From NCBI RefSeq assembly GCF_026965535.1, contig NZ_CP114039.1:4836001-4900000 (forward strand): 64,000 bases of DNA. Direction: 5' to 3'. Position 1 is the stretch's first letter. Each line of letters starts with the position of its first letter. This stretch comes from Corallococcus sp. NCRR (GTDB lineage Bacteria > Myxococcota > Myxococcia > Myxococcales > Myxococcaceae). The translations under genes and the position numbers were made by a program. The notes under the pieces are model-generated. The model saw only the letters and a list, made by a program, of their open reading frames with translations. It did no database searches and was not told where the DNA came from. Of the stretch, positions 1-64,000 are shown piece by piece.

Positions 1-1
1 G

Positions 2-3000
2 CTGTACATGGTGCTGCTGGCCGGGTGGCAGGTGCTGATGGCGCGCTACAGCGGCCAGCAGGACATCAGCGTGGGCTCCCCCATCGCGGGCCGCATGCGC
101 GCGGAGCTGGAGGGGCTCATCGGCTTCTTCGTCAACACGCTCGTGCTGCGAGCGAACGTGGACGGCGCCCTGTCCTTCCGGCGGTTGCTCGCCCAGGTGC
201 GGGAAACGGTGCTGGATGCGTACGAGCACCAGGAGGTCCCGTTCGAGAAGCTGGTGGAGGCGCTCCAGCCCGAGCGCAGCCGCAGCCACACGCCGCTCTT
301 CCAGACGATGCTCGCGCTCCAGAACATGCCGCTGGGCGAGCTGCGGCTGCCGGACCTGGTGCTCCAGCCGGTGACGGTGGAGAGTCCCATCGCGCAGTTC
401 GACCTGAGCGCATCGTTCATGGAGCTGCCTCAGGGCCTCTCCGGCACGCTGGAATACAGCACGGAGCTGTTCGACGCGGGCACCGTCCAGCGGATGGTCT
501 CGCACCTCATCACGCTGTTCGAAGGCGCGGTCGCGCGCCCGGACACGCACGTGTCCCGCCTGCCCCTGCTGACCGGCGCCGAGCGCCGCGAGATGCTGGT
601 GGAGTGGAACGCCACGCGCGCGCCGTTCCCTGACGCCTGCCTGCATGCGCTCTTCGAGTCACAGGTCCGTCGCGCGCCCGAGGCCGTGGCCGCGGTCTTC
701 GAGGGAACGCAACTGACGTACGCGCAGTTGGACGCGCGCGCCAATCAGCTCGCCCATGCCCTGCGTCGCCGGGGTGTGGGCCCGGAGTCCCGCGTCGCGC
801 TCAGCGTCGAGCGTTCGCTCGACATCGTCATCGGACTGCTCGGCATCCTGAAGGCCGGCGGCGCCTGGGTGCCCGTGGATCCGCTCCTGCCCCGCGAGCG
901 CCTGGCCTTCATGCTGGAGGACAGCGCGGCCCAGGTGCTCGTCACCCAGCAGCCGCTGGTGGCCCGGTTCCCGGAAGCGCTGCATGTCCGCGTGCTCTGC
1001 CTGGATGCGGAGCGCGAGGCGCTTGCCCAGGAGCCGACGGACGCACCCATGACGGGCGTGACGCCCGCGAACATGGCGTACCTGCTCTACACCTCGGGCA
1101 GCACCGGGACGCCCAAGGGCACGGCGGTGGAGCACCGCGGCGTGGCCAATCTCGTCACCCACGAAGCTGTGGCCTACGGCATCGGCCCCGGCAGCCGTGT
1201 GTTGCAGTTCGCCAGTCTCAGCTTCGACCTGTCCGTGGAGGAGATCTTCACCACGCTCTGCAACGGCGCCACGCTGGTGCTCGCGCCGCTGGAGAAGCTG
1301 ATGCCGGGAGCGCCGCTGCCCGTGCTGCTGCGTGAGCAGGAGTTGAGTGTCGTCAGCCTCACCCCTGCTGCGCTGGCGGTCACGTCCCCCGAGGCCCTGC
1401 CCGAGGTGCGCACCGTCATCTCCGGCGGTGATGCCCTGCCCGCGGAGGTCGTCGCGCGTTGGGCTCCGGGGCGGCGCCTGCTCAACACCTACGGCCCGAC
1501 GGAAGCCACGGTCATCGCCACACTGGGCGAAGTGGTGGCGGATGGGGCCGTACCGTCCATCGGCAGGCCGCTGGCGAACGTGCGCGTCTACGTGCTGGAC
1601 CCGCATGGGCAGCCGGTGCCCGTGGGCGTGCGCGGTGAGCTGCACATCGGTGGCGTGGGCGTGGCGCGTGGCTACGCGGGACGCCCGGGGCTCACCGCTG
1701 AACGCTTCGTGCCGGACGCCTTCTCGGGTGAAGAGGGCGCCCGTCTCTACCGTACGGGCGACGTGGTGCGCTGGCGTGCGGACGGCCGGTTGGACTTCGT
1801 CGGCCGCCTGGACTCCCAGGTGAAGGTGCGCGGCTTCCGCATCGAGCTGGGCGAGGTCGAAACCGCGCTCGCGCGGCAGCCGGGCGTGAGCGAGGCCGTG
1901 GCGCTGGTGCGGGGCGACGGCGCTGACAAGCGGCTCGTGGGCTACGTCGTGGCGAAGGAGGGCCACTCGCTGGACGTGGACACGCTGCGCGCGGGCCTGG
2001 GCCAGGGGATGCCGGAGTACATGGTTCCGGGAGCGCTGATGGTGCTGGACGCACTGCCGCTCAACGCGAATGGCAAGGTGGACCGCAAGGCCCTGCCGGA
2101 GCCGGAGGCCGCGCGCGGGAGCGACGCCCATGTGGCGCCTCGCACCGTGACGGAGGCGAAGCTCGCGTCCATCTGGGCGGAGGTCCTGCGTTTGGAGCGC
2201 GTGGGCGTGAAGGACAACTTCTTCGCGCTGGGCGGCCACTCGCTGCTGGCGACGCAGGTGGTGTCGCGCATCCGCACGTCGTTGGGCGTGGAGATGCCGC
2301 TGCGCCTGCTGTTCGAAGCGTTCACAGTGGAGGCGCTGGCGCAGCGGATCGAGCAACTGGGACGCTCCGGTGTGCCCACGCTGAGCGCCGGAGCGCGTCC
2401 GGCGTCGCTGCCGCTGTCCTTCGCGCAGCAGCGCTTGTGGTTCATCGACCAGTTGGAGCCGGGAAGCTCGCTCTACAACGTGCCCACCGTGGTGCGGCTG
2501 GAGGGCGACCTGGACGCCTCGGCGCTGGAGCAGGCCCTGCGGGAGGTCGTGCAGCGGCACGAAGCCCTGCGCACGACGTTCGAGGAGGAGGCGGGCCAGC
2601 CCGTCCAGCGCATCCGCGCGTCCGTGGACGTGCCGTTGAACACCGTCGACCTGTCCACCTCCGAGGCCGAGCGGGAGGACGTGGCCCGTCAGCGGGTGCT
2701 GGAGGAGATTGCGAAGCCCTTCGACCTGATGCGGGGACCGCTCCTGCGGGCGCTGCTGGTGCGCCTGGATGCGCGCGACCACCTGCTCGTGGTCACGATG
2801 CACCACGCCGTGTCGGACGGCTGGTCCGTGGGCGTCCTGCTCCGTGAACTGGGGACGCTGTACACCGCGCGGGCCATGGGCCATGCGTTGACGCTGCCGC
2901 CGCTGCCGTTGCAGTACGCGGATTACGCGGCCTGGCAGCGCGACTGGCTGCGGGATGAGACCCTGGCGCGCGAGGTGGACTACTGGAAGCAGTCGCTGAC

Positions 3001-6000
3001 GGGAGCGCCGCCGGTGCTGGAGCTGCCGACGGACCGTCCGCGTCCGGCGGTGCGCACCAACGCCGGTACGACGTTGGGCTTCACGCTGCCGCTGGAGTTG
3101 TCCCAGAAGCTGGGCGCGCTGGCCCGGAGTGAAGGCACGTCGCTGTTCATGGTGCTGCTGGCGGGTTGGCAGGTCCTGCTGTCGCGCTACTCGGGGCAGA
3201 CGGACATCAGCGTGGGCTCCCCCATCGCGGGCCGCACGCGCGCGGAGGTGGAAGGTCTCATCGGCTTCTTCGTCAACACGTTGGTGCTTCGCACCCAGGT
3301 CGACGGAGAGGCGTCCTTCCGCGCGCTGCTTGCGCAGGTGCGGGAGATGGTGCTGGGTGCGTACGAGCACCAGGACGTGCCGTTCGAGAAGCTGGTGGAA
3401 GCGCTGCATCCGGAGCGCAGCCTCAGTCACACGCCGCTGTTCCAGACGCTGCTGGCGCTCCAGAACGTGCCCATCGAGGAATCCAAGCTCCCCGGGCTGG
3501 TGCTCAAGCCCATGAGCCTCGAGGGCCGGACGTCGAAGTTCGACCTGAGCGTCTTCTTCACGGAGACGCCGCAGGGGTTGAGCGGAGGCGTGGAGTACAG
3601 CACCGACCTGTTCGAAGCGGCGACGGTACGCAGGATGATGGAACACCTGCGAGTCCTGCTGGAAGGCATGGTGGCGAAGCCGGACTCCGCGGTGGGCCGG
3701 CTGCCCATGCTGACGGAGGCAGAGCGCCATCAGGTGCTGGTGACATGGAACCAGCAGCAGGCGGAGTTCGAGCGGGACGCGACGATTCCGCGGCTCTTCG
3801 AGGCGCAGGCGAAGCGCACGCCGAATGCCGTGGCTGTGGTGAGCGGCAAGCAGCGGCTGACGTACCGGGAGGTGGAGGCAAGGGCGAACCAGTTGGCGCA
3901 CCGGCTGCGAAGGCTGGGAGTGGGCCCGGAGTCGCGGGTGGGCCTGTGCGTGGAGCGCACGGCCGACGTCGTGGTGGGAACGCTGGGCATCCTGAAGGCG
4001 GGCGGCGCCTACGTGCCGTTGGACCCGAGCTACCCGAAGGAGCGCCTGGGCTGGCTGCTGGAGGACGCGCAGGGCCCGGCGCTGGTGGCGCACTCGCACC
4101 TGCTGGAATCGCTGCCCGCCTTCAGTGCCCAGGCCGTGTACCTGGACCGCGAAGAGGAGTGGGCGGAGGAGTCCTGCTGCGAGCTGACGTCGGAGGTACG
4201 CCCGGAGAACGTGGCGTACCTCATCTACACGTCGGGAAGCACGGGCCGCCCGAAGGGCGTGGCGGTGACGCACCGGAACGCAGTGGCGTTCCTGGCCTGG
4301 GCGACGGAGACGTTCACGGAAGAAGAGACGAAGGCGGTGCTCGCGGCGACGAGCCTCAACTTCGACCTCTCCGTCTTCGAGGTCTTCGCTCCGTTGGTGC
4401 GAGGCGGCAGCGTGGTGGTGGTGCGCAACGCCCTGCACCTGGCGGAGGAGAAGCCGGAGGCGGAGGTGACGCTCATCAACACGGTGCCGTCCGCGATGGC
4501 GCAACTTGTGCGGCTGAACGCGGTGCCTCCGTCGGTGCAGGTCATCAACCTCGCGGGCGAAGCACTGCCGGAGACGCTGGCGAAGGCTGTGTACGCGGTG
4601 CCGACGGTGAAGAAGCTCTACAACCTGTACGGCCCGTCGGAAGACACGACGTACTCGACGTGGTCGCTGGTGGTGCGCGATGAAGTGCCGAACATTGGCC
4701 GGCCGCTGACCAACACGCGGGCGTACGTGCTGGACAGGTACCTCCAGCCCGTACCAGTGGGCGTTGCGGGTGAGTTGTTCCTGGCGGGCGAAGGCCAGGC
4801 ACGGGGCTACCTGCTGAGGCCGGAGCTGACGGCGGAGAAGTTCCTGCCAGAAGTCCACGGCCCTGAAGGCGGCCGCATGTACCGCACGGGAGACCGGGTG
4901 AGGTACCGGGCGGACGGCGTGCTGGAGTACCTGGGTCGAGTGGACTTCCAGGTGAAGGTGCGAGGCTTCCGCATCGAACTGGGCGAAGTCGAGTCCGCGC
5001 TGCGTGAGCAGGAGACGGTGAAGGACGCCGTCGTGGTGGCGAAGGGGGAGGGCGCGGAGAAGCGCCTCGTGGCGTACGTGGCGCCGAAGGCCGGCACGAC
5101 GCTGGAAGCGGAGGCCCTGAAGGCGAGCCTGCGTCAGCGGCTGCCGGAATACATGGTGCCCGGAGCGGTGGTGGTGCTGGAGGCGCTGCCGCTCAACTCC
5201 AACGGCAAGGTGGACCGCAAGGCCCTGCCGGAGCCGGAGGCTCAAAAGGCCGGAAGTACCTACGAAGCTCCGCGCACGGGGACGGAAGCGAAGCTGGCGG
5301 CCATCTGGGCGGAGGTGCTGCGAGTGCCGCAGGTGGGTGTGAAGGACGACTTCTTCGCGCTGGGCGGCCACTCACTGCTGGCCACGCAGGTGGTGTCGCG
5401 GGTGCGCGCGGAGACGGGCGCGGAGCTGCCGCTGCGTGCGTTGTTCGAAGCGCCCACGGTGGAAGCCCTCGCCCGCCGGCTGGAGAAGGCCGGGCGCGCG
5501 AAGGCACCGGCCCTCGTGCCCGTGTCACGGAATGCACCGCTGCCGCTGTCCTTCGCGCAGCAGCGCCTGTGGTTCATCGATCAACTGGAGCCAGGCACGG
5601 CGCTCTACAACGTACCCATCGCGGTGCGGCTGGAGGGTGACCTGGACGTGGCGGTCCTGGATCGGGCCCTCCGTGAGGTCGTGCGCCGTCACGAGTCCCT
5701 GCGCACGACGTTCGTCGCGGGCAACCCCGAGCCAGTGCAGCGGACCACGTCCGAGAGCGCCTTCACGCTGGCGGTGGATGACCTGACGTCGAACACCGCC
5801 GCGCTTCAGAAACGCGTGGAGCAGGAGGTGCTGCGGCCCTTCGAGCTGGCACACGGGCCGCTCCTCCGCGCGCTCCTGCTGAAGCTCGATGCGCGCGATC
5901 ACGTGCTCGTCATCACGATGCATCACATCGTGTCGGACGGCTGGTCGCTCGGGGTGTTGGTCCGCGAGGTCGGCGCGCTCTACGCGGCGTTCGTGCAGGG

Positions 6001-9000
6001 CCAGCCCTCGCCGCTGGCGGAGCTGCCGGTCCAGTACGCGGACTACGCGGCGTGGCAGCGCGGCTGGTTGCAGGGCGCGATGCTCCAACGGGAGGTGGAC
6101 TACTGGAAGCAGAAGCTCGCCGGTGCGCCGCCGGTGCTGGAGCTGCCGACGGACCGTCCGCGTCCCGCGGTGCGAGGAAACGCGGGAGCGACCCAGGGCT
6201 TCCTCTTGCCGCAATCGCTGACCCAGGGCTTGAGGAGCCTCGCGCAGCGCGAAGGGGCCTCGCTGTACATGGTGCTCCTGGCGGGCTGGCAGGTGCTGTT
6301 GTCGCGCTACAGCGGCCAGCAGGACATCAGCGTGGGTTCACCCATCGCGGGCCGCACGCGCTCGGAGGTGGAGGGGCTCATCGGCTTCTTCGTCAACACG
6401 CTGGTCCTGCGCACGAACCTGTCCGGAGACCCCAGCTTCCGGGACCTGCTCCAGCAGGTGCGCGAGACGGTCCTGGAGGCGCAGGAGCACCAGGAGGTTC
6501 CGTTCGAGAAGCTGGTGGAGGCGCTCCAGCCCGAGCGCAGCCGCAGCCACACTCCGCTGTTCCAGACGCTGCTGGCGCTCCAGAACGTGCCCGTCGGTGA
6601 AGCCCGGCTGCCCGGCATGACGCTCAAGCCCGTGGAGTTCGCGGGAGGAACGTCGAAGTTCGACCTGAGCGTCTTCTTCGTGGAGACCGCGGAGGGGCTG
6701 AACGGAACGCTGGAGTACAGCACCGACCTGTTCGAAGCGGCGACGGTGCACCGGATGGTGGAGCACCTGCGCGTGGTGTTGGAAGGCATTGTCGCCAGGC
6801 CGGAGACGGCAGTGGGCCGGCTGCCCATGCTGACGGAGGCGGAGCGCCAGCAGGTGCTGGTGACGTGGAACCAGCAGCAGGCGGAGTACGCGCTCGACGC
6901 GACGATTCCGCGGCTCTTCGAGGCGCAGGCGAAGCGCACGCCGGATGCAGCGGCAGTGGTGAGCGGGCAGCAGAGGCTGACGTACCGGGAGGTAGAGGCC
7001 AAGGCGAACCAACTGGCGCACCGGCTGCGCAAGCTGGGAGTGGGCCCCGAGTCCCGAGTGGGCCTGTGCGTGGAGCGCACGGCGGACGTGGTGGTGGGTA
7101 CGCTGGGCATCCTGAAGGCTGGCGGCGCGTACGTGCCGTTGGACCCGAGCTACCCGAAGGAGCGACTGGGCTGGCTGCTGGAGGATGCGCAGGGCCCGGC
7201 ATTGGTTGCGCATTCACACCTGCTGGAGTCGTTGCCCGCCTTCAGTGCCCAGGCCGTGTGCCTGGATACGGACGCGACGCTGGCGCTGGAGCCGACAGAG
7301 GCACCGGAGTCAGGGCTGCGTCCGGAGAACGTGGCGTACCTCATCTACACGTCGGGAAGTACGGGCCGCCCGAAGGGCGTGGCGGTGACGCACCGGAACG
7401 CGGCGGCCTTCCTGGCATGGGCAACGGAGACGTTCACGGAGGAGGAGACGAAGGCAGTGCTCGCGGCGACGAGTCTGAACTTCGACCTCTCCATCTTCGA
7501 ACTCTTCGCGCCGCTGGTGCGAGGCGGCAGCGTGGTGGTGGTGCGCAACGCCCTGCATCTGGTGGAGGAGAAGCCCGCGGCAGACGTCACGCTCATCAAC
7601 ACGGTGCCCTCGGCGATGGCGCAGTTGGTGCGGCTGAACGCGGTGCCGCCGTCGGTGCAAGTCATCAATCTCGCGGGCGAAGCACTGCCGGAGACGCTGG
7701 CGAAGGCTGTGTACGCAGTACCGACGGTGAAGAAGCTCTACAACCTGTACGGCCCGTCGGAGGACACGACGTACTCGACGTGGTCGCTGGTGGGGCGGAA
7801 CGAGGTGCCGAACATCGGCCGGCCGCTCACCAACACGCGGGCATACGTGCTGGACAGGTACCTCCAGCCCGTCCCGGTGGGCGTCGCGGGTGAGTTGTTC
7901 CTGGCGGGCGAAGGCCAGGCGCGCGGCTACCTGCTGAGGCCGGAGCTGACGGCGGAGAAGTTCCTGCCAGAAGTCCACGGCCCCGAAGGCAGCCGCATGT
8001 ACCGCACGGGAGACCGGGTGAGGTACCGGGCGGACGGCGTGCTGGAGTACCTGGGCCGGGTGGACTTCCAGGTGAAGGTGCGAGGCTTCCGCATCGAGCT
8101 GGGCGAAGTGGAGTCCGCGCTGCGCCAGCAGGAGGCGGTGAAGGAAGCCGTCGTGGTGGCGAAGGGGGAGGGCGCGGAGAAGCGGCTCGTCGCGTACGTA
8201 GCGCCGAAGGCTGGCGCGACGCTGGAAGCGGAGGCCTTGAAGGCGAGCCTGCGCCAGCGGCTGCCGGAGTACATGGTGCCCGGAGCGGTGGTGGTGCTGG
8301 ACGCGCTGCCGCTCAACCCCAACGGCAAGGTGGACCGCAAGGCCCTGCCAGACCTGGACATCACCACGTCCCATGCCGAGAGCTTCGTCGCGCCCCGCGA
8401 TGCGCTGGAATCCCAGCTCGTGGCGGTGTGGGAAGAGGTCCTGGGCGTGAAGCCCATCGGGGTGCGCACCAGCTTCTTCGCGCTGGGAGGCCACTCGCTC
8501 CTCGCGGTCCGCTTGATGGCCGCGCTGCGCGAACAACTGGGCCGCGATGTGCCCCTGGCCGCGCTCTTCCAGCACCCCACCGTGGAGGAGCTGGCGAGGC
8601 TGCTGCGTGCCGAGACGGAGACGTGGTCGCCGCTCGTCCCGCTGGAGAAGGGCGACGCGGGCCGCCGGCCCCTGTTCCTCGTCCACCCGGGTGGCGGCAA
8701 CGTGCTCGCCTACCCGGAACTGGCGCGCCTCCTGGGACCCCACCAGCCTGTCTTCGGCATCCAGGCCCGCGGCCTCCAGGCCGGCCATGTCGTGGTGGAG
8801 ACCGTGGAGGAGATGGCCACCCTGTACGTGGACGCCATCCGCGCGGCGCAGCCGGAAGGGCCGTACCTCCTCGCGGGCTGGTCGCTCGGCGGCGTCATCG
8901 CCTTCGAGATGGCCCGCCAACTGCGCGCTCAGGGCCAGGCCATGGGGCTGCTGGCGCTGGTGGACGCCTTCGTCCCCGGCGTGGGCGCGCCTCCGGGTGA

Positions 9001-9457
9001 CGCCCCCAGCAAGGACCCTGACGCCAGCACGCGCGTCGCCTTCGCCCGGACGGTCGCCCAGGCCTTCTCCCTGACCCTGCCCGTGTCCGACGAGGCCCTG
9101 GAGCGCATGGAGGACGAAGCCATGCTGGGGACGCTCCTCGCCGTGGGCGTCCAGGCCGGACTCCTGGAGGAAGCGACGGGCCGCGAGCAATTGCGCGCCC
9201 TGTTCCGCGTGTATCAGGCCAACCTGCGCGCCATGGACCGCTACGCCCCCAGCCCCTACGACGGGCCGGCCCTGCTGCTCGCCGCCACCGAAGCCACCCC
9301 CACCCCCGGGGTGCCCCGCCACCGCGGCTGGGAGCCCTTCGTCCGGGGGGGACTGGACGTGAGGGACGTCCCTGGGGGACACCATCAACTCATGCAGGAG
9401 CCGTACGTGCGGCACGTGGCCACGCTGTTGCGCGAGGCCCTGGAGGACAAGTCATGA
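2..9457 (+). CDS. Non-ribosomal peptide synthetase, terminal part (C-A-PCP-C-A-PCP-C-A-PCP-TE), 5' end outside window
   Basis: Large modular enzyme that builds a peptide on carrier domains and releases it. The frame is open from base 2, so the true start lies upstream. Seen in order: C-terminal half of a condensation domain (to about 600), A1 (about 640-2100), PCP1 (GGHS serine at 2240), C2 (HHAVSDG near 2803), A2 (about 3770-5230), PCP2 (serine 5372), C3 (HHIVSDG near 5922), A3 (about 6900-8345), PCP3 (serine 8495), and a type I thioesterase (GWSLGG, serine 8882; VDA aspartate; GGHH histidine near the end). Aligning to GrsA by eye, the A2 and A3 pockets read DLFNNALTYK, a known alanine code. 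A1 reads about DLESIGTVIK, which I do not assign. No epimerase domain is visible. The TE makes this the last synthetase of its assembly line; the product is unknown. Confidence 0.96.
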   Translation: MYMVLLAGWQVLMARYSGQQDISVGSPIAGRMRAELEGLIGFFVNTLVLRANVDGALSFRRLLAQVRETVLDAYEHQEVPFEKLVEALQPERSRSHTPLFQTMLALQNMPLGELRLPDLVLQPVTVESPIAQFDLSASFMELPQGLSGTLEYSTELFDAGTVQRMVSHLITLFEGAVARPDTHVSRLPLLTGAERREMLVEWNATRAPFPDACLHALFESQVRRAPEAVAAVFEGTQLTYAQLDARANQLAHALRRRGVGPESRVALSVERSLDIVIGLLGILKAGGAWVPVDPLLPRERLAFMLEDSAAQVLVTQQPLVARFPEALHVRVLCLDAEREALAQEPTDAPMTGVTPANMAYLLYTSGSTGTPKGTAVEHRGVANLVTHEAVAYGIGPGSRVLQFASLSFDLSVEEIFTTLCNGATLVLAPLEKLMPGAPLPVLLREQELSVVSLTPAALAVTSPEALPEVRTVISGGDALPAEVVARWAPGRRLLNTYGPTEATVIATLGEVVADGAVPSIGRPLANVRVYVLDPHGQPVPVGVRGELHIGGVGVARGYAGRPGLTAERFVPDAFSGEEGARLYRTGDVVRWRADGRLDFVGRLDSQVKVRGFRIELGEVETALARQPGVSEAVALVRGDGADKRLVGYVVAKEGHSLDVDTLRAGLGQGMPEYMVPGALMVLDALPLNANGKVDRKALPEPEAARGSDAHVAPRTVTEAKLASIWAEVLRLERVGVKDNFFALGGHSLLATQVVSRIRTSLGVEMPLRLLFEAFTVEALAQRIEQLGRSGVPTLSAGARPASLPLSFAQQRLWFIDQLEPGSSLYNVPTVVRLEGDLDASALEQALREVVQRHEALRTTFEEEAGQPVQRIRASVDVPLNTVDLSTSEAEREDVARQRVLEEIAKPFDLMRGPLLRALLVRLDARDHLLVVTMHHAVSDGWSVGVLLRELGTLYTARAMGHALTLPPLPLQYADYAAWQRDWLRDETLAREVDYWKQSLTGAPPVLELPTDRPRPAVRTNAGTTLGFTLPLELSQKLGALARSEGTSLFMVLLAGWQVLLSRYSGQTDISVGSPIAGRTRAEVEGLIGFFVNTLVLRTQVDGEASFRALLAQVREMVLGAYEHQDVPFEKLVEALHPERSLSHTPLFQTLLALQNVPIEESKLPGLVLKPMSLEGRTSKFDLSVFFTETPQGLSGGVEYSTDLFEAATVRRMMEHLRVLLEGMVAKPDSAVGRLPMLTEAERHQVLVTWNQQQAEFERDATIPRLFEAQAKRTPNAVAVVSGKQRLTYREVEARANQLAHRLRRLGVGPESRVGLCVERTADVVVGTLGILKAGGAYVPLDPSYPKERLGWLLEDAQGPALVAHSHLLESLPAFSAQAVYLDREEEWAEESCCELTSEVRPENVAYLIYTSGSTGRPKGVAVTHRNAVAFLAWATETFTEEETKAVLAATSLNFDLSVFEVFAPLVRGGSVVVVRNALHLAEEKPEAEVTLINTVPSAMAQLVRLNAVPPSVQVINLAGEALPETLAKAVYAVPTVKKLYNLYGPSEDTTYSTWSLVVRDEVPNIGRPLTNTRAYVLDRYLQPVPVGVAGELFLAGEGQARGYLLRPELTAEKFLPEVHGPEGGRMYRTGDRVRYRADGVLEYLGRVDFQVKVRGFRIELGEVESALREQETVKDAVVVAKGEGAEKRLVAYVAPKAGTTLEAEALKASLRQRLPEYMVPGAVVVLEALPLNSNGKVDRKALPEPEAQKAGSTYEAPRTGTEAKLAAIWAEVLRVPQVGVKDDFFALGGHSLLATQVVSRVRAETGAELPLRALFEAPTVEALARRLEKAGRAKAPALVPVSRNAPLPLSFAQQRLWFIDQLEPGTALYNVPIAVRLEGDLDVAVLDRALREVVRRHESLRTTFVAGNPEPVQRTTSESAFTLAVDDLTSNTAALQKRVEQEVLRPFELAHGPLLRALLLKLDARDHVLVITMHHIVSDGWSLGVLVREVGALYAAFVQGQPSPLAELPVQYADYAAWQRGWLQGAMLQREVDYWKQKLAGAPPVLELPTDRPRPAVRGNAGATQGFLLPQSLTQGLRSLAQREGASLYMVLLAGWQVLLSRYSGQQDISVGSPIAGRTRSEVEGLIGFFVNTLVLRTNLSGDPSFRDLLQQVRETVLEAQEHQEVPFEKLVEALQPERSRSHTPLFQTLLALQNVPVGEARLPGMTLKPVEFAGGTSKFDLSVFFVETAEGLNGTLEYSTDLFEAATVHRMVEHLRVVLEGIVARPETAVGRLPMLTEAERQQVLVTWNQQQAEYALDATIPRLFEAQAKRTPDAAAVVSGQQRLTYREVEAKANQLAHRLRKLGVGPESRVGLCVERTADVVVGTLGILKAGGAYVPLDPSYPKERLGWLLEDAQGPALVAHSHLLESLPAFSAQAVCLDTDATLALEPTEAPESGLRPENVAYLIYTSGSTGRPKGVAVTHRNAAAFLAWATETFTEEETKAVLAATSLNFDLSIFELFAPLVRGGSVVVVRNALHLVEEKPAADVTLINTVPSAMAQLVRLNAVPPSVQVINLAGEALPETLAKAVYAVPTVKKLYNLYGPSEDTTYSTWSLVGRNEVPNIGRPLTNTRAYVLDRYLQPVPVGVAGELFLAGEGQARGYLLRPELTAEKFLPEVHGPEGSRMYRTGDRVRYRADGVLEYLGRVDFQVKVRGFRIELGEVESALRQQEAVKEAVVVAKGEGAEKRLVAYVAPKAGATLEAEALKASLRQRLPEYMVPGAVVVLDALPLNPNGKVDRKALPDLDITTSHAESFVAPRDALESQLVAVWEEVLGVKPIGVRTSFFALGGHSLLAVRLMAALREQLGRDVPLAALFQHPTVEELARLLRAETETWSPLVPLEKGDAGRRPLFLVHPGGGNVLAYPELARLLGPHQPVFGIQARGLQAGHVVVETVEEMATLYVDAIRAAQPEGPYLLAGWSLGGVIAFEMARQLRAQGQAMGLLALVDAFVPGVGAPPGDAPSKDPDASTRVAFARTVAQAFSLTLPVSDEALERMEDEAMLGTLLAVGVQAGLLEEATGREQLRALFRVYQANLRAMDRYAPSPYDGPALLLAATEATPTPGVPRHRGWEPFVRGGLDVRDVPGGHHQLMQEPYVRHVATLLREALEDKS

Positions 9458-9912
9458 CCACTGAAACATCCGCGACACCTGGCGGGGGCTCACCGTGGCC
9501 CAACCGCATCATCCTGGCCATCTGGTTCGTGTGCTTCTCCGTGGGCTCACTGATCCACATCTTCGTCGTGTCGAAGTACGGCCTCTTCGCGAATGATCCG
9601 GCGGACCCGCTGCCCACGCCGTTCGTCGTCGTGAACGAGCTCTTCACGGTGCTCAACCCCCTCACCATCGTGCTGCTCATCTTCAAGCGGCGGGCGGGCA
9701 TCCTCTCCGCGCTGGGCGTGGTGGCGCTCGTCTATGCCCTCAACCTGGCCCTGATGGTGTGGTTCTGGACCGCGAAGCAGCACCTCCACGTCGCGTGGCT
9801 GTACCTCAACGGCTCCATGGGCGTGTTCATGGCCCTGACCGCGAAGCGCCTGTGGCGGGCCGCCCCGGAGGCGAAGGCTCTCCCACCCGCGACCACCCCG
9901 AGCCCGACCTAG
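9454..9912 (+). CDS. Small four-helix membrane protein coupled to the NRPS
   Basis: 152-residue protein of unknown function. Its ATG overlaps the NRPS stop codon by four bases (ATGA), and a GGAGG lies at about 9443 inside the NRPS 3' end, so it is almost certainly translated from the same message. Four hydrophobic stretches are visible (about residues 20-40, 57-75, 83-102 and 108-130), with a proline/alanine-rich cytosolic tail. No catalytic motif or transporter signature is recognised. The coupling suggests a role tied to the peptide product, such as export, immunity or membrane tethering, but that is inference from position only. Confidence 0.8.
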
Positions 9913-10002
9913 CCCCACCGGGCCCCTGGTCCCCCGACTGCCCGCCAGCCGGCCCCGGGGGAGGCGTCCCCGAGGAGAAACCCCCGGTCCGGACGCGCAT
10001 CC

Positions 10003-10031
10003 TTGAGAAAGGACGGGGCGGTCGCTATAAG
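10003..10031 (+). promoter_or_regulatory. Sigma70-type promoter of rpmE
   Basis: TTGAGA (10003-10008) and TATAAG (10026-10031) are separated by exactly 17 bp, about 70 bp upstream of the rpmE start. This is the best housekeeping-type promoter seen in the window and fits a constitutive ribosomal protein gene. Confidence 0.7.
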
Positions 10032-10100
10032 CCCCGACCCACTACAACGCTGGACCTCCCTCCCATCCTGGGCGGGGGCAAGGCGCACTGGAGAGAAGCC

Positions 10101-10349
10101 ATGAAGCCCGACATGCACCCGGTCTATCCGCCCTCCCGCATCACCTGCGCGTGCGGCAACGTCGTCGAGACCAAGTCCACCCGCGGCTCGTTCAGCGTGG
10201 AAGTCTGCTCGAACTGCCACCCGTTCTTCACCGGCAAGTACAAGCTGCTGGACACGGCCGGCCGCATCGACCGCTTCAAGAAGAAGTACGCGAACAACGC
10301 GCCGGCCGCCAAGAAGGGCGCCAAGGCCGCCGAGCCCGAGAAGGCGTAG
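10101..10349 (+). CDS. rpmE: 50S ribosomal protein L31 (zinc-binding type)
   Basis: 82-residue large-subunit ribosomal protein. The N-terminal CxC pair (CACGN) and the later CSNCHPF motif give the four-cysteine zinc site of the C+ L31 type, and the family signature [20 protein letters not shown] is present. The C-terminus is a lysine/alanine-rich extension (residues 62-82), common in high-GC deltaproteobacteria. The ATG at 10101 follows a GGAGAG ribosome-binding site. The gene is monocistronic, with its own promoter upstream and stem-loops downstream. Confidence 0.97.
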
Positions 10350-10381
10350 TCCTTCGGCTCGACAGCATCCGTCGTACCCCA

Positions 10382-10433
10382 CGAGCAGGGTCGTGGAGGG
10401 CCTCGAAAGACAGAGGCGCTCCCGCCCTGCTCG
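10382..10433 (+). terminator. Stem-loop downstream of rpmE
   Basis: Nine-base perfect arms CGAGCAGGG (10382-10390) and CCCTGCTCG (10425-10433) enclose an internally complementary GGAG..CCTC / GAGG..CTCC stem. It is followed by GCGGTGTTT, a poor U-tract. It lies 33 bp past the rpmE stop and probably contributes to termination or 3'-end stability. Confidence 0.5.
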
Positions 10434-10448
10434 CGGTGTTTCAGCGCC

Positions 10449-10478
10449 ACGCGCGCGTCAAATTTTCGCGCGCGTTTT
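10449..10478 (+). terminator. Second stem-loop with T-tract after rpmE
   Basis: Perfect 8-bp arms ACGCGCGC (10449-10456) and GCGCGCGT (10468-10475) with an AT-rich loop, ending in TTTT (10475-10478). This is the more intrinsic-terminator-like of the two hairpins between rpmE and the methyltransferase gene. Confidence 0.5.
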
Positions 10479-10579
10479 CGGTGCTACAGCCAATTACAGG
10501 CCAGAAATTCGACGTAGCAGCCAACTGACCGCACAGTCCGCCGCGTCCCAGAAACGTCTGTCCCAAAGACGGAGGCGTG

Positions 10580-11458
10580 ATGTTCGCGGAAGCTGCTGCC
10601 CCTGCCCTGAAGATTGTCCGACGCTCCCAGAACGACAGCGTCTTCGCGAAGCGCGGGGAGGCCTACACGCTGATGCAGGGCGACAGCCTGGAGCTGATGG
10701 CCCAGCTGCCCGAGCAGTCCTTCGACCTCATCTTCGCGGACCCGCCGTACTTCCTCTCCAACGGCGGCACCACCTGCAAGAATGGCAAGCGCGTCTCCGT
10801 GGCGAAGGGCCAGTGGGACGTGTCCCGCGGAGTGGAAGAGGACCACGCCTTCACCACCAAGTGGCTCGCCGCCTGCCAGCGCCTGCTGCGCCCCACCGGC
10901 ACGCTGTGGGTGAGCGGCACGCAGCACGTCATCTTCAACGCCGGCTTCGCCATGCAGAAGCTGGGCTACAAGCTGCTCAACACCGTCACTTGGTACAAGC
11001 CGAACGCGAGCCCCAACCTGGCGTGCCGCTACTTCACGCACTCCACGGAGCTGCTCATCTGGGCCTCGCCGTCCTCCGGCGGCAAGCTGAAGCACGTCTT
11101 CAACTACCAGCGCATGAAGGCGGAGAACGGCGGCAAGCAGATGCGCGACGTGTGGAACCTGCCGCGCAACGGCGAAGAGGAACTCACCGCCGACGGCTCC
11201 GGCCGTATGTGGACGCAGACGGCCCCGCGCGGCGAGGAGAAGGCCTTCGGCAGCCACCCCACCCAGAAGCCGGTGGCCCTGCTGGAGCGCATCCTGGAGG
11301 CGAGCTGCCCGGAGAACTCGCTCATCCTGGACCCCTTCAACGGCAGCGGCACCACCGGCGTGGCCGCCCTGAAGCACGGCCACCGCTACGTGGGCATCGA
11401 CATGAACCCGGAGTACCTGGCCCTGTCCAAGAAGCGCCTGGACGCGGCCCTCAAGTAG
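10580..11458 (+). CDS. DpnA-like beta-class DNA amino-methyltransferase (orphan)
   Basis: 292-residue S-adenosylmethionine-dependent DNA methyltransferase. The catalytic motif ADPPYFLSNGG is near the N-terminus and the SAM-binding motif DPFNGSGTTG is near the C-terminus, the beta-class order. Between them, CRYFTHSTE, KQMRDVW and HPTQKP follow the DpnA/DpnIIB line of enzymes, known for N6-adenine methylation in GATC. Target specificity here is not proven. I take the ATG at 10580, four bases after GGAGG, over the GTG at 10577. No endonuclease gene lies beside it: the next gene is a convergent aminopeptidase 7 bp away. It therefore looks like an orphan methylase with an epigenetic role. Confidence 0.9.
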   Translation: MFAEAAAPALKIVRRSQNDSVFAKRGEAYTLMQGDSLELMAQLPEQSFDLIFADPPYFLSNGGTTCKNGKRVSVAKGQWDVSRGVEEDHAFTTKWLAACQRLLRPTGTLWVSGTQHVIFNAGFAMQKLGYKLLNTVTWYKPNASPNLACRYFTHSTELLIWASPSSGGKLKHVFNYQRMKAENGGKQMRDVWNLPRNGEEELTADGSGRMWTQTAPRGEEKAFGSHPTQKPVALLERILEASCPENSLILDPFNGSGTTGVAALKHGHRYVGIDMNPEYLALSKKRLDAALK

Positions 11459-11465
11459 TCCCGTC

Positions 11466-13220
11466 TCAGGCGCGGGTGAGGATGAGCTCCACGCCCTGCC
11501 GGGCGATGGGGTGGTACCTCGCCCCGTTCTTCTCGAACGCCGCGCGCGCCACCTTGCGGTGGTCGCGCGACGAGGCGAGCACGCTGTAGAGCGGCTTCAG
11601 GTACTTCATCCGGCCCACCTCGCCGAGGAACTCCTCGGCCCGGCCGAGCGGAGCATCGAAGCCCGCGCGCAGCGCCGCCACCAGCCACGCGACCAGCACC
11701 TCCGAGTTGCGGCTGCCCGTGAGCGCGAACCTCGCGTCCAGCTCGCGGAAGACGTCTTGGGACGTGTCCGCCGGCATGGACTCCAGGAAGAGCTGCCACT
11801 CGGTGGGCGTCCAGTCCTTCGTATCCGCCTGCGAAGGCACCTTGCCGCGCAGCTTCTCCAGCGCCTCCAGCCGCGCGGAGGTGGGGCGGGGCGCGCTCTG
11901 CGGCACGCCGGGCCGGTTGAGGTACGCGTCCGCGTCCACCTTCGCCAGGGCCCCCGGCAGCTCCTCCTCCGTGAAGCGGACGAAATCCTCCGTGGTGAGC
12001 GCCTGGAAGCGGTACTTCGCCAGGTAGCGGCGCAGGAAGCCGTCGAAGGTGGGGCGGCCAACCGCGTCCTCCAACGCGCGCAGCAGCAGGTAGCCCTTCT
12101 CGTAGGGAATCTGGGAGAAGGCCTCGTCCGGGTCCACGCCGGACAGGTGCGTGCGCAGCGCGGTGAGCTGCGGGTGCGCGCGGAAGTGGTGCAGCGCTTC
12201 ATCCAGCGAGCGGCGCCCCAGGGCCGCGTGCAGCGCCGCGACCTCCGGCCCCGCCAGCGCCTCCAGGATGCGGCGCTCCGCGAAGACGGTGAAGCCCTCG
12301 TTCAGCCAGAAGTGCTCCGCGGACGCGTTCGTCACCAGGTTGCCCGTCCACGAGTGCGCCAGCTCATGCGCCACCACGTTCACCAGGCTCTTGTCCCCCG
12401 CGATGAGCGTGGGCGTGAGGAACGTCAGGCGCGGGTTCTCCATGCCGCCGTAGGGGAACGACGGCGGCATCAGGAGCAGGTCGAAGCGCTCCCAGTCGTA
12501 CGGCCCGAAGAGCGACTCCGCGGCCTTGAGCATGTCGTCCACGCCCGCGAACTCGTCCGCCGCGTCCTCCAGCGCCTCCGGCTCCGCCCACACCCGCGAG
12601 CGCGGCCCCAGCTCCTTGGACGTGAGGCTGCCCACCGCGAACGCCAGCAGGTACGGGGGCACCGGCTGCGGCATCTCGTAGTGCTCCTCCGCCTCCACGC
12701 CGTGCTCTTCACGCGCCACGAAGGACGCCGCCATCACGGACTTGAGCTGCTTGGGCACGCGCAGCGACGCGCGGTAGCGGATGCGGATGCGCGGCGTGTC
12801 CTGCAGCGGCACCACGCTGCGCGCGTGGATGGCCTGGCACTGGCTGAACAGGAACGGCTGCTGCCCACCCGCCGTCTGCGATGGCGTCAGCCACTGCAGC
12901 GCGCTCGCCTCCGGTGACGTCCGGTAGCGCACCGTCACCTGCTTCACCCCCGGGGGCAGCTCGATGCGAAGTCGGCTTCCAAGAATCGGTTCAGGAGGGG
13001 AGAGGATGTAGGGCAAGGGGCGACCCTGGGCATCCACCACGCCCCGGATGTCCAGGTCGCGGGTGTCCAGGTCGAGGGGGCCTGCTGACGCTTCCTTGAG
13101 GGTCAGCGTGGCCTCCGCGTGCAGGCGCCGCGTCCGGAAATCGACGCGGGCCTTCCACTCCAGCGTTTCGGTCTCAGGCTGCGTGCTGTCGTTGTACGAG
13201 TGCGGGTCGAGGCGAGCCAT
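11466..13220 (-). CDS. M1-family aminopeptidase, leukotriene A4 hydrolase-like
   Basis: 584-residue zinc metallopeptidase that removes N-terminal residues from peptides. The exopeptidase motif GGMENP is at residues 258-263 and the zinc site HELAH at 285-289, with the third ligand in NEGF (E308), giving HExxH-x18-E. The upstream QCQAIHARSVVP segment and the helical C-terminal third are typical of the LTA4H/aminopeptidase B branch. The start is placed at MARLDPHSYN, where homology begins; an upstream in-frame start at 13265 would add 15 unlikely residues. There is no signal peptide, so it is probably cytosolic. It is convergent with the methyltransferase gene and divergent from the beta-oxidation genes. 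Confidence 0.93.
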   Translation of the reverse strand: MARLDPHSYNDSTQPETETLEWKARVDFRTRRLHAEATLTLKEASAGPLDLDTRDLDIRGVVDAQGRPLPYILSPPEPILGSRLRIELPPGVKQVTVRYRTSPEASALQWLTPSQTAGGQQPFLFSQCQAIHARSVVPLQDTPRIRIRYRASLRVPKQLKSVMAASFVAREEHGVEAEEHYEMPQPVPPYLLAFAVGSLTSKELGPRSRVWAEPEALEDAADEFAGVDDMLKAAESLFGPYDWERFDLLLMPPSFPYGGMENPRLTFLTPTLIAGDKSLVNVVAHELAHSWTGNLVTNASAEHFWLNEGFTVFAERRILEALAGPEVAALHAALGRRSLDEALHHFRAHPQLTALRTHLSGVDPDEAFSQIPYEKGYLLLRALEDAVGRPTFDGFLRRYLAKYRFQALTTEDFVRFTEEELPGALAKVDADAYLNRPGVPQSAPRPTSARLEALEKLRGKVPSQADTKDWTPTEWQLFLESMPADTSQDVFRELDARFALTGSRNSEVLVAWLVAALRAGFDAPLGRAEEFLGEVGRMKYLKPLYSVLASSRDHRKVARAAFEKNGARYHPIARQGVELILTRA

Positions 13221-13281
13221 GGGGCCCGACTTGTAGTCGGGGAGCCGACCTCCTGGCGAGCACACCCGACGGCAATGCCGG

Positions 13282-13308
13282 TTGACTTCCGGGTCAATCG
13301 CCTACATT
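13282..13308 (+). promoter_or_regulatory. Putative promoter with overlapping dyad for the fad operon
   Basis: TTGACT (13282-13287) and TACATT (13303-13308) are 15 bp apart, about 40 bp upstream of the fad start. The -35 element is one arm of the dyad TTGACTTCCGGGTCAA, the kind of site a TetR- or FadR-type repressor could use. The spacing is shorter than ideal and no regulator gene is adjacent, so this is a suggestion. Confidence 0.4.
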
Positions 13309-13348
13309 TGTGCAGTCCCCTACTTCCTTCCATGGGAGCCGATTTCCG

Positions 13349-15739
13349 ATGACGACCCGGATCCGAAAAGTGGCGGTGCTTGGCGCTGGCGTGATGGGCA
13401 GCGGCATCGCCGCGCATCTGGCCAACTCCGGCGTGCGCGCCCTGTTGCTGGACATCGTTCCGCCCCAGGCCGCTCCGGGCGAGGACACCGCTTCCAAGGC
13501 GTTCCGCAACAAGTTCTCGCAGGGCGCCATCGCGAACCTGCGCAAGGCGAAGCCCAGCCCCATCGTGTCCGAGCAGGTGCTCGCGGCCATCGAAGTGGGC
13601 AACCTGGAGGACGACCTCGCGCGCCTGGGTGAGTGCGATTGGATCATCGAGGTGGTGAAGGAGGACCTGGCCGTCAAGCAGGCCCTTTTCGCCAAGGTGG
13701 AGAAGCACGCCCGCAAGGACGCCATCATCTCCTCCAACACCTCCGGTCTCTCCATCGTGGGCATGACCGAGGGCCGCGGCGCGGAGTTCAAGAAGAACTT
13801 CCTCGTCACGCACTTCTTCAACCCCGTCCGCTACATGAAGCTGCTGGAGCTCGTGGCGGGCCAGGAGACGAACCCGGAGGTCGTGAAGACCATCCACAAG
13901 TTCGGTGAGGAAGTGCTCGGCAAGGGCATCGTCTACGGCAAGGACACCACCAACTTCATCGCGAACCGCATCGGCGTGTACGGGATGATGCGGACCATCT
14001 CCGAGATGCAGAAGACGGAGATGACCATCGAAGAGGTGGACAAGATCTTTGGCCCGGCCATGGGCCGTCCCAAGTCCGCCGTGTTCCGCACCGCGGACAT
14101 CGTGGGCCTGGACACGTTCACCCACGTGGCGAAGAACTGCTACGACACGCTGACGCACGACGAAGAGCGCGACGTCTTCGCCGCCCCGGACTTCCTCCAG
14201 AAGATGGTGGAGAAGAAGATGCTGGGCGACAAGAGCGGCGGCGGCTTCTACAAGAAGGACCGCTCCTCCGGCGGCAAGGACATCCTCGCGCTGGACCTGA
14301 AGACGCTGGAGTACCGGCCGCAGGCGAAGGTGCGCTTCGACTCGCTGGGCGCCGCGAAGGACATCGAGAACGTCAAGGAGCGCGTGGCGTCCGTGATGAA
14401 CGCGGACGACAAGGCCGGCAAGTTCGCCGAGCGCGTCACCCTGGACGTGCTGGCGTACTCCAGCCGCCGCATCCCGGAGATCGCGGACGACCTGGTCAAC
14501 GTGGACCGCGGCGTGCGCTGGGGCTTCGGCTGGGACCTGGGCCCCTTCGAGGTCTGGGACGCCTACGGTGTCCAGAAGGGCGTGGAGCGCATGAAGGCGC
14601 TGGGCCTCAAGCCCGCCGCCTGGGTGGAGGAGATGCTGGCCAAGGGCCGCACGTCCTTCTACGGCGTGCAGGACGGCCGCGACACCTACTGGGACATCCC
14701 GTCCAAGTCCGTGAAGCCGGTGGTGGAGAACGCCCGCACCTTCCGCGTGGAGTACCTCAAGCGCGGCAACAAGAAGATCACCGGCAACGACAGCGCGTCG
14801 CTGTGGGACATGGGAGACGGCGTCACGCTCCTGGAGTTCCACTCCAAGATGAACTCCATCGACGATGAGATCATCGCGATGATGAACACCGCGCTGGACG
14901 AGACGGAGAAGAACTTCAAGGGCCTCGTCATCGGCAATGACGGCTCCAACTTCTCCGCCGGCGCGAACATCATGGCCATGCTGATGGCGGCCAAGAGCGA
15001 GGACTTCGACTCCATCCGCAAGATGGCGTCCGCGTTCCAGGCGGCCAACCAGCGCATGCGCTACAGCCCCGTGCCTGTCGTGACGGCGCCCTTCAACCTC
15101 ACGCTGGGCGGCGGCGCGGAGGTCACCATGGGTGGCAACGCGGTGCAGGCCAGCGCGGAGCTGTACATGGGCCTCGTGGAAGTGGGCGTGGGCCTCATCC
15201 CGGGCGGCGGCGGCACCATGATGCTGCTGCGCAACGTGTTCGGCACCTACGCGGCGGACAAGGACTTCGACGCGCTGCCCTTCCTCAAGAAGGTGTTCCT
15301 CGCCATCGGCATGGCGAAGGTCGCGACGAGCGCGGAGGAGGCCCGCGAGATGGGCTTCCTGTCGCAGCAGGACGGCATCACGGGCAACCGCGACTTCCTG
15401 CTGTCGGACGCGAAGTCGCGCGTGCTGGGCCTGGCGAATGGCGGCTTCCGCCCGCCGCGTCCCACGCGCTTCCGGCTGCCGGGCCCCAACGGCGCGGCCA
15501 CCATCGACATGATGCTGTACGACATGCAGCTCAATAATCAGATCAGCGCCCACGACCGGAAGATCGCGCAGAAGCTGGCGCGCGTGCTGTCCGGTGGTGA
15601 CACCAGCCCGTCCGTACTGGTGACCGAGGAGAAGCTGCTGGAGCTGGAGATGGAAGCGTTCCTGAGCCTCATCGGCGAGGAGAAGACCCAGGACCGCATG
15701 ATGTTCATGCTTGAGAAGGGCAAGCCGCTGCGCAACTAG
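13349..15739 (+). CDS. 3-hydroxyacyl-CoA dehydrogenase / enoyl-CoA hydratase fusion (FadN-like)
   Basis: 796-residue bifunctional beta-oxidation enzyme: hydration of enoyl-CoA and NAD-dependent oxidation of 3-hydroxyacyl-CoA. The dehydrogenase half comes first, with the Rossmann motif GAGVMG at residues 12-17, the family segments SSNTSGLSI and HFFNPVRYM, and a second dehydrogenase C-terminal repeat. The crotonase half follows from about residue 490, with NFSAGANI near 533, GGGAEVTMGG and IPGGGGT. This order is the reverse of E. coli FadB and matches the Bacillus FadN type. The start at 13349 is preceded by GGGAG. fadA follows 81 bp downstream as the thiolase partner. Confidence 0.94.
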   Translation: MTTRIRKVAVLGAGVMGSGIAAHLANSGVRALLLDIVPPQAAPGEDTASKAFRNKFSQGAIANLRKAKPSPIVSEQVLAAIEVGNLEDDLARLGECDWIIEVVKEDLAVKQALFAKVEKHARKDAIISSNTSGLSIVGMTEGRGAEFKKNFLVTHFFNPVRYMKLLELVAGQETNPEVVKTIHKFGEEVLGKGIVYGKDTTNFIANRIGVYGMMRTISEMQKTEMTIEEVDKIFGPAMGRPKSAVFRTADIVGLDTFTHVAKNCYDTLTHDEERDVFAAPDFLQKMVEKKMLGDKSGGGFYKKDRSSGGKDILALDLKTLEYRPQAKVRFDSLGAAKDIENVKERVASVMNADDKAGKFAERVTLDVLAYSSRRIPEIADDLVNVDRGVRWGFGWDLGPFEVWDAYGVQKGVERMKALGLKPAAWVEEMLAKGRTSFYGVQDGRDTYWDIPSKSVKPVVENARTFRVEYLKRGNKKITGNDSASLWDMGDGVTLLEFHSKMNSIDDEIIAMMNTALDETEKNFKGLVIGNDGSNFSAGANIMAMLMAAKSEDFDSIRKMASAFQAANQRMRYSPVPVVTAPFNLTLGGGAEVTMGGNAVQASAELYMGLVEVGVGLIPGGGGTMMLLRNVFGTYAADKDFDALPFLKKVFLAIGMAKVATSAEEAREMGFLSQQDGITGNRDFLLSDAKSRVLGLANGGFRPPRPTRFRLPGPNGAATIDMMLYDMQLNNQISAHDRKIAQKLARVLSGGDTSPSVLVTEEKLLELEMEAFLSLIGEEKTQDRMMFMLEKGKPLRN

Positions 15740-15786
15740 CGCGAGGCGTTTACCCAATGGTTTTCCAGACGCGAATTCCGAAGCAC

Positions 15787-15805
15787 GCCCGGACGCTGTC
15801 CGGGC
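15787..15805 (+). other. Intergenic hairpin just before the fadA ribosome-binding site
   Basis: Perfect 8-bp arms GCCCGGAC and GTCCGGGC with a 3-base loop lie between the two beta-oxidation genes, directly before the AGGGAGA ribosome-binding site of fadA. There is no T-run, so it is more likely an mRNA stability or differential-expression element than a terminator. Confidence 0.45.
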
Positions 15806-15820
15806 AGGGAGACATCTAAA

Positions 15821-16993
15821 ATGTCCGGTCGAGTCGTGATTGCCAGCGCGGTGCGCACCCCCTTCACCCGCGCCCACAAGGGAGAGTTCAAGGACACGCG
15901 GCCGGATACGCTCGCGGCCCTTGCCATCAAGGAGGCCGTCGCCCAGGTCCCCGGCTTGAAGCCGGCGGACGTGGAGGACGTCATCATGGGCTGTGCCATG
16001 CCGGAGGCGGAGCAGGGCATGAACGTTGCCCGCAACGCGAGCCTGCTCGCCGGCCTGCCGGACACGGTTCCGGGCCTGACCATCAACCGCTTCTGTTCCT
16101 CCGGCGTGCAGTCCGTGGCGCAGGCGGCGCAGGGCATCAAGTCCGGCATGCTCCAGGTGGCCGTGGCCGGTGGCACCGAGTCCATGACCATGGTGCCCAT
16201 GGGCGGCAACAAGGTCTCCGCCAACCCGGAGATCATGCAGAAGCTGCCGGAGGTCTACACCTCCATGGGCGCGACGGCGGAGAACATCGCCTCCCGCTAC
16301 AGCGTCACCCGTGAGGACGCGGACAAGTTCGCCGCCGAGTCCCAGCGCCGCGCGGCCACGGCCCGCGAGCAGGGGAAGTTCAAGGAGGAGATCTTCCCCG
16401 TCACCACCACGATGTTCGACGAGGACGGCAACCAGAAGCAGGTGACCGTCACGGTGGACACCATCCTGCGCCCGGAGACGACGGTGGAGGGTCTGGCCAA
16501 GCTGCGCCCGGCCTTCAACGTCAAGGGCGTGGTGACGGCGGGCAACGCGTCGCCGCTGACGGACGGCGCGGCGGCCGCGGTGGTGATGAGCGAGGAGAAG
16601 GCGAAGGAGCTCAACGTCAAGCCGCTGGGCTACTTCGTGGACTACGTGGTCGCCGGCGTGCCGCCCGAAATCATGGGCGTGGGCCCGGTGCCCGCCATCC
16701 GCAAGCTGCTGGAGCGCAACAAGCTGAAGATTGAGGACATCAGCGTGTTCGAGCTCAACGAGGCCTTCGCGGCGCAGGCGCTGCACTGCATCCGCGAGCT
16801 GGGCATTCCCCAGGACAAGGTGAACCCGAACGGCGGCGCCATCGCCCTGGGCCACCCGCTGGGCGTGTCCGGTGCGCGCATGGTGGCCACCATCCTGCGC
16901 GAGCTGAAGCGCCGGGACGGCCGCTACGGCGTGGTGAGCATGTGCATCGGCGGCGGCATGGGTGCCGCGGCGCTGGTGGAGCTGGCGAAGTAA
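15821..16993 (+). CDS. fadA: Acetyl-CoA acyltransferase (3-ketoacyl-CoA thiolase)
   Basis: 390-residue thiolase that cleaves 3-ketoacyl-CoA with CoA, the last step of each beta-oxidation round. The acyl-accepting cysteine is C92 in NRFCSSGVQ. The catalytic histidine lies in GGAIALGHPLGVSGAR and the second cysteine in CIGGGMGAA. Length and order are standard. It follows the HAD/ECH fusion gene on the same strand, so the two form an operon supplying a complete trifunctional cycle apart from the acyl-CoA dehydrogenase, which is not in the window. Confidence 0.96.
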   Translation: MSGRVVIASAVRTPFTRAHKGEFKDTRPDTLAALAIKEAVAQVPGLKPADVEDVIMGCAMPEAEQGMNVARNASLLAGLPDTVPGLTINRFCSSGVQSVAQAAQGIKSGMLQVAVAGGTESMTMVPMGGNKVSANPEIMQKLPEVYTSMGATAENIASRYSVTREDADKFAAESQRRAATAREQGKFKEEIFPVTTTMFDEDGNQKQVTVTVDTILRPETTVEGLAKLRPAFNVKGVVTAGNASPLTDGAAAAVVMSEEKAKELNVKPLGYFVDYVVAGVPPEIMGVGPVPAIRKLLERNKLKIEDISVFELNEAFAAQALHCIRELGIPQDKVNPNGGAIALGHPLGVSGARMVATILRELKRRDGRYGVVSMCIGGGMGAAALVELAK

Positions 16994-17006
16994 TCCGCTT
17001 CCGCTT

Positions 17007-17035
17007 CGCGCCCCCTGTCATGTGAAGGGGGCGCG
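17007..17035. terminator. Bidirectional terminator between convergent fadA and MutS-like gene
   Basis: Perfect 10-bp arms CGCGCCCCCT and AGGGGGCGCG with a 9-base loop sit between the two facing stop codons (16993 and 17046). T-runs are weak, as is usual at this GC content. Confidence 0.65.
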
Positions 17036-17045
17036 GAGGGGACTG

Positions 17046-18914
17046 TCAGGAGGCCGGGGCGTCCGGGTCGTTCACCGGGACGCCCGCCAGGCGCAGCACC
17101 CGCAGCGCGTTGGTGGTGTCCACCACCCCCTGCCGGAGCCGGTAGTCGAACACCATCTTCCCGTCCTCCAGGTGGTCGCGGAAGTGGACGTTCACCACGT
17201 GCGAGCCCGGCTCGTCCGCGAGCACCGCCAGCGACAAGTCGTGCGTCGTCACCGCGCCACACGCGCCGGAGGCGAGCAGGAGCCGCAGCACCTCGCGTGA
17301 GGCAATCTGGCGCTCGCGGGTGTTGGTGCCCAGCAGGATTTCGTCCAGCAGGAAGAGCGCCTGGCCTTTCGCCGCCGCCGCCGCGTCCAGCACCATCTTC
17401 AGCCGCAGCACCTCCGCGTGGAAGTACGACACGCCGCGCTCCAGCGAGTCCTTCACGCGCATGCTGGTGAGCACCTGCACTGGCGACAGCCGGAAGGACG
17501 CCGCGCACACCGGCGCGCCCGCCAGCGCCAGCACCACGTTCGCGCCCAGCGCCCGCATCAGCGTCGTCTTGCCGCTCATGTTGGAGCCGGTGATGAGCAA
17601 CGCGTGACGCGGGCCGGGCAGGGACACGTCGTTGGGCACGGGCGCGTCCAGGAGCGGGTGTCCCAGCGCGGTGGCCTCCACGCTCGGGCCCTGGGTCTGC
17701 ATCTGGGGCCAGGTGAAGGCAGGGCGGTCGTGGGCCAGGCCTCCCAGGCAGCAGAGGGCCTCCAGCTCCGCCAGGCCCTCGAACCACTGGCGCACGTCCC
17801 GGCCGTGGGCGGCGCGCCAGTTCTCCAGCGCGAAGAGGGCGTGGATGTCCCAGAGCGTGAGCCAGTGGACCAGGGGGTGGAACTGGTGCCGCTTGAACTC
17901 GATGAGCGAGTACAGCCGGCTGAAGCGCTGGAACAGCGTGGACACCGGAGGCCCGCCCTGCGCCGTCAGGCCGGCCTGGAGTTGCTCGAGGCGCGGGTGC
18001 TCGAAGGTCTGCTTCTCCACGCGCTCGAAGAGGGACGCGTAGCGCACGAAGCCGCGCTCGCCGCGCTCCACGGCTTCGTCCATCTGCCGCAGCGTGCGGC
18101 GCGTGGCCACGGCGATGCCCAACTGTGCGAGCAGTCCCAGCCAGACGGTGCTGTCCGGAATCACGCCGACCGTGCCCAGGATGAACAGGGTGAGCGTCAC
18201 CGGGGGCAGCAGGATGGCCAGGGGCCGTGACCAGCGGATGGCGTCCAGGGACGGGCCGGCCTCCGCCCACTGGATGAAGAGGGCCGGGTCCGCCTTGTCC
18301 TTCGCCACCACGCGGGCGTCCACGCAGAGGTCCTGGCGGAAGTCCACGCGCGGGGCCAGCTCGCGCGCGGCGCCCTGGCGGGTCACCACCGTCTCCGCGG
18401 AGGCCGGGGCGGACAGCCACGCGGCCAGCCGCTCCTCGCCCGCGCGCGTCGCCGTCTCGTTGATGAGCTGGAAGAGGCTGCCCTGGCCAAAGACATCCAG
18501 GTCCGTGGCGTAGAGGTGGTTGGGGGAGAGGAACCGCTCCCCCGTGTCCGTGAAGGAATGCCAGCCGCCGTCCAGCCGCGCCAGGCCGCGCTCGTTGAGC
18601 AGCACGAAGTGACGCGCGCGCTGCTCCTTGAGGAACACCTGATGGTGCAGCACCGCCAGCACGCCGTAGACGACGAGCGCCCCGGCCGCGGCCCACCACC
18701 AGGGCTTGGGCAGCCGGCCCATCAGCGTCAGCGCGGCCACGACGAGCGCCGCCACGAAGGCCACGGTGCGCAGGTTGGCGTACCTGGCGCTGACGCGGTC
18801 CAACTGCGTCAGGTCCGCCTGGGCGGCGGCGCGGCGATCGGTGTACGTGCGATGCGGGCTCTGGGACTCGGTCGGGACGGGCACGATGGCCGCGCATGCT
18901 GTGCGGCCCCCCAT
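17046..18914 (-). CDS. Membrane-anchored MutS-family ATPase
   Basis: About 622 residues. The C-terminal third is a MutS-type ABC ATPase: Walker A GSNMSGKTT, Walker B LFLLDEILLGTN, and the TTHD switch. There is no N-terminal mismatch-recognition domain. Instead two hydrophobic segments near the N-terminus and a third pair before the middle (ILLPPVTLTLFILGTVG region) suggest membrane attachment. Family knowledge: such short MutS-like proteins are widespread, but their substrate is not established. The start is uncertain: no good ribosome-binding site precedes the ATG at 18914, and a GTG about 10 codons further in or an upstream ATG at 18959 are possible. It is convergent with fadA. Confidence 0.82.
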   Translation of the reverse strand: MGGRTACAAIVPVPTESQSPHRTYTDRRAAAQADLTQLDRVSARYANLRTVAFVAALVVAALTLMGRLPKPWWWAAAGALVVYGVLAVLHHQVFLKEQRARHFVLLNERGLARLDGGWHSFTDTGERFLSPNHLYATDLDVFGQGSLFQLINETATRAGEERLAAWLSAPASAETVVTRQGAARELAPRVDFRQDLCVDARVVAKDKADPALFIQWAEAGPSLDAIRWSRPLAILLPPVTLTLFILGTVGVIPDSTVWLGLLAQLGIAVATRRTLRQMDEAVERGERGFVRYASLFERVEKQTFEHPRLEQLQAGLTAQGGPPVSTLFQRFSRLYSLIEFKRHQFHPLVHWLTLWDIHALFALENWRAAHGRDVRQWFEGLAELEALCCLGGLAHDRPAFTWPQMQTQGPSVEATALGHPLLDAPVPNDVSLPGPRHALLITGSNMSGKTTLMRALGANVVLALAGAPVCAASFRLSPVQVLTSMRVKDSLERGVSYFHAEVLRLKMVLDAAAAAKGQALFLLDEILLGTNTRERQIASREVLRLLLASGACGAVTTHDLSLAVLADEPGSHVVNVHFRDHLEDGKMVFDYRLRQGVVDTTNALRVLRLAGVPVNDPDAPAS

Positions 18915-19047
18915 TCCAGGGCAAGCGCGCAACGCGCGGGATGTCGTCCAGGGGCTCACGGTTGACTCCGAGTGGGCCCCCGGGATTTGAATGCGGTCCG
19001 TGAGGGACGGTCGGGCCGGCCGTGCCTCACCGAGGGGGCTTCACCCC

Positions 19048-19959
19048 ATGTCGTTACCCAAGGTCGTGTTGGGCGGGGGGCTCGTCGCGAGCCTGCTCGC
19101 CGCGCCTTCCGCCGAGGCGCGCTTCGGCAAGCGCTCGGACTCCCACGAAACGTCGAAGCCCGTCCACGAGGCGACCGCCATCGGTTCGGACCGGGGCGAC
19201 GATTCGAAGAAGAAGGACGACGAGAACAAGAACCGTTCGTCCCAGGGCAAGAGGACGACCGTGTCCTCCACGGATGACAGCTACGCGTTCAACTCGAGCG
19301 CCTCCGATGATGCCGCCGCCGTCATCCTCGGCGCGCTCTTCGAGCTGATGTTCAGCGGCCTGGGCCAGGCCATCGCCCACACGGGGACCCACCACGGCCA
19401 TGACGACGGCGCTCCGGGCGAGCCACCCCAGCGCAACTCGCTGCGGCACGCCGTGCCACTCTCCTTCCGCGCGGGCGTGTTGGTGTCACCCGTGCCGGGC
19501 GGCACGGGCGTGGACTTCGACATCGGCTGGGACATGCAACGCTTCGGCGTGGACCTGCGACTCTCCCGCCTGGTGGGCACGGGCGAGGGCGCGATGGCCT
19601 ACGACACGCGGACGCTGGCGGAGATGCACGTGACGTACTCCCCCTACGTCCGGGAGGACCTGCGCCTGCGCGCGGAGGCGGGCGTCTCCACCCTGGACCT
19701 GCCCGGGCGCGTCTACGTGGCGCCCAGCCTGGGCATGTCCGTGGAGGCGTGCGTCCTGGGGCCCCTGGACGCGGAGGCTCGCGTGCAGGTGTCGCCCGGG
19801 CCCTACCGGCAACTGGACGCGCGCGCGGGGCTGGCGTTGCACCTGGGCAGCCTCATGCTGCGGGGCGGGGCTCGCTACCTGGCCCTCGACTCCGAGGTGG
19901 CCCCACTGGGGCTGGCCCTCGGCTTCGGCCCCGAGTTCGGCGCGGGCTTCGTGTTCTGA
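19048..19959 (+). CDS. Secreted outer-membrane-like beta-barrel protein, unknown function
   Basis: 303-residue protein with a cleavable signal peptide (hydrophobic KVVLGGGLVASLLAAPSAEA). Next come a highly charged low-complexity stretch (about residues 30-75, rich in D, K, S), a short hydrophobic segment with a histidine cluster (HTGTHHGHDD), and a C-terminal half of alternating amphipathic strands ending in phenylalanine, as in outer-membrane barrels. The start at 19048 is chosen because GAGGGGG lies 10 bases upstream and the signal peptide begins there. No family is recognised. It stands alone, divergent from the MutS-like gene and convergent with mrpC. Confidence 0.75.
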   Translation: MSLPKVVLGGGLVASLLAAPSAEARFGKRSDSHETSKPVHEATAIGSDRGDDSKKKDDENKNRSSQGKRTTVSSTDDSYAFNSSASDDAAAVILGALFELMFSGLGQAIAHTGTHHGHDDGAPGEPPQRNSLRHAVPLSFRAGVLVSPVPGGTGVDFDIGWDMQRFGVDLRLSRLVGTGEGAMAYDTRTLAEMHVTYSPYVREDLRLRAEAGVSTLDLPGRVYVAPSLGMSVEACVLGPLDAEARVQVSPGPYRQLDARAGLALHLGSLMLRGGARYLALDSEVAPLGLALGFGPEFGAGFVF

Positions 19960-19972
19960 CGCTGGAAACACC

Positions 19973-20011
19973 ACGGGCCCGGCCGCGGGTTGTTTCCGCG
20001 GACAGGCCCGT
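19973..20011 (+). terminator. Two-tier stem-loop downstream of the barrel gene
   Basis: The outer arms ACGGGCC (19973-19979) and GGCCCGT (20005-20011) enclose inner arms CCGCGG and CCGCGG with a GTTGTTT loop. It starts 14 bp after the stop at 19959 and probably terminates that gene. Confidence 0.6.
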
Positions 20012-20015
20012 TGGA

Positions 20016-20030
20016 CGTCCCGAAGGGACG
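20016..20030 (-). terminator. Short hairpin downstream of mrpC
   Basis: CGTCCC-GAA-GGGACG, perfect 6-bp arms, 7 bp beyond the mrpC stop codon on the minus strand. It is back-to-back with the terminator of the facing gene. Confidence 0.5.
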
Positions 20031-20037
20031 GTGGGGA

Positions 20038-20784
20038 TTACTTCTCCTTGGAGGCCAGCTTGCGCAGGGCCTTCTGGTCGCGCACGCAGAGGATGCGGCC
20101 GACGTTGCCGAGCACGCCCTCGCGCTTCATCTCGTTGATGAGCGTGGACACGAAGGAGCGCGAGGCGCCCACCAGGTCCGCCAGGTCCTGCTGGGTGATG
20201 CCGCGCAGGTCCGTCTCACCGCCGTGCGGGCAGCGCTCGCCGTGCGCCTCCACCAGCGTGAGCAGGGTGTCCGCCAGCCGGGCCGGGACCTCCTTGAAGG
20301 TCAGGCCCAGGACGCGCTTGCGCAGCGAGCGCACGCGGTCCGCGTAGGCGCGCACCACGTCCACCGCCAGGGCCGGACGGGCCTCCAGCTGGGCGCGGAA
20401 GTCACGGCCCTCGATGCTCCACACCTCGGCCTCGCCCGCCGCCACGGCCATCTCCTCGATGGGCGTGCCTTCCGGGCGGAACAGCTCGCCGAACAGGTCG
20501 CCCGGGCGGAGGATGGACACCACCGAGCGGGTGCTGTTCTTGCCAATGCGCATCAGGCGCACGCGGCCGGACTTCAGCAGGTACACGCGGTCGGACGTGT
20601 CGCCGGGGCGGTAGATGGTCGAGTTGTGCGGGAAGGACTCGACCTTGAAGTACCCCTTGAAGTCGATGGCTTCCTGGCCGGGGACCAGCTTGTTCGCGGT
20701 CACCATCATGCCGGACGACGTCGCCTGCAGCGGCGCCACGACGTTGGAACCGATAGGGCCGAGGGGGCGGTTGAAGCCGTGCAT
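20038..20784 (-). CDS. mrpC: CRP/FNR-family developmental regulator MrpC
   Basis: 248-residue transcription factor, the length of M. xanthus MrpC and by recollection nearly identical to it (MHGFNRPLGPIGSNVVAPLQ at the N-terminus). In Myxococcus it is the master regulator of fruiting-body development and sporulation and represses its own gene. The cyclic-nucleotide-binding-like beta-roll occupies about residues 40-140 without a canonical cAMP-contact signature that I can confirm. The winged helix-turn-helix is about 185-215 (ITQQDLADLVGASRSFVSTL). The ATG at 20784 follows AGGAGA. Its own promoter region separates it from mrpB upstream. Confidence 0.96.
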   Translation of the reverse strand: MHGFNRPLGPIGSNVVAPLQATSSGMMVTANKLVPGQEAIDFKGYFKVESFPHNSTIYRPGDTSDRVYLLKSGRVRLMRIGKNSTRSVVSILRPGDLFGELFRPEGTPIEEMAVAAGEAEVWSIEGRDFRAQLEARPALAVDVVRAYADRVRSLRKRVLGLTFKEVPARLADTLLTLVEAHGERCPHGGETDLRGITQQDLADLVGASRSFVSTLINEMKREGVLGNVGRILCVRDQKALRKLASKEK

Positions 20785-20858
20785 GGGAGTCTCCTGGAAA
20801 GACGGAAAGGGATGGGGAAGGTTGGTCGCTGCTGCTGCTGCGGACGGACCTTGCCCTT

Positions 20859-20874
20859 TCCAAGAGGCGTGCCA
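20859..20874 (-). promoter_or_regulatory. Sigma54-like promoter of mrpC
   Basis: Reading the minus strand, TGGCACGCCTCTTGGA matches the -24 element (TGGCACG) perfectly. The -12 element has TTGG where TTGC is usual, at the correct GG-N10 spacing. The predicted start would leave a leader of about 60 bases before the mrpC ATG. Sigma54 dependence of mrpC with MrpB as activator is established in M. xanthus. Confidence 0.7.
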
Positions 20875-20978
20875 TGAGCACTTGAAGTATTCCCAGGGGA
20901 ACAGTTCGAGGAATGCCGGGTACTTAGCGCTACACCCCGGTTCGGTCCCCCCCACTGTGTCCAAAACCTGAAACAGAA

Positions 20979-21006
20979 CGTTCAAACAGTCTGATCAGTT
21001 TGAACG
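20979..21006. promoter_or_regulatory. 28-bp dyad, candidate enhancer (MrpB) site upstream of mrpC
   Basis: Nine-base perfect arms CGTTCAAAC (20979-20987) and GTTTGAACG (20998-21006) with a 10-base spacer. It lies about 105-130 bp upstream of the sigma54-like promoter, the normal place for an enhancer-binding protein. Assignment to MrpB is inference. Confidence 0.6.
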
Positions 21007-21030
21007 AAACGTTAAAGCGCCACACCGGTT

Positions 21031-21046
21031 TGTCCGGGCTGGGACA
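21031..21046. promoter_or_regulatory. Candidate MrpC operator
   Basis: TGTCCGGGCTGGGACA fits the MrpC consensus TGTY-N8-RAC described in M. xanthus and is symmetric at its ends. It lies between mrpB and the 28-bp dyad, where MrpC could compete with an activator. Confidence 0.5.
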
Positions 21047-21049
21047 GTG

Positions 21050-22516
<1,467 letters not shown>

Positions 22517-22523
22517 GGGGTCC

Positions 22524-23510
22524 TCAGGCGGCGAACGTCAGCGTGAACACCATCCCCGGTTCCGCGCTCCCCTGGGCCGCCACGTCGCCCCCCACGCCCG
22601 TCATCACCCGCCGCAAGGCGGCCAGGGACAGCCCCGCGCCTCGCGCCAGCCGCGAGCCGAACGGGTCGAACAGCGTGCCCCGCTCCTCGGGAGGCAGGGC
22701 CGCGGCCGGATCATCCAGGATGAGGCTGACGCGGCCGGGGTCGTCCTGGCGCAGCGTCACCTGGACGCGGCCCTCTTCGGGAAGGCCCATGGCCACGTTG
22801 AGCAGGACTTGAGCGAGCACGGGCCTCAACCGGTTGGGATCCACCCTCACCCGGGGCAGGTCCGCGTCTTCCTTCACATCCACCTCGATGCGGCGCTCGG
22901 CCAGTTCCGGGGCCACCATGGCGGTCGCTTCCTGGACGACCGAGCGCAGCGCGTGGGCATCCAGGTTCGCGGCGCTCTCGCGGCCGTACTCGGAGAGCAG
23001 CCACAGCATGCGCTCCATGGTGCGGATCTCCCGGTTGGCGATGGTGAGCCGCCGCTTGTCCCGGTCCGACAGGCCGGTGTTCCGGGCCAGCGTCTGCACC
23101 GCCATCTTCACGGAGGACAGGGGGTTGCGGATCTCATGGCTGAGCGACGAGGACAGCTTGGAGATCTGCACCGGCGGGGCGCCCTCCAGCACGGCGCCCA
23201 GGTCGAGCACGCCCGCAGCGGCCTCCTCGCCGTCCAGGCCCAGCACGAGCCGCAGGTGGGTGGCGGGCGGGGTGCCGCCGGGGCCTCCCGCGGAGAGGGT
23301 GACGAACTCCACGGCGCGGCGGTCCTCGCGCGCTCGCGCATCCAGTTCGCGGGCGCGCTCCTGCGGGACCCCGAGCGCGGTGTGCAGGGGCATGCCCACG
23401 AGCGCCTTGGCGTCGCGGCGCAACACCTGGGCGCAGTCACCTTCGGCGCGTGTCACCCGCAGGTGAGGGGACCAGGCGAGTTGAGCGGCTTGCAGGAGAT
23501 GGGCGTTCAT
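22524..23510 (-). CDS. mrpA: Soluble histidine kinase MrpA
   Basis: 328-residue cytosolic kinase partner of MrpB. The N-terminal 110 residues look like a PAS-type sensor without membrane segments. The dimerisation box carries H125 in LSHEIRNPLSS. The ATP-binding domain is odd: the N-box is reduced (VLLNVAMGLPEEG), and the G1 position reads LDDPAAALPPEE where DxGxG is expected. The F-box (LFDPF) and a GAGLSL G2-like motif remain. The start is at MNAHLLQAAQ (23510); upstream in-frame sequence runs into the divergent neighbour. Only 43 bp separates it from that gene. Confidence 0.9.
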   Translation of the reverse strand: MNAHLLQAAQLAWSPHLRVTRAEGDCAQVLRRDAKALVGMPLHTALGVPQERARELDARAREDRRAVEFVTLSAGGPGGTPPATHLRLVLGLDGEEAAAGVLDLGAVLEGAPPVQISKLSSSLSHEIRNPLSSVKMAVQTLARNTGLSDRDKRRLTIANREIRTMERMLWLLSEYGRESAANLDAHALRSVVQEATAMVAPELAERRIEVDVKEDADLPRVRVDPNRLRPVLAQVLLNVAMGLPEEGRVQVTLRQDDPGRVSLILDDPAAALPPEERGTLFDPFGSRLARGAGLSLAALRRVMTGVGGDVAAQGSAEPGMVFTLTFAA

Positions 23511-23553
23511 TGGTGGACCTGAAACATACCGGGTAACGTCGAGCGCTGTCCTT

Positions 23554-26430
23554 ATGACCCGCACTCCACGTCCTCCGAAGAACCTTGTGGCGGCCCTTCT
23601 GTTCCTGTCCGGGGCCACCGCGCTCGTCTACGAGCTGGTCTGGTCCAAATACCTGGGGAACGTGCTGGGCAACAGCGGCCAGGCGCACGCCGTCGTGCTG
23701 GCCACGTTCATGGGGGGGCTGGCGCTGGGGGCGTTTGTCTTCGGGCGGACAGCGGACCGGGTGAAGAACCCCCTGGCGCTCTATGGCGTGCTGGAACTGG
23801 GCGTGGGCCTGTACGCGCTGGCGTTCCCGTACGTCCTGGGGGCGCTGGAACACCTGTGGCTGGCCCTGGCCCCCCACGTGCCGGAGGGCCTGCGGGTGGC
23901 GCCGCGCCTGCTCGTGTCCTCGCTGTCCCTGGTGGTGCCCACGCTGCTCATGGGCGGCACCCTGCCGGCGCTGGTGCGCCACTTCGCGGCGAGCCTCGCC
24001 AGCGTGCGCAAGGAACTGGCGAGGCTGTACGCCATCAACAGCCTGGGCGCGGCGGTGGGCGTGTACGTGGCGGGCACGCGGCTGGTGCCGCTGGTGGGCC
24101 TGTCCGCTTCCGCGCAGATCGCCGCCGGGGTGAACGTGTTCCTCGCACTGGCGGCGCTGGCGCTGGCCCGGCAGCACCCACCGGCGGTGGTGGTGGGTGC
24201 CGCGCCGGCCGCGGAGGACGTGGCCTATCCCCGGCGGGCAGTGCGGGCGGCGCTCATTGGCGTGATGCTGTCCGGCTTCACATCCATGCTGTATCAGGTG
24301 ACATGGATCCGCCTGCTGGCCATCGTGCTGGGGGCGTCCACGTATGCCTTCACGCTCATCCTGACGGCGTTCATCCTGGGCATCGGCCTGGGCAGCTTCT
24401 GGCTGATGACGCGCAAGGAGGGCGGGGACTCTCTGAAGCTGTATGGGTGGACGCAGGTGGGGCTGGTGTTGAGCCTCTGCCTGGCGCTGCCCCTGTACGT
24501 GCGGCTGCCGCACCTGTTCCGCTGGTCGGAGTGGATGCTCACGCGCGCGGTGGAGACGTGGCCCGTCTTCCAGGGGGTCACCTTCATGTTCTGCTGCGCG
24601 GTGCTGCTGGTGCCCACGTTCATCATGGGCGTGGCATTTCCGGCGGCGGCCCGCGTGGCCACGGCGAAGGTGTCCGAGGTGGGGCGCGAATTGGGCGGCG
24701 TCTACCTGTGGAACACGGCGGGCACCCTCTCCGGCTCCGTGCTGGGCGGGCTGGTGCTGATGCCCTTCTGGGGCATGCAGGGCAACTTCATCGCGGGGGC
24801 GGTGGCGAACCTGGTGGCCGCGGCCCTGGCGTTCCACGCGCTGTCCGCGCCGAAGGACGGGACGGTGGCGGTGCCCGCGTGGCGGACGTTCGCCCCGGTG
24901 GGCTCGGCGGCGGTGCTGGCGGCGGTGGTGCTGGGCGGCATGATGGGCTGGCCGCAGCGGCTGTCCGCCATCGCGTCCATGCGCGCGTACCAGAAGCCGC
25001 CGGAGAGCTACGCGAAGCTGGTGGAGGAGACGGAGAAGGCCGCCTTCACCCGCTTCTACGCCGATGACACCTTCGCCACGGTGATGGTGGGAGAGGTGCC
25101 GAGGGACAACCTGCGCTTCCTGCGGATCAACGGCAAGACGGACGCCTCGAACGGGCGCGACATCGAGACGCAGGTGATGGCGGGCCAGCTGGGCGTGCTG
25201 CTGCACCCGCGCGTGCCGAAGAACGTGCTCGTGGTGGGCGCGGGGTCCGCCGTCACGGCGGGCAGCGTGCTGGCCCACCCGGTGGAGCGCCTGGACCTGG
25301 TGGAGATCTCCCCAGCGGTCGTGGACGCGGCGCGCCTGTTCAAGGCGGACAACCGCAACGCGATGGAGGACCCGCGCACGCGCGTGCACATCGACGACGC
25401 GAAGACGTTCATGGCGCTGGCGCCCCTCCAGTACGACCTCATCATCAGCGAGCCGTCCAACCCCTGGGTCACGGGCGTGGCCGGTCTCTTCACGCGCGAC
25501 TTCTTCCAGTTGGTGGACAAGCACCTGACGGAGGACGGCGTGCTCGTGCAGTGGATCCACACCTACGAGAGCAACCGCGAGCTGGTGCGGCTGGTGATGC
25601 GCACGCTGCAGGACACCTTCCCCCACGCCACGACCTGGCTGGGGCCGGAGGACCTGATCCTGGTGGCCAGCCGCAAGCCGCTGTCGTTCGACGCGGCGGC
25701 GGTCTCCGCGCGCATGGCCCAGCCGGAGGTGAAGGCGGACCTGGCGCGGGTGGGGATCCAGGACATGTTCGCCCTGTTGTCCAAGCAGGTGCACACCGAG
25801 GCCGGGCGGCGGGCCTTCGCGGGAGAGGGCCCTCTCAACACGGATGATCACAACCTGCTGGAGTACGCCTCGCCGGTGGCCTTCTTCCTGGCGGACCTGG
25901 ACGTGCGCGTGCAGGACGAGCGGCGGTCGCCGGACGGCGGTCCGGGGCTGCTCCTGCATCAGTACCTGCGCGACCATCCGCCCAGCGCGGAGCAGGCCGA
26001 GGGGCTGTACCGCAACGTGGAGCGCGCCCATTCGAACAATGATCCGCTGGTCCGAGGCGTGGCGGCGCTGTGGCGCTCCCTGGCGCCGGAGGACCCCGAG
26101 GCGGCGCTCGCGCTGGCCCGGGCGGTGCTGGTGCAGGGCGACCTGACCCTGGCGGCGTCGCTCCTGGAGCCGGAGGTGGCCCGGGGCGGCCGTTCCCCCG
26201 AACTGGTGACGGAGTATCTCAACCTGGTGACGGCCCGGATCTGGCAGTCGCGGACGGTATGGACGCCCCTGACCGTGGACGGGGCGCTGGCGGTGGGCCG
26301 GGAGGTGGCGGCGCGCCACCCCCAGGACGCGAAGCTGCAGGCGGCGTTCAAGGCGTACTGCGAGGCCCTGCCGCCGGAGGCGTGCGCGGGGGCGGCCGGG
26401 ATGCCCACGGCGGCCCCGGGCGGGCCCTGA
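23554..26430 (+). CDS. Polytopic membrane protein fused to a spermidine-synthase-like domain
   Basis: 958 residues. The first ~470 residues hold about a dozen membrane helices in an MFS-like arrangement. A soluble aminopropyltransferase/methyltransferase fold follows: nucleotide-binding VLVVGAGSAVTAGS near residue 555, acidic DLVEISP, and the family loop IISEPSNPWVTGVAGLFT. The C-terminal ~200 residues are alanine/leucine-rich helices. Proteins of this layout are annotated as fused MFS/spermidine synthase, but a polyamine product has rarely been shown. It is divergent from mrpA with 43 bp between starts, so the two genes probably share control sequence. Confidence 0.88.
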   Translation: MTRTPRPPKNLVAALLFLSGATALVYELVWSKYLGNVLGNSGQAHAVVLATFMGGLALGAFVFGRTADRVKNPLALYGVLELGVGLYALAFPYVLGALEHLWLALAPHVPEGLRVAPRLLVSSLSLVVPTLLMGGTLPALVRHFAASLASVRKELARLYAINSLGAAVGVYVAGTRLVPLVGLSASAQIAAGVNVFLALAALALARQHPPAVVVGAAPAAEDVAYPRRAVRAALIGVMLSGFTSMLYQVTWIRLLAIVLGASTYAFTLILTAFILGIGLGSFWLMTRKEGGDSLKLYGWTQVGLVLSLCLALPLYVRLPHLFRWSEWMLTRAVETWPVFQGVTFMFCCAVLLVPTFIMGVAFPAAARVATAKVSEVGRELGGVYLWNTAGTLSGSVLGGLVLMPFWGMQGNFIAGAVANLVAAALAFHALSAPKDGTVAVPAWRTFAPVGSAAVLAAVVLGGMMGWPQRLSAIASMRAYQKPPESYAKLVEETEKAAFTRFYADDTFATVMVGEVPRDNLRFLRINGKTDASNGRDIETQVMAGQLGVLLHPRVPKNVLVVGAGSAVTAGSVLAHPVERLDLVEISPAVVDAARLFKADNRNAMEDPRTRVHIDDAKTFMALAPLQYDLIISEPSNPWVTGVAGLFTRDFFQLVDKHLTEDGVLVQWIHTYESNRELVRLVMRTLQDTFPHATTWLGPEDLILVASRKPLSFDAAAVSARMAQPEVKADLARVGIQDMFALLSKQVHTEAGRRAFAGEGPLNTDDHNLLEYASPVAFFLADLDVRVQDERRSPDGGPGLLLHQYLRDHPPSAEQAEGLYRNVERAHSNNDPLVRGVAALWRSLAPEDPEAALALARAVLVQGDLTLAASLLEPEVARGGRSPELVTEYLNLVTARIWQSRTVWTPLTVDGALAVGREVAARHPQDAKLQAAFKAYCEALPPEACAGAAGMPTAAPGGP

Positions 26431-26602
26431 AAGCGCGGGGCGGAGGACTTGAGAGGCTCCAGATCCGCGATATTCCTTGAGCCGCCCCCCATCCTCCCGA
26501 TGACGGATGGAGGCGCTTGCCCGCCCGTTGTACTGTCTGTATCGACCCTGACTTCCCGCAGGGTGAGTTTCTCCACCGCTGCAACGACCCCCGGAGTTTC
26601 CC

Positions 26603-26869
26603 ATGAACGCGATCGCGAAGGCCGCCCCCAAGAAGCAGTTCCGCAAGAACCGTGGTCAGGGCATGACTGAGTACATCATCATCGTTGCCCTCATCGCGAT
26701 CGCCGCCATCGGCGTCATCACCCTGTTCGGCGACAACATCCGCAAGCTGTTCGGCTCCTCCGCGGCGGCCCTGGCGGGCGAGGACAACGTGGAAAACACC
26801 GGCCAGCTGTCCAACGACAAGCTGAACAAGAAGACCATGAAGTCCTTCGGTCAGAACAACACCTACTGA
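26603..26869 (+). CDS. Flp-family type IVb pilin precursor
   Basis: 88-residue pilin-like protein. A basic leader (KKQFRKNRG) ends at G18, followed by QGMTEY, which places glutamate at +5 and tyrosine at +6 of the mature protein as in Flp pilins processed by a TadV-type peptidase. A 20-residue hydrophobic stretch (IIIVALIAIAAIGVITLFG) follows. The mature tail is short and polar, rich in Asn and Lys. The ATG has CGGAG 10 bases upstream. No tad secretion genes are in the window, so this pilin is encoded alone. Confidence 0.9.
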   Translation: MNAIAKAAPKKQFRKNRGQGMTEYIIIVALIAIAAIGVITLFGDNIRKLFGSSAAALAGEDNVENTGQLSNDKLNKKTMKSFGQNNTY

Positions 26870-26890
26870 GCCACGCTCGGCGGTGCTCGC

Positions 26891-26926
26891 AATGGCAGGT
26901 CCCTCCAACTGGAAGGGCCTGCCATT
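26891..26926 (+). terminator. Terminator of the pilin gene
   Basis: AATGGCAGG..CCCT..CC pairs with GG..AGGG..CCTGCCATT around an AACT loop, with one bulged T. It is 22 bp after the stop codon and is followed by CGTGTTT. Confidence 0.75.
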
Positions 26927-26962
26927 CGTGTTTCAGGGGCTGAAGCTGTCATCGTGCATGCC

Positions 26963-27844
26963 ATGACCGTGTCGTCACCGGAGGTTGTCGCCGGGCTGCG
27001 CCGCAGGCTCTGGGTCTACCGGGCGCTGGTGGCGGGGCTGTGTGTCGCGCTGTTCGGGCTGCTGCTGGGGCTGAGGCGCGCGTTGACCCCGCTGCCGCCG
27101 CCCGACGTGGAGGTCGTCGACGTCCGCGAGCGGATGGCGGCCCTGGAGAAGGCGCATCCGGACGCCTCGGATGTGTCGGAGACATACTTCTCGTCGGACA
27201 CCTCCAGCGTGCACCAGCACCTGATGGGGCGGGGCCAGACGTGCCCCCTGCACATCCACCGGGCGCCCTACGAAGCCACCGTCATCATCTCGGGCGAGGC
27301 GCACGTGTGGCAGGTCTGGGGGGAGTCCGGGCAGCGGAGGGAGCGGCGCGGGGTGCACGGGCCGGGGGCGCTGGTGGCCTCGGCGCCCTTCACGGGGCAC
27401 GAGTGGCGCAATCCCGCGGAGGAGCGGACCCTGGGCAACCTGGTGTTCACCGTGCCGGGCTTCGACGGGAACCTCTACGTGCCTCCGGAGGACGCGCGGC
27501 TCCTGCGTGGCACGGCGCCTTTCGCCGAGGAGCCCCGCGAGGCCCTCACGGCGCTGAGGAAGCGGGGCGTGAAGCAGGAGGAGACGCCGCTGCCGGTCCT
27601 CCAGGGGCGCATGTCGCGCGTGCTGCTGGACGGGGGGGAGTGGGCGGTGAAGGCGACACCCGGCGCGCCGGTGGTGGCCTACGTGGCGGTGGGACGGGGA
27701 CTCGCGGAGGTGGCGGAGGCCCGGCCGTTGCGTGAAGGACAGCTCTGGGTGCTGCGCCGCGATGCGCGGGTGCGCTCGGAGGAGGGCTCACCCGTGGCGC
27801 TGTATGTGTTTCACCCGCCACCGGAAGCGGTCGCGGGGCGCTGA
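26963..27844 (+). CDS. Membrane-anchored cupin-like protein, unknown function
   Basis: 293 residues. One N-terminal transmembrane segment (about residues 15-38) is followed by a soluble region with a cupin-type pattern (PLHIHRAPYEATVIISGEAH, then a second histidine in FTGHEW). A second degenerate beta-barrel half (VVAYVAVGRG region) follows. The two histidines and glutamate would suit a metal site. Orientation suggests a periplasmic domain. ATG 26963 is chosen; GTG 26954 is in frame three codons earlier, and neither has a strong ribosome-binding site. Its 3' end overlaps the facing gene by 34 bp. Confidence 0.7.
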   Translation: MTVSSPEVVAGLRRRLWVYRALVAGLCVALFGLLLGLRRALTPLPPPDVEVVDVRERMAALEKAHPDASDVSETYFSSDTSSVHQHLMGRGQTCPLHIHRAPYEATVIISGEAHVWQVWGESGQRRERRGVHGPGALVASAPFTGHEWRNPAEERTLGNLVFTVPGFDGNLYVPPEDARLLRGTAPFAEEPREALTALRKRGVKQEETPLPVLQGRMSRVLLDGGEWAVKATPGAPVVAYVAVGRGLAEVAEARPLREGQLWVLRRDARVRSEEGSPVALYVFHPPPEAVAGR

Positions 27845-29319
27845 GGCGCTCCGGGGGCCGTGGGCGTGCGCTCCCGGGCCCAGAGGACCCAGCCGTTCGC
27901 CTGGGTCAGCTCGCGCCAGCCGCCGCGCGCTCGGAGATGATCCAGCAGGAGGTTGCCCGGGTTCTGCGTGTCCCAGACGACGTAGTCCGGATCATAGGCC
28001 TCCAGCGCCTGCTCCCAGCCGGGCTCGGACCACACGAGGTGCTCATAGGCCTGGTGGATGGCGGCGGGGAACGGATCATTCCGGCTGTCGATGTAGACCT
28101 TGTACGGGGCTCCCGCGAAGTAGGAGATGGGACCGCCCATGATGAAGCGGTTGAGCACGCGCCCCGGGGGCTGCTGCCTCAGCGTCTGGAGCACGGGCAG
28201 GGGGATGCTGGGGTGCGTGCCCTGCTCCACGGGGCGGGGCGCGCTCGCGTTCAGCGCGAAGAGGCCGGCCAGCAGGACGGCGGGCCACAGCGCCAGGGAC
28301 GTGCCGGTGCTCCAGGTGGCCAGGGGCCGCTCCAGCCAGGACAGGGAGCGGGGGAGGGCGGGCGCGTCGCTGGTGCGCGCGTGCTCCACCAGGGTGAGGG
28401 CGAGCAGCACGGACGCGAACGGCGCGTGGCGCTGGACCTTCAGCGCGGCGATGCCCAGCACGAGCGTGGGCAGGAGGGCCGCGGCGCGCCGCACGCGGGC
28501 CCGGCCGATGACGAAGAGGCACGCGCCGAAGAGCAGGAGGTAGACCCAGCTCCAGCCGAGGTCCAGGTCCAGCGGGCGCCATTCATTGATGCCCTGGGTG
28601 GACGCGAGCAGCGAGTGCTGGAGCGGATACAGGTAGATGCGGGGGCCGTCCGGCGACAGGCCCGCGACGAGGAACATGGCGAGCGCCGCCGCGAGCGCGG
28701 CCCCGCAGCGCCGGAGCGACGCGGGCGTGCGGTCATCCAGGGCCGTGCCCATCGCGGTGGACGCGAGCAGCGCCGGGCCCAGGAGCCAGCTGCCGTGCAG
28801 GTTGGCCCAGGCGAGTCCCAGCAGCGGGAAGGCCCAGAGGACCCGCGTCCTTCCCTGGCGCCAGGCCTGGACGCCCAGGGCTGCGAGGGCGAACAGCAGG
28901 TGCCCCAGATGGAAGGGACGCTCCTGGATCCACGTGGAGGCCTGGACGCCCGAAATCAATCCCAGGCAGGCGAGGACGAGCACATGGGCGGGTTGGGCAT
29001 CCGCGCGCCGCAGGGCGGCCCAGAGCAGCAGCACGTTGGCGGAGACGAGCGCGGCGACGAGGAGCGCGGGGCCGGCGGCGCCCAGGACCTGGATGAGCAG
29101 GGCGCAGAGCACGCCGAAGCCCCACTCGTGGGGGACCCAGCCCGCGGTGCCCGTGACGCTGAACGGGTCCACGCGGTTGAAGCCGTGCTCCAGCACGTAG
29201 CGCCCCCCCGCCAGGTGGAAGAACAGGTCGTAGTTGCGGAGGGGAAGAGACCCCAGCCAGAAGATGAGCCCCAGCGCGAACAGGGCCACGGGGGCGGGCA
29301 GGAGGGCGCGGAGGCGCAT
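27811..29319 (-). CDS. Polytopic membrane protein, GT-C glycosyltransferase-like
   Basis: 502 residues with roughly ten hydrophobic helices. An early loop reads NYDLFFHLAGGRYVLEHG..RVDPFS and WVPHEWGFG, the pattern of GT-C-like integral membrane proteins in which the first periplasmic loop carries the acidic catalytic site. The soluble C-terminus contains GGPISYFAG..YIDSRNDPFP and DYVVWDTQNPG. The exact reaction is unknown; transfer from a lipid-linked sugar is plausible by fold only. It is 16 bp downstream of another membrane protein gene on the same strand, so they form an operon. Confidence 0.75.
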   Translation of the reverse strand: MRLRALLPAPVALFALGLIFWLGSLPLRNYDLFFHLAGGRYVLEHGFNRVDPFSVTGTAGWVPHEWGFGVLCALLIQVLGAAGPALLVAALVSANVLLLWAALRRADAQPAHVLVLACLGLISGVQASTWIQERPFHLGHLLFALAALGVQAWRQGRTRVLWAFPLLGLAWANLHGSWLLGPALLASTAMGTALDDRTPASLRRCGAALAAALAMFLVAGLSPDGPRIYLYPLQHSLLASTQGINEWRPLDLDLGWSWVYLLLFGACLFVIGRARVRRAAALLPTLVLGIAALKVQRHAPFASVLLALTLVEHARTSDAPALPRSLSWLERPLATWSTGTSLALWPAVLLAGLFALNASAPRPVEQGTHPSIPLPVLQTLRQQPPGRVLNRFIMGGPISYFAGAPYKVYIDSRNDPFPAAIHQAYEHLVWSEPGWEQALEAYDPDYVVWDTQNPGNLLLDHLRARGGWRELTQANGWVLWARERTPTAPGAPQRPATASGGG

Positions 29320-29335
29320 GACGTTCGGGTGGGGG

Positions 29336-30532
29336 CTACCGGGCGCCGGGAGCGGGCCGGGGGCCAGCGGAGAAACCCAGGCGGCGCAGCATCACCTTGC
29401 GGATGGAGGGGATGCGGAAGCGGAAGATGAAGGCGTCCGCGAAGTAGTGCGCGAGCACGCACGCGAAGCCCAGCGAGGTGAACGCGCGCAGCAGGGGATT
29501 GGCCTGCGCGCCGCCGCCAATGCCCAGCGAGCCGCGCATGGGGCCATTCAGCACGAAGCCATGCAACACGCCCAGCGCGAACAGCGGGAGCATGGAGACG
29601 ATCATGACGGGCCAGATGAGCTTCTTGCTCAGGCGGGGTGGGTCGCCCTCGCGGGGCTCCAGCATGCGGGCGCTGAGGAAGTAGTACTCCAGGCCGTGCA
29701 TGCCCGGGAGCATCACGTAGCCCCAGGACGGCGCCACGAGCGCGAGGCCCGTCGCGGTGGCCATGCCCAGGAGGTAGAGCACCTTGGGGCCGCTGGCGGT
29801 GCCGGAGCGCAGCACGGAGCGGAAGAGCACGAGGAAGTAGCCCAGCCAGACGGCGATGAGCACGGGCAGCGTCTGCCACGGCAGGACCACGCGCTGGCCC
29901 ACGTCGAGGTAGGGGGGAGCGTCCGGGGCAGCGGACTCGGGGACGAAGAAGATGCGGACGAGGAGGATGGAGAGCAGCAGCGGGACGTAGAACTGCTGGA
30001 GCTTGCGCTCGAGCGGGGAGGGCGCGGGGAGGCCCTCCTGGCCTGCGCGAAAGCCATGCAGGGACCACAGGCCCCGCTGTTGGGACAGGGTGTGGTGCAT
30101 GCCGAAGACGTTGAAGATGACGGCCACGGCGAAGGTGTGGAGGGAGCGGTCCGCGTAGAAGATGACGAACAGCGCCGCGCCCACGCCGAGCGTGCCCAGC
30201 GTGCCGGCGAGGATGGTGCGCGGCTGGTGGGGCGCGGCGGTGAGCACGTCGCGGTGCACGCCGAAGAGCAGGAACGTGAGGATGACGTGCGTGGCGTTGC
30301 CCAGGAGGTTCTGGGCGGTCCAGGCCAGCATCCGGTGGGCGTTGTCCTCGGCGGCCGGGGCCAGGAACCCGCTGGCGACGGCGGCCACCAGGGACAGGGC
30401 CAGGGGGATGCCCAGGATGGCGAGGTCGGCCCGGGGGGAGAACAGCCACAGGCGGTGAAAGCGCAGGGATCCGGGCGCGACCGGTGTGTCCTGCTCCGTG
30501 GCGGTGGCGACTCCGGGGCTCAACGGTGTCAT
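29336..30532 (-). CDS. Polytopic membrane protein of unknown function
   Basis: 398 residues with about ten transmembrane helices and no signal peptide. Histidines cluster within the membrane region (NATHVILTFLLFG, FGMHHTLSQQRG, LPGMHGLEYYF, LAHYFADAFIFRFR), which could bind metal or haem, although I recognise no family. The start is at MTPLSPGVA (30532), because upstream in-frame sequence has atypical composition. It is the first gene of a two-gene operon with the GT-C-like protein. A TATAC lies just upstream on the minus strand, but no full promoter is clear. Confidence 0.72.
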   Translation of the reverse strand: MTPLSPGVATATEQDTPVAPGSLRFHRLWLFSPRADLAILGIPLALSLVAAVASGFLAPAAEDNAHRMLAWTAQNLLGNATHVILTFLLFGVHRDVLTAAPHQPRTILAGTLGTLGVGAALFVIFYADRSLHTFAVAVIFNVFGMHHTLSQQRGLWSLHGFRAGQEGLPAPSPLERKLQQFYVPLLLSILLVRIFFVPESAAPDAPPYLDVGQRVVLPWQTLPVLIAVWLGYFLVLFRSVLRSGTASGPKVLYLLGMATATGLALVAPSWGYVMLPGMHGLEYYFLSARMLEPREGDPPRLSKKLIWPVMIVSMLPLFALGVLHGFVLNGPMRGSLGIGGGAQANPLLRAFTSLGFACVLAHYFADAFIFRFRIPSIRKVMLRRLGFSAGPRPAPGAR

Positions 30533-30956
30533 GGGACCGGGAGTATACCGGGTCTCCAGGAGCCCAGGACCCGGGCTGCCTGCCTGCCAGGTTGGGCGAT
30601 TCGTCGTAGGGGCGGTCACACTTGCATGTCCCGGAAGATGGACGGGTCGAGCGGAATGCTCCCGCTCGGTACCTGGCGAATGATCCGGAGGCCTGCGCCG
30701 TGTTCGAGGTCGTGTCAGACCATGTCGCGCCGGTCGGTTATGGCTGTGCTTGTTTTCGCGGTGGGCTGAATCCTCTTCGAGTTCGCTCGGCTTGTGCTCT
30801 GAATGACTGCGCGCTTTGAGAGGAATCAGTCCAGGACAACCCAGGGCAGAATAGACACACGCAACAGTACGGCGCGTATTGATGGGGACGTCAATTTCGG
30901 CGGCCACTGAAATGCAATGTTGTGACTTGTGGCGGGTTCTCGACAAAAGATAGGGT
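30533..30956. other. Gene-free divergent region of lower GC
   Basis: 424 bp between divergent starts. Short open frames here lack ribosome-binding sites and myxobacterial codon usage. GC is visibly lower than in the flanking core genes. I see no tRNA, no complete promoter and no repeat. It marks the left edge of the accessory segment. Confidence 0.5.
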
Positions 30957-31400
30957 ATGGATATTCCCGGGCGTCATTACCCGGACGTGGACTCTTCCAA
31001 GAGTGAGGGGCGATTGTCTTTCCGGTCATGGGTATGGGGCGCGCTGGCGGGAGGGGGCCTGCTGTTGGCATGCAATGAGTCGAGACCTCCAGTTGGTGCT
31101 GTGGAGGAGGTCGCGGCACCTTCCGGGACGGTCTTCGGCGAGCACCGGCAAACCCTGGCTGCCGCGGCGACAAAGGAAGTGGGAGAGGACTGTGCCGCGC
31201 AAGGTGCGTCCGCCTGTCGCTCGGGCCTGTGTCTGCATACCCAGCCCGCCCCAGACCTGGGGTTGATCTGCTCCAGGCAATGCCAGGCGGCGGCGGATTG
31301 CCCCGTGGACTGGCAATGCGTTTCGGTCCATCCGAATGCGGGTGCCTCCTTCTGCATACCGCCGAAGGGGTGGTCGGTGCGCCCCGCACAGGAGCGATAG
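30957..31400 (+). CDS. Small cysteine-rich lipoprotein
   Basis: Up to 147 residues. A signal sequence WGALAGGGLLLAC gives a lipobox (LLAC) with lipidation expected at the cysteine. The mature part has seven cysteines after the lipidated one (CAAQGASACRSGLC, CSRQCQAAADCPVDWQC, FC), spaced like the small disulfide modules common in myxobacterial surface proteins. A TTG codon at 31014, three bases after GAGTGAGGGG, would give a tidier signal peptide and may be the true start. It lies 9 bp before the TolB-like gene, so it probably opens the operon that includes the RHS gene. Confidence 0.72.
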   Translation: MDIPGRHYPDVDSSKSEGRLSFRSWVWGALAGGGLLLACNESRPPVGAVEEVAAPSGTVFGEHRQTLAAAATKEVGEDCAAQGASACRSGLCLHTQPAPDLGLICSRQCQAAADCPVDWQCVSVHPNAGASFCIPPKGWSVRPAQER

Positions 31401-31409
31401 GCCCGTCCA

Positions 31410-32267
31410 ATGCTTGCACATCTCTTGATGGTCCTCCTGGTGGCTGCGCCACCAGCAGCCCCCCGTGCGTCCTCTCCGCGCTACCTTGTCTTTGGTTATG
31501 CAGGGGGCTGGATCGCCTTGGACGCCTCCACTGGCAAACCTGAACGCATCCAGATTCCTGCGTCTTTTGGTGCCAACAGCCTGACGGTGTCCCCGGATGG
31601 GCAGTACGTCGTCTACACGGCGTATGAAGAGGCGGCGCACAATGACCTGATGTACCGGTGGGATTGGAGGACGAAGTCTCCTCCTGTCCGGATCGGGAAC
31701 GAGCGGGGTTTCCATGCGGACCCGGCTGTTAGTCCCGATGGCCAATGGGTCTACTTCGCGCACCATCCCAAGAAGGGCGGGCCTCCCGGACAGCACGAGC
31801 AGCGGGCGAACGCGCAGTTGTATCGCGTGCGAATGGACGGCACCGAGCTCAAGGCGCTCACGGACGAGCCCGGGTGCCATCTGCGACCTTCCTTCCGTCC
31901 CGATGGAGACCTGGTCTACGTCCACACGCCGTGTAATCCGAACATCAAGTCCCTTCACTTGATGCGCGAAGGACAGCCTGCCTCGGGGCCGCTGGCCTCC
32001 GGAGACCTGAACGAGCCTGTCTTTTCTCCAGACGGCAAGAGCCTGGTCTTCGTGGAGCGCGATGGGGCGGATGTCCTGCTCAAGGAGCGAACGTCCGCGG
32101 AGCGGCCTCCTCGAGTTCTTCACAGGTTTCGTCTGAGAGAAGGACTCAGTGCCCGGGCCCAGTTCGGTACCACGGCCCGGGAACTCTACTTTCAAGACGA
32201 TGAGAACGTTTGGCGGATCGTGGGCCGCAAGGTCACCCGCCTCTTTTCCATGGAAGGCGTCCCATGA
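31410..32267 (+). CDS. Secreted TolB/PD40-type beta-propeller protein
   Basis: 285 residues with a cleavable signal peptide (LLMVLLVAAPPAAPRA). Repeated blades carry the WD40-like PD40 signature: SLTVSPDGQYVVYT, PAVSPDGQWVYFA, PSFRPDGDLVYV, PVFSPDGKSLVFV. No enzyme motif is seen. It likely forms a periplasmic or surface propeller for protein contacts. Its stop overlaps the start of the large RHS gene by four bases, so the two are translationally coupled, which suggests it helps fold, export or display the RHS protein. Confidence 0.85.
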   Translation: MLAHLLMVLLVAAPPAAPRASSPRYLVFGYAGGWIALDASTGKPERIQIPASFGANSLTVSPDGQYVVYTAYEEAAHNDLMYRWDWRTKSPPVRIGNERGFHADPAVSPDGQWVYFAHHPKKGGPPGQHEQRANAQLYRVRMDGTELKALTDEPGCHLRPSFRPDGDLVYVHTPCNPNIKSLHLMREGQPASGPLASGDLNEPVFSPDGKSLVFVERDGADVLLKERTSAERPPRVLHRFRLREGLSARAQFGTTARELYFQDDENVWRIVGRKVTRLFSMEGVP

Positions 32268-35200
32268 GAATGCTGATTCGACTCACGCTGCTCATCGCTG
32301 TTTCGGGTGCATCCGCGGCCCATGCTCAATACTGCCCTGCGAACATCATTCCCCGTTGTGACGGCACGCAAGGCGATCCCAGCGAATCCGGGCCACAGGC
32401 CCCCCGCGCACCTGGGGGCCCTGGCTTCTTCGGCGATCCTGTCAGCGTCGGAGATGGCTACAACTACTTCCGAGAAGTGGACTTCGAGCTGCCGCTCAGT
32501 CAGGGCAGCCTCCCGTTCATCCGGATGTATGTCCCGAAGGTCGGCTCATACGGGTATTCGAGTCTTTCTAGTACGCCCGGTAATTATGCTGGATTCCTAG
32601 CTGAGGATAAGATGGGTCGCCCGTTCGGACCCCACCGACAGGGGGCGTCCCTTAATTGGTGGCACAACTTCTATAGTTCCATCTACAAGCTCTCGCCTGT
32701 CTCGACAGAGGTCAACATCCGTGACGTCGACGGGCACCTCAACAAGATGGTTCTGAGTTCGAAGCCAGCGCCTTCTGGCAAGTGGTTCGAGAACGAGAAT
32801 AATGCAGGCAATCGCGATCAGCTCTGGCAAGATACATCCGATGGGGGCTGGCCCCAGGAGTTCGTTTTCTTCCGGGAGGGAAGCGGGCGCTATGTCTACG
32901 ATTCGGTCTGGGTGCATCCGCAAGCGGATGCGGGCTTCCGTCACTATTTTTTGAGCCGGATTGAAGACAGCCTTTATGCGCCGGACGGGGGATCGGACAT
33001 TCCGCGCGCATTGCTTGAGTATGCCCAGCCCATGGAGCTGGACGGGGGAGTCCCCGTGGACATGGGCTGTCCCACAGGCGCCGCAGGCACCGAACCGGGT
33101 GTTCCGTATCTTCGCACCATCACCACGCGGGATGGTGCGAAGATTCACTTCTACTACACCAAGGTCAAGGGGTCTTTCGACGGGAAGCTCGTCTGCGTCC
33201 TGAGTTACATCACCATCGAAGACTCCTCCGATGGTGGGGTCTCGGAGCGGCGGTTGGTTGAGTATTCCTATGTGCCCAACCGCAACGAGCTTTCTGGGGT
33301 CGTTTATCCCCAATCAGGCCAGAGTCGGCAGTACGTCTACTCGCCAGGAAGTAACACCGTTCCTATTTCCAATTATGACGTCTATGAAAATGGTGCTCTG
33401 ATCGCGAAGCATACGTTTGGCAGGAGCAACCTCAACGCGCTGCGCGATGAGGCTGACGGGCATGATTATGTTATTACGGACGTCACGGATTTTGTCACGC
33501 CGTCAGCATGCGCCGTGTTCCGGGGAGGAAGCGAAAAGCCTGCTCGTGATTTCGCGGACTCGCTGGCAGGGCTGGGTACGGGCGCTACAGGAACGACGAC
33601 CTTTACATCCCGTTTCATTTCGGAGGCGGCGCATGACTCCGCCGCGACATGGCGGCTCTACAGCCGTGCGGAGCGGTGTGATGGTCCCTCGTGCCCGGGA
33701 GTCGTTCCTGGCACGGAAATCTGGGAATATGAGTGCCCTCCCTCCAATAGCCAACTCAAGCCCGCGATGCCCAAGGGGCATAAGGATCTGCGCGACAGCT
33801 GGACGCTCTACAACCATGAGAGACCTGACGCGGGCGCGGGTGTCCCGGAAGGTCAAGGGGTGCCACTGAGCCACATCAAGGCGCTGACGCAAATCACCGA
33901 AGGCGCGTCGTCGCTGAGTGGAACGGGAGGCCTGGCGACACTCAAGTATGCGTATACCTACGGCGGGGCTGGACGCACGCTGCGGGCCTTCGAGCAGTTG
34001 CTCGAGCGCAAGGAAGAAGAGAGTGTGCTGGCGCCCACGGGAACGACGGACCCGAAGGCGCGCACGCAGTACGTCTACGACTCGGTGACAAACCGGTTGA
34101 ATGCGACCTTCCGCACGGGATGGACACAGGTTCGGGACAGCTCGGGTAACTGGCAGGTGGAGAAGCGCCGTGTGGCGGTCTTCAACTTCCGGGCGAACCA
34201 GTGCGGCGGCGTGGGGCCTGAGGACTCGCAGGGCCGGGTGCTGGAGGTACATGGGCCTTGCCTGGTCGACGCGACCGTCGCGGATGTCTCCACCCTCACG
34301 GACTGTCCGTCCACGACGCCGTTCCCGGTGACGAAGTATGAGTACTGGCCGCGCACGGATGTGGAGAACCGCCGGAACAAGCTCAAGAAGGAGTCGGTGT
34401 TCCCGGGTGGTTGTGGTGGGAGCACGTCCCTGGATACGCAATATCTGGAGTATGACTACTTCGGAAATGCCACGCGCATCCAGGACTCCAACGGCGTGAT
34501 CCTCACGCGGGAGTTCAACCAGGACCTGCTCGCGAAGCAGAGCGTGGTGGATGGCACGACGACCACCACGACGGAGCTGATTTACGACCAGGGACGGCTC
34601 AAGGCCATCAAGCATCCCCAGGGCAACCACGACGTCTTCTGCTATCGAAGCGGAACGACATCGGGCTGCTCGGGTGGCACGCTCACGAAGCTGCTGCAGT
34701 GGAAGGCGACGGCCGCGGACGCGGCGGGCTCTTCCTGGTCGGAGCGGGTGAACTACACCTACTGGCCGGACGAGACGCTCAAGTCCGAAACGTTCCAGAC
34801 GTGGACGGGGAGCACCGCGCAGACGCGCCGGGTGAAGACGTACGCGGCGGACGTCCGGAAGCATCCGACCTATGAGGGAATGGGTACCTCGCCGTCGCCC
34901 GTCCAGACTGCACGGGTGTTTGACGGCAACGGCAATCTGACGGGGCTGGGCTTCCCCTCCAATGCGCCGCCCGCGGTCTGCGGTGGCGTGAATCCGGACG
35001 GCTCGCCAGTTTCGACCCTGTGCACCGCGATGGGCTATGACCGGCTGGACCGGCTCACCAAGGTGGATGAGTTCCCCACGTCCAGCAGCAACCAGCGCAC
35101 GTGTTTCACGCACGACGTGCAGAACAACGTCACCTCCGTGCGGGCAGGTTGCGCGGTGGCGTCAGGGTCGAATGACTGCTCGACGTGCAGTGTGTCGGTG

Positions 35201-37888
35201 CCGGCGTCCACCTACGGCTACGACGACTTCGGAAGCCTGGTGACGGTGTCGCTGCCCCATACGAGCGACGGCGCTGGGGGCGCGGGAGTCACCCGCTATG
35301 CCTATGACGCTCGGGGCCAGGTGACGGCGAAGGAGACGCCGGAGATGCGGGAGTCGTGGGAGTGGCTTTCGTATGACTATGACCTGTTGGGGCGGCTCCT
35401 GCGCTCCGTGCGGCATTACAATACGCCCGCCACGGGAGCGGAGAACCTCTTCGCCCTGTCGTATGACGTGAATGATTCTGGCGACGCGACCAGCGTGCCT
35501 CCCTCGAGTTGCCCGCAGCCGACGAAGACAGCCGGGCGGTTGCGCTACCGCCACGACTCCTTCGGGCGCACCTGGTACCAGTACGATGCTTTGGGTCGGG
35601 TGACGGGCGAAATCCGGCTGCGTGAGGGCGAGACAAGTTGCTCGTCGGGCACGGTGAATTCCCATCCACACACGTTCTATACGTATACGGCGAATGGCAA
35701 CATCGAGACCGTGACGTACCCGCATGGACGCGTGGTTACCTACGTCTACGGGACGGGAGCGAAGCTGGACCGGACCCAGGCCATCGACGTTCGGCTCTTC
35801 GGGACGACGGGCTACACGGATACGCGGGTTATCGAAGGCATCACCTGGGAGCCATACGGCGGCCTGCGTGGCTACCAGATGAACCACCCGGCGACGTCGA
35901 ACAGCAGCGCCATGGAGTTCATGCTGGGTGACAACACGTCAGTGGCGCCCGCTGCGTGCTCGACGGCTGCTCCGAACCTCTCCTCCGGAGACATGACGGG
36001 GCGCCCGCGCTCGCTACGGGTGTCGTCCGGCTCGTTCTCACCGGGTTCGGGAAACGGCGACATCTATCAGCGTGGGTATACGTGGAACGGAGACCAAGTG
36101 GCGCGGTTGGACACGTGCCTGCTGGGTGCGACGACGCCTCGAACAGAGACGTATGCGTATGACCGCACGCTGCGGCTGGTGGGGGCTCAGCGGCCGACGG
36201 GTAATTTCGCGGCGACGGGCGGGGCCTTCGAGTCACGGACCTATCAGTACGACGGCCGTGGCAACCGGACCCAACTCGAGGAGGACGGGTTCATCTACGA
36301 CCTGACTTCCGGGACGGCGCCGGCGGTAGATCAGCTGACCGGATGGGGATCTTCCTCGGCGGGGAGTCTGCTGAAGTACAGCTTGGCGCATGACGCGGAC
36401 GGCCGGGTGACGCAGAAGCGGTGGGCGGCGAGCATGTCGGGTGGCCCCGTGTACACGCTGGGCTTCGAGTATGGACAGACGGTGGGCGTGGCCACGGAGA
36501 CGGTGTTCCGAGCCGTCAACGTCAACGGCGCGTACTACAACTACTTCTACGACGCGCTGGGTCGGAGGCGACTGAAGTCGAACCCCTACGGGACGACGGA
36601 CGAGTACTTCCACTCGGTGTCGAACCGGTTGCTGACGGACCGGGGGAACAATGGGCTGAGCACGCCGATTGGCCACTTTACCCTGGACGACTACGTGTGG
36701 CTGGCGGGACGTCCTGTGGCGCTGGTGCGTGGGAAGTTCAGCGCGGCCTGGGCGCGTCAGCCCGACGGCGCGGGCGATTGCTCCCGTGACGGGGAGTCGG
36801 TGGCGTGCGGCGTGTACTTCCCGGTGACGGACCACATCGGCAAGCCGGTGGTGATGTTGGATGCGTCGCGACGGGTGACAGGGGCCGCGGACACGGGCCC
36901 CTTCGGGCACGTGAACCGGGTGAGCTACCACGCGGAGACGGCCCATCCTTACGCGCACACTACATCCACGACGTTGGCATCCTTCTCCCAGCCGAAGGAG
37001 ACGACGTCCGTACAAGTACGGATGCGCGCGCGCTACCACGTGGTGGACACGGAGCCGGGAGTGGACTTCGTACGGTTGGTGGACCCGGACACGAGTAGCG
37101 TCCTTGACAGCCAGTCGGGGGAGCGCCGGGGACGCGTCACCACGGTCTGGGTGACTCCGTCCAACGGCAACCTGTCGGTGAGCTTTGCTTCGAACGCCAG
37201 TGGTCTGACGAGCTACCAGGGCGTCGCGGTCGAGGGGTACGAGTACCAGCGGTATCAGACGGGAGCCCAGGCCTTCTGGATTCCGCTTAGCTTCCCCGGT
37301 CAGTACCACGACGCGGAAACAGACCTGTTCGAGAACTGGAATCGGTACTACGACCCAGCGAGCGGCTTGTACTTGCAACCCGAACCAGTGGTTTCGATAC
37401 TGGCAGTCGGCCTTCCGTCTTACGTATACGCGCTTGATAACCCTCTTGCCTTCAAAGATGAAACGGGGTTGGGGCCAAGTCGTTACCTGAGCAAGCGGAT
37501 GCGGAAAGAGCTTGTGAAGATCTTCGAGCTGATTCCAAATAAGCGGCGTAAAATACTTTGGAAGGAAACGGTAGATGAAGTTCTGGAGTATTCAAGGCAT
37601 GCTGGGGATTTGCCGGATATGGCCGCAAGTGCGAACTCCGCGAAGAGGCTGAGCCGCGAAATCGCTGGGTGTCGAGGGGAACGAGCTCGATTTGATAAGG
37701 ACTCTCGTGGCGATCATTATCACCCTGCAGAGGATGGTCCGGCTGGTCATGTCTGGATTGATTACGGTCTTCGGCTTTGGATTCCCTTCCTGGTCGGAAC
37801 GCCGTTGACGGTTGATGAGTGGAAGGATTTCCTCGCGCCCGAAGACTGGTTGCTTCCTGTGGGTTTTGAGCCGACGGATGCATATTGA
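32264..37888 (+). CDS. Secreted RHS/YD-repeat protein with variable C-terminal tip (putative polymorphic toxin)
   Basis: 1,874 residues. The signal peptide at MRMLIRLTLLIAVSGASAAHA makes 32264 the correct start. An N-terminal DUF6531-like region (FFGDPVSVGDGYNYF) is followed by many YD repeats (for example YDYFGNATRI, YDLLGRLLRSV, YDALGRVTGEI). The RHS core lies near residues 1680-1738 (PGQYHDAETDLFENWNRYYDPASGLYL, in which the family signature is clear). The core ends in NPLAFKDETGLG instead of the usual DPxGL. The last ~136 residues are a different domain with lower GC codons and the histidine motif GDHYHPAEDGPAGHVW. Family knowledge: such tips are usually toxins, and the RHS shell encloses them. 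The activity of this tip is unknown. Confidence 0.93.
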   Translation: MRMLIRLTLLIAVSGASAAHAQYCPANIIPRCDGTQGDPSESGPQAPRAPGGPGFFGDPVSVGDGYNYFREVDFELPLSQGSLPFIRMYVPKVGSYGYSSLSSTPGNYAGFLAEDKMGRPFGPHRQGASLNWWHNFYSSIYKLSPVSTEVNIRDVDGHLNKMVLSSKPAPSGKWFENENNAGNRDQLWQDTSDGGWPQEFVFFREGSGRYVYDSVWVHPQADAGFRHYFLSRIEDSLYAPDGGSDIPRALLEYAQPMELDGGVPVDMGCPTGAAGTEPGVPYLRTITTRDGAKIHFYYTKVKGSFDGKLVCVLSYITIEDSSDGGVSERRLVEYSYVPNRNELSGVVYPQSGQSRQYVYSPGSNTVPISNYDVYENGALIAKHTFGRSNLNALRDEADGHDYVITDVTDFVTPSACAVFRGGSEKPARDFADSLAGLGTGATGTTTFTSRFISEAAHDSAATWRLYSRAERCDGPSCPGVVPGTEIWEYECPPSNSQLKPAMPKGHKDLRDSWTLYNHERPDAGAGVPEGQGVPLSHIKALTQITEGASSLSGTGGLATLKYAYTYGGAGRTLRAFEQLLERKEEESVLAPTGTTDPKARTQYVYDSVTNRLNATFRTGWTQVRDSSGNWQVEKRRVAVFNFRANQCGGVGPEDSQGRVLEVHGPCLVDATVADVSTLTDCPSTTPFPVTKYEYWPRTDVENRRNKLKKESVFPGGCGGSTSLDTQYLEYDYFGNATRIQDSNGVILTREFNQDLLAKQSVVDGTTTTTTELIYDQGRLKAIKHPQGNHDVFCYRSGTTSGCSGGTLTKLLQWKATAADAAGSSWSERVNYTYWPDETLKSETFQTWTGSTAQTRRVKTYAADVRKHPTYEGMGTSPSPVQTARVFDGNGNLTGLGFPSNAPPAVCGGVNPDGSPVSTLCTAMGYDRLDRLTKVDEFPTSSSNQRTCFTHDVQNNVTSVRAGCAVASGSNDCSTCSVSVPASTYGYDDFGSLVTVSLPHTSDGAGGAGVTRYAYDARGQVTAKETPEMRESWEWLSYDYDLLGRLLRSVRHYNTPATGAENLFALSYDVNDSGDATSVPPSSCPQPTKTAGRLRYRHDSFGRTWYQYDALGRVTGEIRLREGETSCSSGTVNSHPHTFYTYTANGNIETVTYPHGRVVTYVYGTGAKLDRTQAIDVRLFGTTGYTDTRVIEGITWEPYGGLRGYQMNHPATSNSSAMEFMLGDNTSVAPAACSTAAPNLSSGDMTGRPRSLRVSSGSFSPGSGNGDIYQRGYTWNGDQVARLDTCLLGATTPRTETYAYDRTLRLVGAQRPTGNFAATGGAFESRTYQYDGRGNRTQLEEDGFIYDLTSGTAPAVDQLTGWGSSSAGSLLKYSLAHDADGRVTQKRWAASMSGGPVYTLGFEYGQTVGVATETVFRAVNVNGAYYNYFYDALGRRRLKSNPYGTTDEYFHSVSNRLLTDRGNNGLSTPIGHFTLDDYVWLAGRPVALVRGKFSAAWARQPDGAGDCSRDGESVACGVYFPVTDHIGKPVVMLDASRRVTGAADTGPFGHVNRVSYHAETAHPYAHTTSTTLASFSQPKETTSVQVRMRARYHVVDTEPGVDFVRLVDPDTSSVLDSQSGERRGRVTTVWVTPSNGNLSVSFASNASGLTSYQGVAVEGYEYQRYQTGAQAFWIPLSFPGQYHDAETDLFENWNRYYDPASGLYLQPEPVVSILAVGLPSYVYALDNPLAFKDETGLGPSRYLSKRMRKELVKIFELIPNKRRKILWKETVDEVLEYSRHAGDLPDMAASANSAKRLSREIAGCRGERARFDKDSRGDHYHPAEDGPAGHVWIDYGLRLWIPFLVGTPLTVDEWKDFLAPEDWLLPVGFEPTDAY

Positions 37889-37911
37889 TCGCCATTGCTT
37901 GGTGGGCTTGA

Positions 37912-38373
37912 ATGGATTGGTTGGCTGCTGCTCAAGATGTTGAGGCAGGTTTGAAGGGGATTGTTCCTGATGTGATGCGACTTTCCTCAGAACGATCTGC
38001 TGCGTTGCATGAGTCCTGGCGGCAGGCATTTCTGCCGGGTGTCCCATTGGAAACCAGGGTTCGCGAAGCGGTGTTGTCTCTTCCGGTACATGTGCCTCGT
38101 GCTCTGAAGGCTGAGGTGATATATTCAAGGCAGGATGCTGGTTCGTATATTTTATTGTTGGGCTTGTGTTTGCCTGTGTTCGAATTCAGGGCTGTGCGAC
38201 CGCCGCCTACGGCTGAGGTCGCTGCGGTCGTAAGAGCCGCTGTTCGAGAGCCGAGATTTGACTGGCGTGCTGTGTCTGATGGGGAACTGAATTGGACTAT
38301 GGTGATTGCTCATGATGGGCCGTTTTTCCTGAGGAGGGATGCGCGCTGGACGTGGAACGATCAGCAGGATTAA
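37912..38373 (+). CDS. Candidate immunity protein for the RHS tip
   Basis: 153 residues of unknown family, starting 23 bp after the RHS stop on the same strand. It is predicted soluble, acidic and helical at the N-terminus, with a beta-like middle (VIYSRQDAGSYILLLGLCLPVFEF). Its codon usage is as AT-leaning as the toxin tip and unlike the core chromosome, suggesting that tip and gene travelled together. Position directly behind a polymorphic toxin is the classic place for the cognate immunity gene. That role is inference from context only. Confidence 0.6.
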   Translation: MDWLAAAQDVEAGLKGIVPDVMRLSSERSAALHESWRQAFLPGVPLETRVREAVLSLPVHVPRALKAEVIYSRQDAGSYILLLGLCLPVFEFRAVRPPPTAEVAAVVRAAVREPRFDWRAVSDGELNWTMVIAHDGPFFLRRDARWTWNDQQD

Positions 38374-38427
38374 CGAGGTTCTCACAGGAGGAAGCCTGCG
38401 GAGTCTTCCGAACTACAGCTGTAGGAG

Positions 38428-38429
38428 TA
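38428..38429. repeat. TA target-site duplication, left copy
   Basis: The dinucleotide directly outside the left inverted repeat of the insertion element; the right copy is at 39332-39333. Confidence 0.6.
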
Positions 38430-38447
38430 AGAGGGTGTTGTCGAACC
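38430..38447 (+). repeat. Left terminal inverted repeat of the IS
   Basis: AGAGGGTGTTGTCGAACC, an exact reverse-complement match to 39314-39331. Confidence 0.92.
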
Positions 38448-38472
38448 TCGGCGCGGTGAGCACCGTGAGGAG

Positions 38473-39312
38473 ATGGCGAAGAGCTACCCATCGGACCTCA
38501 CGGACGCGCAGTGGCGGCTGGTTGAGCCGTTGCTGGAGGACTTCTACCGACGGGGCGGCCGGACACGCCCCTACACCCACGTCGGCGCATTCTCGATGCC
38601 CTCCTGTACGTCACGTGTGGAGCCATCTCCTGGAGGATATTGCCGCACGACTTTCCGCCGTGGGACACGGTGTACAGCTGCTTCCGACATTGGCGTGACG
38701 CCGGGCTCATGGAGCGCATCCACGCGGCCTTGCGCGCGGAAACACGCCGCCGGTTAGGGCGCGACCCCTATCCCAGTGCTGGCGTACTGGACAGTCAGAC
38801 CGTGAAGACGACGGAAAAGGGGGCCCGCCGGGTATGACGGTGGCAAGAAGGTGAAGGGCCGTAAGCGTCACCTGTTGGTAGATACCGAGGGCCTCGTTCA
38901 CGCGCTGCTCGTCCATCCAGCGAATGTCCAGGATAGGGACGGCCCGCAGTTACTGCTGGGCAGCAAATCCAAGGAAGACTTCCCACGTATGCGGAAGCTT
39001 TGGGTGGACTCGGGCTATGCGGGCCAGGCCAAGTGCTGGCTGGAGGAGAAGTTCGGCTGGGATGTGGATGTCGGCTGGCGCCCCAACGAGGGGAGGCAGC
39101 GTTGGTACGGCCTGCCTCCTGAGATTGATCCGCCCCCGCTTCCTCGTGGCTTCATGGTGGTGAGGCGCCGCTGGGGCGTGGAACGTACCTTTGGCTGGCT
39201 CAACCTCTTTCGCCGCCTCAGCAAAGACTATGAGCAGAAGACCGCTTCCATCGAGGCCTTCATCTGGCTGGCCCTGACAGCGCTCCTACTACGCCGACTG
39301 GCTCCTGCTTGA
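38473..39312 (+). pseudogene. IS5/IS427-type DDE transposase, two compensating frameshifts
   Basis: The first part (MAKSYPSDLTDAQWRLVEPL) is in one frame to about 38583. Homology then continues in another frame (RRILDALLYVTCGAISWRIL, PHDFPPWDTVY, LDSQTVKTTEKG) to a stop just after 38820. It then returns to the first frame (KGRKRHLLVDTEGLVHALLV through ERTFGWLNLFRRLSKDYEQK). The second shift falls at a GGGGG run (38819-38823). Catalytic DDE segments LDSQ, VDSGYAG and RRWGVERTFGW are all still recognisable. No classical slippery heptamer is seen at the first break, so I call it a pseudogene and not a programmed frameshift. Confidence 0.82.
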
Positions 39313-39313
39313 G

Positions 39314-39331
39314 GGTTCGACAACACCCTCT
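39314..39331 (-). repeat. Right terminal inverted repeat of the IS
   Basis: GGTTCGACAACACCCTCT, the reverse complement of the left end; the adjoining TA at 39332-39333 is the right target duplicate. Confidence 0.92.
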
Positions 39332-39332
39332 T

Positions 39333-39716
39333 ATGATCCGGAAGAGGTGGGCCATCAACAGGACCTGGGTGTGGACTCTGGCGGCAGGCTTGCTGATCCT
39401 CTTGGCGATTCCCGCGCTTGCCATCTATGTGATGGGAAGAACACGAATTGTGCTCGTGAATGAAACTGGAAGGGAACTGCGTGTCCTGACGGCTCGGATT
39501 CCCGGTGAGCAATGTGCCTTTGAGAAGGTTCCGGTTCATGGCCGTGTCGTCTGTCAGGGACGCGCGGACGCGGACGGGGAGTTGTCTGTTGACCTTGAGT
39601 TCACGGATGGCAGCAAGGTCCAGTTGGAAACCCGTGCGTTCGTGAATCCGCTGCTCGGATTGCGAGGAGTCGCCACCGTGAACGCGGACGGTGGAGTCAG
39701 CCTGCGGTGGGATTGA
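39333..39716 (+). CDS. Small single-pass membrane protein whose 5' region is separated by the IS
   Basis: 127 residues. A basic N-terminus (MIRKRWAINR) is followed by one membrane helix (WTLAAGLLILLAIPALAIYVM) and a soluble beta-rich domain. No family is recognised. The A of its ATG is part of the duplicated TA at the IS right end, so the element has removed whatever lay directly upstream. Joining the flanks restores AGGAG followed by TATG. The gene probably once followed the candidate immunity gene in one operon and may now be silent or driven from the IS. Function unknown. Confidence 0.6.
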   Translation: MIRKRWAINRTWVWTLAAGLLILLAIPALAIYVMGRTRIVLVNETGRELRVLTARIPGEQCAFEKVPVHGRVVCQGRADADGELSVDLEFTDGSKVQLETRAFVNPLLGLRGVATVNADGGVSLRWD

Positions 39717-39800
39717 TTTCCGCCATGGCTCCGTTGACCCTGGTGTCGTTCCGGTGACGTGCACGGTCTCTATTCGGATTGACGAGAGGAGGGAGTCAGC

Positions 39801-40214
39801 GTGGGTCTGTGTCTTGTTGTCCATGAAGATGATGAGGATTTGGAGGAGGTCGCGGTCGGGGGGTATTCGGACTTCAACGCGTTACGCGATTACGTCACTC
39901 GCGAGCTGGAGGCGGGGAAGCTGGGTTCGCGATTTCCTGTGTTCATCGTGCACTCGGATTGTGATGGCGAGTGGTCCGTCCCCGAATGCGAGCGGTTGCG
40001 CGAGGAACTGGCGGTCATCGCCAGGGAGATGCAGGCGCGCCCACCGGTCGCTTTCGCGTCGGAGTGGCAACGAAGCGAAGCGGGCTCCATGGGACTCGTG
40101 CCTCGAAACGCGTTCGAGTCGTTCCTCGCCCTGAGTGGCGGGTTCCTGGTGGAGAGCCTCCAGGACCTGGTGGAATTCGCGCTCGAGCGCCGGGCCCCCA
40201 TCTCGTTTCAGTGA
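39801..40214 (+). CDS. Imm70-like immunity protein
   Basis: 137 residues. The start is GTG at 39801 with GAGAGGAGGGAG just upstream. The sequence resembles the Imm70 immunity family as I recall it: MGLCLVV start, VGGYSDFNALRDYV, then GSRFPVFIVHSDCDGEWSVPECERLREEL. Such proteins protect against partner polymorphic toxins. No matching toxin precedes it directly, so it may be an orphan immunity gene left from an earlier toxin cassette or acquired for defence against neighbours. It is predicted soluble. Confidence 0.72.
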   Translation: MGLCLVVHEDDEDLEEVAVGGYSDFNALRDYVTRELEAGKLGSRFPVFIVHSDCDGEWSVPECERLREELAVIAREMQARPPVAFASEWQRSEAGSMGLVPRNAFESFLALSGGFLVESLQDLVEFALERRAPISFQ

Positions 40215-40313
40215 GTCACTGGGAGGAATCCCTGCATGGATCCGCCTCTCGGAGACTCCAGATAGGAGACGGGGTTCATCCTCCACCCACCCCGTGCTAA
40301 AACGGGAAGGTCC

Positions 40314-41642
40314 ATGGAAGGCCGACTGCTTCTGAAGAACTGCGCCGTGTTCCGTGCGGACGGTCGCGTCCGCCACGGCATGGCCGTCGTGGTCGAAGAG
40401 GGCATCATCCGCCGCGTCGCCCCGGACGCCGAGGTGCCCGTGCTCCCCGGTGACTGGGAGGTGGCCTGTCGAGGCCGCCTCGTCGCCCCCGGGCTCGTGG
40501 ACTGTCACTCGCACATGGTCAACGGGCAGCTCCTGCCGCCCAATGGCGACTTCCTCCTGCGCCAGCCCCGCTCGCGCCTGGAGCGCATGCGCTCGGTGGC
40601 CAACCTCCTCACCGCCGAGGACGTGGAGGTCCTGACCCGCTTCGCCGCCGCCCGCGCGCTGCTCGACGGCGTCTCCCTCGTCGTGGACCACCTGTCGTGC
40701 CCCGCGGACGTCGCCGGCGCCCTGGAGGCCCAGGCCCGCGCCGCGAACGCGCTGGGCATCCGCCTCGTCACGTCCCACTCCACGCACAGCCTGGACGGCG
40801 CGGACGTGGCCAACGCCCAGGCGGACGCCAACGCCGACTTCGTCCGCCGTTACCGCGAACACCCTCGCGTCCGTGGCGCGCTCGGCTTCCACGCGTCCTA
40901 CACCTGCGAGGATCCGCTTCTGGCCCGCATCGCGGGGCTGCGCGCGGAGCTGAGCGCGCCCGTCGTGTTCCACCTGGCGGAGAACGAGGACGACCTCTCC
41001 ACCACCTACGCCACGCACGGCAGCCGCGTCGTCCCCCGCCTGGATGCGCTGGGCCTGCTGGGCCCCCACGCCATCGCCGGCTACCCGCGCGCCGTGGAGC
41101 GCTCCGAGTCCGAGCGGCTCGCCGCCTCCGGCACCTTCATCGCCCTCACGCCCCGCGCCACCCGCTCCATGGACCGCGCGGCCGAGTCCGCCGACGGCGC
41201 GCTGTCCAGCCTCCACCTCGTGGGCCTGGGCACTGGCGGCCATGGCAGCCTCCAGGAGGAGCTGGCCGGGGCGCTCGTCAGCATGCTGTCCCTGGCGCGC
41301 TCCGGGCGCATGCCGGACCTGGATGACTCGCTGGCGCACCTGTTCGTCAGCGGCCCCGCGGAGCTGTGCACCCGTCTGTACGGCAAGCCGTCGGGCGGGG
41401 TGGACGAGGGCAGCATCGCGGACCTCGTCGTCTACGACGCCATCCCCGCCGCGGACCCGGAGACGGGCTACTCGCCCTTCCTCCTGGGGCAGCTCACCGC
41501 CGCCCGCGTGGCGTGGACCATCGTGGATGGCCGCGTCTGCGTCCGTGAAGGACAGCTCTTGGGCAGCGACTTCGTGGACCTGTCCCGCGACGCCGCCGCC
41601 GCGCTCTCCCGCGTCTGGTCCCGCGCACGGCTGGGTTCGTAG
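40314..41642 (+). CDS. Amidohydrolase-superfamily protein with degenerate metal site
   Basis: 442 residues with the composite fold of SsnA/TRZ-type chlorohydrolases and cytosine-deaminase relatives. The first metal motif DCHSH is intact and the ligand-bearing HLAENEDD strand is present. At the position of the catalytic histidine (usually AHC) the sequence reads AGYPRAVE, and the usual HNPRSN is LTPRAT. The metal aspartate motif GTDG is replaced by GTGG in LGLGTGGHGS. It may be a pseudoenzyme or have a changed mechanism. It is followed 14 bp later by a methyltransferase gene, suggesting cotranscription. Confidence 0.85.
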   Translation: MEGRLLLKNCAVFRADGRVRHGMAVVVEEGIIRRVAPDAEVPVLPGDWEVACRGRLVAPGLVDCHSHMVNGQLLPPNGDFLLRQPRSRLERMRSVANLLTAEDVEVLTRFAAARALLDGVSLVVDHLSCPADVAGALEAQARAANALGIRLVTSHSTHSLDGADVANAQADANADFVRRYREHPRVRGALGFHASYTCEDPLLARIAGLRAELSAPVVFHLAENEDDLSTTYATHGSRVVPRLDALGLLGPHAIAGYPRAVERSESERLAASGTFIALTPRATRSMDRAAESADGALSSLHLVGLGTGGHGSLQEELAGALVSMLSLARSGRMPDLDDSLAHLFVSGPAELCTRLYGKPSGGVDEGSIADLVVYDAIPAADPETGYSPFLLGQLTAARVAWTIVDGRVCVREGQLLGSDFVDLSRDAAAALSRVWSRARLGS

Positions 41643-41656
41643 GGTAGAAGGGGCGC

Positions 41657-42643
41657 GTGAGTGCCCTGCCTCCCCGCCTCGTGGACCTGCTGCGCGCCTC
41701 CCGCGCCCGCCGGGGTCCGCTGCTCTCGGACCCCGCCACCTCCGCCTTCCGCCTGCTGAACGGCGCCGCGGACGGCGTGCCCGACGTGACCGCGGACCTC
41801 TTCGGCGACGTCGTCGTGGTCAGCCTCTACCGCGACCTGACCGATGCGGAGGAGACGACGCTGCTCGACGCCGCCGTCGCCGCCTGGACGCCCCGCAGCG
41901 TCTACCTGAAGCGCCGTCCCCGTGAGGCGCGCGTGCTCGCCAACGTGGCGAAGGACGCGCTCGCTCCGGAGTCCGCCGCGCGGGGCGAACCCGTGGAGGA
42001 CTTCGTCGCGAAGGAGAACGGCCTGTCCTTCCACATCCGCCCCGGACAGGGCCTCTCCGTGGGCCTCTACCTGGACATGCGCGACACCCGCGCGTGGCTC
42101 CAGGCCCAGGCCTCCGGCCTCACCGTCCTCAACCTCTTCGCGTACACCTGCGCCTTCGGCGTCGCGGCGACCGCCGGGGGCGCGAAGCGCGTGCTCAACA
42201 TGGACGCCAGCCGCCGCGTCCTGGAGTGGGGCGAGGAGAACGCGCGCCTCAACGGCCAATCCGTGGATCGCTATGACTACGTGGCTGGCGATGTCTTCGA
42301 TTGGCTCGGGAGGCTCGCGAAGAAGGGGGAGTCCTTCGATGTCGTGATCGCGGACCCTCCGTCGTTCTCCACCACCAAGACGACGCGCTTCTCCGCCGCT
42401 CGCGACTACGCCCGGCTGGCCGAGGCCGCCGCGAAGGTGGTGGCGCCCAGGGGCCGGCTGGTCGCCTGTTGCAACCTGGCGGGACTGCCGTCACGCCGGT
42501 TCGAAGCCATGGTGCTGGAGGGCGTGACGCGGGCGGGCAGGGCGGGGAAGACAGTGGGGTCGCTCGGTCCCTCGGGGCTCGACTTTCCAACACCTCCGGG
42601 GGAGGAACCGGCACTCAAGGTGCACGTCGTCCAACTTCGTTAG
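41657..42643 (+). CDS. RlmI/K-like class I SAM-dependent methyltransferase
   Basis: 328 residues from a GTG start (41657). An N-terminal domain without a recognisable PUA fold leads into a Rossmann methyltransferase: motif I NLFAYTCAFGVAA, acidic MDASRRVLEWGEENA, and catalytic motif IADPPSFS, as in 23S rRNA m5C methyltransferases RlmI. The region GLYLDMRDTR before motif I is also characteristic of that family. The likely substrate is rRNA cytosine, but the exact base cannot be told. It is part of a + strand run with the amidohydrolase and kinase genes. Confidence 0.88.
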   Translation: MSALPPRLVDLLRASRARRGPLLSDPATSAFRLLNGAADGVPDVTADLFGDVVVVSLYRDLTDAEETTLLDAAVAAWTPRSVYLKRRPREARVLANVAKDALAPESAARGEPVEDFVAKENGLSFHIRPGQGLSVGLYLDMRDTRAWLQAQASGLTVLNLFAYTCAFGVAATAGGAKRVLNMDASRRVLEWGEENARLNGQSVDRYDYVAGDVFDWLGRLAKKGESFDVVIADPPSFSTTKTTRFSAARDYARLAEAAAKVVAPRGRLVACCNLAGLPSRRFEAMVLEGVTRAGRAGKTVGSLGPSGLDFPTPPGEEPALKVHVVQLR

Positions 42644-42676
42644 CGCCGCCGGGTAGGGCGCGGCTAGATTGCTTCC

Positions 42677-43897
42677 ATGGCTCCCGCCGCCTCCTCGCCC
42701 CCGCGCGATGCGTTCCGCTTCGGCAACTACCGGCTCATCGATCGGATCGCCGTGGGGGGCATGGCGGAGATCTTCCTCGCGCACCAGTTGGATGCCAGCG
42801 GTGACGAGACGCCCATCGTCATCAAGCGCATCCGTCCGCATCTGTCCAAGCACGCGGCCTTCGTGAAGATGTTCCTCAACGAGGCGCGGCTGGCCGCCCA
42901 GCTCAATCACCCCAACATCGTGCAGATCCACGACCTGGGGAAGATCGTCGACAGCTACTTCATCGCCATGGAGTACGTGTCCGGCCGCGACATGCGCCGC
43001 GTCGTGCCCAAGGCCGAGTCCCTGGGGATTCCCTTCCCCATGGTGTACGCGCTGAAGATCGCCTCCTGCGTCTGCGCGGGCCTGCACTACGCGCACCAGA
43101 AGAAGGACCGCTACGGCAACCCGCTCAACATCGTCCACCGCGACGTGACGCCGGAGAACATCGTCGTCGCGTTCGACGGCTCGGTGAAGGTGCTGGACTT
43201 CGGCATCGCCAAGGCCGCCAACCAGGTGGAGGAGACGCGGTCGGGCGAAATCAAGGGCAAGCTCAGCTACCTGTCCCCGGAGCAGTGCCTGGGCCGGCCG
43301 CTGGACTGCCGCAGCGACATCTTCTCGCTGGGCACCGTCCTCTACGAGTGGCTCACCGGCTTCAAGCTCTTCACCGGCGAGTCCGACGTCGCCGTCATGC
43401 GCAGCATCACCGAGGCGAAGATCTACGCGCCGTCGTACTTCCGCGAGGACCTGCCGGAGCGCGTGGAGGCCATCCTGATGCGCGCGCTCGCCCGCGACCG
43501 CGAGCGCCGCTACCAGACGGCGCTGGACATGCAGCGCGACCTGGACGCCTTCCTGGAGTCCTACGACTTCACGCCCTCGCCGCTGCACCTGGCCAACTTC
43601 GTCAAGCAGCTCTTCGAGGACGAGCGCCCGCAGGAGCTGAAGCGCCTGTCCACGCGCCAGTCCTCCGCGCCCACGTCGGAGATGGCGCTGGAGGTGGCGG
43701 AGGTGGTGGCGAACGTGGACGGCCCGCCCACGGAGGCCATGCGCCTGGACGACCTCCCCGGCACGGAGCCGCGCCTGCTCGCGCTGACCCTGGACCCCGC
43801 GCTGTACGAGAAGCTGGAGTCCCAGGCGCGCAAGGCGAACGTCTCCCTGGCGAAGCTCGCGGCGGACGTGCTGGAGGGATGGCTGAAGTCGCGTTGA
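42677..43897 (+). CDS. Cytosolic Ser/Thr protein kinase
   Basis: 406 residues. Kinase domain about 17-290: glycine loop IAVGGMAEIFLA, the VIKRI lysine, catalytic HRDVTPENIVV, DFGIAK, the activation segment ending in LSPEQ, and CRSDIFSLGTVLYEWLTG. HRDVTPEN is the variant common in myxobacterial kinases. The C-terminal ~100 residues have no transmembrane helix and end in a short helical module (LDPALYEKLESQARKANVSL) resembling ribbon-helix-helix-like folds. Substrates are unknown. The truA start region abuts or slightly overlaps its stop. Confidence 0.92.
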   Translation: MAPAASSPPRDAFRFGNYRLIDRIAVGGMAEIFLAHQLDASGDETPIVIKRIRPHLSKHAAFVKMFLNEARLAAQLNHPNIVQIHDLGKIVDSYFIAMEYVSGRDMRRVVPKAESLGIPFPMVYALKIASCVCAGLHYAHQKKDRYGNPLNIVHRDVTPENIVVAFDGSVKVLDFGIAKAANQVEETRSGEIKGKLSYLSPEQCLGRPLDCRSDIFSLGTVLYEWLTGFKLFTGESDVAVMRSITEAKIYAPSYFREDLPERVEAILMRALARDRERRYQTALDMQRDLDAFLESYDFTPSPLHLANFVKQLFEDERPQELKRLSTRQSSAPTSEMALEVAEVVANVDGPPTEAMRLDDLPGTEPRLLALTLDPALYEKLESQARKANVSLAKLAADVLEGWLKSR

Positions 43898-43920
43898 ACC
43901 GCGCGCCTTCTCTCACCCCC

Positions 43921-44721
43921 ATGCCCCGGCTGAAGCTGACGCTCGAATACGAAGGCACCCGGTACGTGGGCTGGCAGGTGCAGCCCAATGGCCCGTCCAT
44001 CCAGTCCACGCTCCAGGGCGCGCTCCAGAAGCTGCTGGGCGAAGAACGCGTGTTCGTGGCCTCCGCGGGCCGCACCGACGCGGGCGTGCACGCGACGGGG
44101 CAGGTGGCCTGCTTCGACACGTCGCGAGTGCTGCCGATGAAGGCCTACACCATGGGCCTCAACAGCATCCTCCCGCCGGACATCGCGGTGGTGGCGGCGG
44201 AGGAGGTGGCGGCGGAGTTCGACCCGCGCCGCTGGTCTCGGGGCAAGCGCTACCGCTACCGGGTGAGCAACCGGCGCACGCGCTCACCGCTGTTGCGCAC
44301 GACGCACTGGGAGCTGTTCGCCCCGCTGAACGTGGAGGCCATGCGCCGCGCGGCGCAGGCGCTCGTGGGGCGGCACGACTTCTCCGCGTTCCGTGCCGCG
44401 GACTGCCAGGCGAAGCACGCGGTGCGCGAAATCAGGCAGATGCGCGTGGAGGGCGCTTCCGGCGACACGGTGGCCTTCGTGGTGGAGGGCACGGCGTTCC
44501 TCAAGCACATGGTGCGCAACCTGGTGGGCACGCTGGTGGAGGTGGGCAAGGGCCGCCGCCCCGAGGCCTGGGTGGCCCAGGTACTGGCCTCGCGGGAGCG
44601 CAAGCTGGCCGGGGCCACCGCGCCGCCCCAGGGGCTGGTGATGGAGGAGGTCTTCTACGGCGACGGCCCGCCTCCTCGGTCGGCGGGGGACTCGGCTGTC
44701 GGGGAAGAGGACGAAGGGTGA
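43921..44721 (+). CDS. truA: tRNA pseudouridine synthase A
   Basis: 266 residues. Converts uridines 38-40 of the tRNA anticodon stem-loop to pseudouridine. The catalytic aspartate lies in SAGRTDAGVHA. Other family segments are YEGTRYVGWQ at the N-terminus, KRYRYRV, and FLKHMVRNLVGTL. The ATG at 43921 is chosen because homology starts there; an in-frame ATG at 43879, inside the kinase gene and directly after GGAGGG, would add 14 residues. The C-terminus has a short acidic extension not needed for the fold. Confidence 0.96.
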   Translation: MPRLKLTLEYEGTRYVGWQVQPNGPSIQSTLQGALQKLLGEERVFVASAGRTDAGVHATGQVACFDTSRVLPMKAYTMGLNSILPPDIAVVAAEEVAAEFDPRRWSRGKRYRYRVSNRRTRSPLLRTTHWELFAPLNVEAMRRAAQALVGRHDFSAFRAADCQAKHAVREIRQMRVEGASGDTVAFVVEGTAFLKHMVRNLVGTLVEVGKGRRPEAWVAQVLASRERKLAGATAPPQGLVMEEVFYGDGPPPRSAGDSAVGEEDEG

Positions 44722-44743
44722 GAGTGCGATAGGCTTTCGGGCC

Positions 44744-45397
44744 GTGAGCTCCAAGCCTGGTGTCCTCGAACCCCTGCGCGTCCGCGTCCGGCGCTTCCAG
44801 TTCATCGTCGGACTGGGATTCCTGTCGCTGGTGGTGGGCGCGATGCTCAGCGTGTCGCTGGTGCTGCGCCTGCACGCGCGGGTGAACGCGCTGCCGTCCG
44901 ACTTCCTGCGCATCCCGGTGGCGGTGGTGCTGGAGAACCTGTGGGTGCTCGCGGTGTTGCCGGCGCTCTGCTACGGCGCCGCGCGCATCGTCGCGCTGCG
45001 CACGTGGACCACCGCCGTGGGGGCCGCGCTGTCCGGCGGCGTGTTCGTCATCGCGCTCAACTTCGTGCGCGACGGCATGGACGGCCTCACCTCGGGCTGG
45101 AGCCTCGCGTCGGCGTTGCGCATCGTGGCCTTCGTGTGCGGCATCCTGCTGAGCGCCCGGGCCATCCGCGCGGGCCGCGCCGCCGCCGAGAAGGGCTCCG
45201 CGGAAGCCGAGGCGAAGGCCGCCGCCCGTAAGTCGGAGTACGACGAGTTCCTCAAGGCTGCGGAGGCCGGGGGCGCGAAGCTGGAGCAGCGCGAGGGTGG
45301 CGCCGCCGCCTCCGAAGCTCCCGCCGCTGGGGACTCCGCCGCACCCGAGGGGGCTGCTCCCCCCTCGGGCGACGCGTCGAAGAATCCCGCGGCCTGA
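44744..45397 (+). CDS. Four-helix membrane protein with charged tail, unknown function
   Basis: 217 residues from GTG 44744. Four hydrophobic segments are visible (about 20-42, 60-83, 88-106 and 118-138), followed by an Ala/Glu/Lys-rich coiled-coil-like stretch (residues 142-180) and a Pro/Ala-rich end. No family is recognised. It is 22 bp after truA on the same strand and converges on argC with a 4-bp gap, so it closes the kinase-truA run. Confidence 0.75.
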   Translation: MSSKPGVLEPLRVRVRRFQFIVGLGFLSLVVGAMLSVSLVLRLHARVNALPSDFLRIPVAVVLENLWVLAVLPALCYGAARIVALRTWTTAVGAALSGGVFVIALNFVRDGMDGLTSGWSLASALRIVAFVCGILLSARAIRAGRAAAEKGSAEAEAKAAARKSEYDEFLKAAEAGGAKLEQREGGAAASEAPAAGDSAAPEGAAPPSGDASKNPAA

Positions 45398-45401
45398 GGG
45401 C

Positions 45402-46472
45402 CTACGGGTAGCAGGCCGCCTGGCGCAGGCCGGTGTCCTCGGGGAAGCCGAGGGCCACGTTGAAGTTCTGCACGGCCTGGCCGGCCATGCCCTTCACCAG
45501 GTTGTCCAGCGCCGCCATCACCGCCACGGAGCGGCCCTTCGTCGCCACGGAGATGTCGCAGAAGTTGCTGCCCGCCACCGCCGCCACGCGCGGCGTGCCC
45601 TCCACGATGCGCACGAACTTCGAGCCCTCGTAGTAGCGGCGGTACTTCTCCGTCAGCGACTGCGTCACCACCGCGCCGCCGTGCTCCGGCCACTCGAACT
45701 GCACCGTGGCGAAGATGCCGCGCACCATGGGCGCCGAGTGCGGCACGAAGGCCAGCCGGTGCCGCTGGGCACCATGGGCCACCAGCATCACCTCCACCTC
45801 CGCCTCGTGCTGGTGCTCCAGCGGCTTGTACGCGCGGAAGTCATGCGCGCGCGTCGGGTGGTGCGTGCCCTCGCCCGGCAGCGAACCGGAGCCGGACGAG
45901 CCCGTCACGCCCGACACCGCCAACAGCCCCAGCCCCGGCGTGGCCGCGATGGGCAGCAGCGCCAACTGCACCGCCGTGGCGAAGCAGCCCGGGTTGGCGA
46001 TGCGCTTCGCCGTCTTCACCTGCTCACGCTTCCACTCCGTGAGGCCGTAGGTGAACGTGCCCAAGAGCTCCGGGGACGGGTGCGGCCGGCCGTAGGCGCC
46101 CGCGTACCGGCCCGGGTGGTCCAGGCGGAAGTCGGACGACAGGTCGACCAGCAGCAGCCGGTCCGCGAGCCCCGCGTCCGCCCACTGCTTCTCCATCCCG
46201 GCGAACTGCGACGCCAGGTCGCCGTGCCCCAGCGCGCTGAACACCACCGGGCGCGGCGAGTCCGCCAGCCAGCGCCAGTCCGGCTCCGCCTCGAAGCGGC
46301 CGTCCACCAGGCCACGCAGGTGCGGGTGCACCTTGTGGATGGGCGAACCCGCGTGGTGCCGGGACACCACGCGGATGCCGGCGTTGCCGGGGTGACCCGC
46401 GAGCAGCCGCAACAGCTCGCCTCCGCCGAAACCGGAGGCCCCCAGGATGTAGATGTGCGCAGGCGACGTCAT
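45402..46472 (-). CDS. argC: N-acetyl-gamma-glutamyl-phosphate reductase
   Basis: 356 residues. NADPH-dependent reduction of N-acetylglutamyl phosphate to the semialdehyde, the third step of arginine synthesis. The Rossmann motif GASGFGGGELLRL is at the N-terminus and the catalytic cysteine in NPGCFATA. The family segments SGVTGSSGSG and HRLAFVPHSAPM are present. The start at MTSPAHIYI (46472) overlaps the stop of the preceding P-loop gene by four bases, so translation is coupled. It is the last gene of the arginine operon in this window. Confidence 0.95.
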   Translation of the reverse strand: MTSPAHIYILGASGFGGGELLRLLAGHPGNAGIRVVSRHHAGSPIHKVHPHLRGLVDGRFEAEPDWRWLADSPRPVVFSALGHGDLASQFAGMEKQWADAGLADRLLLVDLSSDFRLDHPGRYAGAYGRPHPSPELLGTFTYGLTEWKREQVKTAKRIANPGCFATAVQLALLPIAATPGLGLLAVSGVTGSSGSGSLPGEGTHHPTRAHDFRAYKPLEHQHEAEVEVMLVAHGAQRHRLAFVPHSAPMVRGIFATVQFEWPEHGGAVVTQSLTEKYRRYYEGSKFVRIVEGTPRVAAVAGSNFCDISVATKGRSVAVMAALDNLVKGMAGQAVQNFNVALGFPEDTGLRQAACYP

Positions 46473-47530
46473 GACTTCCTCCCCGCTCCCAGCTTGGGCG
46501 CGAGCTTCTCCACGATGAGATTCCCCAGGGCGTTCGGATCCGCGCGCGCGTTGCGAGCGGGCAGCCCCACCACCTGCTCCACGAAGCGCACGCCCACCGC
46601 GTTGTCCGTGGCGGGCCCGGCCACCATGTCCATCTCGATGCCGTACACCTCGCGCAGGTGCCGCACGCCGCCGGCCGCGCCCACCGGGTCGTTCGCGCAC
46701 AGGATGAACGCGCCACCCAGCGCCTTGAGCTCCGGGTCCGCCAGGATGGCCTGCACGCCGTACTCGCCCATGATGCCGTCGCCCGTCTCCGCGACGATGA
46801 CGTCCACGTCCTGGGCCGCCATCTCCGAGAAGACGATGCGCGCCACCTTGGACGCGGTGCGCGCGCCGGTGCACACGACGCCCGCGTCGGTGAAGTCCAT
46901 CACCACGTCCGCGCCGCTGTCCTGCATGGACAGGGTGTCACGCATCAGCGACACGCCCGTGAGCTTGGCTCCGCCCACGCGGTAGCCCGCTTGGGAGAGC
47001 TTGCGCACCACCACGCTGGCCGCGTACGTCTTGCCCGCGTTCATGCAGGTGCCCACCACGTACACCACCGGGCACGTCACCGCCCGCGACGTGCCCTTGA
47101 GCGCGCCGGTGGAGATGTGCGCGTGCTGGCCCGCGCGCGACTGGAACTCCGGGAAGGTGAGGACCTGGCCCAGCACCTCCGCCTCGAAGGGCGCGCCCAC
47201 GCCCGGGTTGTGCGAGGTGCACTTCCCGATGACGCCGCCCATGTTGAGGATGTGGAGTCTGTCGCCCACCGTGACGGACGCGGGGACGATGCCCTCGTAG
47301 CCGTGCAGGGCGTTGCGGTGGCCCAGCGCGCCCACGACGATGTCGCCCGCGTGGAGCGTGACGAGCCGGCCGTTCACGTCCTCCAACTGGTTGTAGACAC
47401 TCTTCTCCCCGTGGATGCGCACCGCGATGACGGCGCCCTCCTCGCACTTGACCTCATCCGTGAGGTGCACCGTGCGCCCCACCTGGAGGTTGCGGGTGAC
47501 ACTTCCCACCTTGTCGACGTGGATCTTCAT
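46469..47530 (-). CDS. P-loop protein of unknown function inside the arginine operon (DUF1611-like)
   Basis: 353 residues. The first ~140 residues are beta-rich without a known signature (VGRTVHLTDEV, AGDIVVGALGHRNAL). Next comes a P-loop domain with Walker A GTCMNAGKT and a second conserved loop ETGDGIMGEYG, resembling DUF1611/dethiobiotin-synthetase-type folds. The stop overlaps the argC start by four bases and argG lies 4 bp upstream, so it is a true operon member and not a bystander. Because no acetylglutamate synthase gene is visible, a role in making or transferring the acetyl group on glutamate is an attractive but unproven idea. Another nucleotide-dependent step is also possible. Confidence 0.75.
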   Translation of the reverse strand: MKIHVDKVGSVTRNLQVGRTVHLTDEVKCEEGAVIAVRIHGEKSVYNQLEDVNGRLVTLHAGDIVVGALGHRNALHGYEGIVPASVTVGDRLHILNMGGVIGKCTSHNPGVGAPFEAEVLGQVLTFPEFQSRAGQHAHISTGALKGTSRAVTCPVVYVVGTCMNAGKTYAASVVVRKLSQAGYRVGGAKLTGVSLMRDTLSMQDSGADVVMDFTDAGVVCTGARTASKVARIVFSEMAAQDVDVIVAETGDGIMGEYGVQAILADPELKALGGAFILCANDPVGAAGGVRHLREVYGIEMDMVAGPATDNAVGVRFVEQVVGLPARNARADPNALGNLIVEKLAPKLGAGRKS

Positions 47531-47534
47531 GTCG

Positions 47535-48722
47535 TCACTTCGCTTTCTGCGAGAGCATCTGCGCGACGCCGTAGAGCTTGGCGAACCCCGCCGCCTCCGT
47601 CCCCGTCCACAACACGTTGGCCTCTCCGTACGTGGCCACTTTCGCGTCCATCAGCGAGTGCGGCGAACGCACGCCTTCCACGACGTGGGCGCGCGGGGTG
47701 AGCACCAGCTTCACCTCGCCCGTCACGCGGTCCTGCGAGGAGGCGAGGAACGCCTCCAGGTCCTTCACCACCGGGTCGAAGAAGTGCCCTTCGTGCAAGA
47801 GCGACCCGTACAGGTTGCCCACCGTCTCCTTCCAGAAGAGCTGCTTGCCCGACAGCACCAGCTTCTCCAGCTCGCGGTGCGAGGCGATGAGCAGGTGCGC
47901 CGCCGGGGCCTCGAAGCCCACGCGGCCCTTGATGCCCAGGATGGTGTCGCCCAGGTGCACGCCCCGGCCGATGCCGTACGGCCGGCCGAGCGCGTTGAGC
48001 TTCTCCACCACGTCCACCGCGGACATCGCCTGGCCATCGAGCGCCACCGGCACGCCCTTGTCGAAGGAGATGATCAGCGGCCGGGGCTTCAGGTCGGTGG
48101 GGATTTCGCCACCCGGGAAGGCCGCTTCGGGCAGGGTGCTCCACGAGTCCAGCGTCTCGCGGCCACCCACGGACGTGCCCCACATGCCCTCGTTGACGGA
48201 GTACGTGCCCGTCTTCGCCGGCATGTGGAAGCCGCGCTCCGCGAGGAAGGAGATCTCCTGCTGACGGGAGAGCGCCAGGTCGCGGATGGGGGTGATGAGC
48301 TGCAGTTGCGGCGCGAGCGTGCGGAAGGCCACGTCGAAGCGGACCTGATCATTCCCCGCGCCGGTGCTGCCGTGGGCCACGGCCTGCACGCCCAGCTTCT
48401 CCGCCATGCGCACGGCCTCCACGGCCTGGCAGGCGCGCTCGGCGGAGACGCTCAGGGGGTAGAGCTGGCCGCGCAGCACGTTGCCGGCGATGAGGAAGCG
48501 CAGGTAGCCCTGGAACAGGGTGTCGCGCGCGTCCACCGTGTGGTGCGCCACCGCGCCCAGCTTCTGGGACAGGGCCTGGATGCGCTCCAACTGCTCGGGC
48601 GGGAAGCCGCCCGTGTCCACGGTGACGGTGGTGACGTCCCAGCCCTGCTCGCGCAGGTACACCGTGCAGAAGGCGGTATCGAGGCCGCCGGAGAACGCCA
48701 GCACCACGGACTTCTTGCTCAT
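47535..48722 (-). CDS. argG: Argininosuccinate synthase
   Basis: 395 residues. ATP-dependent joining of citrulline and aspartate. The N-terminal PP-loop AFSGGLDTAF binds ATP. Other family segments are AHGSTGAGNDQVRF and GRGVHLGDTILGIKGR. The start MSKKSVVLAF (48722) has AGGAG 10 bases upstream. It lies 40 bp after argH and 4 bp before the P-loop gene on the same strand. In the acetylcitrulline route inferred here it acts after deacetylation by ArgE. Confidence 0.96.
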   Translation of the reverse strand: MSKKSVVLAFSGGLDTAFCTVYLREQGWDVTTVTVDTGGFPPEQLERIQALSQKLGAVAHHTVDARDTLFQGYLRFLIAGNVLRGQLYPLSVSAERACQAVEAVRMAEKLGVQAVAHGSTGAGNDQVRFDVAFRTLAPQLQLITPIRDLALSRQQEISFLAERGFHMPAKTGTYSVNEGMWGTSVGGRETLDSWSTLPEAAFPGGEIPTDLKPRPLIISFDKGVPVALDGQAMSAVDVVEKLNALGRPYGIGRGVHLGDTILGIKGRVGFEAPAAHLLIASHRELEKLVLSGKQLFWKETVGNLYGSLLHEGHFFDPVVKDLEAFLASSQDRVTGEVKLVLTPRAHVVEGVRSPHSLMDAKVATYGEANVLWTGTEAAGFAKLYGVAQMLSQKAK

Positions 48723-48762
48723 CTTCGGACTCCTGTTGCTGCGAAAGGGGGTGAGGAAGTCT

Positions 48763-50112
48763 TCAGGGGGCCCAGACGCGCGAAGCGGCCTGTGCCTGCT
48801 GTGCGTGGGTGCGCGTGAGCCAGTCGCGCGCATCCGCCAGTTCCTCGCGCGCGGCGGCGAGGCCCAGGTTGCCGGCGCCACCCAGGTGGGTGGCCGTCAG
48901 CGCGCCACGGTCCGGCTGGAAGCTGCCGTCGTTGAGCTGACGGCCCACTTCCCGGTACGCGTCGCGGAAGGGCTGGCCCTTCGCCACGAGCGCGTAGGCG
49001 TGGTGCGCGGCATAGAGCGTGTCGTCGCACGCCGCGCGCGCCTTCTCCGCGTTCACCTTCAGCGCGGGCACCAGCCGCGACAGCACCTCCAAGAGCGCCT
49101 TCGCGCTGGTGAGGGCCTGGAGGGTGGGGCGCTTCAGCAGCTGGAAGTCACGGTGGTAGCTGGAGGGAAGACCGCCGGCCACCGCCTCCACCTGATGCGC
49201 AAGGCCCCGCAGCTCGCGGCAGCGGCCCCGGGCCAGCTCCACCACGTCCGGGTTCTTCTTCTGCGGCATGATGGACGAGCCGGTCGTGAAGGCATCCGGC
49301 AGGGCCAGGAAGCCGAACTCGTCCATGCTGTAGAGCTGCACGTCCCATAGCCACTTCTCCAGAGTGCCCGCCACCGAGCACGCCCAGGTGAGCAGCGCCG
49401 CTTCATGCCGCCCCCGACTGTCCTGCGCGTCGATGGGGCTGCGTTGAACCCGAGTAAAACCGAGCAACCGCGCGACATATTCACGGTCGATGGGCAGCGG
49501 AACACCGAAGCCCGCGGCGGCGCCCAGCGGGCAGCGGTCGAGCCGCCCCCACACGCCCTTCAGCGCCTCCAGTTCCTCCAGCAGTCCCTCCGCGAACGCC
49601 ATGCCCCACAGGCCGAACGTGGACGGCATCGCGCGGCGCAGGTGCGTGTAGCCGGGCAGGGGCAGGTCCGCGTGCGCGTCCGCGAAGTCCAGGAACGTGC
49701 CCGCCAGCTCCGCCGTGCGCGCACCCAGCGCGAGCAGTTCCTCGCGCATGAACAGGCGCAGGGCCAGCAGCACCTGGTCGTTTCGCGAGCGCGCCAAGTG
49801 GATGCGCTTGCCCGCCTCGCCGGTGCGCTCCACGAGCGCGGCCTCCAGCGCGGTGTGGCCGTCCTCCTGCTCCGGGCGGATGGTGAAGCGGCCCGCGCGC
49901 GCCTCGTCGTGGAGCGCGTGCAGGGCGCCTACGAGCGACGTGGCGGCCTCCGGCGCGAGCAGCCCGACGTGCGCGAGCATGCGCGCGTGCGCGGCGCTGC
50001 CCAGCGCGTCGTGCGGCACGAGCGACAGGTCCACCACGGGGTCGTCGCCCACGGTGAAGGCGTGGATGGCCGCGTCCAGCGGCTGGCCCTTGCCCCACAA
50101 TGTCTCAGCCAC
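48763..50112 (-). CDS. argH: Argininosuccinate lyase
   Basis: 449 residues. Splits argininosuccinate into arginine and fumarate. The fumarase/aspartase-superfamily signature GSSIMPQKKNP carries the catalytic serine. The upstream HLARSRNDQV and GYTHLRRAMP segments are typical. The start is GTG at 50112, overlapping the argE stop by 8 bases and preceded by GGGGAGG. It is followed by argG after 40 bp. Confidence 0.96.
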   Translation of the reverse strand: MAETLWGKGQPLDAAIHAFTVGDDPVVDLSLVPHDALGSAAHARMLAHVGLLAPEAATSLVGALHALHDEARAGRFTIRPEQEDGHTALEAALVERTGEAGKRIHLARSRNDQVLLALRLFMREELLALGARTAELAGTFLDFADAHADLPLPGYTHLRRAMPSTFGLWGMAFAEGLLEELEALKGVWGRLDRCPLGAAAGFGVPLPIDREYVARLLGFTRVQRSPIDAQDSRGRHEAALLTWACSVAGTLEKWLWDVQLYSMDEFGFLALPDAFTTGSSIMPQKKNPDVVELARGRCRELRGLAHQVEAVAGGLPSSYHRDFQLLKRPTLQALTSAKALLEVLSRLVPALKVNAEKARAACDDTLYAAHHAYALVAKGQPFRDAYREVGRQLNDGSFQPDRGALTATHLGGAGNLGLAAAREELADARDWLTRTHAQQAQAASRVWAP

Positions 50113-51166
50113 GCGACACCTCCCCGGCATAGCCGTGCAGCAGTCGTCGATAGAACGCGAGCCCCGCCTCCAGCTCAGCGCGCGTGAGGTACTCGTTCGC
50201 CTGGTGGCTCCGGAGCGTGTCGCCCGGGCCCACCTTCACCGCCGGGATGTCCCCCAGGAACGCCCAGTCGGACGTGGTGCTGGAGCCCACCGTGTCCTGG
50301 CCCGACGCCACCACCGCCGCGCGCACCAGCGGGTGCGACGCGTCCGTGCCCTTGGGCAGGTAGCGCGCGGAGTGCACCACCACCTCGCTCTCCAGCGCCT
50401 GGCCCACGTCCTCCGCCACCTTCGCGTGGTCCATGCCCGGCGTGGTGCGCAGGTCCACGAAGAACTCGCACCGGTCGGGCACCTGGTTGCGCGCCAGGCC
50501 TCCGGACACCTGCGTCACCTGCGCCCGCGCCTCACCCAGCAGCGGGTGCGCGGGGAAGCGCAGCGCGGACACGGCCTGGATGTCCCGGGCCGCCTTGAGG
50601 ATGGCGTTGTCCAGATTGCCCGTGTGCGCGTGCGCCACGTGGCCGCTCTTGCCGTGCGCCACGCAACGGAGCAGCAGCATGCCCCGCTGCGCCGTGCAGG
50701 GCTTGAGCGACGTGGGCTCTCCCACGATGGCGGCGTCCAGCGGCCCCAGCGTGGGCAGCAGCGGCCCCAGCCCCTTGCCGCCCGTCTCCTCCTCGGCGGT
50801 GAGCGCGAAGACGCACTCCACACCCTTCGGCGCGCCTTCTTCGAGGAGCGCCTTCGCGGTGAGGAGCATGGCGGTGACGCAGCCCTTGGCGTCGTTGGCG
50901 CCCAGGCCGTAGAGCGTGTCGTCCTTCCACACGGCCTCGTGCGGCTCCGTGGTCCACCCGGCGCACGGCTTCACCGTGTCCAGGTGCGAGTTGACGAGGA
51001 GGCGCTTCGGTCCGCTGCCCACGCTGAACCACACGTTGTGGCCCTGGCGGTGCACGCGGGCACCCCAGGACTCCGCATGGCCCGCGACGAGGTCCGCGAT
51101 GCGGGCCTCGTCGCCGGAGACGCTGGGCGTGGCGACCAGCGCGGTGAGCAGCTCGGCGGGGTTCAA
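50105..51166 (-). CDS. argE: M20-family deacetylase (acetylornithine or, here, acetylcitrulline deacetylase)
   Basis: 353 residues. Zinc-dependent M20 amidohydrolase. Metal-site motifs: NSHLDTV (first ligand), GLGANDAKG (bridging aspartate) and ALTAEEETGG (general base glutamate). A dimerisation-lid domain occupies the middle. Because the operon encodes an acetylornithine-type carbamoyltransferase, the physiological substrate is probably N-acetylcitrulline, as in Xanthomonas. The sequence alone does not separate the two. The ATG overlaps the argB stop by four bases. Confidence 0.9.
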   Translation of the reverse strand: MNPAELLTALVATPSVSGDEARIADLVAGHAESWGARVHRQGHNVWFSVGSGPKRLLVNSHLDTVKPCAGWTTEPHEAVWKDDTLYGLGANDAKGCVTAMLLTAKALLEEGAPKGVECVFALTAEEETGGKGLGPLLPTLGPLDAAIVGEPTSLKPCTAQRGMLLLRCVAHGKSGHVAHAHTGNLDNAILKAARDIQAVSALRFPAHPLLGEARAQVTQVSGGLARNQVPDRCEFFVDLRTTPGMDHAKVAEDVGQALESEVVVHSARYLPKGTDASHPLVRAAVVASGQDTVGSSTTSDWAFLGDIPAVKVGPGDTLRSHQANEYLTRAELEAGLAFYRRLLHGYAGEVSRG

Positions 51167-52089
51167 CCCTTGGCCTCGCCGTGCTTCACCGGGTGCTCGC
51201 GCACGACCATGGTGCCGCTGCCCTCGTTGGTGAAGACCTCCTCCAACAGGGCATCGGACTGCTTGCCGCTCACCAGGTGCACGCTGCCCACGCCGCCCAC
51301 CAGCGCATGGCGCATGGCGTGCGCCTTGGGACGCATGCCGCCCGTGAGCCGGCCTTCGGCCTCCAGCGAGGCCAGGTCCGACAGCGTGGCCAGCGAGATG
51401 AGCGACGACGGATCGGAGACGTCCTTGAGGAGCCCCGGCACCTCCACCATGAAGAAGAGCTTCTCCGCGTGCAGCGCCGCCGCCAGGGCCGCCGCCACCG
51501 TGTCCGCGTTGGTGTTGTACACGGCGCCGTCCTGGCCGCCCGACAGCGGGGCGATGACGGGCACGTAGTCCGCGCTTCGCAGGTGCTCCACGACGCGCGT
51601 GTCCACGGACTCGATGTCGCCCACGAGGCCGTAGTCCACCATGCGGCCCTGCGTCTCGCCGGGCTCCGTCACCAGCACGGGCGGGCGCTTGCGCGCCTTG
51701 ATGAGGCCCGCGTCCACGCCGGACAGGCCCACCGCGGGCACGCCCGCGGCCTGGAGGTCCGCGAGCAGGTCCGTGTGCAGCTTGCCCGCCAGCACCATCT
51801 TCGCCGCGTCCAGCACGGGCGCGGAGGTGATGCGGCGGCCGGCCACCTTCTCGATGGGCAGGTGCAGGGCGTCACAGAGCGCGTCCAACTCCGGACCGCC
51901 GCCGTGCACCACGACGGGGCGGATGGAGAAGGCCCACAGCAGGGCGATCTGCTCGCACGCCGTCTTGCGGGTGCGAGGGTCCGTCAGCACGGCTCCGCCC
52001 AGCTTCACCACGAAGGTCTTGCTGCGGAACTGCTTCACGTACTTCGCCGCGTTGCGAAGGGCGGCGTACGGGTCGGGAGACAAGGGCAC
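51163..52089 (-). CDS. argB: N-acetylglutamate kinase
   Basis: 308 residues. Phosphorylates N-acetylglutamate, usually the control point of the pathway. Amino-acid kinase fold: FVVKLGGAVL (ATP loop), VVHGGGPELDAL (substrate loop), VYNTNADTVAAALA and GTMVV. The length matches the kinase alone. There is no fused acetyltransferase domain such as Xanthomonas ArgB/A carries. It is 60 bp after argF' and overlaps argE by four bases. Confidence 0.95.
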   Translation of the reverse strand: MPLSPDPYAALRNAAKYVKQFRSKTFVVKLGGAVLTDPRTRKTACEQIALLWAFSIRPVVVHGGGPELDALCDALHLPIEKVAGRRITSAPVLDAAKMVLAGKLHTDLLADLQAAGVPAVGLSGVDAGLIKARKRPPVLVTEPGETQGRMVDYGLVGDIESVDTRVVEHLRSADYVPVIAPLSGGQDGAVYNTNADTVAAALAAALHAEKLFFMVEVPGLLKDVSDPSSLISLATLSDLASLEAEGRLTGGMRPKAHAMRHALVGGVGSVHLVSGKQSDALLEEVFTNEGSGTMVVREHPVKHGEAKG

Positions 52090-52149
52090 GGTGGACCTCT
52101 GGAAAGTCGAAAGGGGACGAAGAAGGGTGGGGCGGCGGGCTGCTACGGC

Positions 52150-53154
52150 TCAGCCGCCGCGCATCCAGGCCAGGAGGGCGCGCTGCACGTGGTAGCGGTT
52201 GCCCGCCTCGTCCACGACGCGGCTGCTCGAGTGGTCCAGCACCTCGTCGGCGACCTCCACGTTGCGGCGCACGGGCAGGCAGTGCAGGAAGGCCGCGTCC
52301 TTCGAGGCCTTCGCCATGTGCCGGCGCGTGGGCATCCAGCCCGAGTACGACGCGAGCAGCGCCGCCACGTCCGTGGGCGTGCTCGCCGTCTGGGCGGTGG
52401 GGCCCCAGGACTTCGCGTACACGGCGCGGCTGCCCACCAGCGCCTCGTCCTGGTCGTGCGTGTACGTGATGCTGCCGCCGGTGGCCTTGGCGTACGCCTC
52501 CGCCTCCGCGCGCACGGCCGGGTGCAGGTCGAAGCCCGGCGGATGCGCCACGCGCACCTCGCAGCCCGCGGCCGCCGCGGACAGGAGGAAGGAGTTGGGC
52601 ACGGCCTTGGGCAGCGGCTTGATGTGCGGCGCCCAGGTGAGCGTCACCGGCAGCTTCTTCGTGGTGCCGAACGTCTCTCGCAGGGTGAGGGCGTCCGCCA
52701 GGCCCTGGCAGGGGTGCTCGCGCGCGGACTCCATGCTCACCACCGGCACGGTGGCCCACTTGCGGAAGGCGTTGATGACGGGGTCGGCCTCGTCCTCCTC
52801 GTCACCGCCACCCTGGGAGAAGGTGCGGATGCCGAGCATGTCCACGAAGCGCGACAGGACGGGCGACGCCTCCTTGATGTGCTCCGCGCGGTCCGCGTTC
52901 ATCACCGCGCCGGGCCGGTCCTCCAGCTTCCACACGCCAGAGCCCACGTCGAGCACGATGGCGTGCCCGCCCGCGCGCAGCATCACCGCCTCGAAGGACG
53001 TGCGCGTGCGCAGGGACGGGTTGAAGAACACCATGCCCAGGAGCTGCCCCGGGAAGATGTGGCCCGGATCCTTCTGCTTCCACGCGGCCGCCTGCGAGAG
53101 GACCGCCTCGACGCCTTCCGGGCCCAGGTCCTGGATGCGGGTGACATGCTTCAT
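52150..53154 (-). CDS. argF': N-acetylornithine carbamoyltransferase
   Basis: 334 residues. Transfers the carbamoyl group to N-acetylornithine, giving N-acetylcitrulline. The carbamoyl-phosphate site is FFNPSLRTRTSFE (residues 43-55). HPCQGLADAL follows. Two segments place it with Xanthomonas AOTCase and not ordinary ornithine transcarbamylase: TWAPHIKPLPKAVPNSFL, and HCLPVRRNVEV where OTCases have HCLPA(H/Y)RG. VDEAGNRYHVQ near the end also fits. A succinylornithine-specific variant cannot be ruled out. The start at 53154 follows GGGGGAGC. First gene of the operon. Confidence 0.9.
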   Translation of the reverse strand: MKHVTRIQDLGPEGVEAVLSQAAAWKQKDPGHIFPGQLLGMVFFNPSLRTRTSFEAVMLRAGGHAIVLDVGSGVWKLEDRPGAVMNADRAEHIKEASPVLSRFVDMLGIRTFSQGGGDEEDEADPVINAFRKWATVPVVSMESAREHPCQGLADALTLRETFGTTKKLPVTLTWAPHIKPLPKAVPNSFLLSAAAAGCEVRVAHPPGFDLHPAVRAEAEAYAKATGGSITYTHDQDEALVGSRAVYAKSWGPTAQTASTPTDVAALLASYSGWMPTRRHMAKASKDAAFLHCLPVRRNVEVADEVLDHSSSRVVDEAGNRYHVQRALLAWMRGG

Positions 53155-53197
53155 GGGCTTCGTGCTCCCCCGGCCGCGCCGGATGGTGGAGACTGCT

Positions 53198-53225
53198 GAA
53201 TATGCATCCGAATTCGTGCATATTC
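53198..53225. promoter_or_regulatory. Dyad operator in the argF'-argR divergent region (candidate ARG box pair)
   Basis: Nine-base perfect arms GAATATGCA (53198-53206) and TGCATATTC (53217-53225) flank a GAATTC centre. Each arm with its neighbour resembles half of a TGAAT-W4-ATTCA ARG box. It lies 43 bp upstream of the argF' ATG, downstream of a possible minus-strand -10 (CATAAT, 53243-53248). It is a good site for ArgR repression of the operon. Confidence 0.65.
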
Positions 53226-53333
53226 GTTGAGGAGGCGCGGATATTATGCAGAACGGCGCAGCGCGCAAGAACATTCACTGGGATTTTTCATGCGCCTTGC
53301 GCGCGTATTCAGCCGCATGCATGGTGAACGTGA

Positions 53334-53753
53334 ATGAACCTGGACGACGCCATCCTTGAGCTCATCTCCCGGCAGGACGTTCCGGATCAGTTCGTCCTGC
53401 AGTCGCTGCTCGAAGAGGCGGGGCACACGCCCAGCCAGTCCACGCTGTCGCGGCGGCTGAAGAAGCTGAGCGTGGCGAAGGTGAACGGGCGCTATCAGCG
53501 CGCGGAGCCGCCAGCGGCGCCCGTGCCGCTCGCGCCGTCGGTGACCATCATCGAAGCGCCGCCCAACATGCTGGTGCTGAAGACGGCGCCCGGCTACGCG
53601 CAGATCTTCGGGCTGGCGCTGGACCGCGAGGAGCTGGAGGGTCTGGCGGGCACGGTGGCGGGGGACGACACCATCTTCATCGCGGTGAGGGATCCGTCGT
53701 ACCTGCGCGACGTGCGCGAGGCGGTGGAGGAGCTCATCCAGCGCGGCCCGTGA
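53334..53753 (+). CDS. argR: Arginine repressor
   Basis: 139 residues. N-terminal winged helix (HTPSQSTLSRRLKKLSVAKVNGRY) binds ARG boxes. The C-terminal arginine-sensing hexamerisation domain keeps GLALDREELEGLAGTVAGDDTIFIAV, with the GDDT arginine-contact aspartates. ATG 53334 is directly preceded by an in-frame TGA, which fixes the start. It is divergent from the arginine operon, so it most likely regulates that operon and itself. Its 3' end overlaps the facing 2H gene by 20 bp. Confidence 0.95.
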   Translation: MNLDDAILELISRQDVPDQFVLQSLLEEAGHTPSQSTLSRRLKKLSVAKVNGRYQRAEPPAAPVPLAPSVTIIEAPPNMLVLKTAPGYAQIFGLALDREELEGLAGTVAGDDTIFIAVRDPSYLRDVREAVEELIQRGP

Positions 53754-54258
53754 ACGGGAAGCGGCGCACGGACTCCCACGGGCCGCCGAGGTAGCGCCAG
53801 AGCAGCAGCGCGGGGCCGTGCGAGTCGAAGGCGGCCCATTCCGCGCCCAGTTCCACGAGCGCGGCCTTCGCCTCCTCCACGGTGGCCTTGTTCATCAGCG
53901 TGACGTGGGGCCGGAAGGGCTGACGGTCCTGCGGCGTGAGCCACTCCACGTAGGCGCGGGACAGCTCGCGGTGCACGGGCACGAGGCCGGGCGCATCTAC
54001 GTCCACCGCCATGCCGCGTCCCAGGCTCCGCAACTTCGTGAAGCGCAAGCCCGGCGCGGGTCGCTCGGTGACGACCTCGAGCGCGGCCTCCACGGCGTCC
54101 TGCTCCTGCGCGGGCAGGTGGTGGAAGAGGGAGACGTGCGCCGGGATGAGGTTTCGCTCGGGCGGGAAGTAGCGGCGGCGCAGGCCGTCCAGGCGCGCGA
54201 ACGCTTCCGGCTCCAGTTCGACGGTGACGAGCAGCGGGGCTTCGGAGAGGGCGGCCAT
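53734..54258 (-). CDS. 2H phosphoesterase (2'-5' RNA ligase-like)
   Basis: 174 residues. Two histidine motifs, HVSLFHHL and HVTLMNK, are the H-x-T/S-x pair of the 2H superfamily, which acts on 2',3'- or 2',5'-phosphodiester RNA ends. The start is at MAALSEAPLL (54258); 12 upstream residues in frame are weakly supported. The substrate is unknown. It lies 45 bp after an NADP-dependent oxidoreductase gene on the same strand and overlaps argR tail to tail. Confidence 0.85.
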   Translation of the reverse strand: MAALSEAPLLVTVELEPEAFARLDGLRRRYFPPERNLIPAHVSLFHHLPAQEQDAVEAALEVVTERPAPGLRFTKLRSLGRGMAVDVDAPGLVPVHRELSRAYVEWLTPQDRQPFRPHVTLMNKATVEEAKAALVELGAEWAAFDSHGPALLLWRYLGGPWESVRRFPFTGRAG

Positions 54259-54303
54259 GCGGAGCCCACCTTCCGTCCGAAGCCCCAGGGGCACAAGAGG
54301 GGC

Positions 54304-55002
54304 CTACTTCTGCGACGCGAAGTACGCCCGCAGCGAGTCGTCGGCCTGCTTGCGGTACTCCGGCAGGCGGCTGCGCTCCGCCTCGGCGAGGGCCTTCTTC
54401 ACGCCCGGCGCGTCGAAGTCGTGGGTGTAGACGGGGGTGCCGGGCTGCTGGCGCCAGGAGTCGGCGAGGCCGCCCGCGTCGATGGCGTCGAAGCCCAGTT
54501 CCTCCACCAGCTTGAGCACCTTCGCGCGGTGCTCGGGCGGATCCCCCGCGACCGGCAGCGCCACGCGTCCGGGCGTGCCCTTGGGCTTGCCCTTCTCCGC
54601 GAGGCTCTGGGCGTAGATGTTGTTGAAGGCCTTGATGACCGGACGGCCGAGGAGCTTCGAGACCCACTCACTCTCCACGGTGCCCTTCTCCAGCTCCGGG
54701 ATGCTGCCGTCGCGCACGGGGTAGTAGTTGCCCGTGTCGATGACCACGACGTCCTTGGGCACGTTCGCGAAGAGGCCCTTGGGCAGGTCCGGCACGGCCT
54801 TCTGGGGGATGGTCACGACGACGACCTCGCCCGCCTTCGCCGCCTCTTCGACCGTGACGGCCTTCGCGCCCGTCTCCTTCGCCAGGTCACGCAGGGTGTC
54901 CGGCCCGCGTGAGTTCGCGATGGACACTTCATGGCCCAGCTTTGTCCAGTGCCGCACCAGTGCTCCGCCAATGAACCCCGCGCCAATGATTCCGATCTTC
55001 AT
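54304..55002 (-). CDS. NADP-binding F420-dependent-reductase-type oxidoreductase
   Basis: 232 residues. The N-terminal dinucleotide fold IGIIGAGFIGGALVRHW is followed by SIANSRGP, a loop suited to NADP(H). The family segments VVVTIPQKAV, DTGNYYPVRDG and IKAFNNIYAQ match the NADP oxidoreductase/F420-dependent group (DUF-type NAD-binding proteins). The physiological substrate is unknown and no F420 genes are nearby. The start MKIGIIGAG at 55002 has GGAGG 11 bases upstream. Probably an operon with the 2H gene. Confidence 0.88.
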   Translation of the reverse strand: MKIGIIGAGFIGGALVRHWTKLGHEVSIANSRGPDTLRDLAKETGAKAVTVEEAAKAGEVVVVTIPQKAVPDLPKGLFANVPKDVVVIDTGNYYPVRDGSIPELEKGTVESEWVSKLLGRPVIKAFNNIYAQSLAEKGKPKGTPGRVALPVAGDPPEHRAKVLKLVEELGFDAIDAGGLADSWRQQPGTPVYTHDFDAPGVKKALAEAERSRLPEYRKQADDSLRAYFASQK

Positions 55003-55093
55003 GTCGTCCTCCACCGGGAAGTGAGTCCCACGACTGCACGCGCCGGTCGGATGCCTGACCTTTTTCCGCGGTGCGCGGGACCTGGTGGGTTTT

Positions 55094-55124
55094 CCCCGAG
55101 GCCCCCGAGCGGGGAGGCTCGGGG
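55094..55124. other. Stem-loop upstream of the sigma-like gene
   Basis: CCCCGAG (55094-55100) pairs with CTCGGGG (55118-55124) around an inner CCCC/GGGG stem. It lies in the 195-bp divergent gap before 55198. No T-run follows, so it could be part of the leader or just GC-rich noise. Confidence 0.35.
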
Positions 55125-55197
55125 AGGGCCTTCCGCAGGGGCAGACCCTTTCGCTAGCATTCCTGCTTAGCCGGTCCTTGGGGGCCCGGCTGTTGCC

Positions 55198-56085
55198 ATG
55201 GCGAACAATCCATCCGAGCTGGTCGCGGCATTCCGGGGGGCCGCGCGACCCCTGACCTCCGAGGAGGAGGCGGGGCTCCCGGCCATGCTGGCCTCCATCC
55301 TGGAGCGCTGTGCGGCGGCGTGGCCCGGCCTCCAGTTGGAGCCTGGACCCTTCGTCGCGCACCTGGGCCGGCATACGGCCTCGGGTGAGCCGCTCGCGCA
55401 GGCCCTGTCCGCGCTGCACTGTGAAGACCTGTACCTGGCGCTCGCGGCGCTGGATGGACAGCGGGCCGCGCTGGATGCGCTGGAGTCGGCCGTGCTGGTG
55501 CCGGCGGGGCGAGCGGTGCGCCGCGTGGAGAACTCGGACGCGTTCGTGGACGAGGTGCTCCAGCTCACGCGCTTGCGGCTCCTGGTGGAGGAGGGCGGCC
55601 GTGCGCCGCGCCTCACGGAGTACGCGGGCCGGGGACCCCTGCGGCGGTGGACGGAGGCCGTGGCGCTGGGCATCGCGCTGGCGCTCAAGCGCAAGCCGGA
55701 GCGGAGCACGCCGCTGGATGACGCGCTCATCGCCGCGGACCTGGGCGCGGCGGATCCGGAGCTGGAGCACATCCGCCACCGCTACCGTCCCGCCTTCCGC
55801 GCCGCCTTCGTGGAGGCGCTGGCCTCGCTCTCGCCGCGCGACCGCAACCTGCTGCGCATGGGCCTGGTGCAGGGCCTGGGCGTGGAGTCGCTGGGGGCGC
55901 TGCACCAGGTGCATGCCTCCACGGTGTCGCGGTGGATGGCGAAGGCACGCGAGGCGCTCCTGGTGCACACGCGTCAGGGCCTGGCCCGGCGGCTCGCGCT
56001 CAACACCTCCCAGTTGGACAGTCTGCTGCGCGTGCTCGACGGCAGCCTGGAGCTCAGCCTCGCGTCCCTGCTGAAGGAAGGGTGA
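55198..56085 (+). CDS. Sigma-70-like transcription factor, partner of the zinc-finger kinases
   Basis: 295 residues. The C-terminal half has an ECF region-4-like helix-turn-helix (EALASLSPRDRNLLRMGLVQGLGVESLGALHQVHASTVSRWM), with the SPRDR entry seen in sigma factors. The N-terminal half (residues 60-190) is alpha-helical and only loosely like sigma region 2. The family is known in myxobacteria as ECF-like factors next to Ser/Thr kinases. The next gene starts 9 bp later and has an anti-sigma zinc motif, so the kinase probably binds and controls this factor. The partner pairing is inference. Confidence 0.82.
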   Translation: MANNPSELVAAFRGAARPLTSEEEAGLPAMLASILERCAAAWPGLQLEPGPFVAHLGRHTASGEPLAQALSALHCEDLYLALAALDGQRAALDALESAVLVPAGRAVRRVENSDAFVDEVLQLTRLRLLVEEGGRAPRLTEYAGRGPLRRWTEAVALGIALALKRKPERSTPLDDALIAADLGAADPELEHIRHRYRPAFRAAFVEALASLSPRDRNLLRMGLVQGLGVESLGALHQVHASTVSRWMAKAREALLVHTRQGLARRLALNTSQLDSLLRVLDGSLELSLASLLKEG

Positions 56086-56094
56086 GTCCATCCC

Positions 56095-59000
56095 ATGCCC
56101 GAGTCCACTCCCCACCTCGACGAGGTCGAGCTGCTCGACCTCGCGGACGGCATCCCGTCACAGTCCCTGCGCGAGCGCGCGGAAACCCACCTGGACGCCT
56201 GCGCGTCCTGTCGCGAAGCTCTGGCGGACTTTTTGCGCGTGCGCGCCGTGCCCGCGCCGGACGTGCACGCCGCGCGCACCGCGGTGATGCTGTCGGAGCC
56301 GCTGACCCGCTCCGTCAAGCCTCGCATCCCCCAGGTGGCGCAGGGGACGCTTCTGGGGCGCTACGTGGTGCTGGATCGGCTGGGCGCGGGAGGCATGGGC
56401 GTCGTCCATGCGGCGTATGACCCCAGCCTCGACCGGCGCATTGGCCTGAAGCTGCTGCGCGCGCCGCCCGCCACGGGGAACTCGCAGGGCCAGACGGAGC
56501 AGCTCTTGCGCGAGGCCCAGGCCGCCGCGCGCACCCGCCACCCGCATGTCGTCGCGGTGCACGACGTGGGGACGTTCGGGGACGTGGTCTTCATCGCGAT
56601 GGAGCTGGTGGACGGCGGCACGCTGCGCCAGCACCTGCGCGAGGCCCCCCGGCCGTGGCGTGAGGTCGTGCGGCTGTATCTCCAAGCGGGCAGGGGGCTC
56701 GCGGCGGCGCACGCGGCGGGCGTGGTGCACCGGGACTTCAAGCCGGACAACGTGCTCGTGGACAAGGAGGGCCGCGCCCGCGTGACGGACTTCGGCCTGG
56801 CCCGCCTGGAATCCGCCGAGGAAGCCGCCGCCGCGCTGGGGCCCGGCAGGACCGCGTCGCCGAAGGGCGCCGCGGAAGATGCCGTGTCCGCGAAGGGCGT
56901 TCCGGGCGAGGCCTTGTCGCCAAAGGGCACCGCGGAAGATGCCGTGTCCGCGAAGGGCACCCCGGATGAGGCCTTGTCGCCGAAGGGCGTCCCGGGCGAG
57001 GCCTTGTCGCCGAAGGCCGTCCCGGCGGAGGTCGGCTCTCCGAGGGGGGCCCCGCGGGTCACCAGTGTCGCGGGCACGCCGGGATACATCGCGCCGGAGG
57101 TGCTCACGGGCGCCCCCGCGGACGCGCGGTCGGATCAGTACGCCTTCTGCGTCTCGTTGTACGAAGGGCTGCACGGCCGGCGCCCCGCCGCTCCGGACGC
57201 GGGCGGCCCGGTGAACCTGGGAGCTCTCCCTCGCGCCGTGCACGCGCTCCTCGTGCGCGGGCTGTCGCCGGAGCCGGGCGCCCGCCATCCCTCCATGAGG
57301 GTCCTGCTCGACGCGCTGGAGCGGGCGGCCTTCCCGCGCATCAGTGCGAAGGTCGCGACCGCTGGAGTGGGCGTGGGTCTGGCCGTGGTCGCGGCCACGG
57401 TGTTCGCGCTGAGGGGCCCTTCTCCCTGCGCGGATGAGCCGTCGCGGCTCGCCAGCGTCTGGGACGCGGACCGCGGCGCGGCGCTGCTCAAGGCCTTCCA
57501 GGCCACGGGCGCGCCGGGCGCGGTGGCCGCGCACGAGGCCACGGCCCGCGCGTTGGATGCGTACGCCTCCGCCTGGCATCATGGCCGCCGCGAGGCGTGC
57601 GAAGCCACGCGGGGACGCGGCGGCCAGTCAGAAGCCGTGATGGACCTGCGCATGAACTGCCTGGAGCGCCGCCGCCGCGAACTGGGCGCGCTCACGGACG
57701 TGCTGCTCGCCACGGACAAGGACCGTGTCCCCGCCGCTCCGGAAACGGTGCAGGCCCTGAGCCCGCTGTCGCGCTGCGCGGATGTGGAGGCGCTTTCGCA
57801 GCCAGTGCCCCCGCCAGAGCGGCCGGAGGTCGCCGCGCGGGTGAAGGCCGTGTTCGCGAAGCTGGACGACGCTCGCGCCCGGCTCAACGCGGACCGCTGG
57901 CAGGAGGCCGTGGACCGCGTGGCGCCCCTGGTCACCGAGGCGGAGGCGCTGGGCTACAAGCCGCTGCTGGGCGAGGCGCTGCTCATCCAGGGAGAAGCCC
58001 GCGCCTTCCTGCGCGACGAGGCCGCCGCCTCGACGTTGCGCCGCGCGATGCTGGCGTCGCTCGCGGGCCGTGACGACCTGCATGCCACCGAGGCCGTGGT
58101 GCATCAGGTGTTCATCGACGGGGAAGTCGCCCAGCGTCCGGAGCTGGCGAAGGTCCACGCGGAGGAGGCCCAGGCGCTCCTGGAGCGCTCTGGCGGCAAT
58201 CTGGAAATGCAGGCCCGGCTGCTGACGTTCCAGGCCTCGTCGCTCGTGCAGCAGTCCCGGCCCGCGGACGCGCTTCCGCTCCTTGAGCAGTCCCTGACCC
58301 TCCAGGAGCGGCTGTCCGGCGGCGACTCGCCCCGCGTCGCGCGCGAGCTGTTGCTCAAGGCCACGGCGCTTCGCCAGATGGGGCGGTCCGAAGAGTCCCT
58401 CGCGGCCGGTGCGCGGGCCCAGGCGTTGCTGGAGAAGGCCTACGGTCCGGACCACCCGAAGGTCGCGATGGTGCTCAACAACCGCGGCTCCACGCTCGTC
58501 GGCATGGGCCGCTACCAGGAGGCGCAGGCTGCCTTCCAGGAGAGCCTCATCCGCTACGAGCGCATGTACGGGCCCGGCCAGCCGTTGCGCTACGTCACCG
58601 GCCTGCGCGCCAACCTGGGCGCGGTGGCCTTCACCATGGGCCGCTACGACGAGGCCGAGCGCCTGCAACGCGAGGCCCTGAAGCTCTACCAGGAGCAGTT
58701 CCCGCCGGGCTCCCCCTACCGCGTCCGCACGGGCAACAACCTGTCGCTGGTCCTCACGAACCAGGGCCGCATGCAGGAGGCGCTCAAGCTCCTCCAGGAA
58801 ATGGAGGCGGAGCGCGAGGCTGCCACCGTGGACGGCCGCAAGGATCCGGTGTTCGCCACGACGCAGATGCTCTCCACGGAGGTGCACCTGCGCATGGGCC
58901 AGCCCGACCGCGCCGTTGCCTCCGCGAAGCGCGCGGTGGCGCTGCTGCGCGAGATGGGCGCGGAGGGCCAGTTGGTGGATGCCCTGCGCAACCTGACCGG

Positions 59001-59385
59001 CGCGCTCACCCGCGCGGAGCACTTCACCGAGGCCTGGCGCACGGGACAGGAGGCGCTCGCGCTGCACCACAAGCTCGCCGGCGCGGACGCGGCGCCCCCG
59101 CCGGACCTGGGCCAGGTGTTGGGCGAGTTGTCGATGGAGCGCGGCGACGCCGCGGGCGCCTGCCAGTGGTTGAACGACGCGCTGGCGCAGTGGGAGAAGA
59201 CAGAGGCCACGCCGTTGGAGCTGGCCGTCATCCGCTTCACCCTGGCGCGGGCCCTGCGCATGGCCCACCGCGAGCCGGAGCGGACCCGCGCGCTCGTCAC
59301 CGCCGCCCGCGACGCCGTCCTGCCCACCTCCGAGCCTCGGCTGCTCAAGCTCTCCGAACTGGACGCGTTCCTGCGCGCGCCTTGA
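56095..59385 (+). CDS. Receptor-type Ser/Thr kinase with N-terminal anti-sigma zinc motif, expanded activation segment and TPRs (copy 1)
   Basis: 1,096 residues. H32-x3-C36-x2-C39 is a zinc anti-sigma motif. The kinase domain is about 84-400: LGAGGMGVVHAAYD, catalytic HRDFKPDN (H212, D214), DFG 232-234, APE 333-335. Between DFG and APE there are about 100 residues instead of the usual 20-35, because six 10-residue SPKG/SAKG-type repeats (residues 255-314) sit there. One transmembrane helix lies near 418-441. The C-terminal ~600 residues are tetratricopeptide-like repeats (ALLEKAYGPDHPKVAMVLNN type), probably outside the cytoplasm. It starts 9 bp after the sigma gene and is a tandem duplicate of the next gene. 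Confidence 0.92.
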   Translation: MPESTPHLDEVELLDLADGIPSQSLRERAETHLDACASCREALADFLRVRAVPAPDVHAARTAVMLSEPLTRSVKPRIPQVAQGTLLGRYVVLDRLGAGGMGVVHAAYDPSLDRRIGLKLLRAPPATGNSQGQTEQLLREAQAAARTRHPHVVAVHDVGTFGDVVFIAMELVDGGTLRQHLREAPRPWREVVRLYLQAGRGLAAAHAAGVVHRDFKPDNVLVDKEGRARVTDFGLARLESAEEAAAALGPGRTASPKGAAEDAVSAKGVPGEALSPKGTAEDAVSAKGTPDEALSPKGVPGEALSPKAVPAEVGSPRGAPRVTSVAGTPGYIAPEVLTGAPADARSDQYAFCVSLYEGLHGRRPAAPDAGGPVNLGALPRAVHALLVRGLSPEPGARHPSMRVLLDALERAAFPRISAKVATAGVGVGLAVVAATVFALRGPSPCADEPSRLASVWDADRGAALLKAFQATGAPGAVAAHEATARALDAYASAWHHGRREACEATRGRGGQSEAVMDLRMNCLERRRRELGALTDVLLATDKDRVPAAPETVQALSPLSRCADVEALSQPVPPPERPEVAARVKAVFAKLDDARARLNADRWQEAVDRVAPLVTEAEALGYKPLLGEALLIQGEARAFLRDEAAASTLRRAMLASLAGRDDLHATEAVVHQVFIDGEVAQRPELAKVHAEEAQALLERSGGNLEMQARLLTFQASSLVQQSRPADALPLLEQSLTLQERLSGGDSPRVARELLLKATALRQMGRSEESLAAGARAQALLEKAYGPDHPKVAMVLNNRGSTLVGMGRYQEAQAAFQESLIRYERMYGPGQPLRYVTGLRANLGAVAFTMGRYDEAERLQREALKLYQEQFPPGSPYRVRTGNNLSLVLTNQGRMQEALKLLQEMEAEREAATVDGRKDPVFATTQMLSTEVHLRMGQPDRAVASAKRAVALLREMGAEGQLVDALRNLTGALTRAEHFTEAWRTGQEALALHHKLAGADAAPPPDLGQVLGELSMERGDAAGACQWLNDALAQWEKTEATPLELAVIRFTLARALRMAHREPERTRALVTAARDAVLPTSEPRLLKLSELDAFLRAP
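56857..57036 (+). repeat. Six 30-bp tandem repeats in the kinase activation segment
   Basis: Units 56857-56886, 56887-56916, 56917-56946, 56947-56976, 56977-57006 and 57007-57036, with a partial seventh (SPRG). They encode S(P/A)K(G/A)xxx(E/D)xx. Alternating units (1 and 3; 2 and 4) are almost identical, so a 60-bp pair seems to be the unit that expanded last. The duplicate kinase lacks them. Confidence 0.9.
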
Positions 59386-59486
59386 TGTGCGTGACGCCAC
59401 GGCCGCCAGGGTCCCGCTCCCGATGAGGACCCACGTCGGACCTCCACCGCTCCGCGTCCCTGCTGAAGGAAGGGTGAGTCCATCCC
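59386..59486 (+). repeat. Readable junction of the tandem kinase duplication
   Basis: The left part (about 59405-59440) is a decayed copy of the GST gene start found at 62687-62720 (CAGGGTCCCGCTCCC, then GTCGGAC). The right part (about 59455-59486) copies the end of the sigma-like gene and its spacer at 56063-56094 (CTGCTGAAGGAAGGGTGAG). The join therefore marks where the second unit was added. Confidence 0.8.
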
Positions 59487-62400
59487 ATGCCCGAGTCCAC
59501 TCCCCACCTCGACGAGGTCGAGCTGCTCGACCTCGCGGACGGCATCCCGTCACAGTCCCTGCGCGAGCGCGCCGAAGCCCACCTGGACGCCTGCGCGTCC
59601 TGCCGCGAGGCCCTGGCGGACTTCCTGCGCGTGCGCGCCGCCCCCGCGCCGGATGTGCACGCCGCGCGCACCGCGGTGATGCTTTCGGAACCGCACACGG
59701 GCTCCGTCCGGCCCCGCATCCCCCAGGTGGCGCAGGGGACGCTGCTGGGGCGCTACGTGGTGCTGGAGCGGCTGGGCGCGGGGGGCATGGGCGTCGTCCA
59801 TGCGGCGTATGACCCGAGCCTCGACCGGCGCATTGGCCTGAAGCTGCTGCGCGCGCCGCCCGCCACGGGCGGTTCGCGGGGAATGACGGAGCAGCTCTTG
59901 CGCGAGGCCCAGGCCGCCGCGCGCACGCGCCACCCGCATGTCGTCACGGTGCACGACGTGGGGACGTTCGGGGACGTGGTCTTCATCGCGATGGAGTTGG
60001 TGGACGGCGGCACGCTGCGCCAGCACCTGCGTGAGGCCACGCGGCACTGGCGCGACGTGGTGCGGCTGTATCTTCAAGCGGGCAGGGGGCTCGCGGCGGC
60101 GCACGCGGCGGGCGTGGTGCACCGGGACTTCAAGCCGGACAACGTCCTCGTGGACAAGGAAGGCCGCGCCCGCGTGACGGACTTCGGCCTGGCCCGCCTG
60201 GAGTCCACCGGGGAAGGGGACAGCACCGCGCGGCGCCTCGGTGAGGGCGGGTCACCGGAAGGAGCGCCCGCGCTGGCTTCGGGGGAAGGCGCCTCTCCGG
60301 TCCCGGGCATGGCCCCGTCGCCGAAGGCGGCCCCGCGGGTCACCCACGTCGCGGGCACGCCCGGGTACATCGCGCCGGAGGTCTTCACGGGCGCTCCCGC
60401 GGACGCGCGGTCGGATCAGTACGCCTTCTGCGTGTCGCTGTACGAAGGGCTGCATGGCCACAAGCCCTCCTCCTCCGAGGTGGGAGGCCTGGCGAACCGC
60501 GGCAACGCCCCGCGCGCCGTGCACGCGCTCATCGTGCGGGGACTGTCGCCGGAGCCGGGCGCCCGCCATCCCTCCATGACGGCCCTGCTCGACGCGCTGG
60601 AGCGGGCGGCCTTCCCTCGCACCGGCGCGAAGGTGGTGGCCGCGGGCGTGGGCGCGGGCCTGCTCGCCATCGCGGCCGTGGTGGTGGTGGCCCAGGGGCC
60701 GTCGCCCTGCGCGGACGACCCCACGCGCCTCCAGGGCGTCTGGGACGCGGACCGCGGGGCGGCGCTGCGTCAGGCCTTCGAGGCCTCGGGCGCGCCGGAT
60801 GCCGTCGCCGTCTTCGAGACGACCTCCCGCGCGCTGGACGCCTTCGCCTCCGCCTGGCACGCCAGCCGCCGCGAGGCATGCGTGGCCACGCACGAGCACG
60901 GAACCCAGTCCGAGGCCATGCTGGACCTCCGGATGAACTGCCTGGAGCGCCGCCGCCGCGAGCTGACCTCGCTCACGGAGGTGCTCCTCGCCGCGGACCG
61001 GGTGGGCGTCGCCAGTGCCCCGGAGGCCGCCCAGGCGCTCAGCCCGCTGTCGCGCTGCGCGGACGTGGAGGCCCTTTCCCAGCCCGTGCCCCCGCCGGAG
61101 CGGCCGGAGGTCGCCGTCCGCGTGAAGGCCGCGTACGCGAAGCTGGACGACGCTCGCGCCCGGCTCAACGCGGACCGCTGGCAGGACGCCGTGGACCGCG
61201 TCGCCCCCATCGTGAAGGAGGCGGAGGCGCTGGACTACAAGCCGCTGCTGGGCGAGGCGCTGCTCATCGAGGGCCAGGCCCGCGCCTTCCTGCGCGACGA
61301 TGTCGCGACCCCGGTGCTGCGCCGCGCGATGCTGACGTCGCTGTCGGGGCGGGACGACCTGCGTGCCGCCGAGGCGGCGGTGTTCCAGGTCTTCGTCGAT
61401 GGCGAGGTGGCGAACCGTCCTGAACAGGCGAAGGCCCACGCCGAGGAGGCCCGGGCCATCCTGGAGCGCTCTGGCGGCAACGTGGACCTGGAGGCGCAGT
61501 TGCTCGTCCACGAGGGCAATTCCCTTGCGCGGCAGCGCTCGACGGAGGCACAGGCGCTGCTCCAGCAGGCGCTGGCGCTGCAGGAGCGACTGTATGGGCG
61601 CGACTCGCCCCGGCTCGACCGCGTGCTGCTCGCGATGGCGTCCGCCCAGCGGGGCATGGGGCGCATGGAGGAGTCGCTCGCAACGCTCCATCGCGTCCAG
61701 CGCGTGCTGGAGAAAGCCTACGGCCCGGACCACCCGAAGGTCGCCGTCCTGCTCACCAACCTGGGGGGAACCTTGTTGGAGATGCAGCGCTTCGAGGAGG
61801 CGCGGGAGGTCTTTCTGGAGAGCCTCCACCGCAATGAGCGCATCTACGGCTCCGACCCACCGCTGCGCCACGTCGGCGGCTTGAAGATGAACCTGGGCGT
61901 GCTGGCCTTTCGACTGGGGCAGCATGATGAGGCCGAGCGGCGCATGACGGAGGCCCGTTCCGCCTACATGAAGCTGTATCCCAAGGGCTCCCTCTTCCGC
62001 ATCCGCGCGGGCTCCAACCTGTCCGTCGTGCTCCTGGACCGCGGCCGGGTCACCGAGGCCATGGCGCTGCTGGACGCGGTGCAGGAGGAGGTCGAGACGG
62101 CGCAGGCCGACGGCCGCAGTGATCCGATGTTCGCGATGGTCCCCGCCAACCAGGCCATGTGCTACCTGCGCCTGGGGCAGCCGGAGCGCGCCGTCGAGGC
62201 GGCGAGGCGCGGCGTGGAACTCGTGCGGCGGATGAACGCGGAGACCAAGCTGGGCGAGGCGCTGCGGATGCTGGCCCTCACGCTCATCCGGGCGAAGCGC
62301 CTCAACGAAGCCCGGGAGGTGGCGCGCGAGGCCCTGGCCTTGTTCCACAAGCTCGCGGGTGAAGAGGCCCGGCCCCCCGTGGAGTTGGAGGAGATGCTGG

Positions 62401-62663
62401 GCGAATTGGCCCTGGAGCGGGGAGAGAACGAAGAGGCCCTCCGGTGGACGGAGCGCGCCCTGGAGGCCTGGACCCTGGCGGCGGCACCGCCCGTGGACAT
62501 GGCCAACACCCGCTTCGTCCTGGCCCGCGCGCTGCGCCGGGCCCACCGGGACCCCGAGCGCGCGAGAGCGCTCGCCACGGCCGCCCGCGACGCAATGCTC
62601 CCCATCCCCGAGCCCCGCCCCCTGAGCCTCAAGGCGCTGGACGCGTTCCTGCGCGAACACTGA
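59487..62663 (+). CDS. Receptor-type Ser/Thr kinase with N-terminal anti-sigma zinc motif and TPRs (copy 2)
   Basis: 1,058 residues, a paralogue of the previous gene with the same layout: zinc anti-sigma motif HLDACASC, kinase domain with LGAGGMGVVHAAYD, catalytic HRDFKPDN and DFG at 232, then APE at 296. It has a non-repetitive activation segment, a transmembrane helix (VVAAGVGAGLLAIAAVVVVA) and tetratricopeptide repeats. The first ~230 residues are close to identical to copy 1, while the TPR region has diverged, as expected if the input domain changed after duplication. It has no sigma gene of its own directly upstream, only the copied tail of one. Confidence 0.92.
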   Translation: MPESTPHLDEVELLDLADGIPSQSLRERAEAHLDACASCREALADFLRVRAAPAPDVHAARTAVMLSEPHTGSVRPRIPQVAQGTLLGRYVVLERLGAGGMGVVHAAYDPSLDRRIGLKLLRAPPATGGSRGMTEQLLREAQAAARTRHPHVVTVHDVGTFGDVVFIAMELVDGGTLRQHLREATRHWRDVVRLYLQAGRGLAAAHAAGVVHRDFKPDNVLVDKEGRARVTDFGLARLESTGEGDSTARRLGEGGSPEGAPALASGEGASPVPGMAPSPKAAPRVTHVAGTPGYIAPEVFTGAPADARSDQYAFCVSLYEGLHGHKPSSSEVGGLANRGNAPRAVHALIVRGLSPEPGARHPSMTALLDALERAAFPRTGAKVVAAGVGAGLLAIAAVVVVAQGPSPCADDPTRLQGVWDADRGAALRQAFEASGAPDAVAVFETTSRALDAFASAWHASRREACVATHEHGTQSEAMLDLRMNCLERRRRELTSLTEVLLAADRVGVASAPEAAQALSPLSRCADVEALSQPVPPPERPEVAVRVKAAYAKLDDARARLNADRWQDAVDRVAPIVKEAEALDYKPLLGEALLIEGQARAFLRDDVATPVLRRAMLTSLSGRDDLRAAEAAVFQVFVDGEVANRPEQAKAHAEEARAILERSGGNVDLEAQLLVHEGNSLARQRSTEAQALLQQALALQERLYGRDSPRLDRVLLAMASAQRGMGRMEESLATLHRVQRVLEKAYGPDHPKVAVLLTNLGGTLLEMQRFEEAREVFLESLHRNERIYGSDPPLRHVGGLKMNLGVLAFRLGQHDEAERRMTEARSAYMKLYPKGSLFRIRAGSNLSVVLLDRGRVTEAMALLDAVQEEVETAQADGRSDPMFAMVPANQAMCYLRLGQPERAVEAARRGVELVRRMNAETKLGEALRMLALTLIRAKRLNEAREVAREALALFHKLAGEEARPPVELEEMLGELALERGENEEALRWTERALEAWTLAAAPPVDMANTRFVLARALRRAHRDPERARALATAARDAMLPIPEPRPLSLKALDAFLREH

Positions 62664-62701
62664 AGGCCCGCTCCACCGGGGCTGCTAGGGTCCCGCTCCC
62701 T

Positions 62702-63442
62702 ATGCGAATCCTCGTCGGACTGACCTCGTCGGGCTGGACGGAGAAGGCCCGGTGGGCGTTGGACCACCACCGCGTCGCCTACCGCTACCAGGACTACGTC
62801 CCCCTCATCCAGGAGCGCTGGCTGCGCAAGCAGGTGGCGCCCGGCGTGAAGCCCTCCGTGCCGCTGCTCGTGGATCCGCCCAACCCGGCCACGCACGGCT
62901 CGTTCTCCATCGCGAAGCACGCGGAAGCCGTGGGGCAGGGCCGCCCGCTCTTCCCGGCCGCGCAGGCGGACGCCATCACCGCGTGGAACGACACCAGCGA
63001 ACACGTGCTGGACCTGGCGCGCGCCTACGCCATGCCGCGCATGCTGACGAACGCCCGCGCCCAGGCGGAGATGCTGCCGAAGTTCATCCCCGGCTGGCTG
63101 CGCCCGGTGTTCGCGCCCTCCGCGCGCCTGGGCATGCGCTTCGTGGTGAAGAAGCACCAGGTGGCGGACACCTCGCCGGAGGCCATTGAGGCCGCCGTGG
63201 CCCCCTCCTACGAGAAGCTGCGCGCCGCGCTGGGCGGCCGGCCCTACTTGCTGGGCGAGGGCCTCACCTACGCGGACATCACCGCCGCGGTGATGCTCGT
63301 GCTCCTGGTGCCGCCCGCGGACCGGCACCTGCCCATGGGGGCGGGCACGCGCGAGGTGTGGACCCATCCGGGGCTCGCCGCCCGCTTCCCGGACCTGCTC
63401 GCGTGGCGCGACGCGCTCTACGACAAGCACCGCCGCACCTGA
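62702..63442 (+). CDS. Glutathione S-transferase family protein
   Basis: 246 residues. A thioredoxin-like N-terminal domain (MRILVGLTSSGWTEKARWALDHH, with SPYxxK-type positions read as SSGWTEKAR) includes the cis-proline region VKPSVPLL. A helical C-terminal domain ends in LGEGLTYADITAAVML, the GST hydrophobic staple and capping region. The substrate is unknown. The ATG at 62702 lies 38 bp after the second kinase. The decayed copy of this 5' end lies at the duplication junction upstream. Confidence 0.88.
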   Translation: MRILVGLTSSGWTEKARWALDHHRVAYRYQDYVPLIQERWLRKQVAPGVKPSVPLLVDPPNPATHGSFSIAKHAEAVGQGRPLFPAAQADAITAWNDTSEHVLDLARAYAMPRMLTNARAQAEMLPKFIPGWLRPVFAPSARLGMRFVVKKHQVADTSPEAIEAAVAPSYEKLRAALGGRPYLLGEGLTYADITAAVMLVLLVPPADRHLPMGAGTREVWTHPGLAARFPDLLAWRDALYDKHRRT

Positions 63443-63451
63443 AAACACCTC

Positions 63452-63481
63452 GGGCCGCCTCCCGGTGAGGGAAGGCGGCCC
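63452..63481. terminator. Bidirectional terminator between GST gene and clpB
   Basis: Perfect 9-bp arms GGGCCGCCT (63452-63460) and AGGCGGCCC (63473-63481), with a loop of 12 bases, between facing stop codons. The flanking ACACCT/CGTGTG adds weak pairing. Confidence 0.65.
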
Positions 63482-63511
63482 GCCGTGTGAATCACCGGTG
63501 CGTGGAGCCGG

Positions 63512-64000
63512 CTACCCGGCCTGCTTCACGCCCTTCGCGTTGTCCACCAGCACCTTGGCGAAGGTGAGCCCGTCGGGGCCCGCGTCCGCCTGGATGTGCT
63601 CGCCCGGCGCGAACTCGCCGTTCAGCACCTTGAGCGCGAGCGGATCCAGCAGGTACTTCTGCACCGCGCGCTTCAGCGGCCGGGCGCCGTACGTGGGGTC
63701 GTAGCCCCGCTCCGCCAACAGCTCCCGCGCGCTGTCCGTCAAATCCAGCGTGAGGCGCTTGGCCTGGAGCAGCTTCTGGAGCCGGCCCAGCTGGATGTCC
63801 ACGATGCGGTAGATGTCCTTCTTGCGCAGCGGCTCGAAGACGACGATTTCGTCCACGCGGTTGAGGAACTCCGGCCGGAAGTGGCCGCGCAGCGCTTCCA
63901 TCACCTCGCCGCGCGTCTTCTCGTTGAGCGTGTCCGTGCCCGCCATGCCCTCCTGGATGGCCTGCGAGCCGATGTTCGACGTGAGGATGAGCACCGTGTT
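63512..64000 (-). CDS. clpB: ATP-dependent chaperone ClpB, C-terminal 162 residues (rest outside window)
   Basis: Hsp100 disaggregase that works with DnaK. The visible part begins in the second AAA+ domain: NTVLILTSNIGSQ (sensor 1 region), FRPEFLNRVDEIVVFEPL (arginine finger), then the C-terminal small domain with GARPLKRAVQKYLLDPLA (sensor 2). It ends in a normal stop with the short ClpB-type tail. No ClpA-type adaptor or ClpP-loop feature is visible in this part. The frame stays open to the window edge. Confidence 0.94.
   Translation of the reverse strand, partial: NTVLILTSNIGSQAIQEGMAGTDTLNEKTRGEVMEALRGHFRPEFLNRVDEIVVFEPLRKKDIYRIVDIQLGRLQKLLQAKRLTLDLTDSARELLAERGYDPTYGARPLKRAVQKYLLDPLALKVLNGEFAPGEHIQADAGPDGLTFAKVLVDNAKGVKQAG

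Follow-up and report, generated by a model that had tools for sequence, protein, structure and literature searches.

Architecture of the locus

The window (the whole 64-kb stretch of Corallococcus sp. NCRR DNA analyzed here) carries two related kinase genes in tandem, P1 and P2, preceded by a sigma factor gene. The features on which the analysis rests are the following.

55198..56085, + strand: sigma-70 factor gene (TIGR03001, Sig-70_gmx1), directly upstream of P1; NCBIfam score 238.9 bits, cut-off 154.6
56095..59385, + strand: kinase P1, with an HxxxCxxC N-terminus, a Ser/Thr kinase domain (Pfam PF00069, 117 bits), one predicted transmembrane (TM) helix, and a TPR region (matched by TPR families)
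56188..56211, + strand: HLDACASC motif of P1; motif kept in 16/16 genes of the group
56788..57099, + strand: P1 activation segment, DFG to APE, 104 aa, residues 232-335; the insert is its low-pLDDT stretch
56857..57036, + strand: six 30-bp in-frame tandem repeats in P1
57061..57063, + strand: codon of Thr323 of P1, the invariant core Thr, 4 residues before GTPGYIAPE; Thr in 16/16 genes
57352..57408, + strand: predicted TM helix of P1, residues 420-438, a Kyte-Doolittle hydropathy peak after the kinase domain
59487..62663, + strand: sister kinase P2, a tandem duplicate with a Pkinase domain and a TPR region, sharing similar blocks with P1
60180..60380, + strand: P2 activation segment, 67 aa, without array

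The sequence of P1 is that of an intact Hanks-type membrane receptor kinase. In an alignment of 64 kinases (A1, with P1, P2, and the kinases of loci L021 and L069 and without those of L133, L135, and L239), the catalytic K, E, HRD, N, DFG, and APE residues and the D and R of the C-lobe are invariant, with invariant columns at G22, G24, K44, E65, H137-D139, N144, D157-G159, and P259-E260 in P1 construct numbering. We take the Gly loop, the VAIK Lys, the alpha-C Glu, and the HRD, DFG, and APE motifs of P1 to fill their catalytic roles. P1 belongs to a group of receptors of 1030-1110 residues, and its TPR region would lie outside the membrane. The HLDACASC motif resembles the HxxxCxxC of anti-sigma zinc fingers (ZAS, zf-HC2); the N-terminal HxxxCxxC of P1 and P2 gave no Pfam zinc-finger match at an E value of 0.001.

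Homologues of the sigma gene and of a GST-like gene each occur in 13/13 other Corallococcus loci, and a receptor kinase beside an ECF-like sigma gene was found for P1 and for all 13 of them. The Sig-70_gmx1 factor is probably the partner of P1, by comparison with two pairs described in the available parts of the respective papers: PknS of Xanthomonas citri, a cytoplasmic kinase with a TM helix and periplasmic TPRs, phosphorylates its cognate sigma factor EcfK (PMC13147305), and EcfP of Vibrio parahaemolyticus is phosphorylated by PknT (PMC8999054). The window locus shares with PknS/EcfK the kinase-TM-TPR receptor accompanied by a sigma factor. It differs from both pairs in the TIGR03001 (Sig-70_gmx1) assignment of its sigma factor, in the N-terminal HxxxCxxC of P1, and in that phosphorylation of the sigma factor by its kinase would be putative. 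Sigma factors of the EcfK/EcfP type form group ECF43 and lack the DAED motif; that of P1 is assigned here by its TIGR03001 match. By analogy with PknS/EcfK, P1 may act as a sigma-controlling receptor.

Tandem duplication and mosaic origin of P1

Similar blocks within 56061-59441 and 59453-62720 delineate a tandem duplication bounded by the end of the sigma gene on one side and the start of the GST gene on the other. A remnant at 59423-59441, between the two kinases, resembles the start of the GST-like gene and marks the duplication junction. The duplicated kinase gene (56061-62720) sets the window apart from the fetched stretches of the 13 other Corallococcus species, each of which holds one kinase gene of the P1 kind. 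P1 itself is of mosaic make-up: P2, L127, and L129 come nearest to its N part (92-94%), the P1-P2 pairing having weak support (0.175), and its C part is closest to L126 of C. carmarthensis (90%, support 1.0), with other Corallococcus sequences at 63-80%. The switch, placed by eye, falls after the APE motif at residues 340-420, and in type the activation segment belongs with the P2 clade.

A repeat array inside the activation segment of P1

The initial annotation had placed six 30-bp repeats within the DFG-APE segment of P1 and described that of the sister gene as 37 residues shorter and non-repeated. Both descriptions hold. Tandem Repeats Finder reported an array at 56852-57054 with a period of 30, 6.8 copies, 73% matches, and a score of 161; read as a 60-bp unit, the array reaches 81% matches and a score of 228, and as a 90-bp unit, a score of 229. 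The other four rows reported within the 64-kb window score 52-59 only, which makes the P1 array by far the strongest. The six units encode SPKGAAEDAV, SAKGVPGEAL, SPKGTAEDAV, SAKGTPDEAL, SPKGVPGEAL, and SPKAVPAEVG, followed after 57036 by a partial seventh, SPRGAP; units 3 and 4 are near-copies of units 1 and 2 (93% and 83% identity). When the codons of the segment were shuffled 300 times, the score never came to 161, the highest being 86. Chance or low-complexity composition as the source of the array is dismissed by these shuffles, together with the absence of any further array scoring at least 80 in the 204 kb of window and orthologous loci described below. An assembly artefact is unlikely for the window genome, which is a single contig in which the copies are imperfect.

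The DFG-to-APE segment of P2 measures 67 aa versus 104 aa in P1, a difference of 37 residues. No array was reported in P2 at a score of at least 30, and the self-similarity of its insert is not above that of shuffled versions (26% of 400 reach the same level). The P2 insert contains one SPK besides other loose SPx motifs.

Segment length within the window genome

The window genome has 109 PF00069 matches, and a motif pattern recovered 80 distinct DFG-to-APE segments from it, P1 and P2 included, with 10/80 fetched regions yielding none. The median over these 80 segments is 29 aa and the 90th percentile 36. At 104 aa, P1 has the longest true segment of the genome, ahead of L218 (68 aa) and P2 (67 aa); a 103-aa segment at locus L225 of the same genome was a miscall of the motif pattern and was set aside. 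The kinase of L218 (G000:C1:2585100-2586150) has a proline-rich activation segment without array. The idea that long segments are general to the kinases of this genome was rejected on the median of 29 aa. The 108 segments from other loci, which were picked as relatives of P1, have a median of 48.5 aa; therefore, the wider group of P1 starts from an already long loop. Arrays at a score of 50 were found in 7/188 distinct segments, namely, those of P1, L128, L133, L135, and L069 and, more weakly, L081 and L139.

Length variation and arrays across Corallococcus

A match to the kinase was found in 14/16 genomes of the genus (one genome per species, window genome included). In the 13 other genomes, the segments measure 41, 45, 45, 49, 49, 52, 52, 52, 52, 59, 77, 78, and 112 aa. 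The 15 Corallococcus genes thus span 41 to 112 aa in this segment, and the rest of the protein is almost constant in length. Over 14 genes, the activation segment has a length standard deviation of 21.9 aa, compared with 1.1 aa in the N part (~232 aa) and 0.58 aa in the C part (~761 aa), values computed without the outgroup L024 and without L129, whose C-terminal end reads differently (C part of 767 aa).

Substantial arrays occur in four of the 15 genes: P1 (30 bp), L128 of C. exercitus (42 bp x 2.9), L133 (42 bp x 2.0), and L135 (48 bp x 2.6). Short runs scoring 30-39 are additionally present in P1, L128, L131, and L137. With 400 shuffles per insert, the self-similarity of P1 and L128 was reached by none, that of L133 by 0.5%, and that of L135 by 4%; the inserts of L126 (0.75%) and L129 (3%) are self-similar although they lack an array, and the remaining ones are not. 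The amplified units are of different kinds. That of L128 is akin to an SPK stretch present once in L129, and those of L133 and L135 are degenerate copies resembling the AGTPGYIAP stretch. L130, a relative of L133 and L135 (92-97% identity in the N part), has no array. Repeat number, which the initial annotation had proposed to compare among relatives, is therefore not identical in all of them: both count and unit differ between species. In the 204,012 bp made up of the window and the 13 orthologous loci, no array scoring at least 80 lies outside the activation segments of P1, L128, L133, and L135; the 15 activation segments account for ~1.4% of this sequence.

Apart from their lengths, L133 and L135 carry AGTPGxxAP-like copies of the P+1/APE region upstream of the true motif, a possible source of error where kinases are annotated by motif.

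A second kinase group in Myxococcus

An array is likewise present in the activation segment of L069, a kinase from Myxococcus eversor whose gene has a sigma homologue upstream. A search of 27 genomes of this genus gave matches at an E value of 1e-110 or better in 21. Among the 27 genes measured, paralogues included, 25 have segments of 40-43 aa. The other two are L238 of M. eversor (82 aa, 60 bp x 2.5) and L239 of its closest relative found, G081 (141 aa, 60 bp x 5.3). The flanks of these segments are nearly the same in both genes, the 100 residues upstream being 98% identical and those downstream 95%. The 60-bp unit includes the DFG motif and generates pseudo-DFG "DVG" copies: past its true DFG, L239 has four DVGLANA copies and a partial fifth, DVGPASA, each preceded by a pseudo beta-8 strand, GEVRST or GPVRST, and L238 has DVGPANA and DVSPTSA. 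The C part is less uniform here than in Corallococcus, at 769-775 aa in 24/26 genes and 795 aa in two. Matches to the L069 kinase in another genus were just 35-39% identical and were left out of the comparison. Arrays with different units in four Corallococcus genes and in a second group in Myxococcus make this a recurrent phenomenon.

Selection on units, kinase domains, and motifs

Among pooled pairs of P1 units, pN is 0.250 and pS 0.245, a ratio of about 1.0; the pooled between-unit pN/pS is 0.45 in L128 and 0.72 in L239. Divergence between units thus varies among the arrays, from neutral to under mild constraint. For the kinase parts, pN/pS was obtained as simple pairwise averages, and because P1 is a mosaic, its N and C parts were set against different clades. 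Against its own clade, the N part gave 0.24 for P1 and 0.24 for P2, and the C-lobe gave 0.34 and 0.30. L128, L133, and L135 fall inside the range of unexpanded genes, and the C-lobe of P1 lies at the upper end along with that of its nearest relative, L126 (0.37). Between L238 and L239, pN/pS is 0.06 before the DFG and 0.19 in the C-lobe despite segments of 82 and 141 aa. These low values in the kinase parts mean that the arrays sit in kinases still under purifying selection. As a separate observation, the TPR region of P2 has a pN/pS of 0.56, versus 0.35-0.41 in the other copies; a change in the sensor specificity of P2 after duplication is possible.

A degenerating duplicate, with its loop free to grow, could be suspected in P1 given its origin from a tandem pair, its mosaic structure, and the upper-end C-lobe value. 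We give this reading hardly any credence and reject it because P1 matches its relatives in the low pN/pS of the N part and because arrays also occur in genes that have no tandem partner (L128, L133, and L135, whose fetched loci each hold a single kinase gene); the catalytic residues of P1 are likewise kept.

The initial annotation had also seen in each repeat an S-P/A-K motif and had suggested that repeat number could vary between strains and tune autophosphorylation or partner access. If the repeated Ser-Pro/Ala-Lys were phosphorylated, the array could work as a rheostat or docking platform. Ser is present in 7/7 P1 units and Lys in 6/7, with Arg in the last, the changes being too few to test, and the L128 array keeps SPK in 3/3 units at a unit pN/pS of 0.45. 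However, SPK occurs in 4/16 genes and is absent from 12/16, S-P/A-K/R is absent from 11/16, and arrays elsewhere are built from GTPGYIAP-like or DFG-containing units that lack SPK. SPK as a conserved functional motif is therefore not our main reading, and as SPK is missing from 12/16 genes and the P1 units diverge near-neutrally (pN equal to pS), we regard a phosphosite rheostat as clearly improbable. As the functional unit, the S-P/A-K motif is at best weakly supported, although the SPK-keeping L128 units show some constraint. The conserved portion is instead the end of the segment, after the insert, with the core T323-S-V-A-GTPGYIAPE. Thr323, conserved in 16/16 genes, is likely an activating autophosphorylation site.

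Repeat number might itself be selected, with a longer disordered loop shifting the activation threshold or the dimer exchange of a sigma-linked receptor. Copy number does differ between M. eversor and its closest relative found within flanks that are 95-98% identical, arrays arose in two kinase groups, none scoring at least 80 lies elsewhere in the 204 kb, and the array-bearing kinases are under purifying selection. We nevertheless hold such tuning to be rather unlikely, given the near-neutral divergence of the P1 units and the lack of arrays in most genes (11/15 in Corallococcus and 25/27 in Myxococcus).

Predicted structure

Structure prediction, proposed along with the repeats, returned for P1 a confident kinase fold (AlphaFold with 64 aligned kinases; 200/355 residues at 90 or above) interrupted by the insert. 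Model residues 160-241 have a pLDDT of about 40, under 50, and the P+1 region after the insert is again above 90. The L069 model is like that of P1, with low confidence over 155-211. The first Foldseek matches of the P1 model are PknI, PknB, and PknA of Mycobacterium tuberculosis (E about 1e-17), which confirms the kinase fold. These share that fold with P1 and lack a comparable insert, the chains matched being kinase domains of ~245-275 residues. Their sensor regions also differ from that of P1. Disorder-promoting residues make up 83% of the inserts versus 58% of the whole proteins. Low pLDDT is no proof of disorder, and taken together with this composition, it makes the inserts likely disordered.

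In another reading, the insert would be an ordered autoinhibitory plug or a surface that binds the sigma factor. The available part of one source describes the long activation loop of NDR1 as ordered and proposed to be autoinhibitory (PMC8086140), and at our locus the sigma gene adjoins the kinase. Both versions are very improbable for P1, whose insert has a pLDDT of about 40 and a sequence that is not conserved across the group.

Discussion

The initial annotation knew of no described kinase with a minisatellite in its activation loop, and none emerged among the open-access matches listed: in their titles and abstract openings, none concerned tandem repeats in a kinase activation segment, most subscription papers being outside this coverage. 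Long segments as such have precedents in eukaryotes. According to the portions available of the sources, Greatwall/MASTL has a large, less conserved DFG-APE insert, which in Greatwall is dispensable in vitro (PMC5342071, PMC11961639): the kinase is fully active in vitro with its ~500-aa insert swapped for four residues, and the insert is phosphorylated by Cyclin B-Cdk1 (PMC5342071). P1 shares this Greatwall-like trait, with 104 aa against a genome median of 29. Greatwall/MASTL differs in being a eukaryotic AGC kinase with a far longer, Cyclin B-Cdk1-phosphorylated insert, for which these portions mention no tandem array, whereas P1 is not of the AGC/MAST type, its best fold and NCBIfam matches being bacterial PknB-like kinases. 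NDR1/2, LATS1/2, and phototropins likewise have activation loops well above the usual length (57-75 aa against 20-30 residues; PMC8086140), and they differ from P1 in being eukaryotic, in the ordered loop of NDR1, and in that the available text mentions no repeats.

Our best reading, to which we give somewhat better than even confidence, is that the P1 insert is a permissive, slippage-driven, disordered, and length-variable tether in a working kinase. An insert between the DFG and the conserved core would be tolerated by the kinase fold, and in-frame DNA repeats would grow and shrink through slippage or unequal recombination. We propose that, since they do so in frame, loop length can drift far while the kinase stays working. 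The insert would then form a disordered tether ahead of the conserved core with its putatively activating Thr. At the very most, its length would serve as a graded entropic tether that influences loop closure or trans-autophosphorylation; an effect of repeat length on kinase activation is possible. Against a neutral tether, not all arrays diverge neutrally (L128 and L239, as given above), and in the part of the source at hand, the long loop of NDR1 is ordered (PMC8086140). The concentration of arrays at this one place could also reflect selection for change rather than tolerance. In a more far-reaching and unlikely version, the loops would be evolvable length dials, in which minisatellites, some of them copies of the DFG or APE boundaries, recur, change copy number, and tune the activation threshold of the receptor or offer decoy DFG or P+1 motifs in competition with the genuine ones.

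The activation segment is regarded as being among the most constrained switches of a kinase. In these receptors, it is the length-changing part, through arrays in two kinase groups under selection. A practical warning follows for annotation, as such kinases can be broken up by motif or HMM matching: P1 and P2 are each hit by PF00069 in two pieces. Beyond the permissive tether favored here, the myxobacterial genes provide a natural loop series, from 40 to 141 aa, for asking how loop length and order matter in kinase activation.
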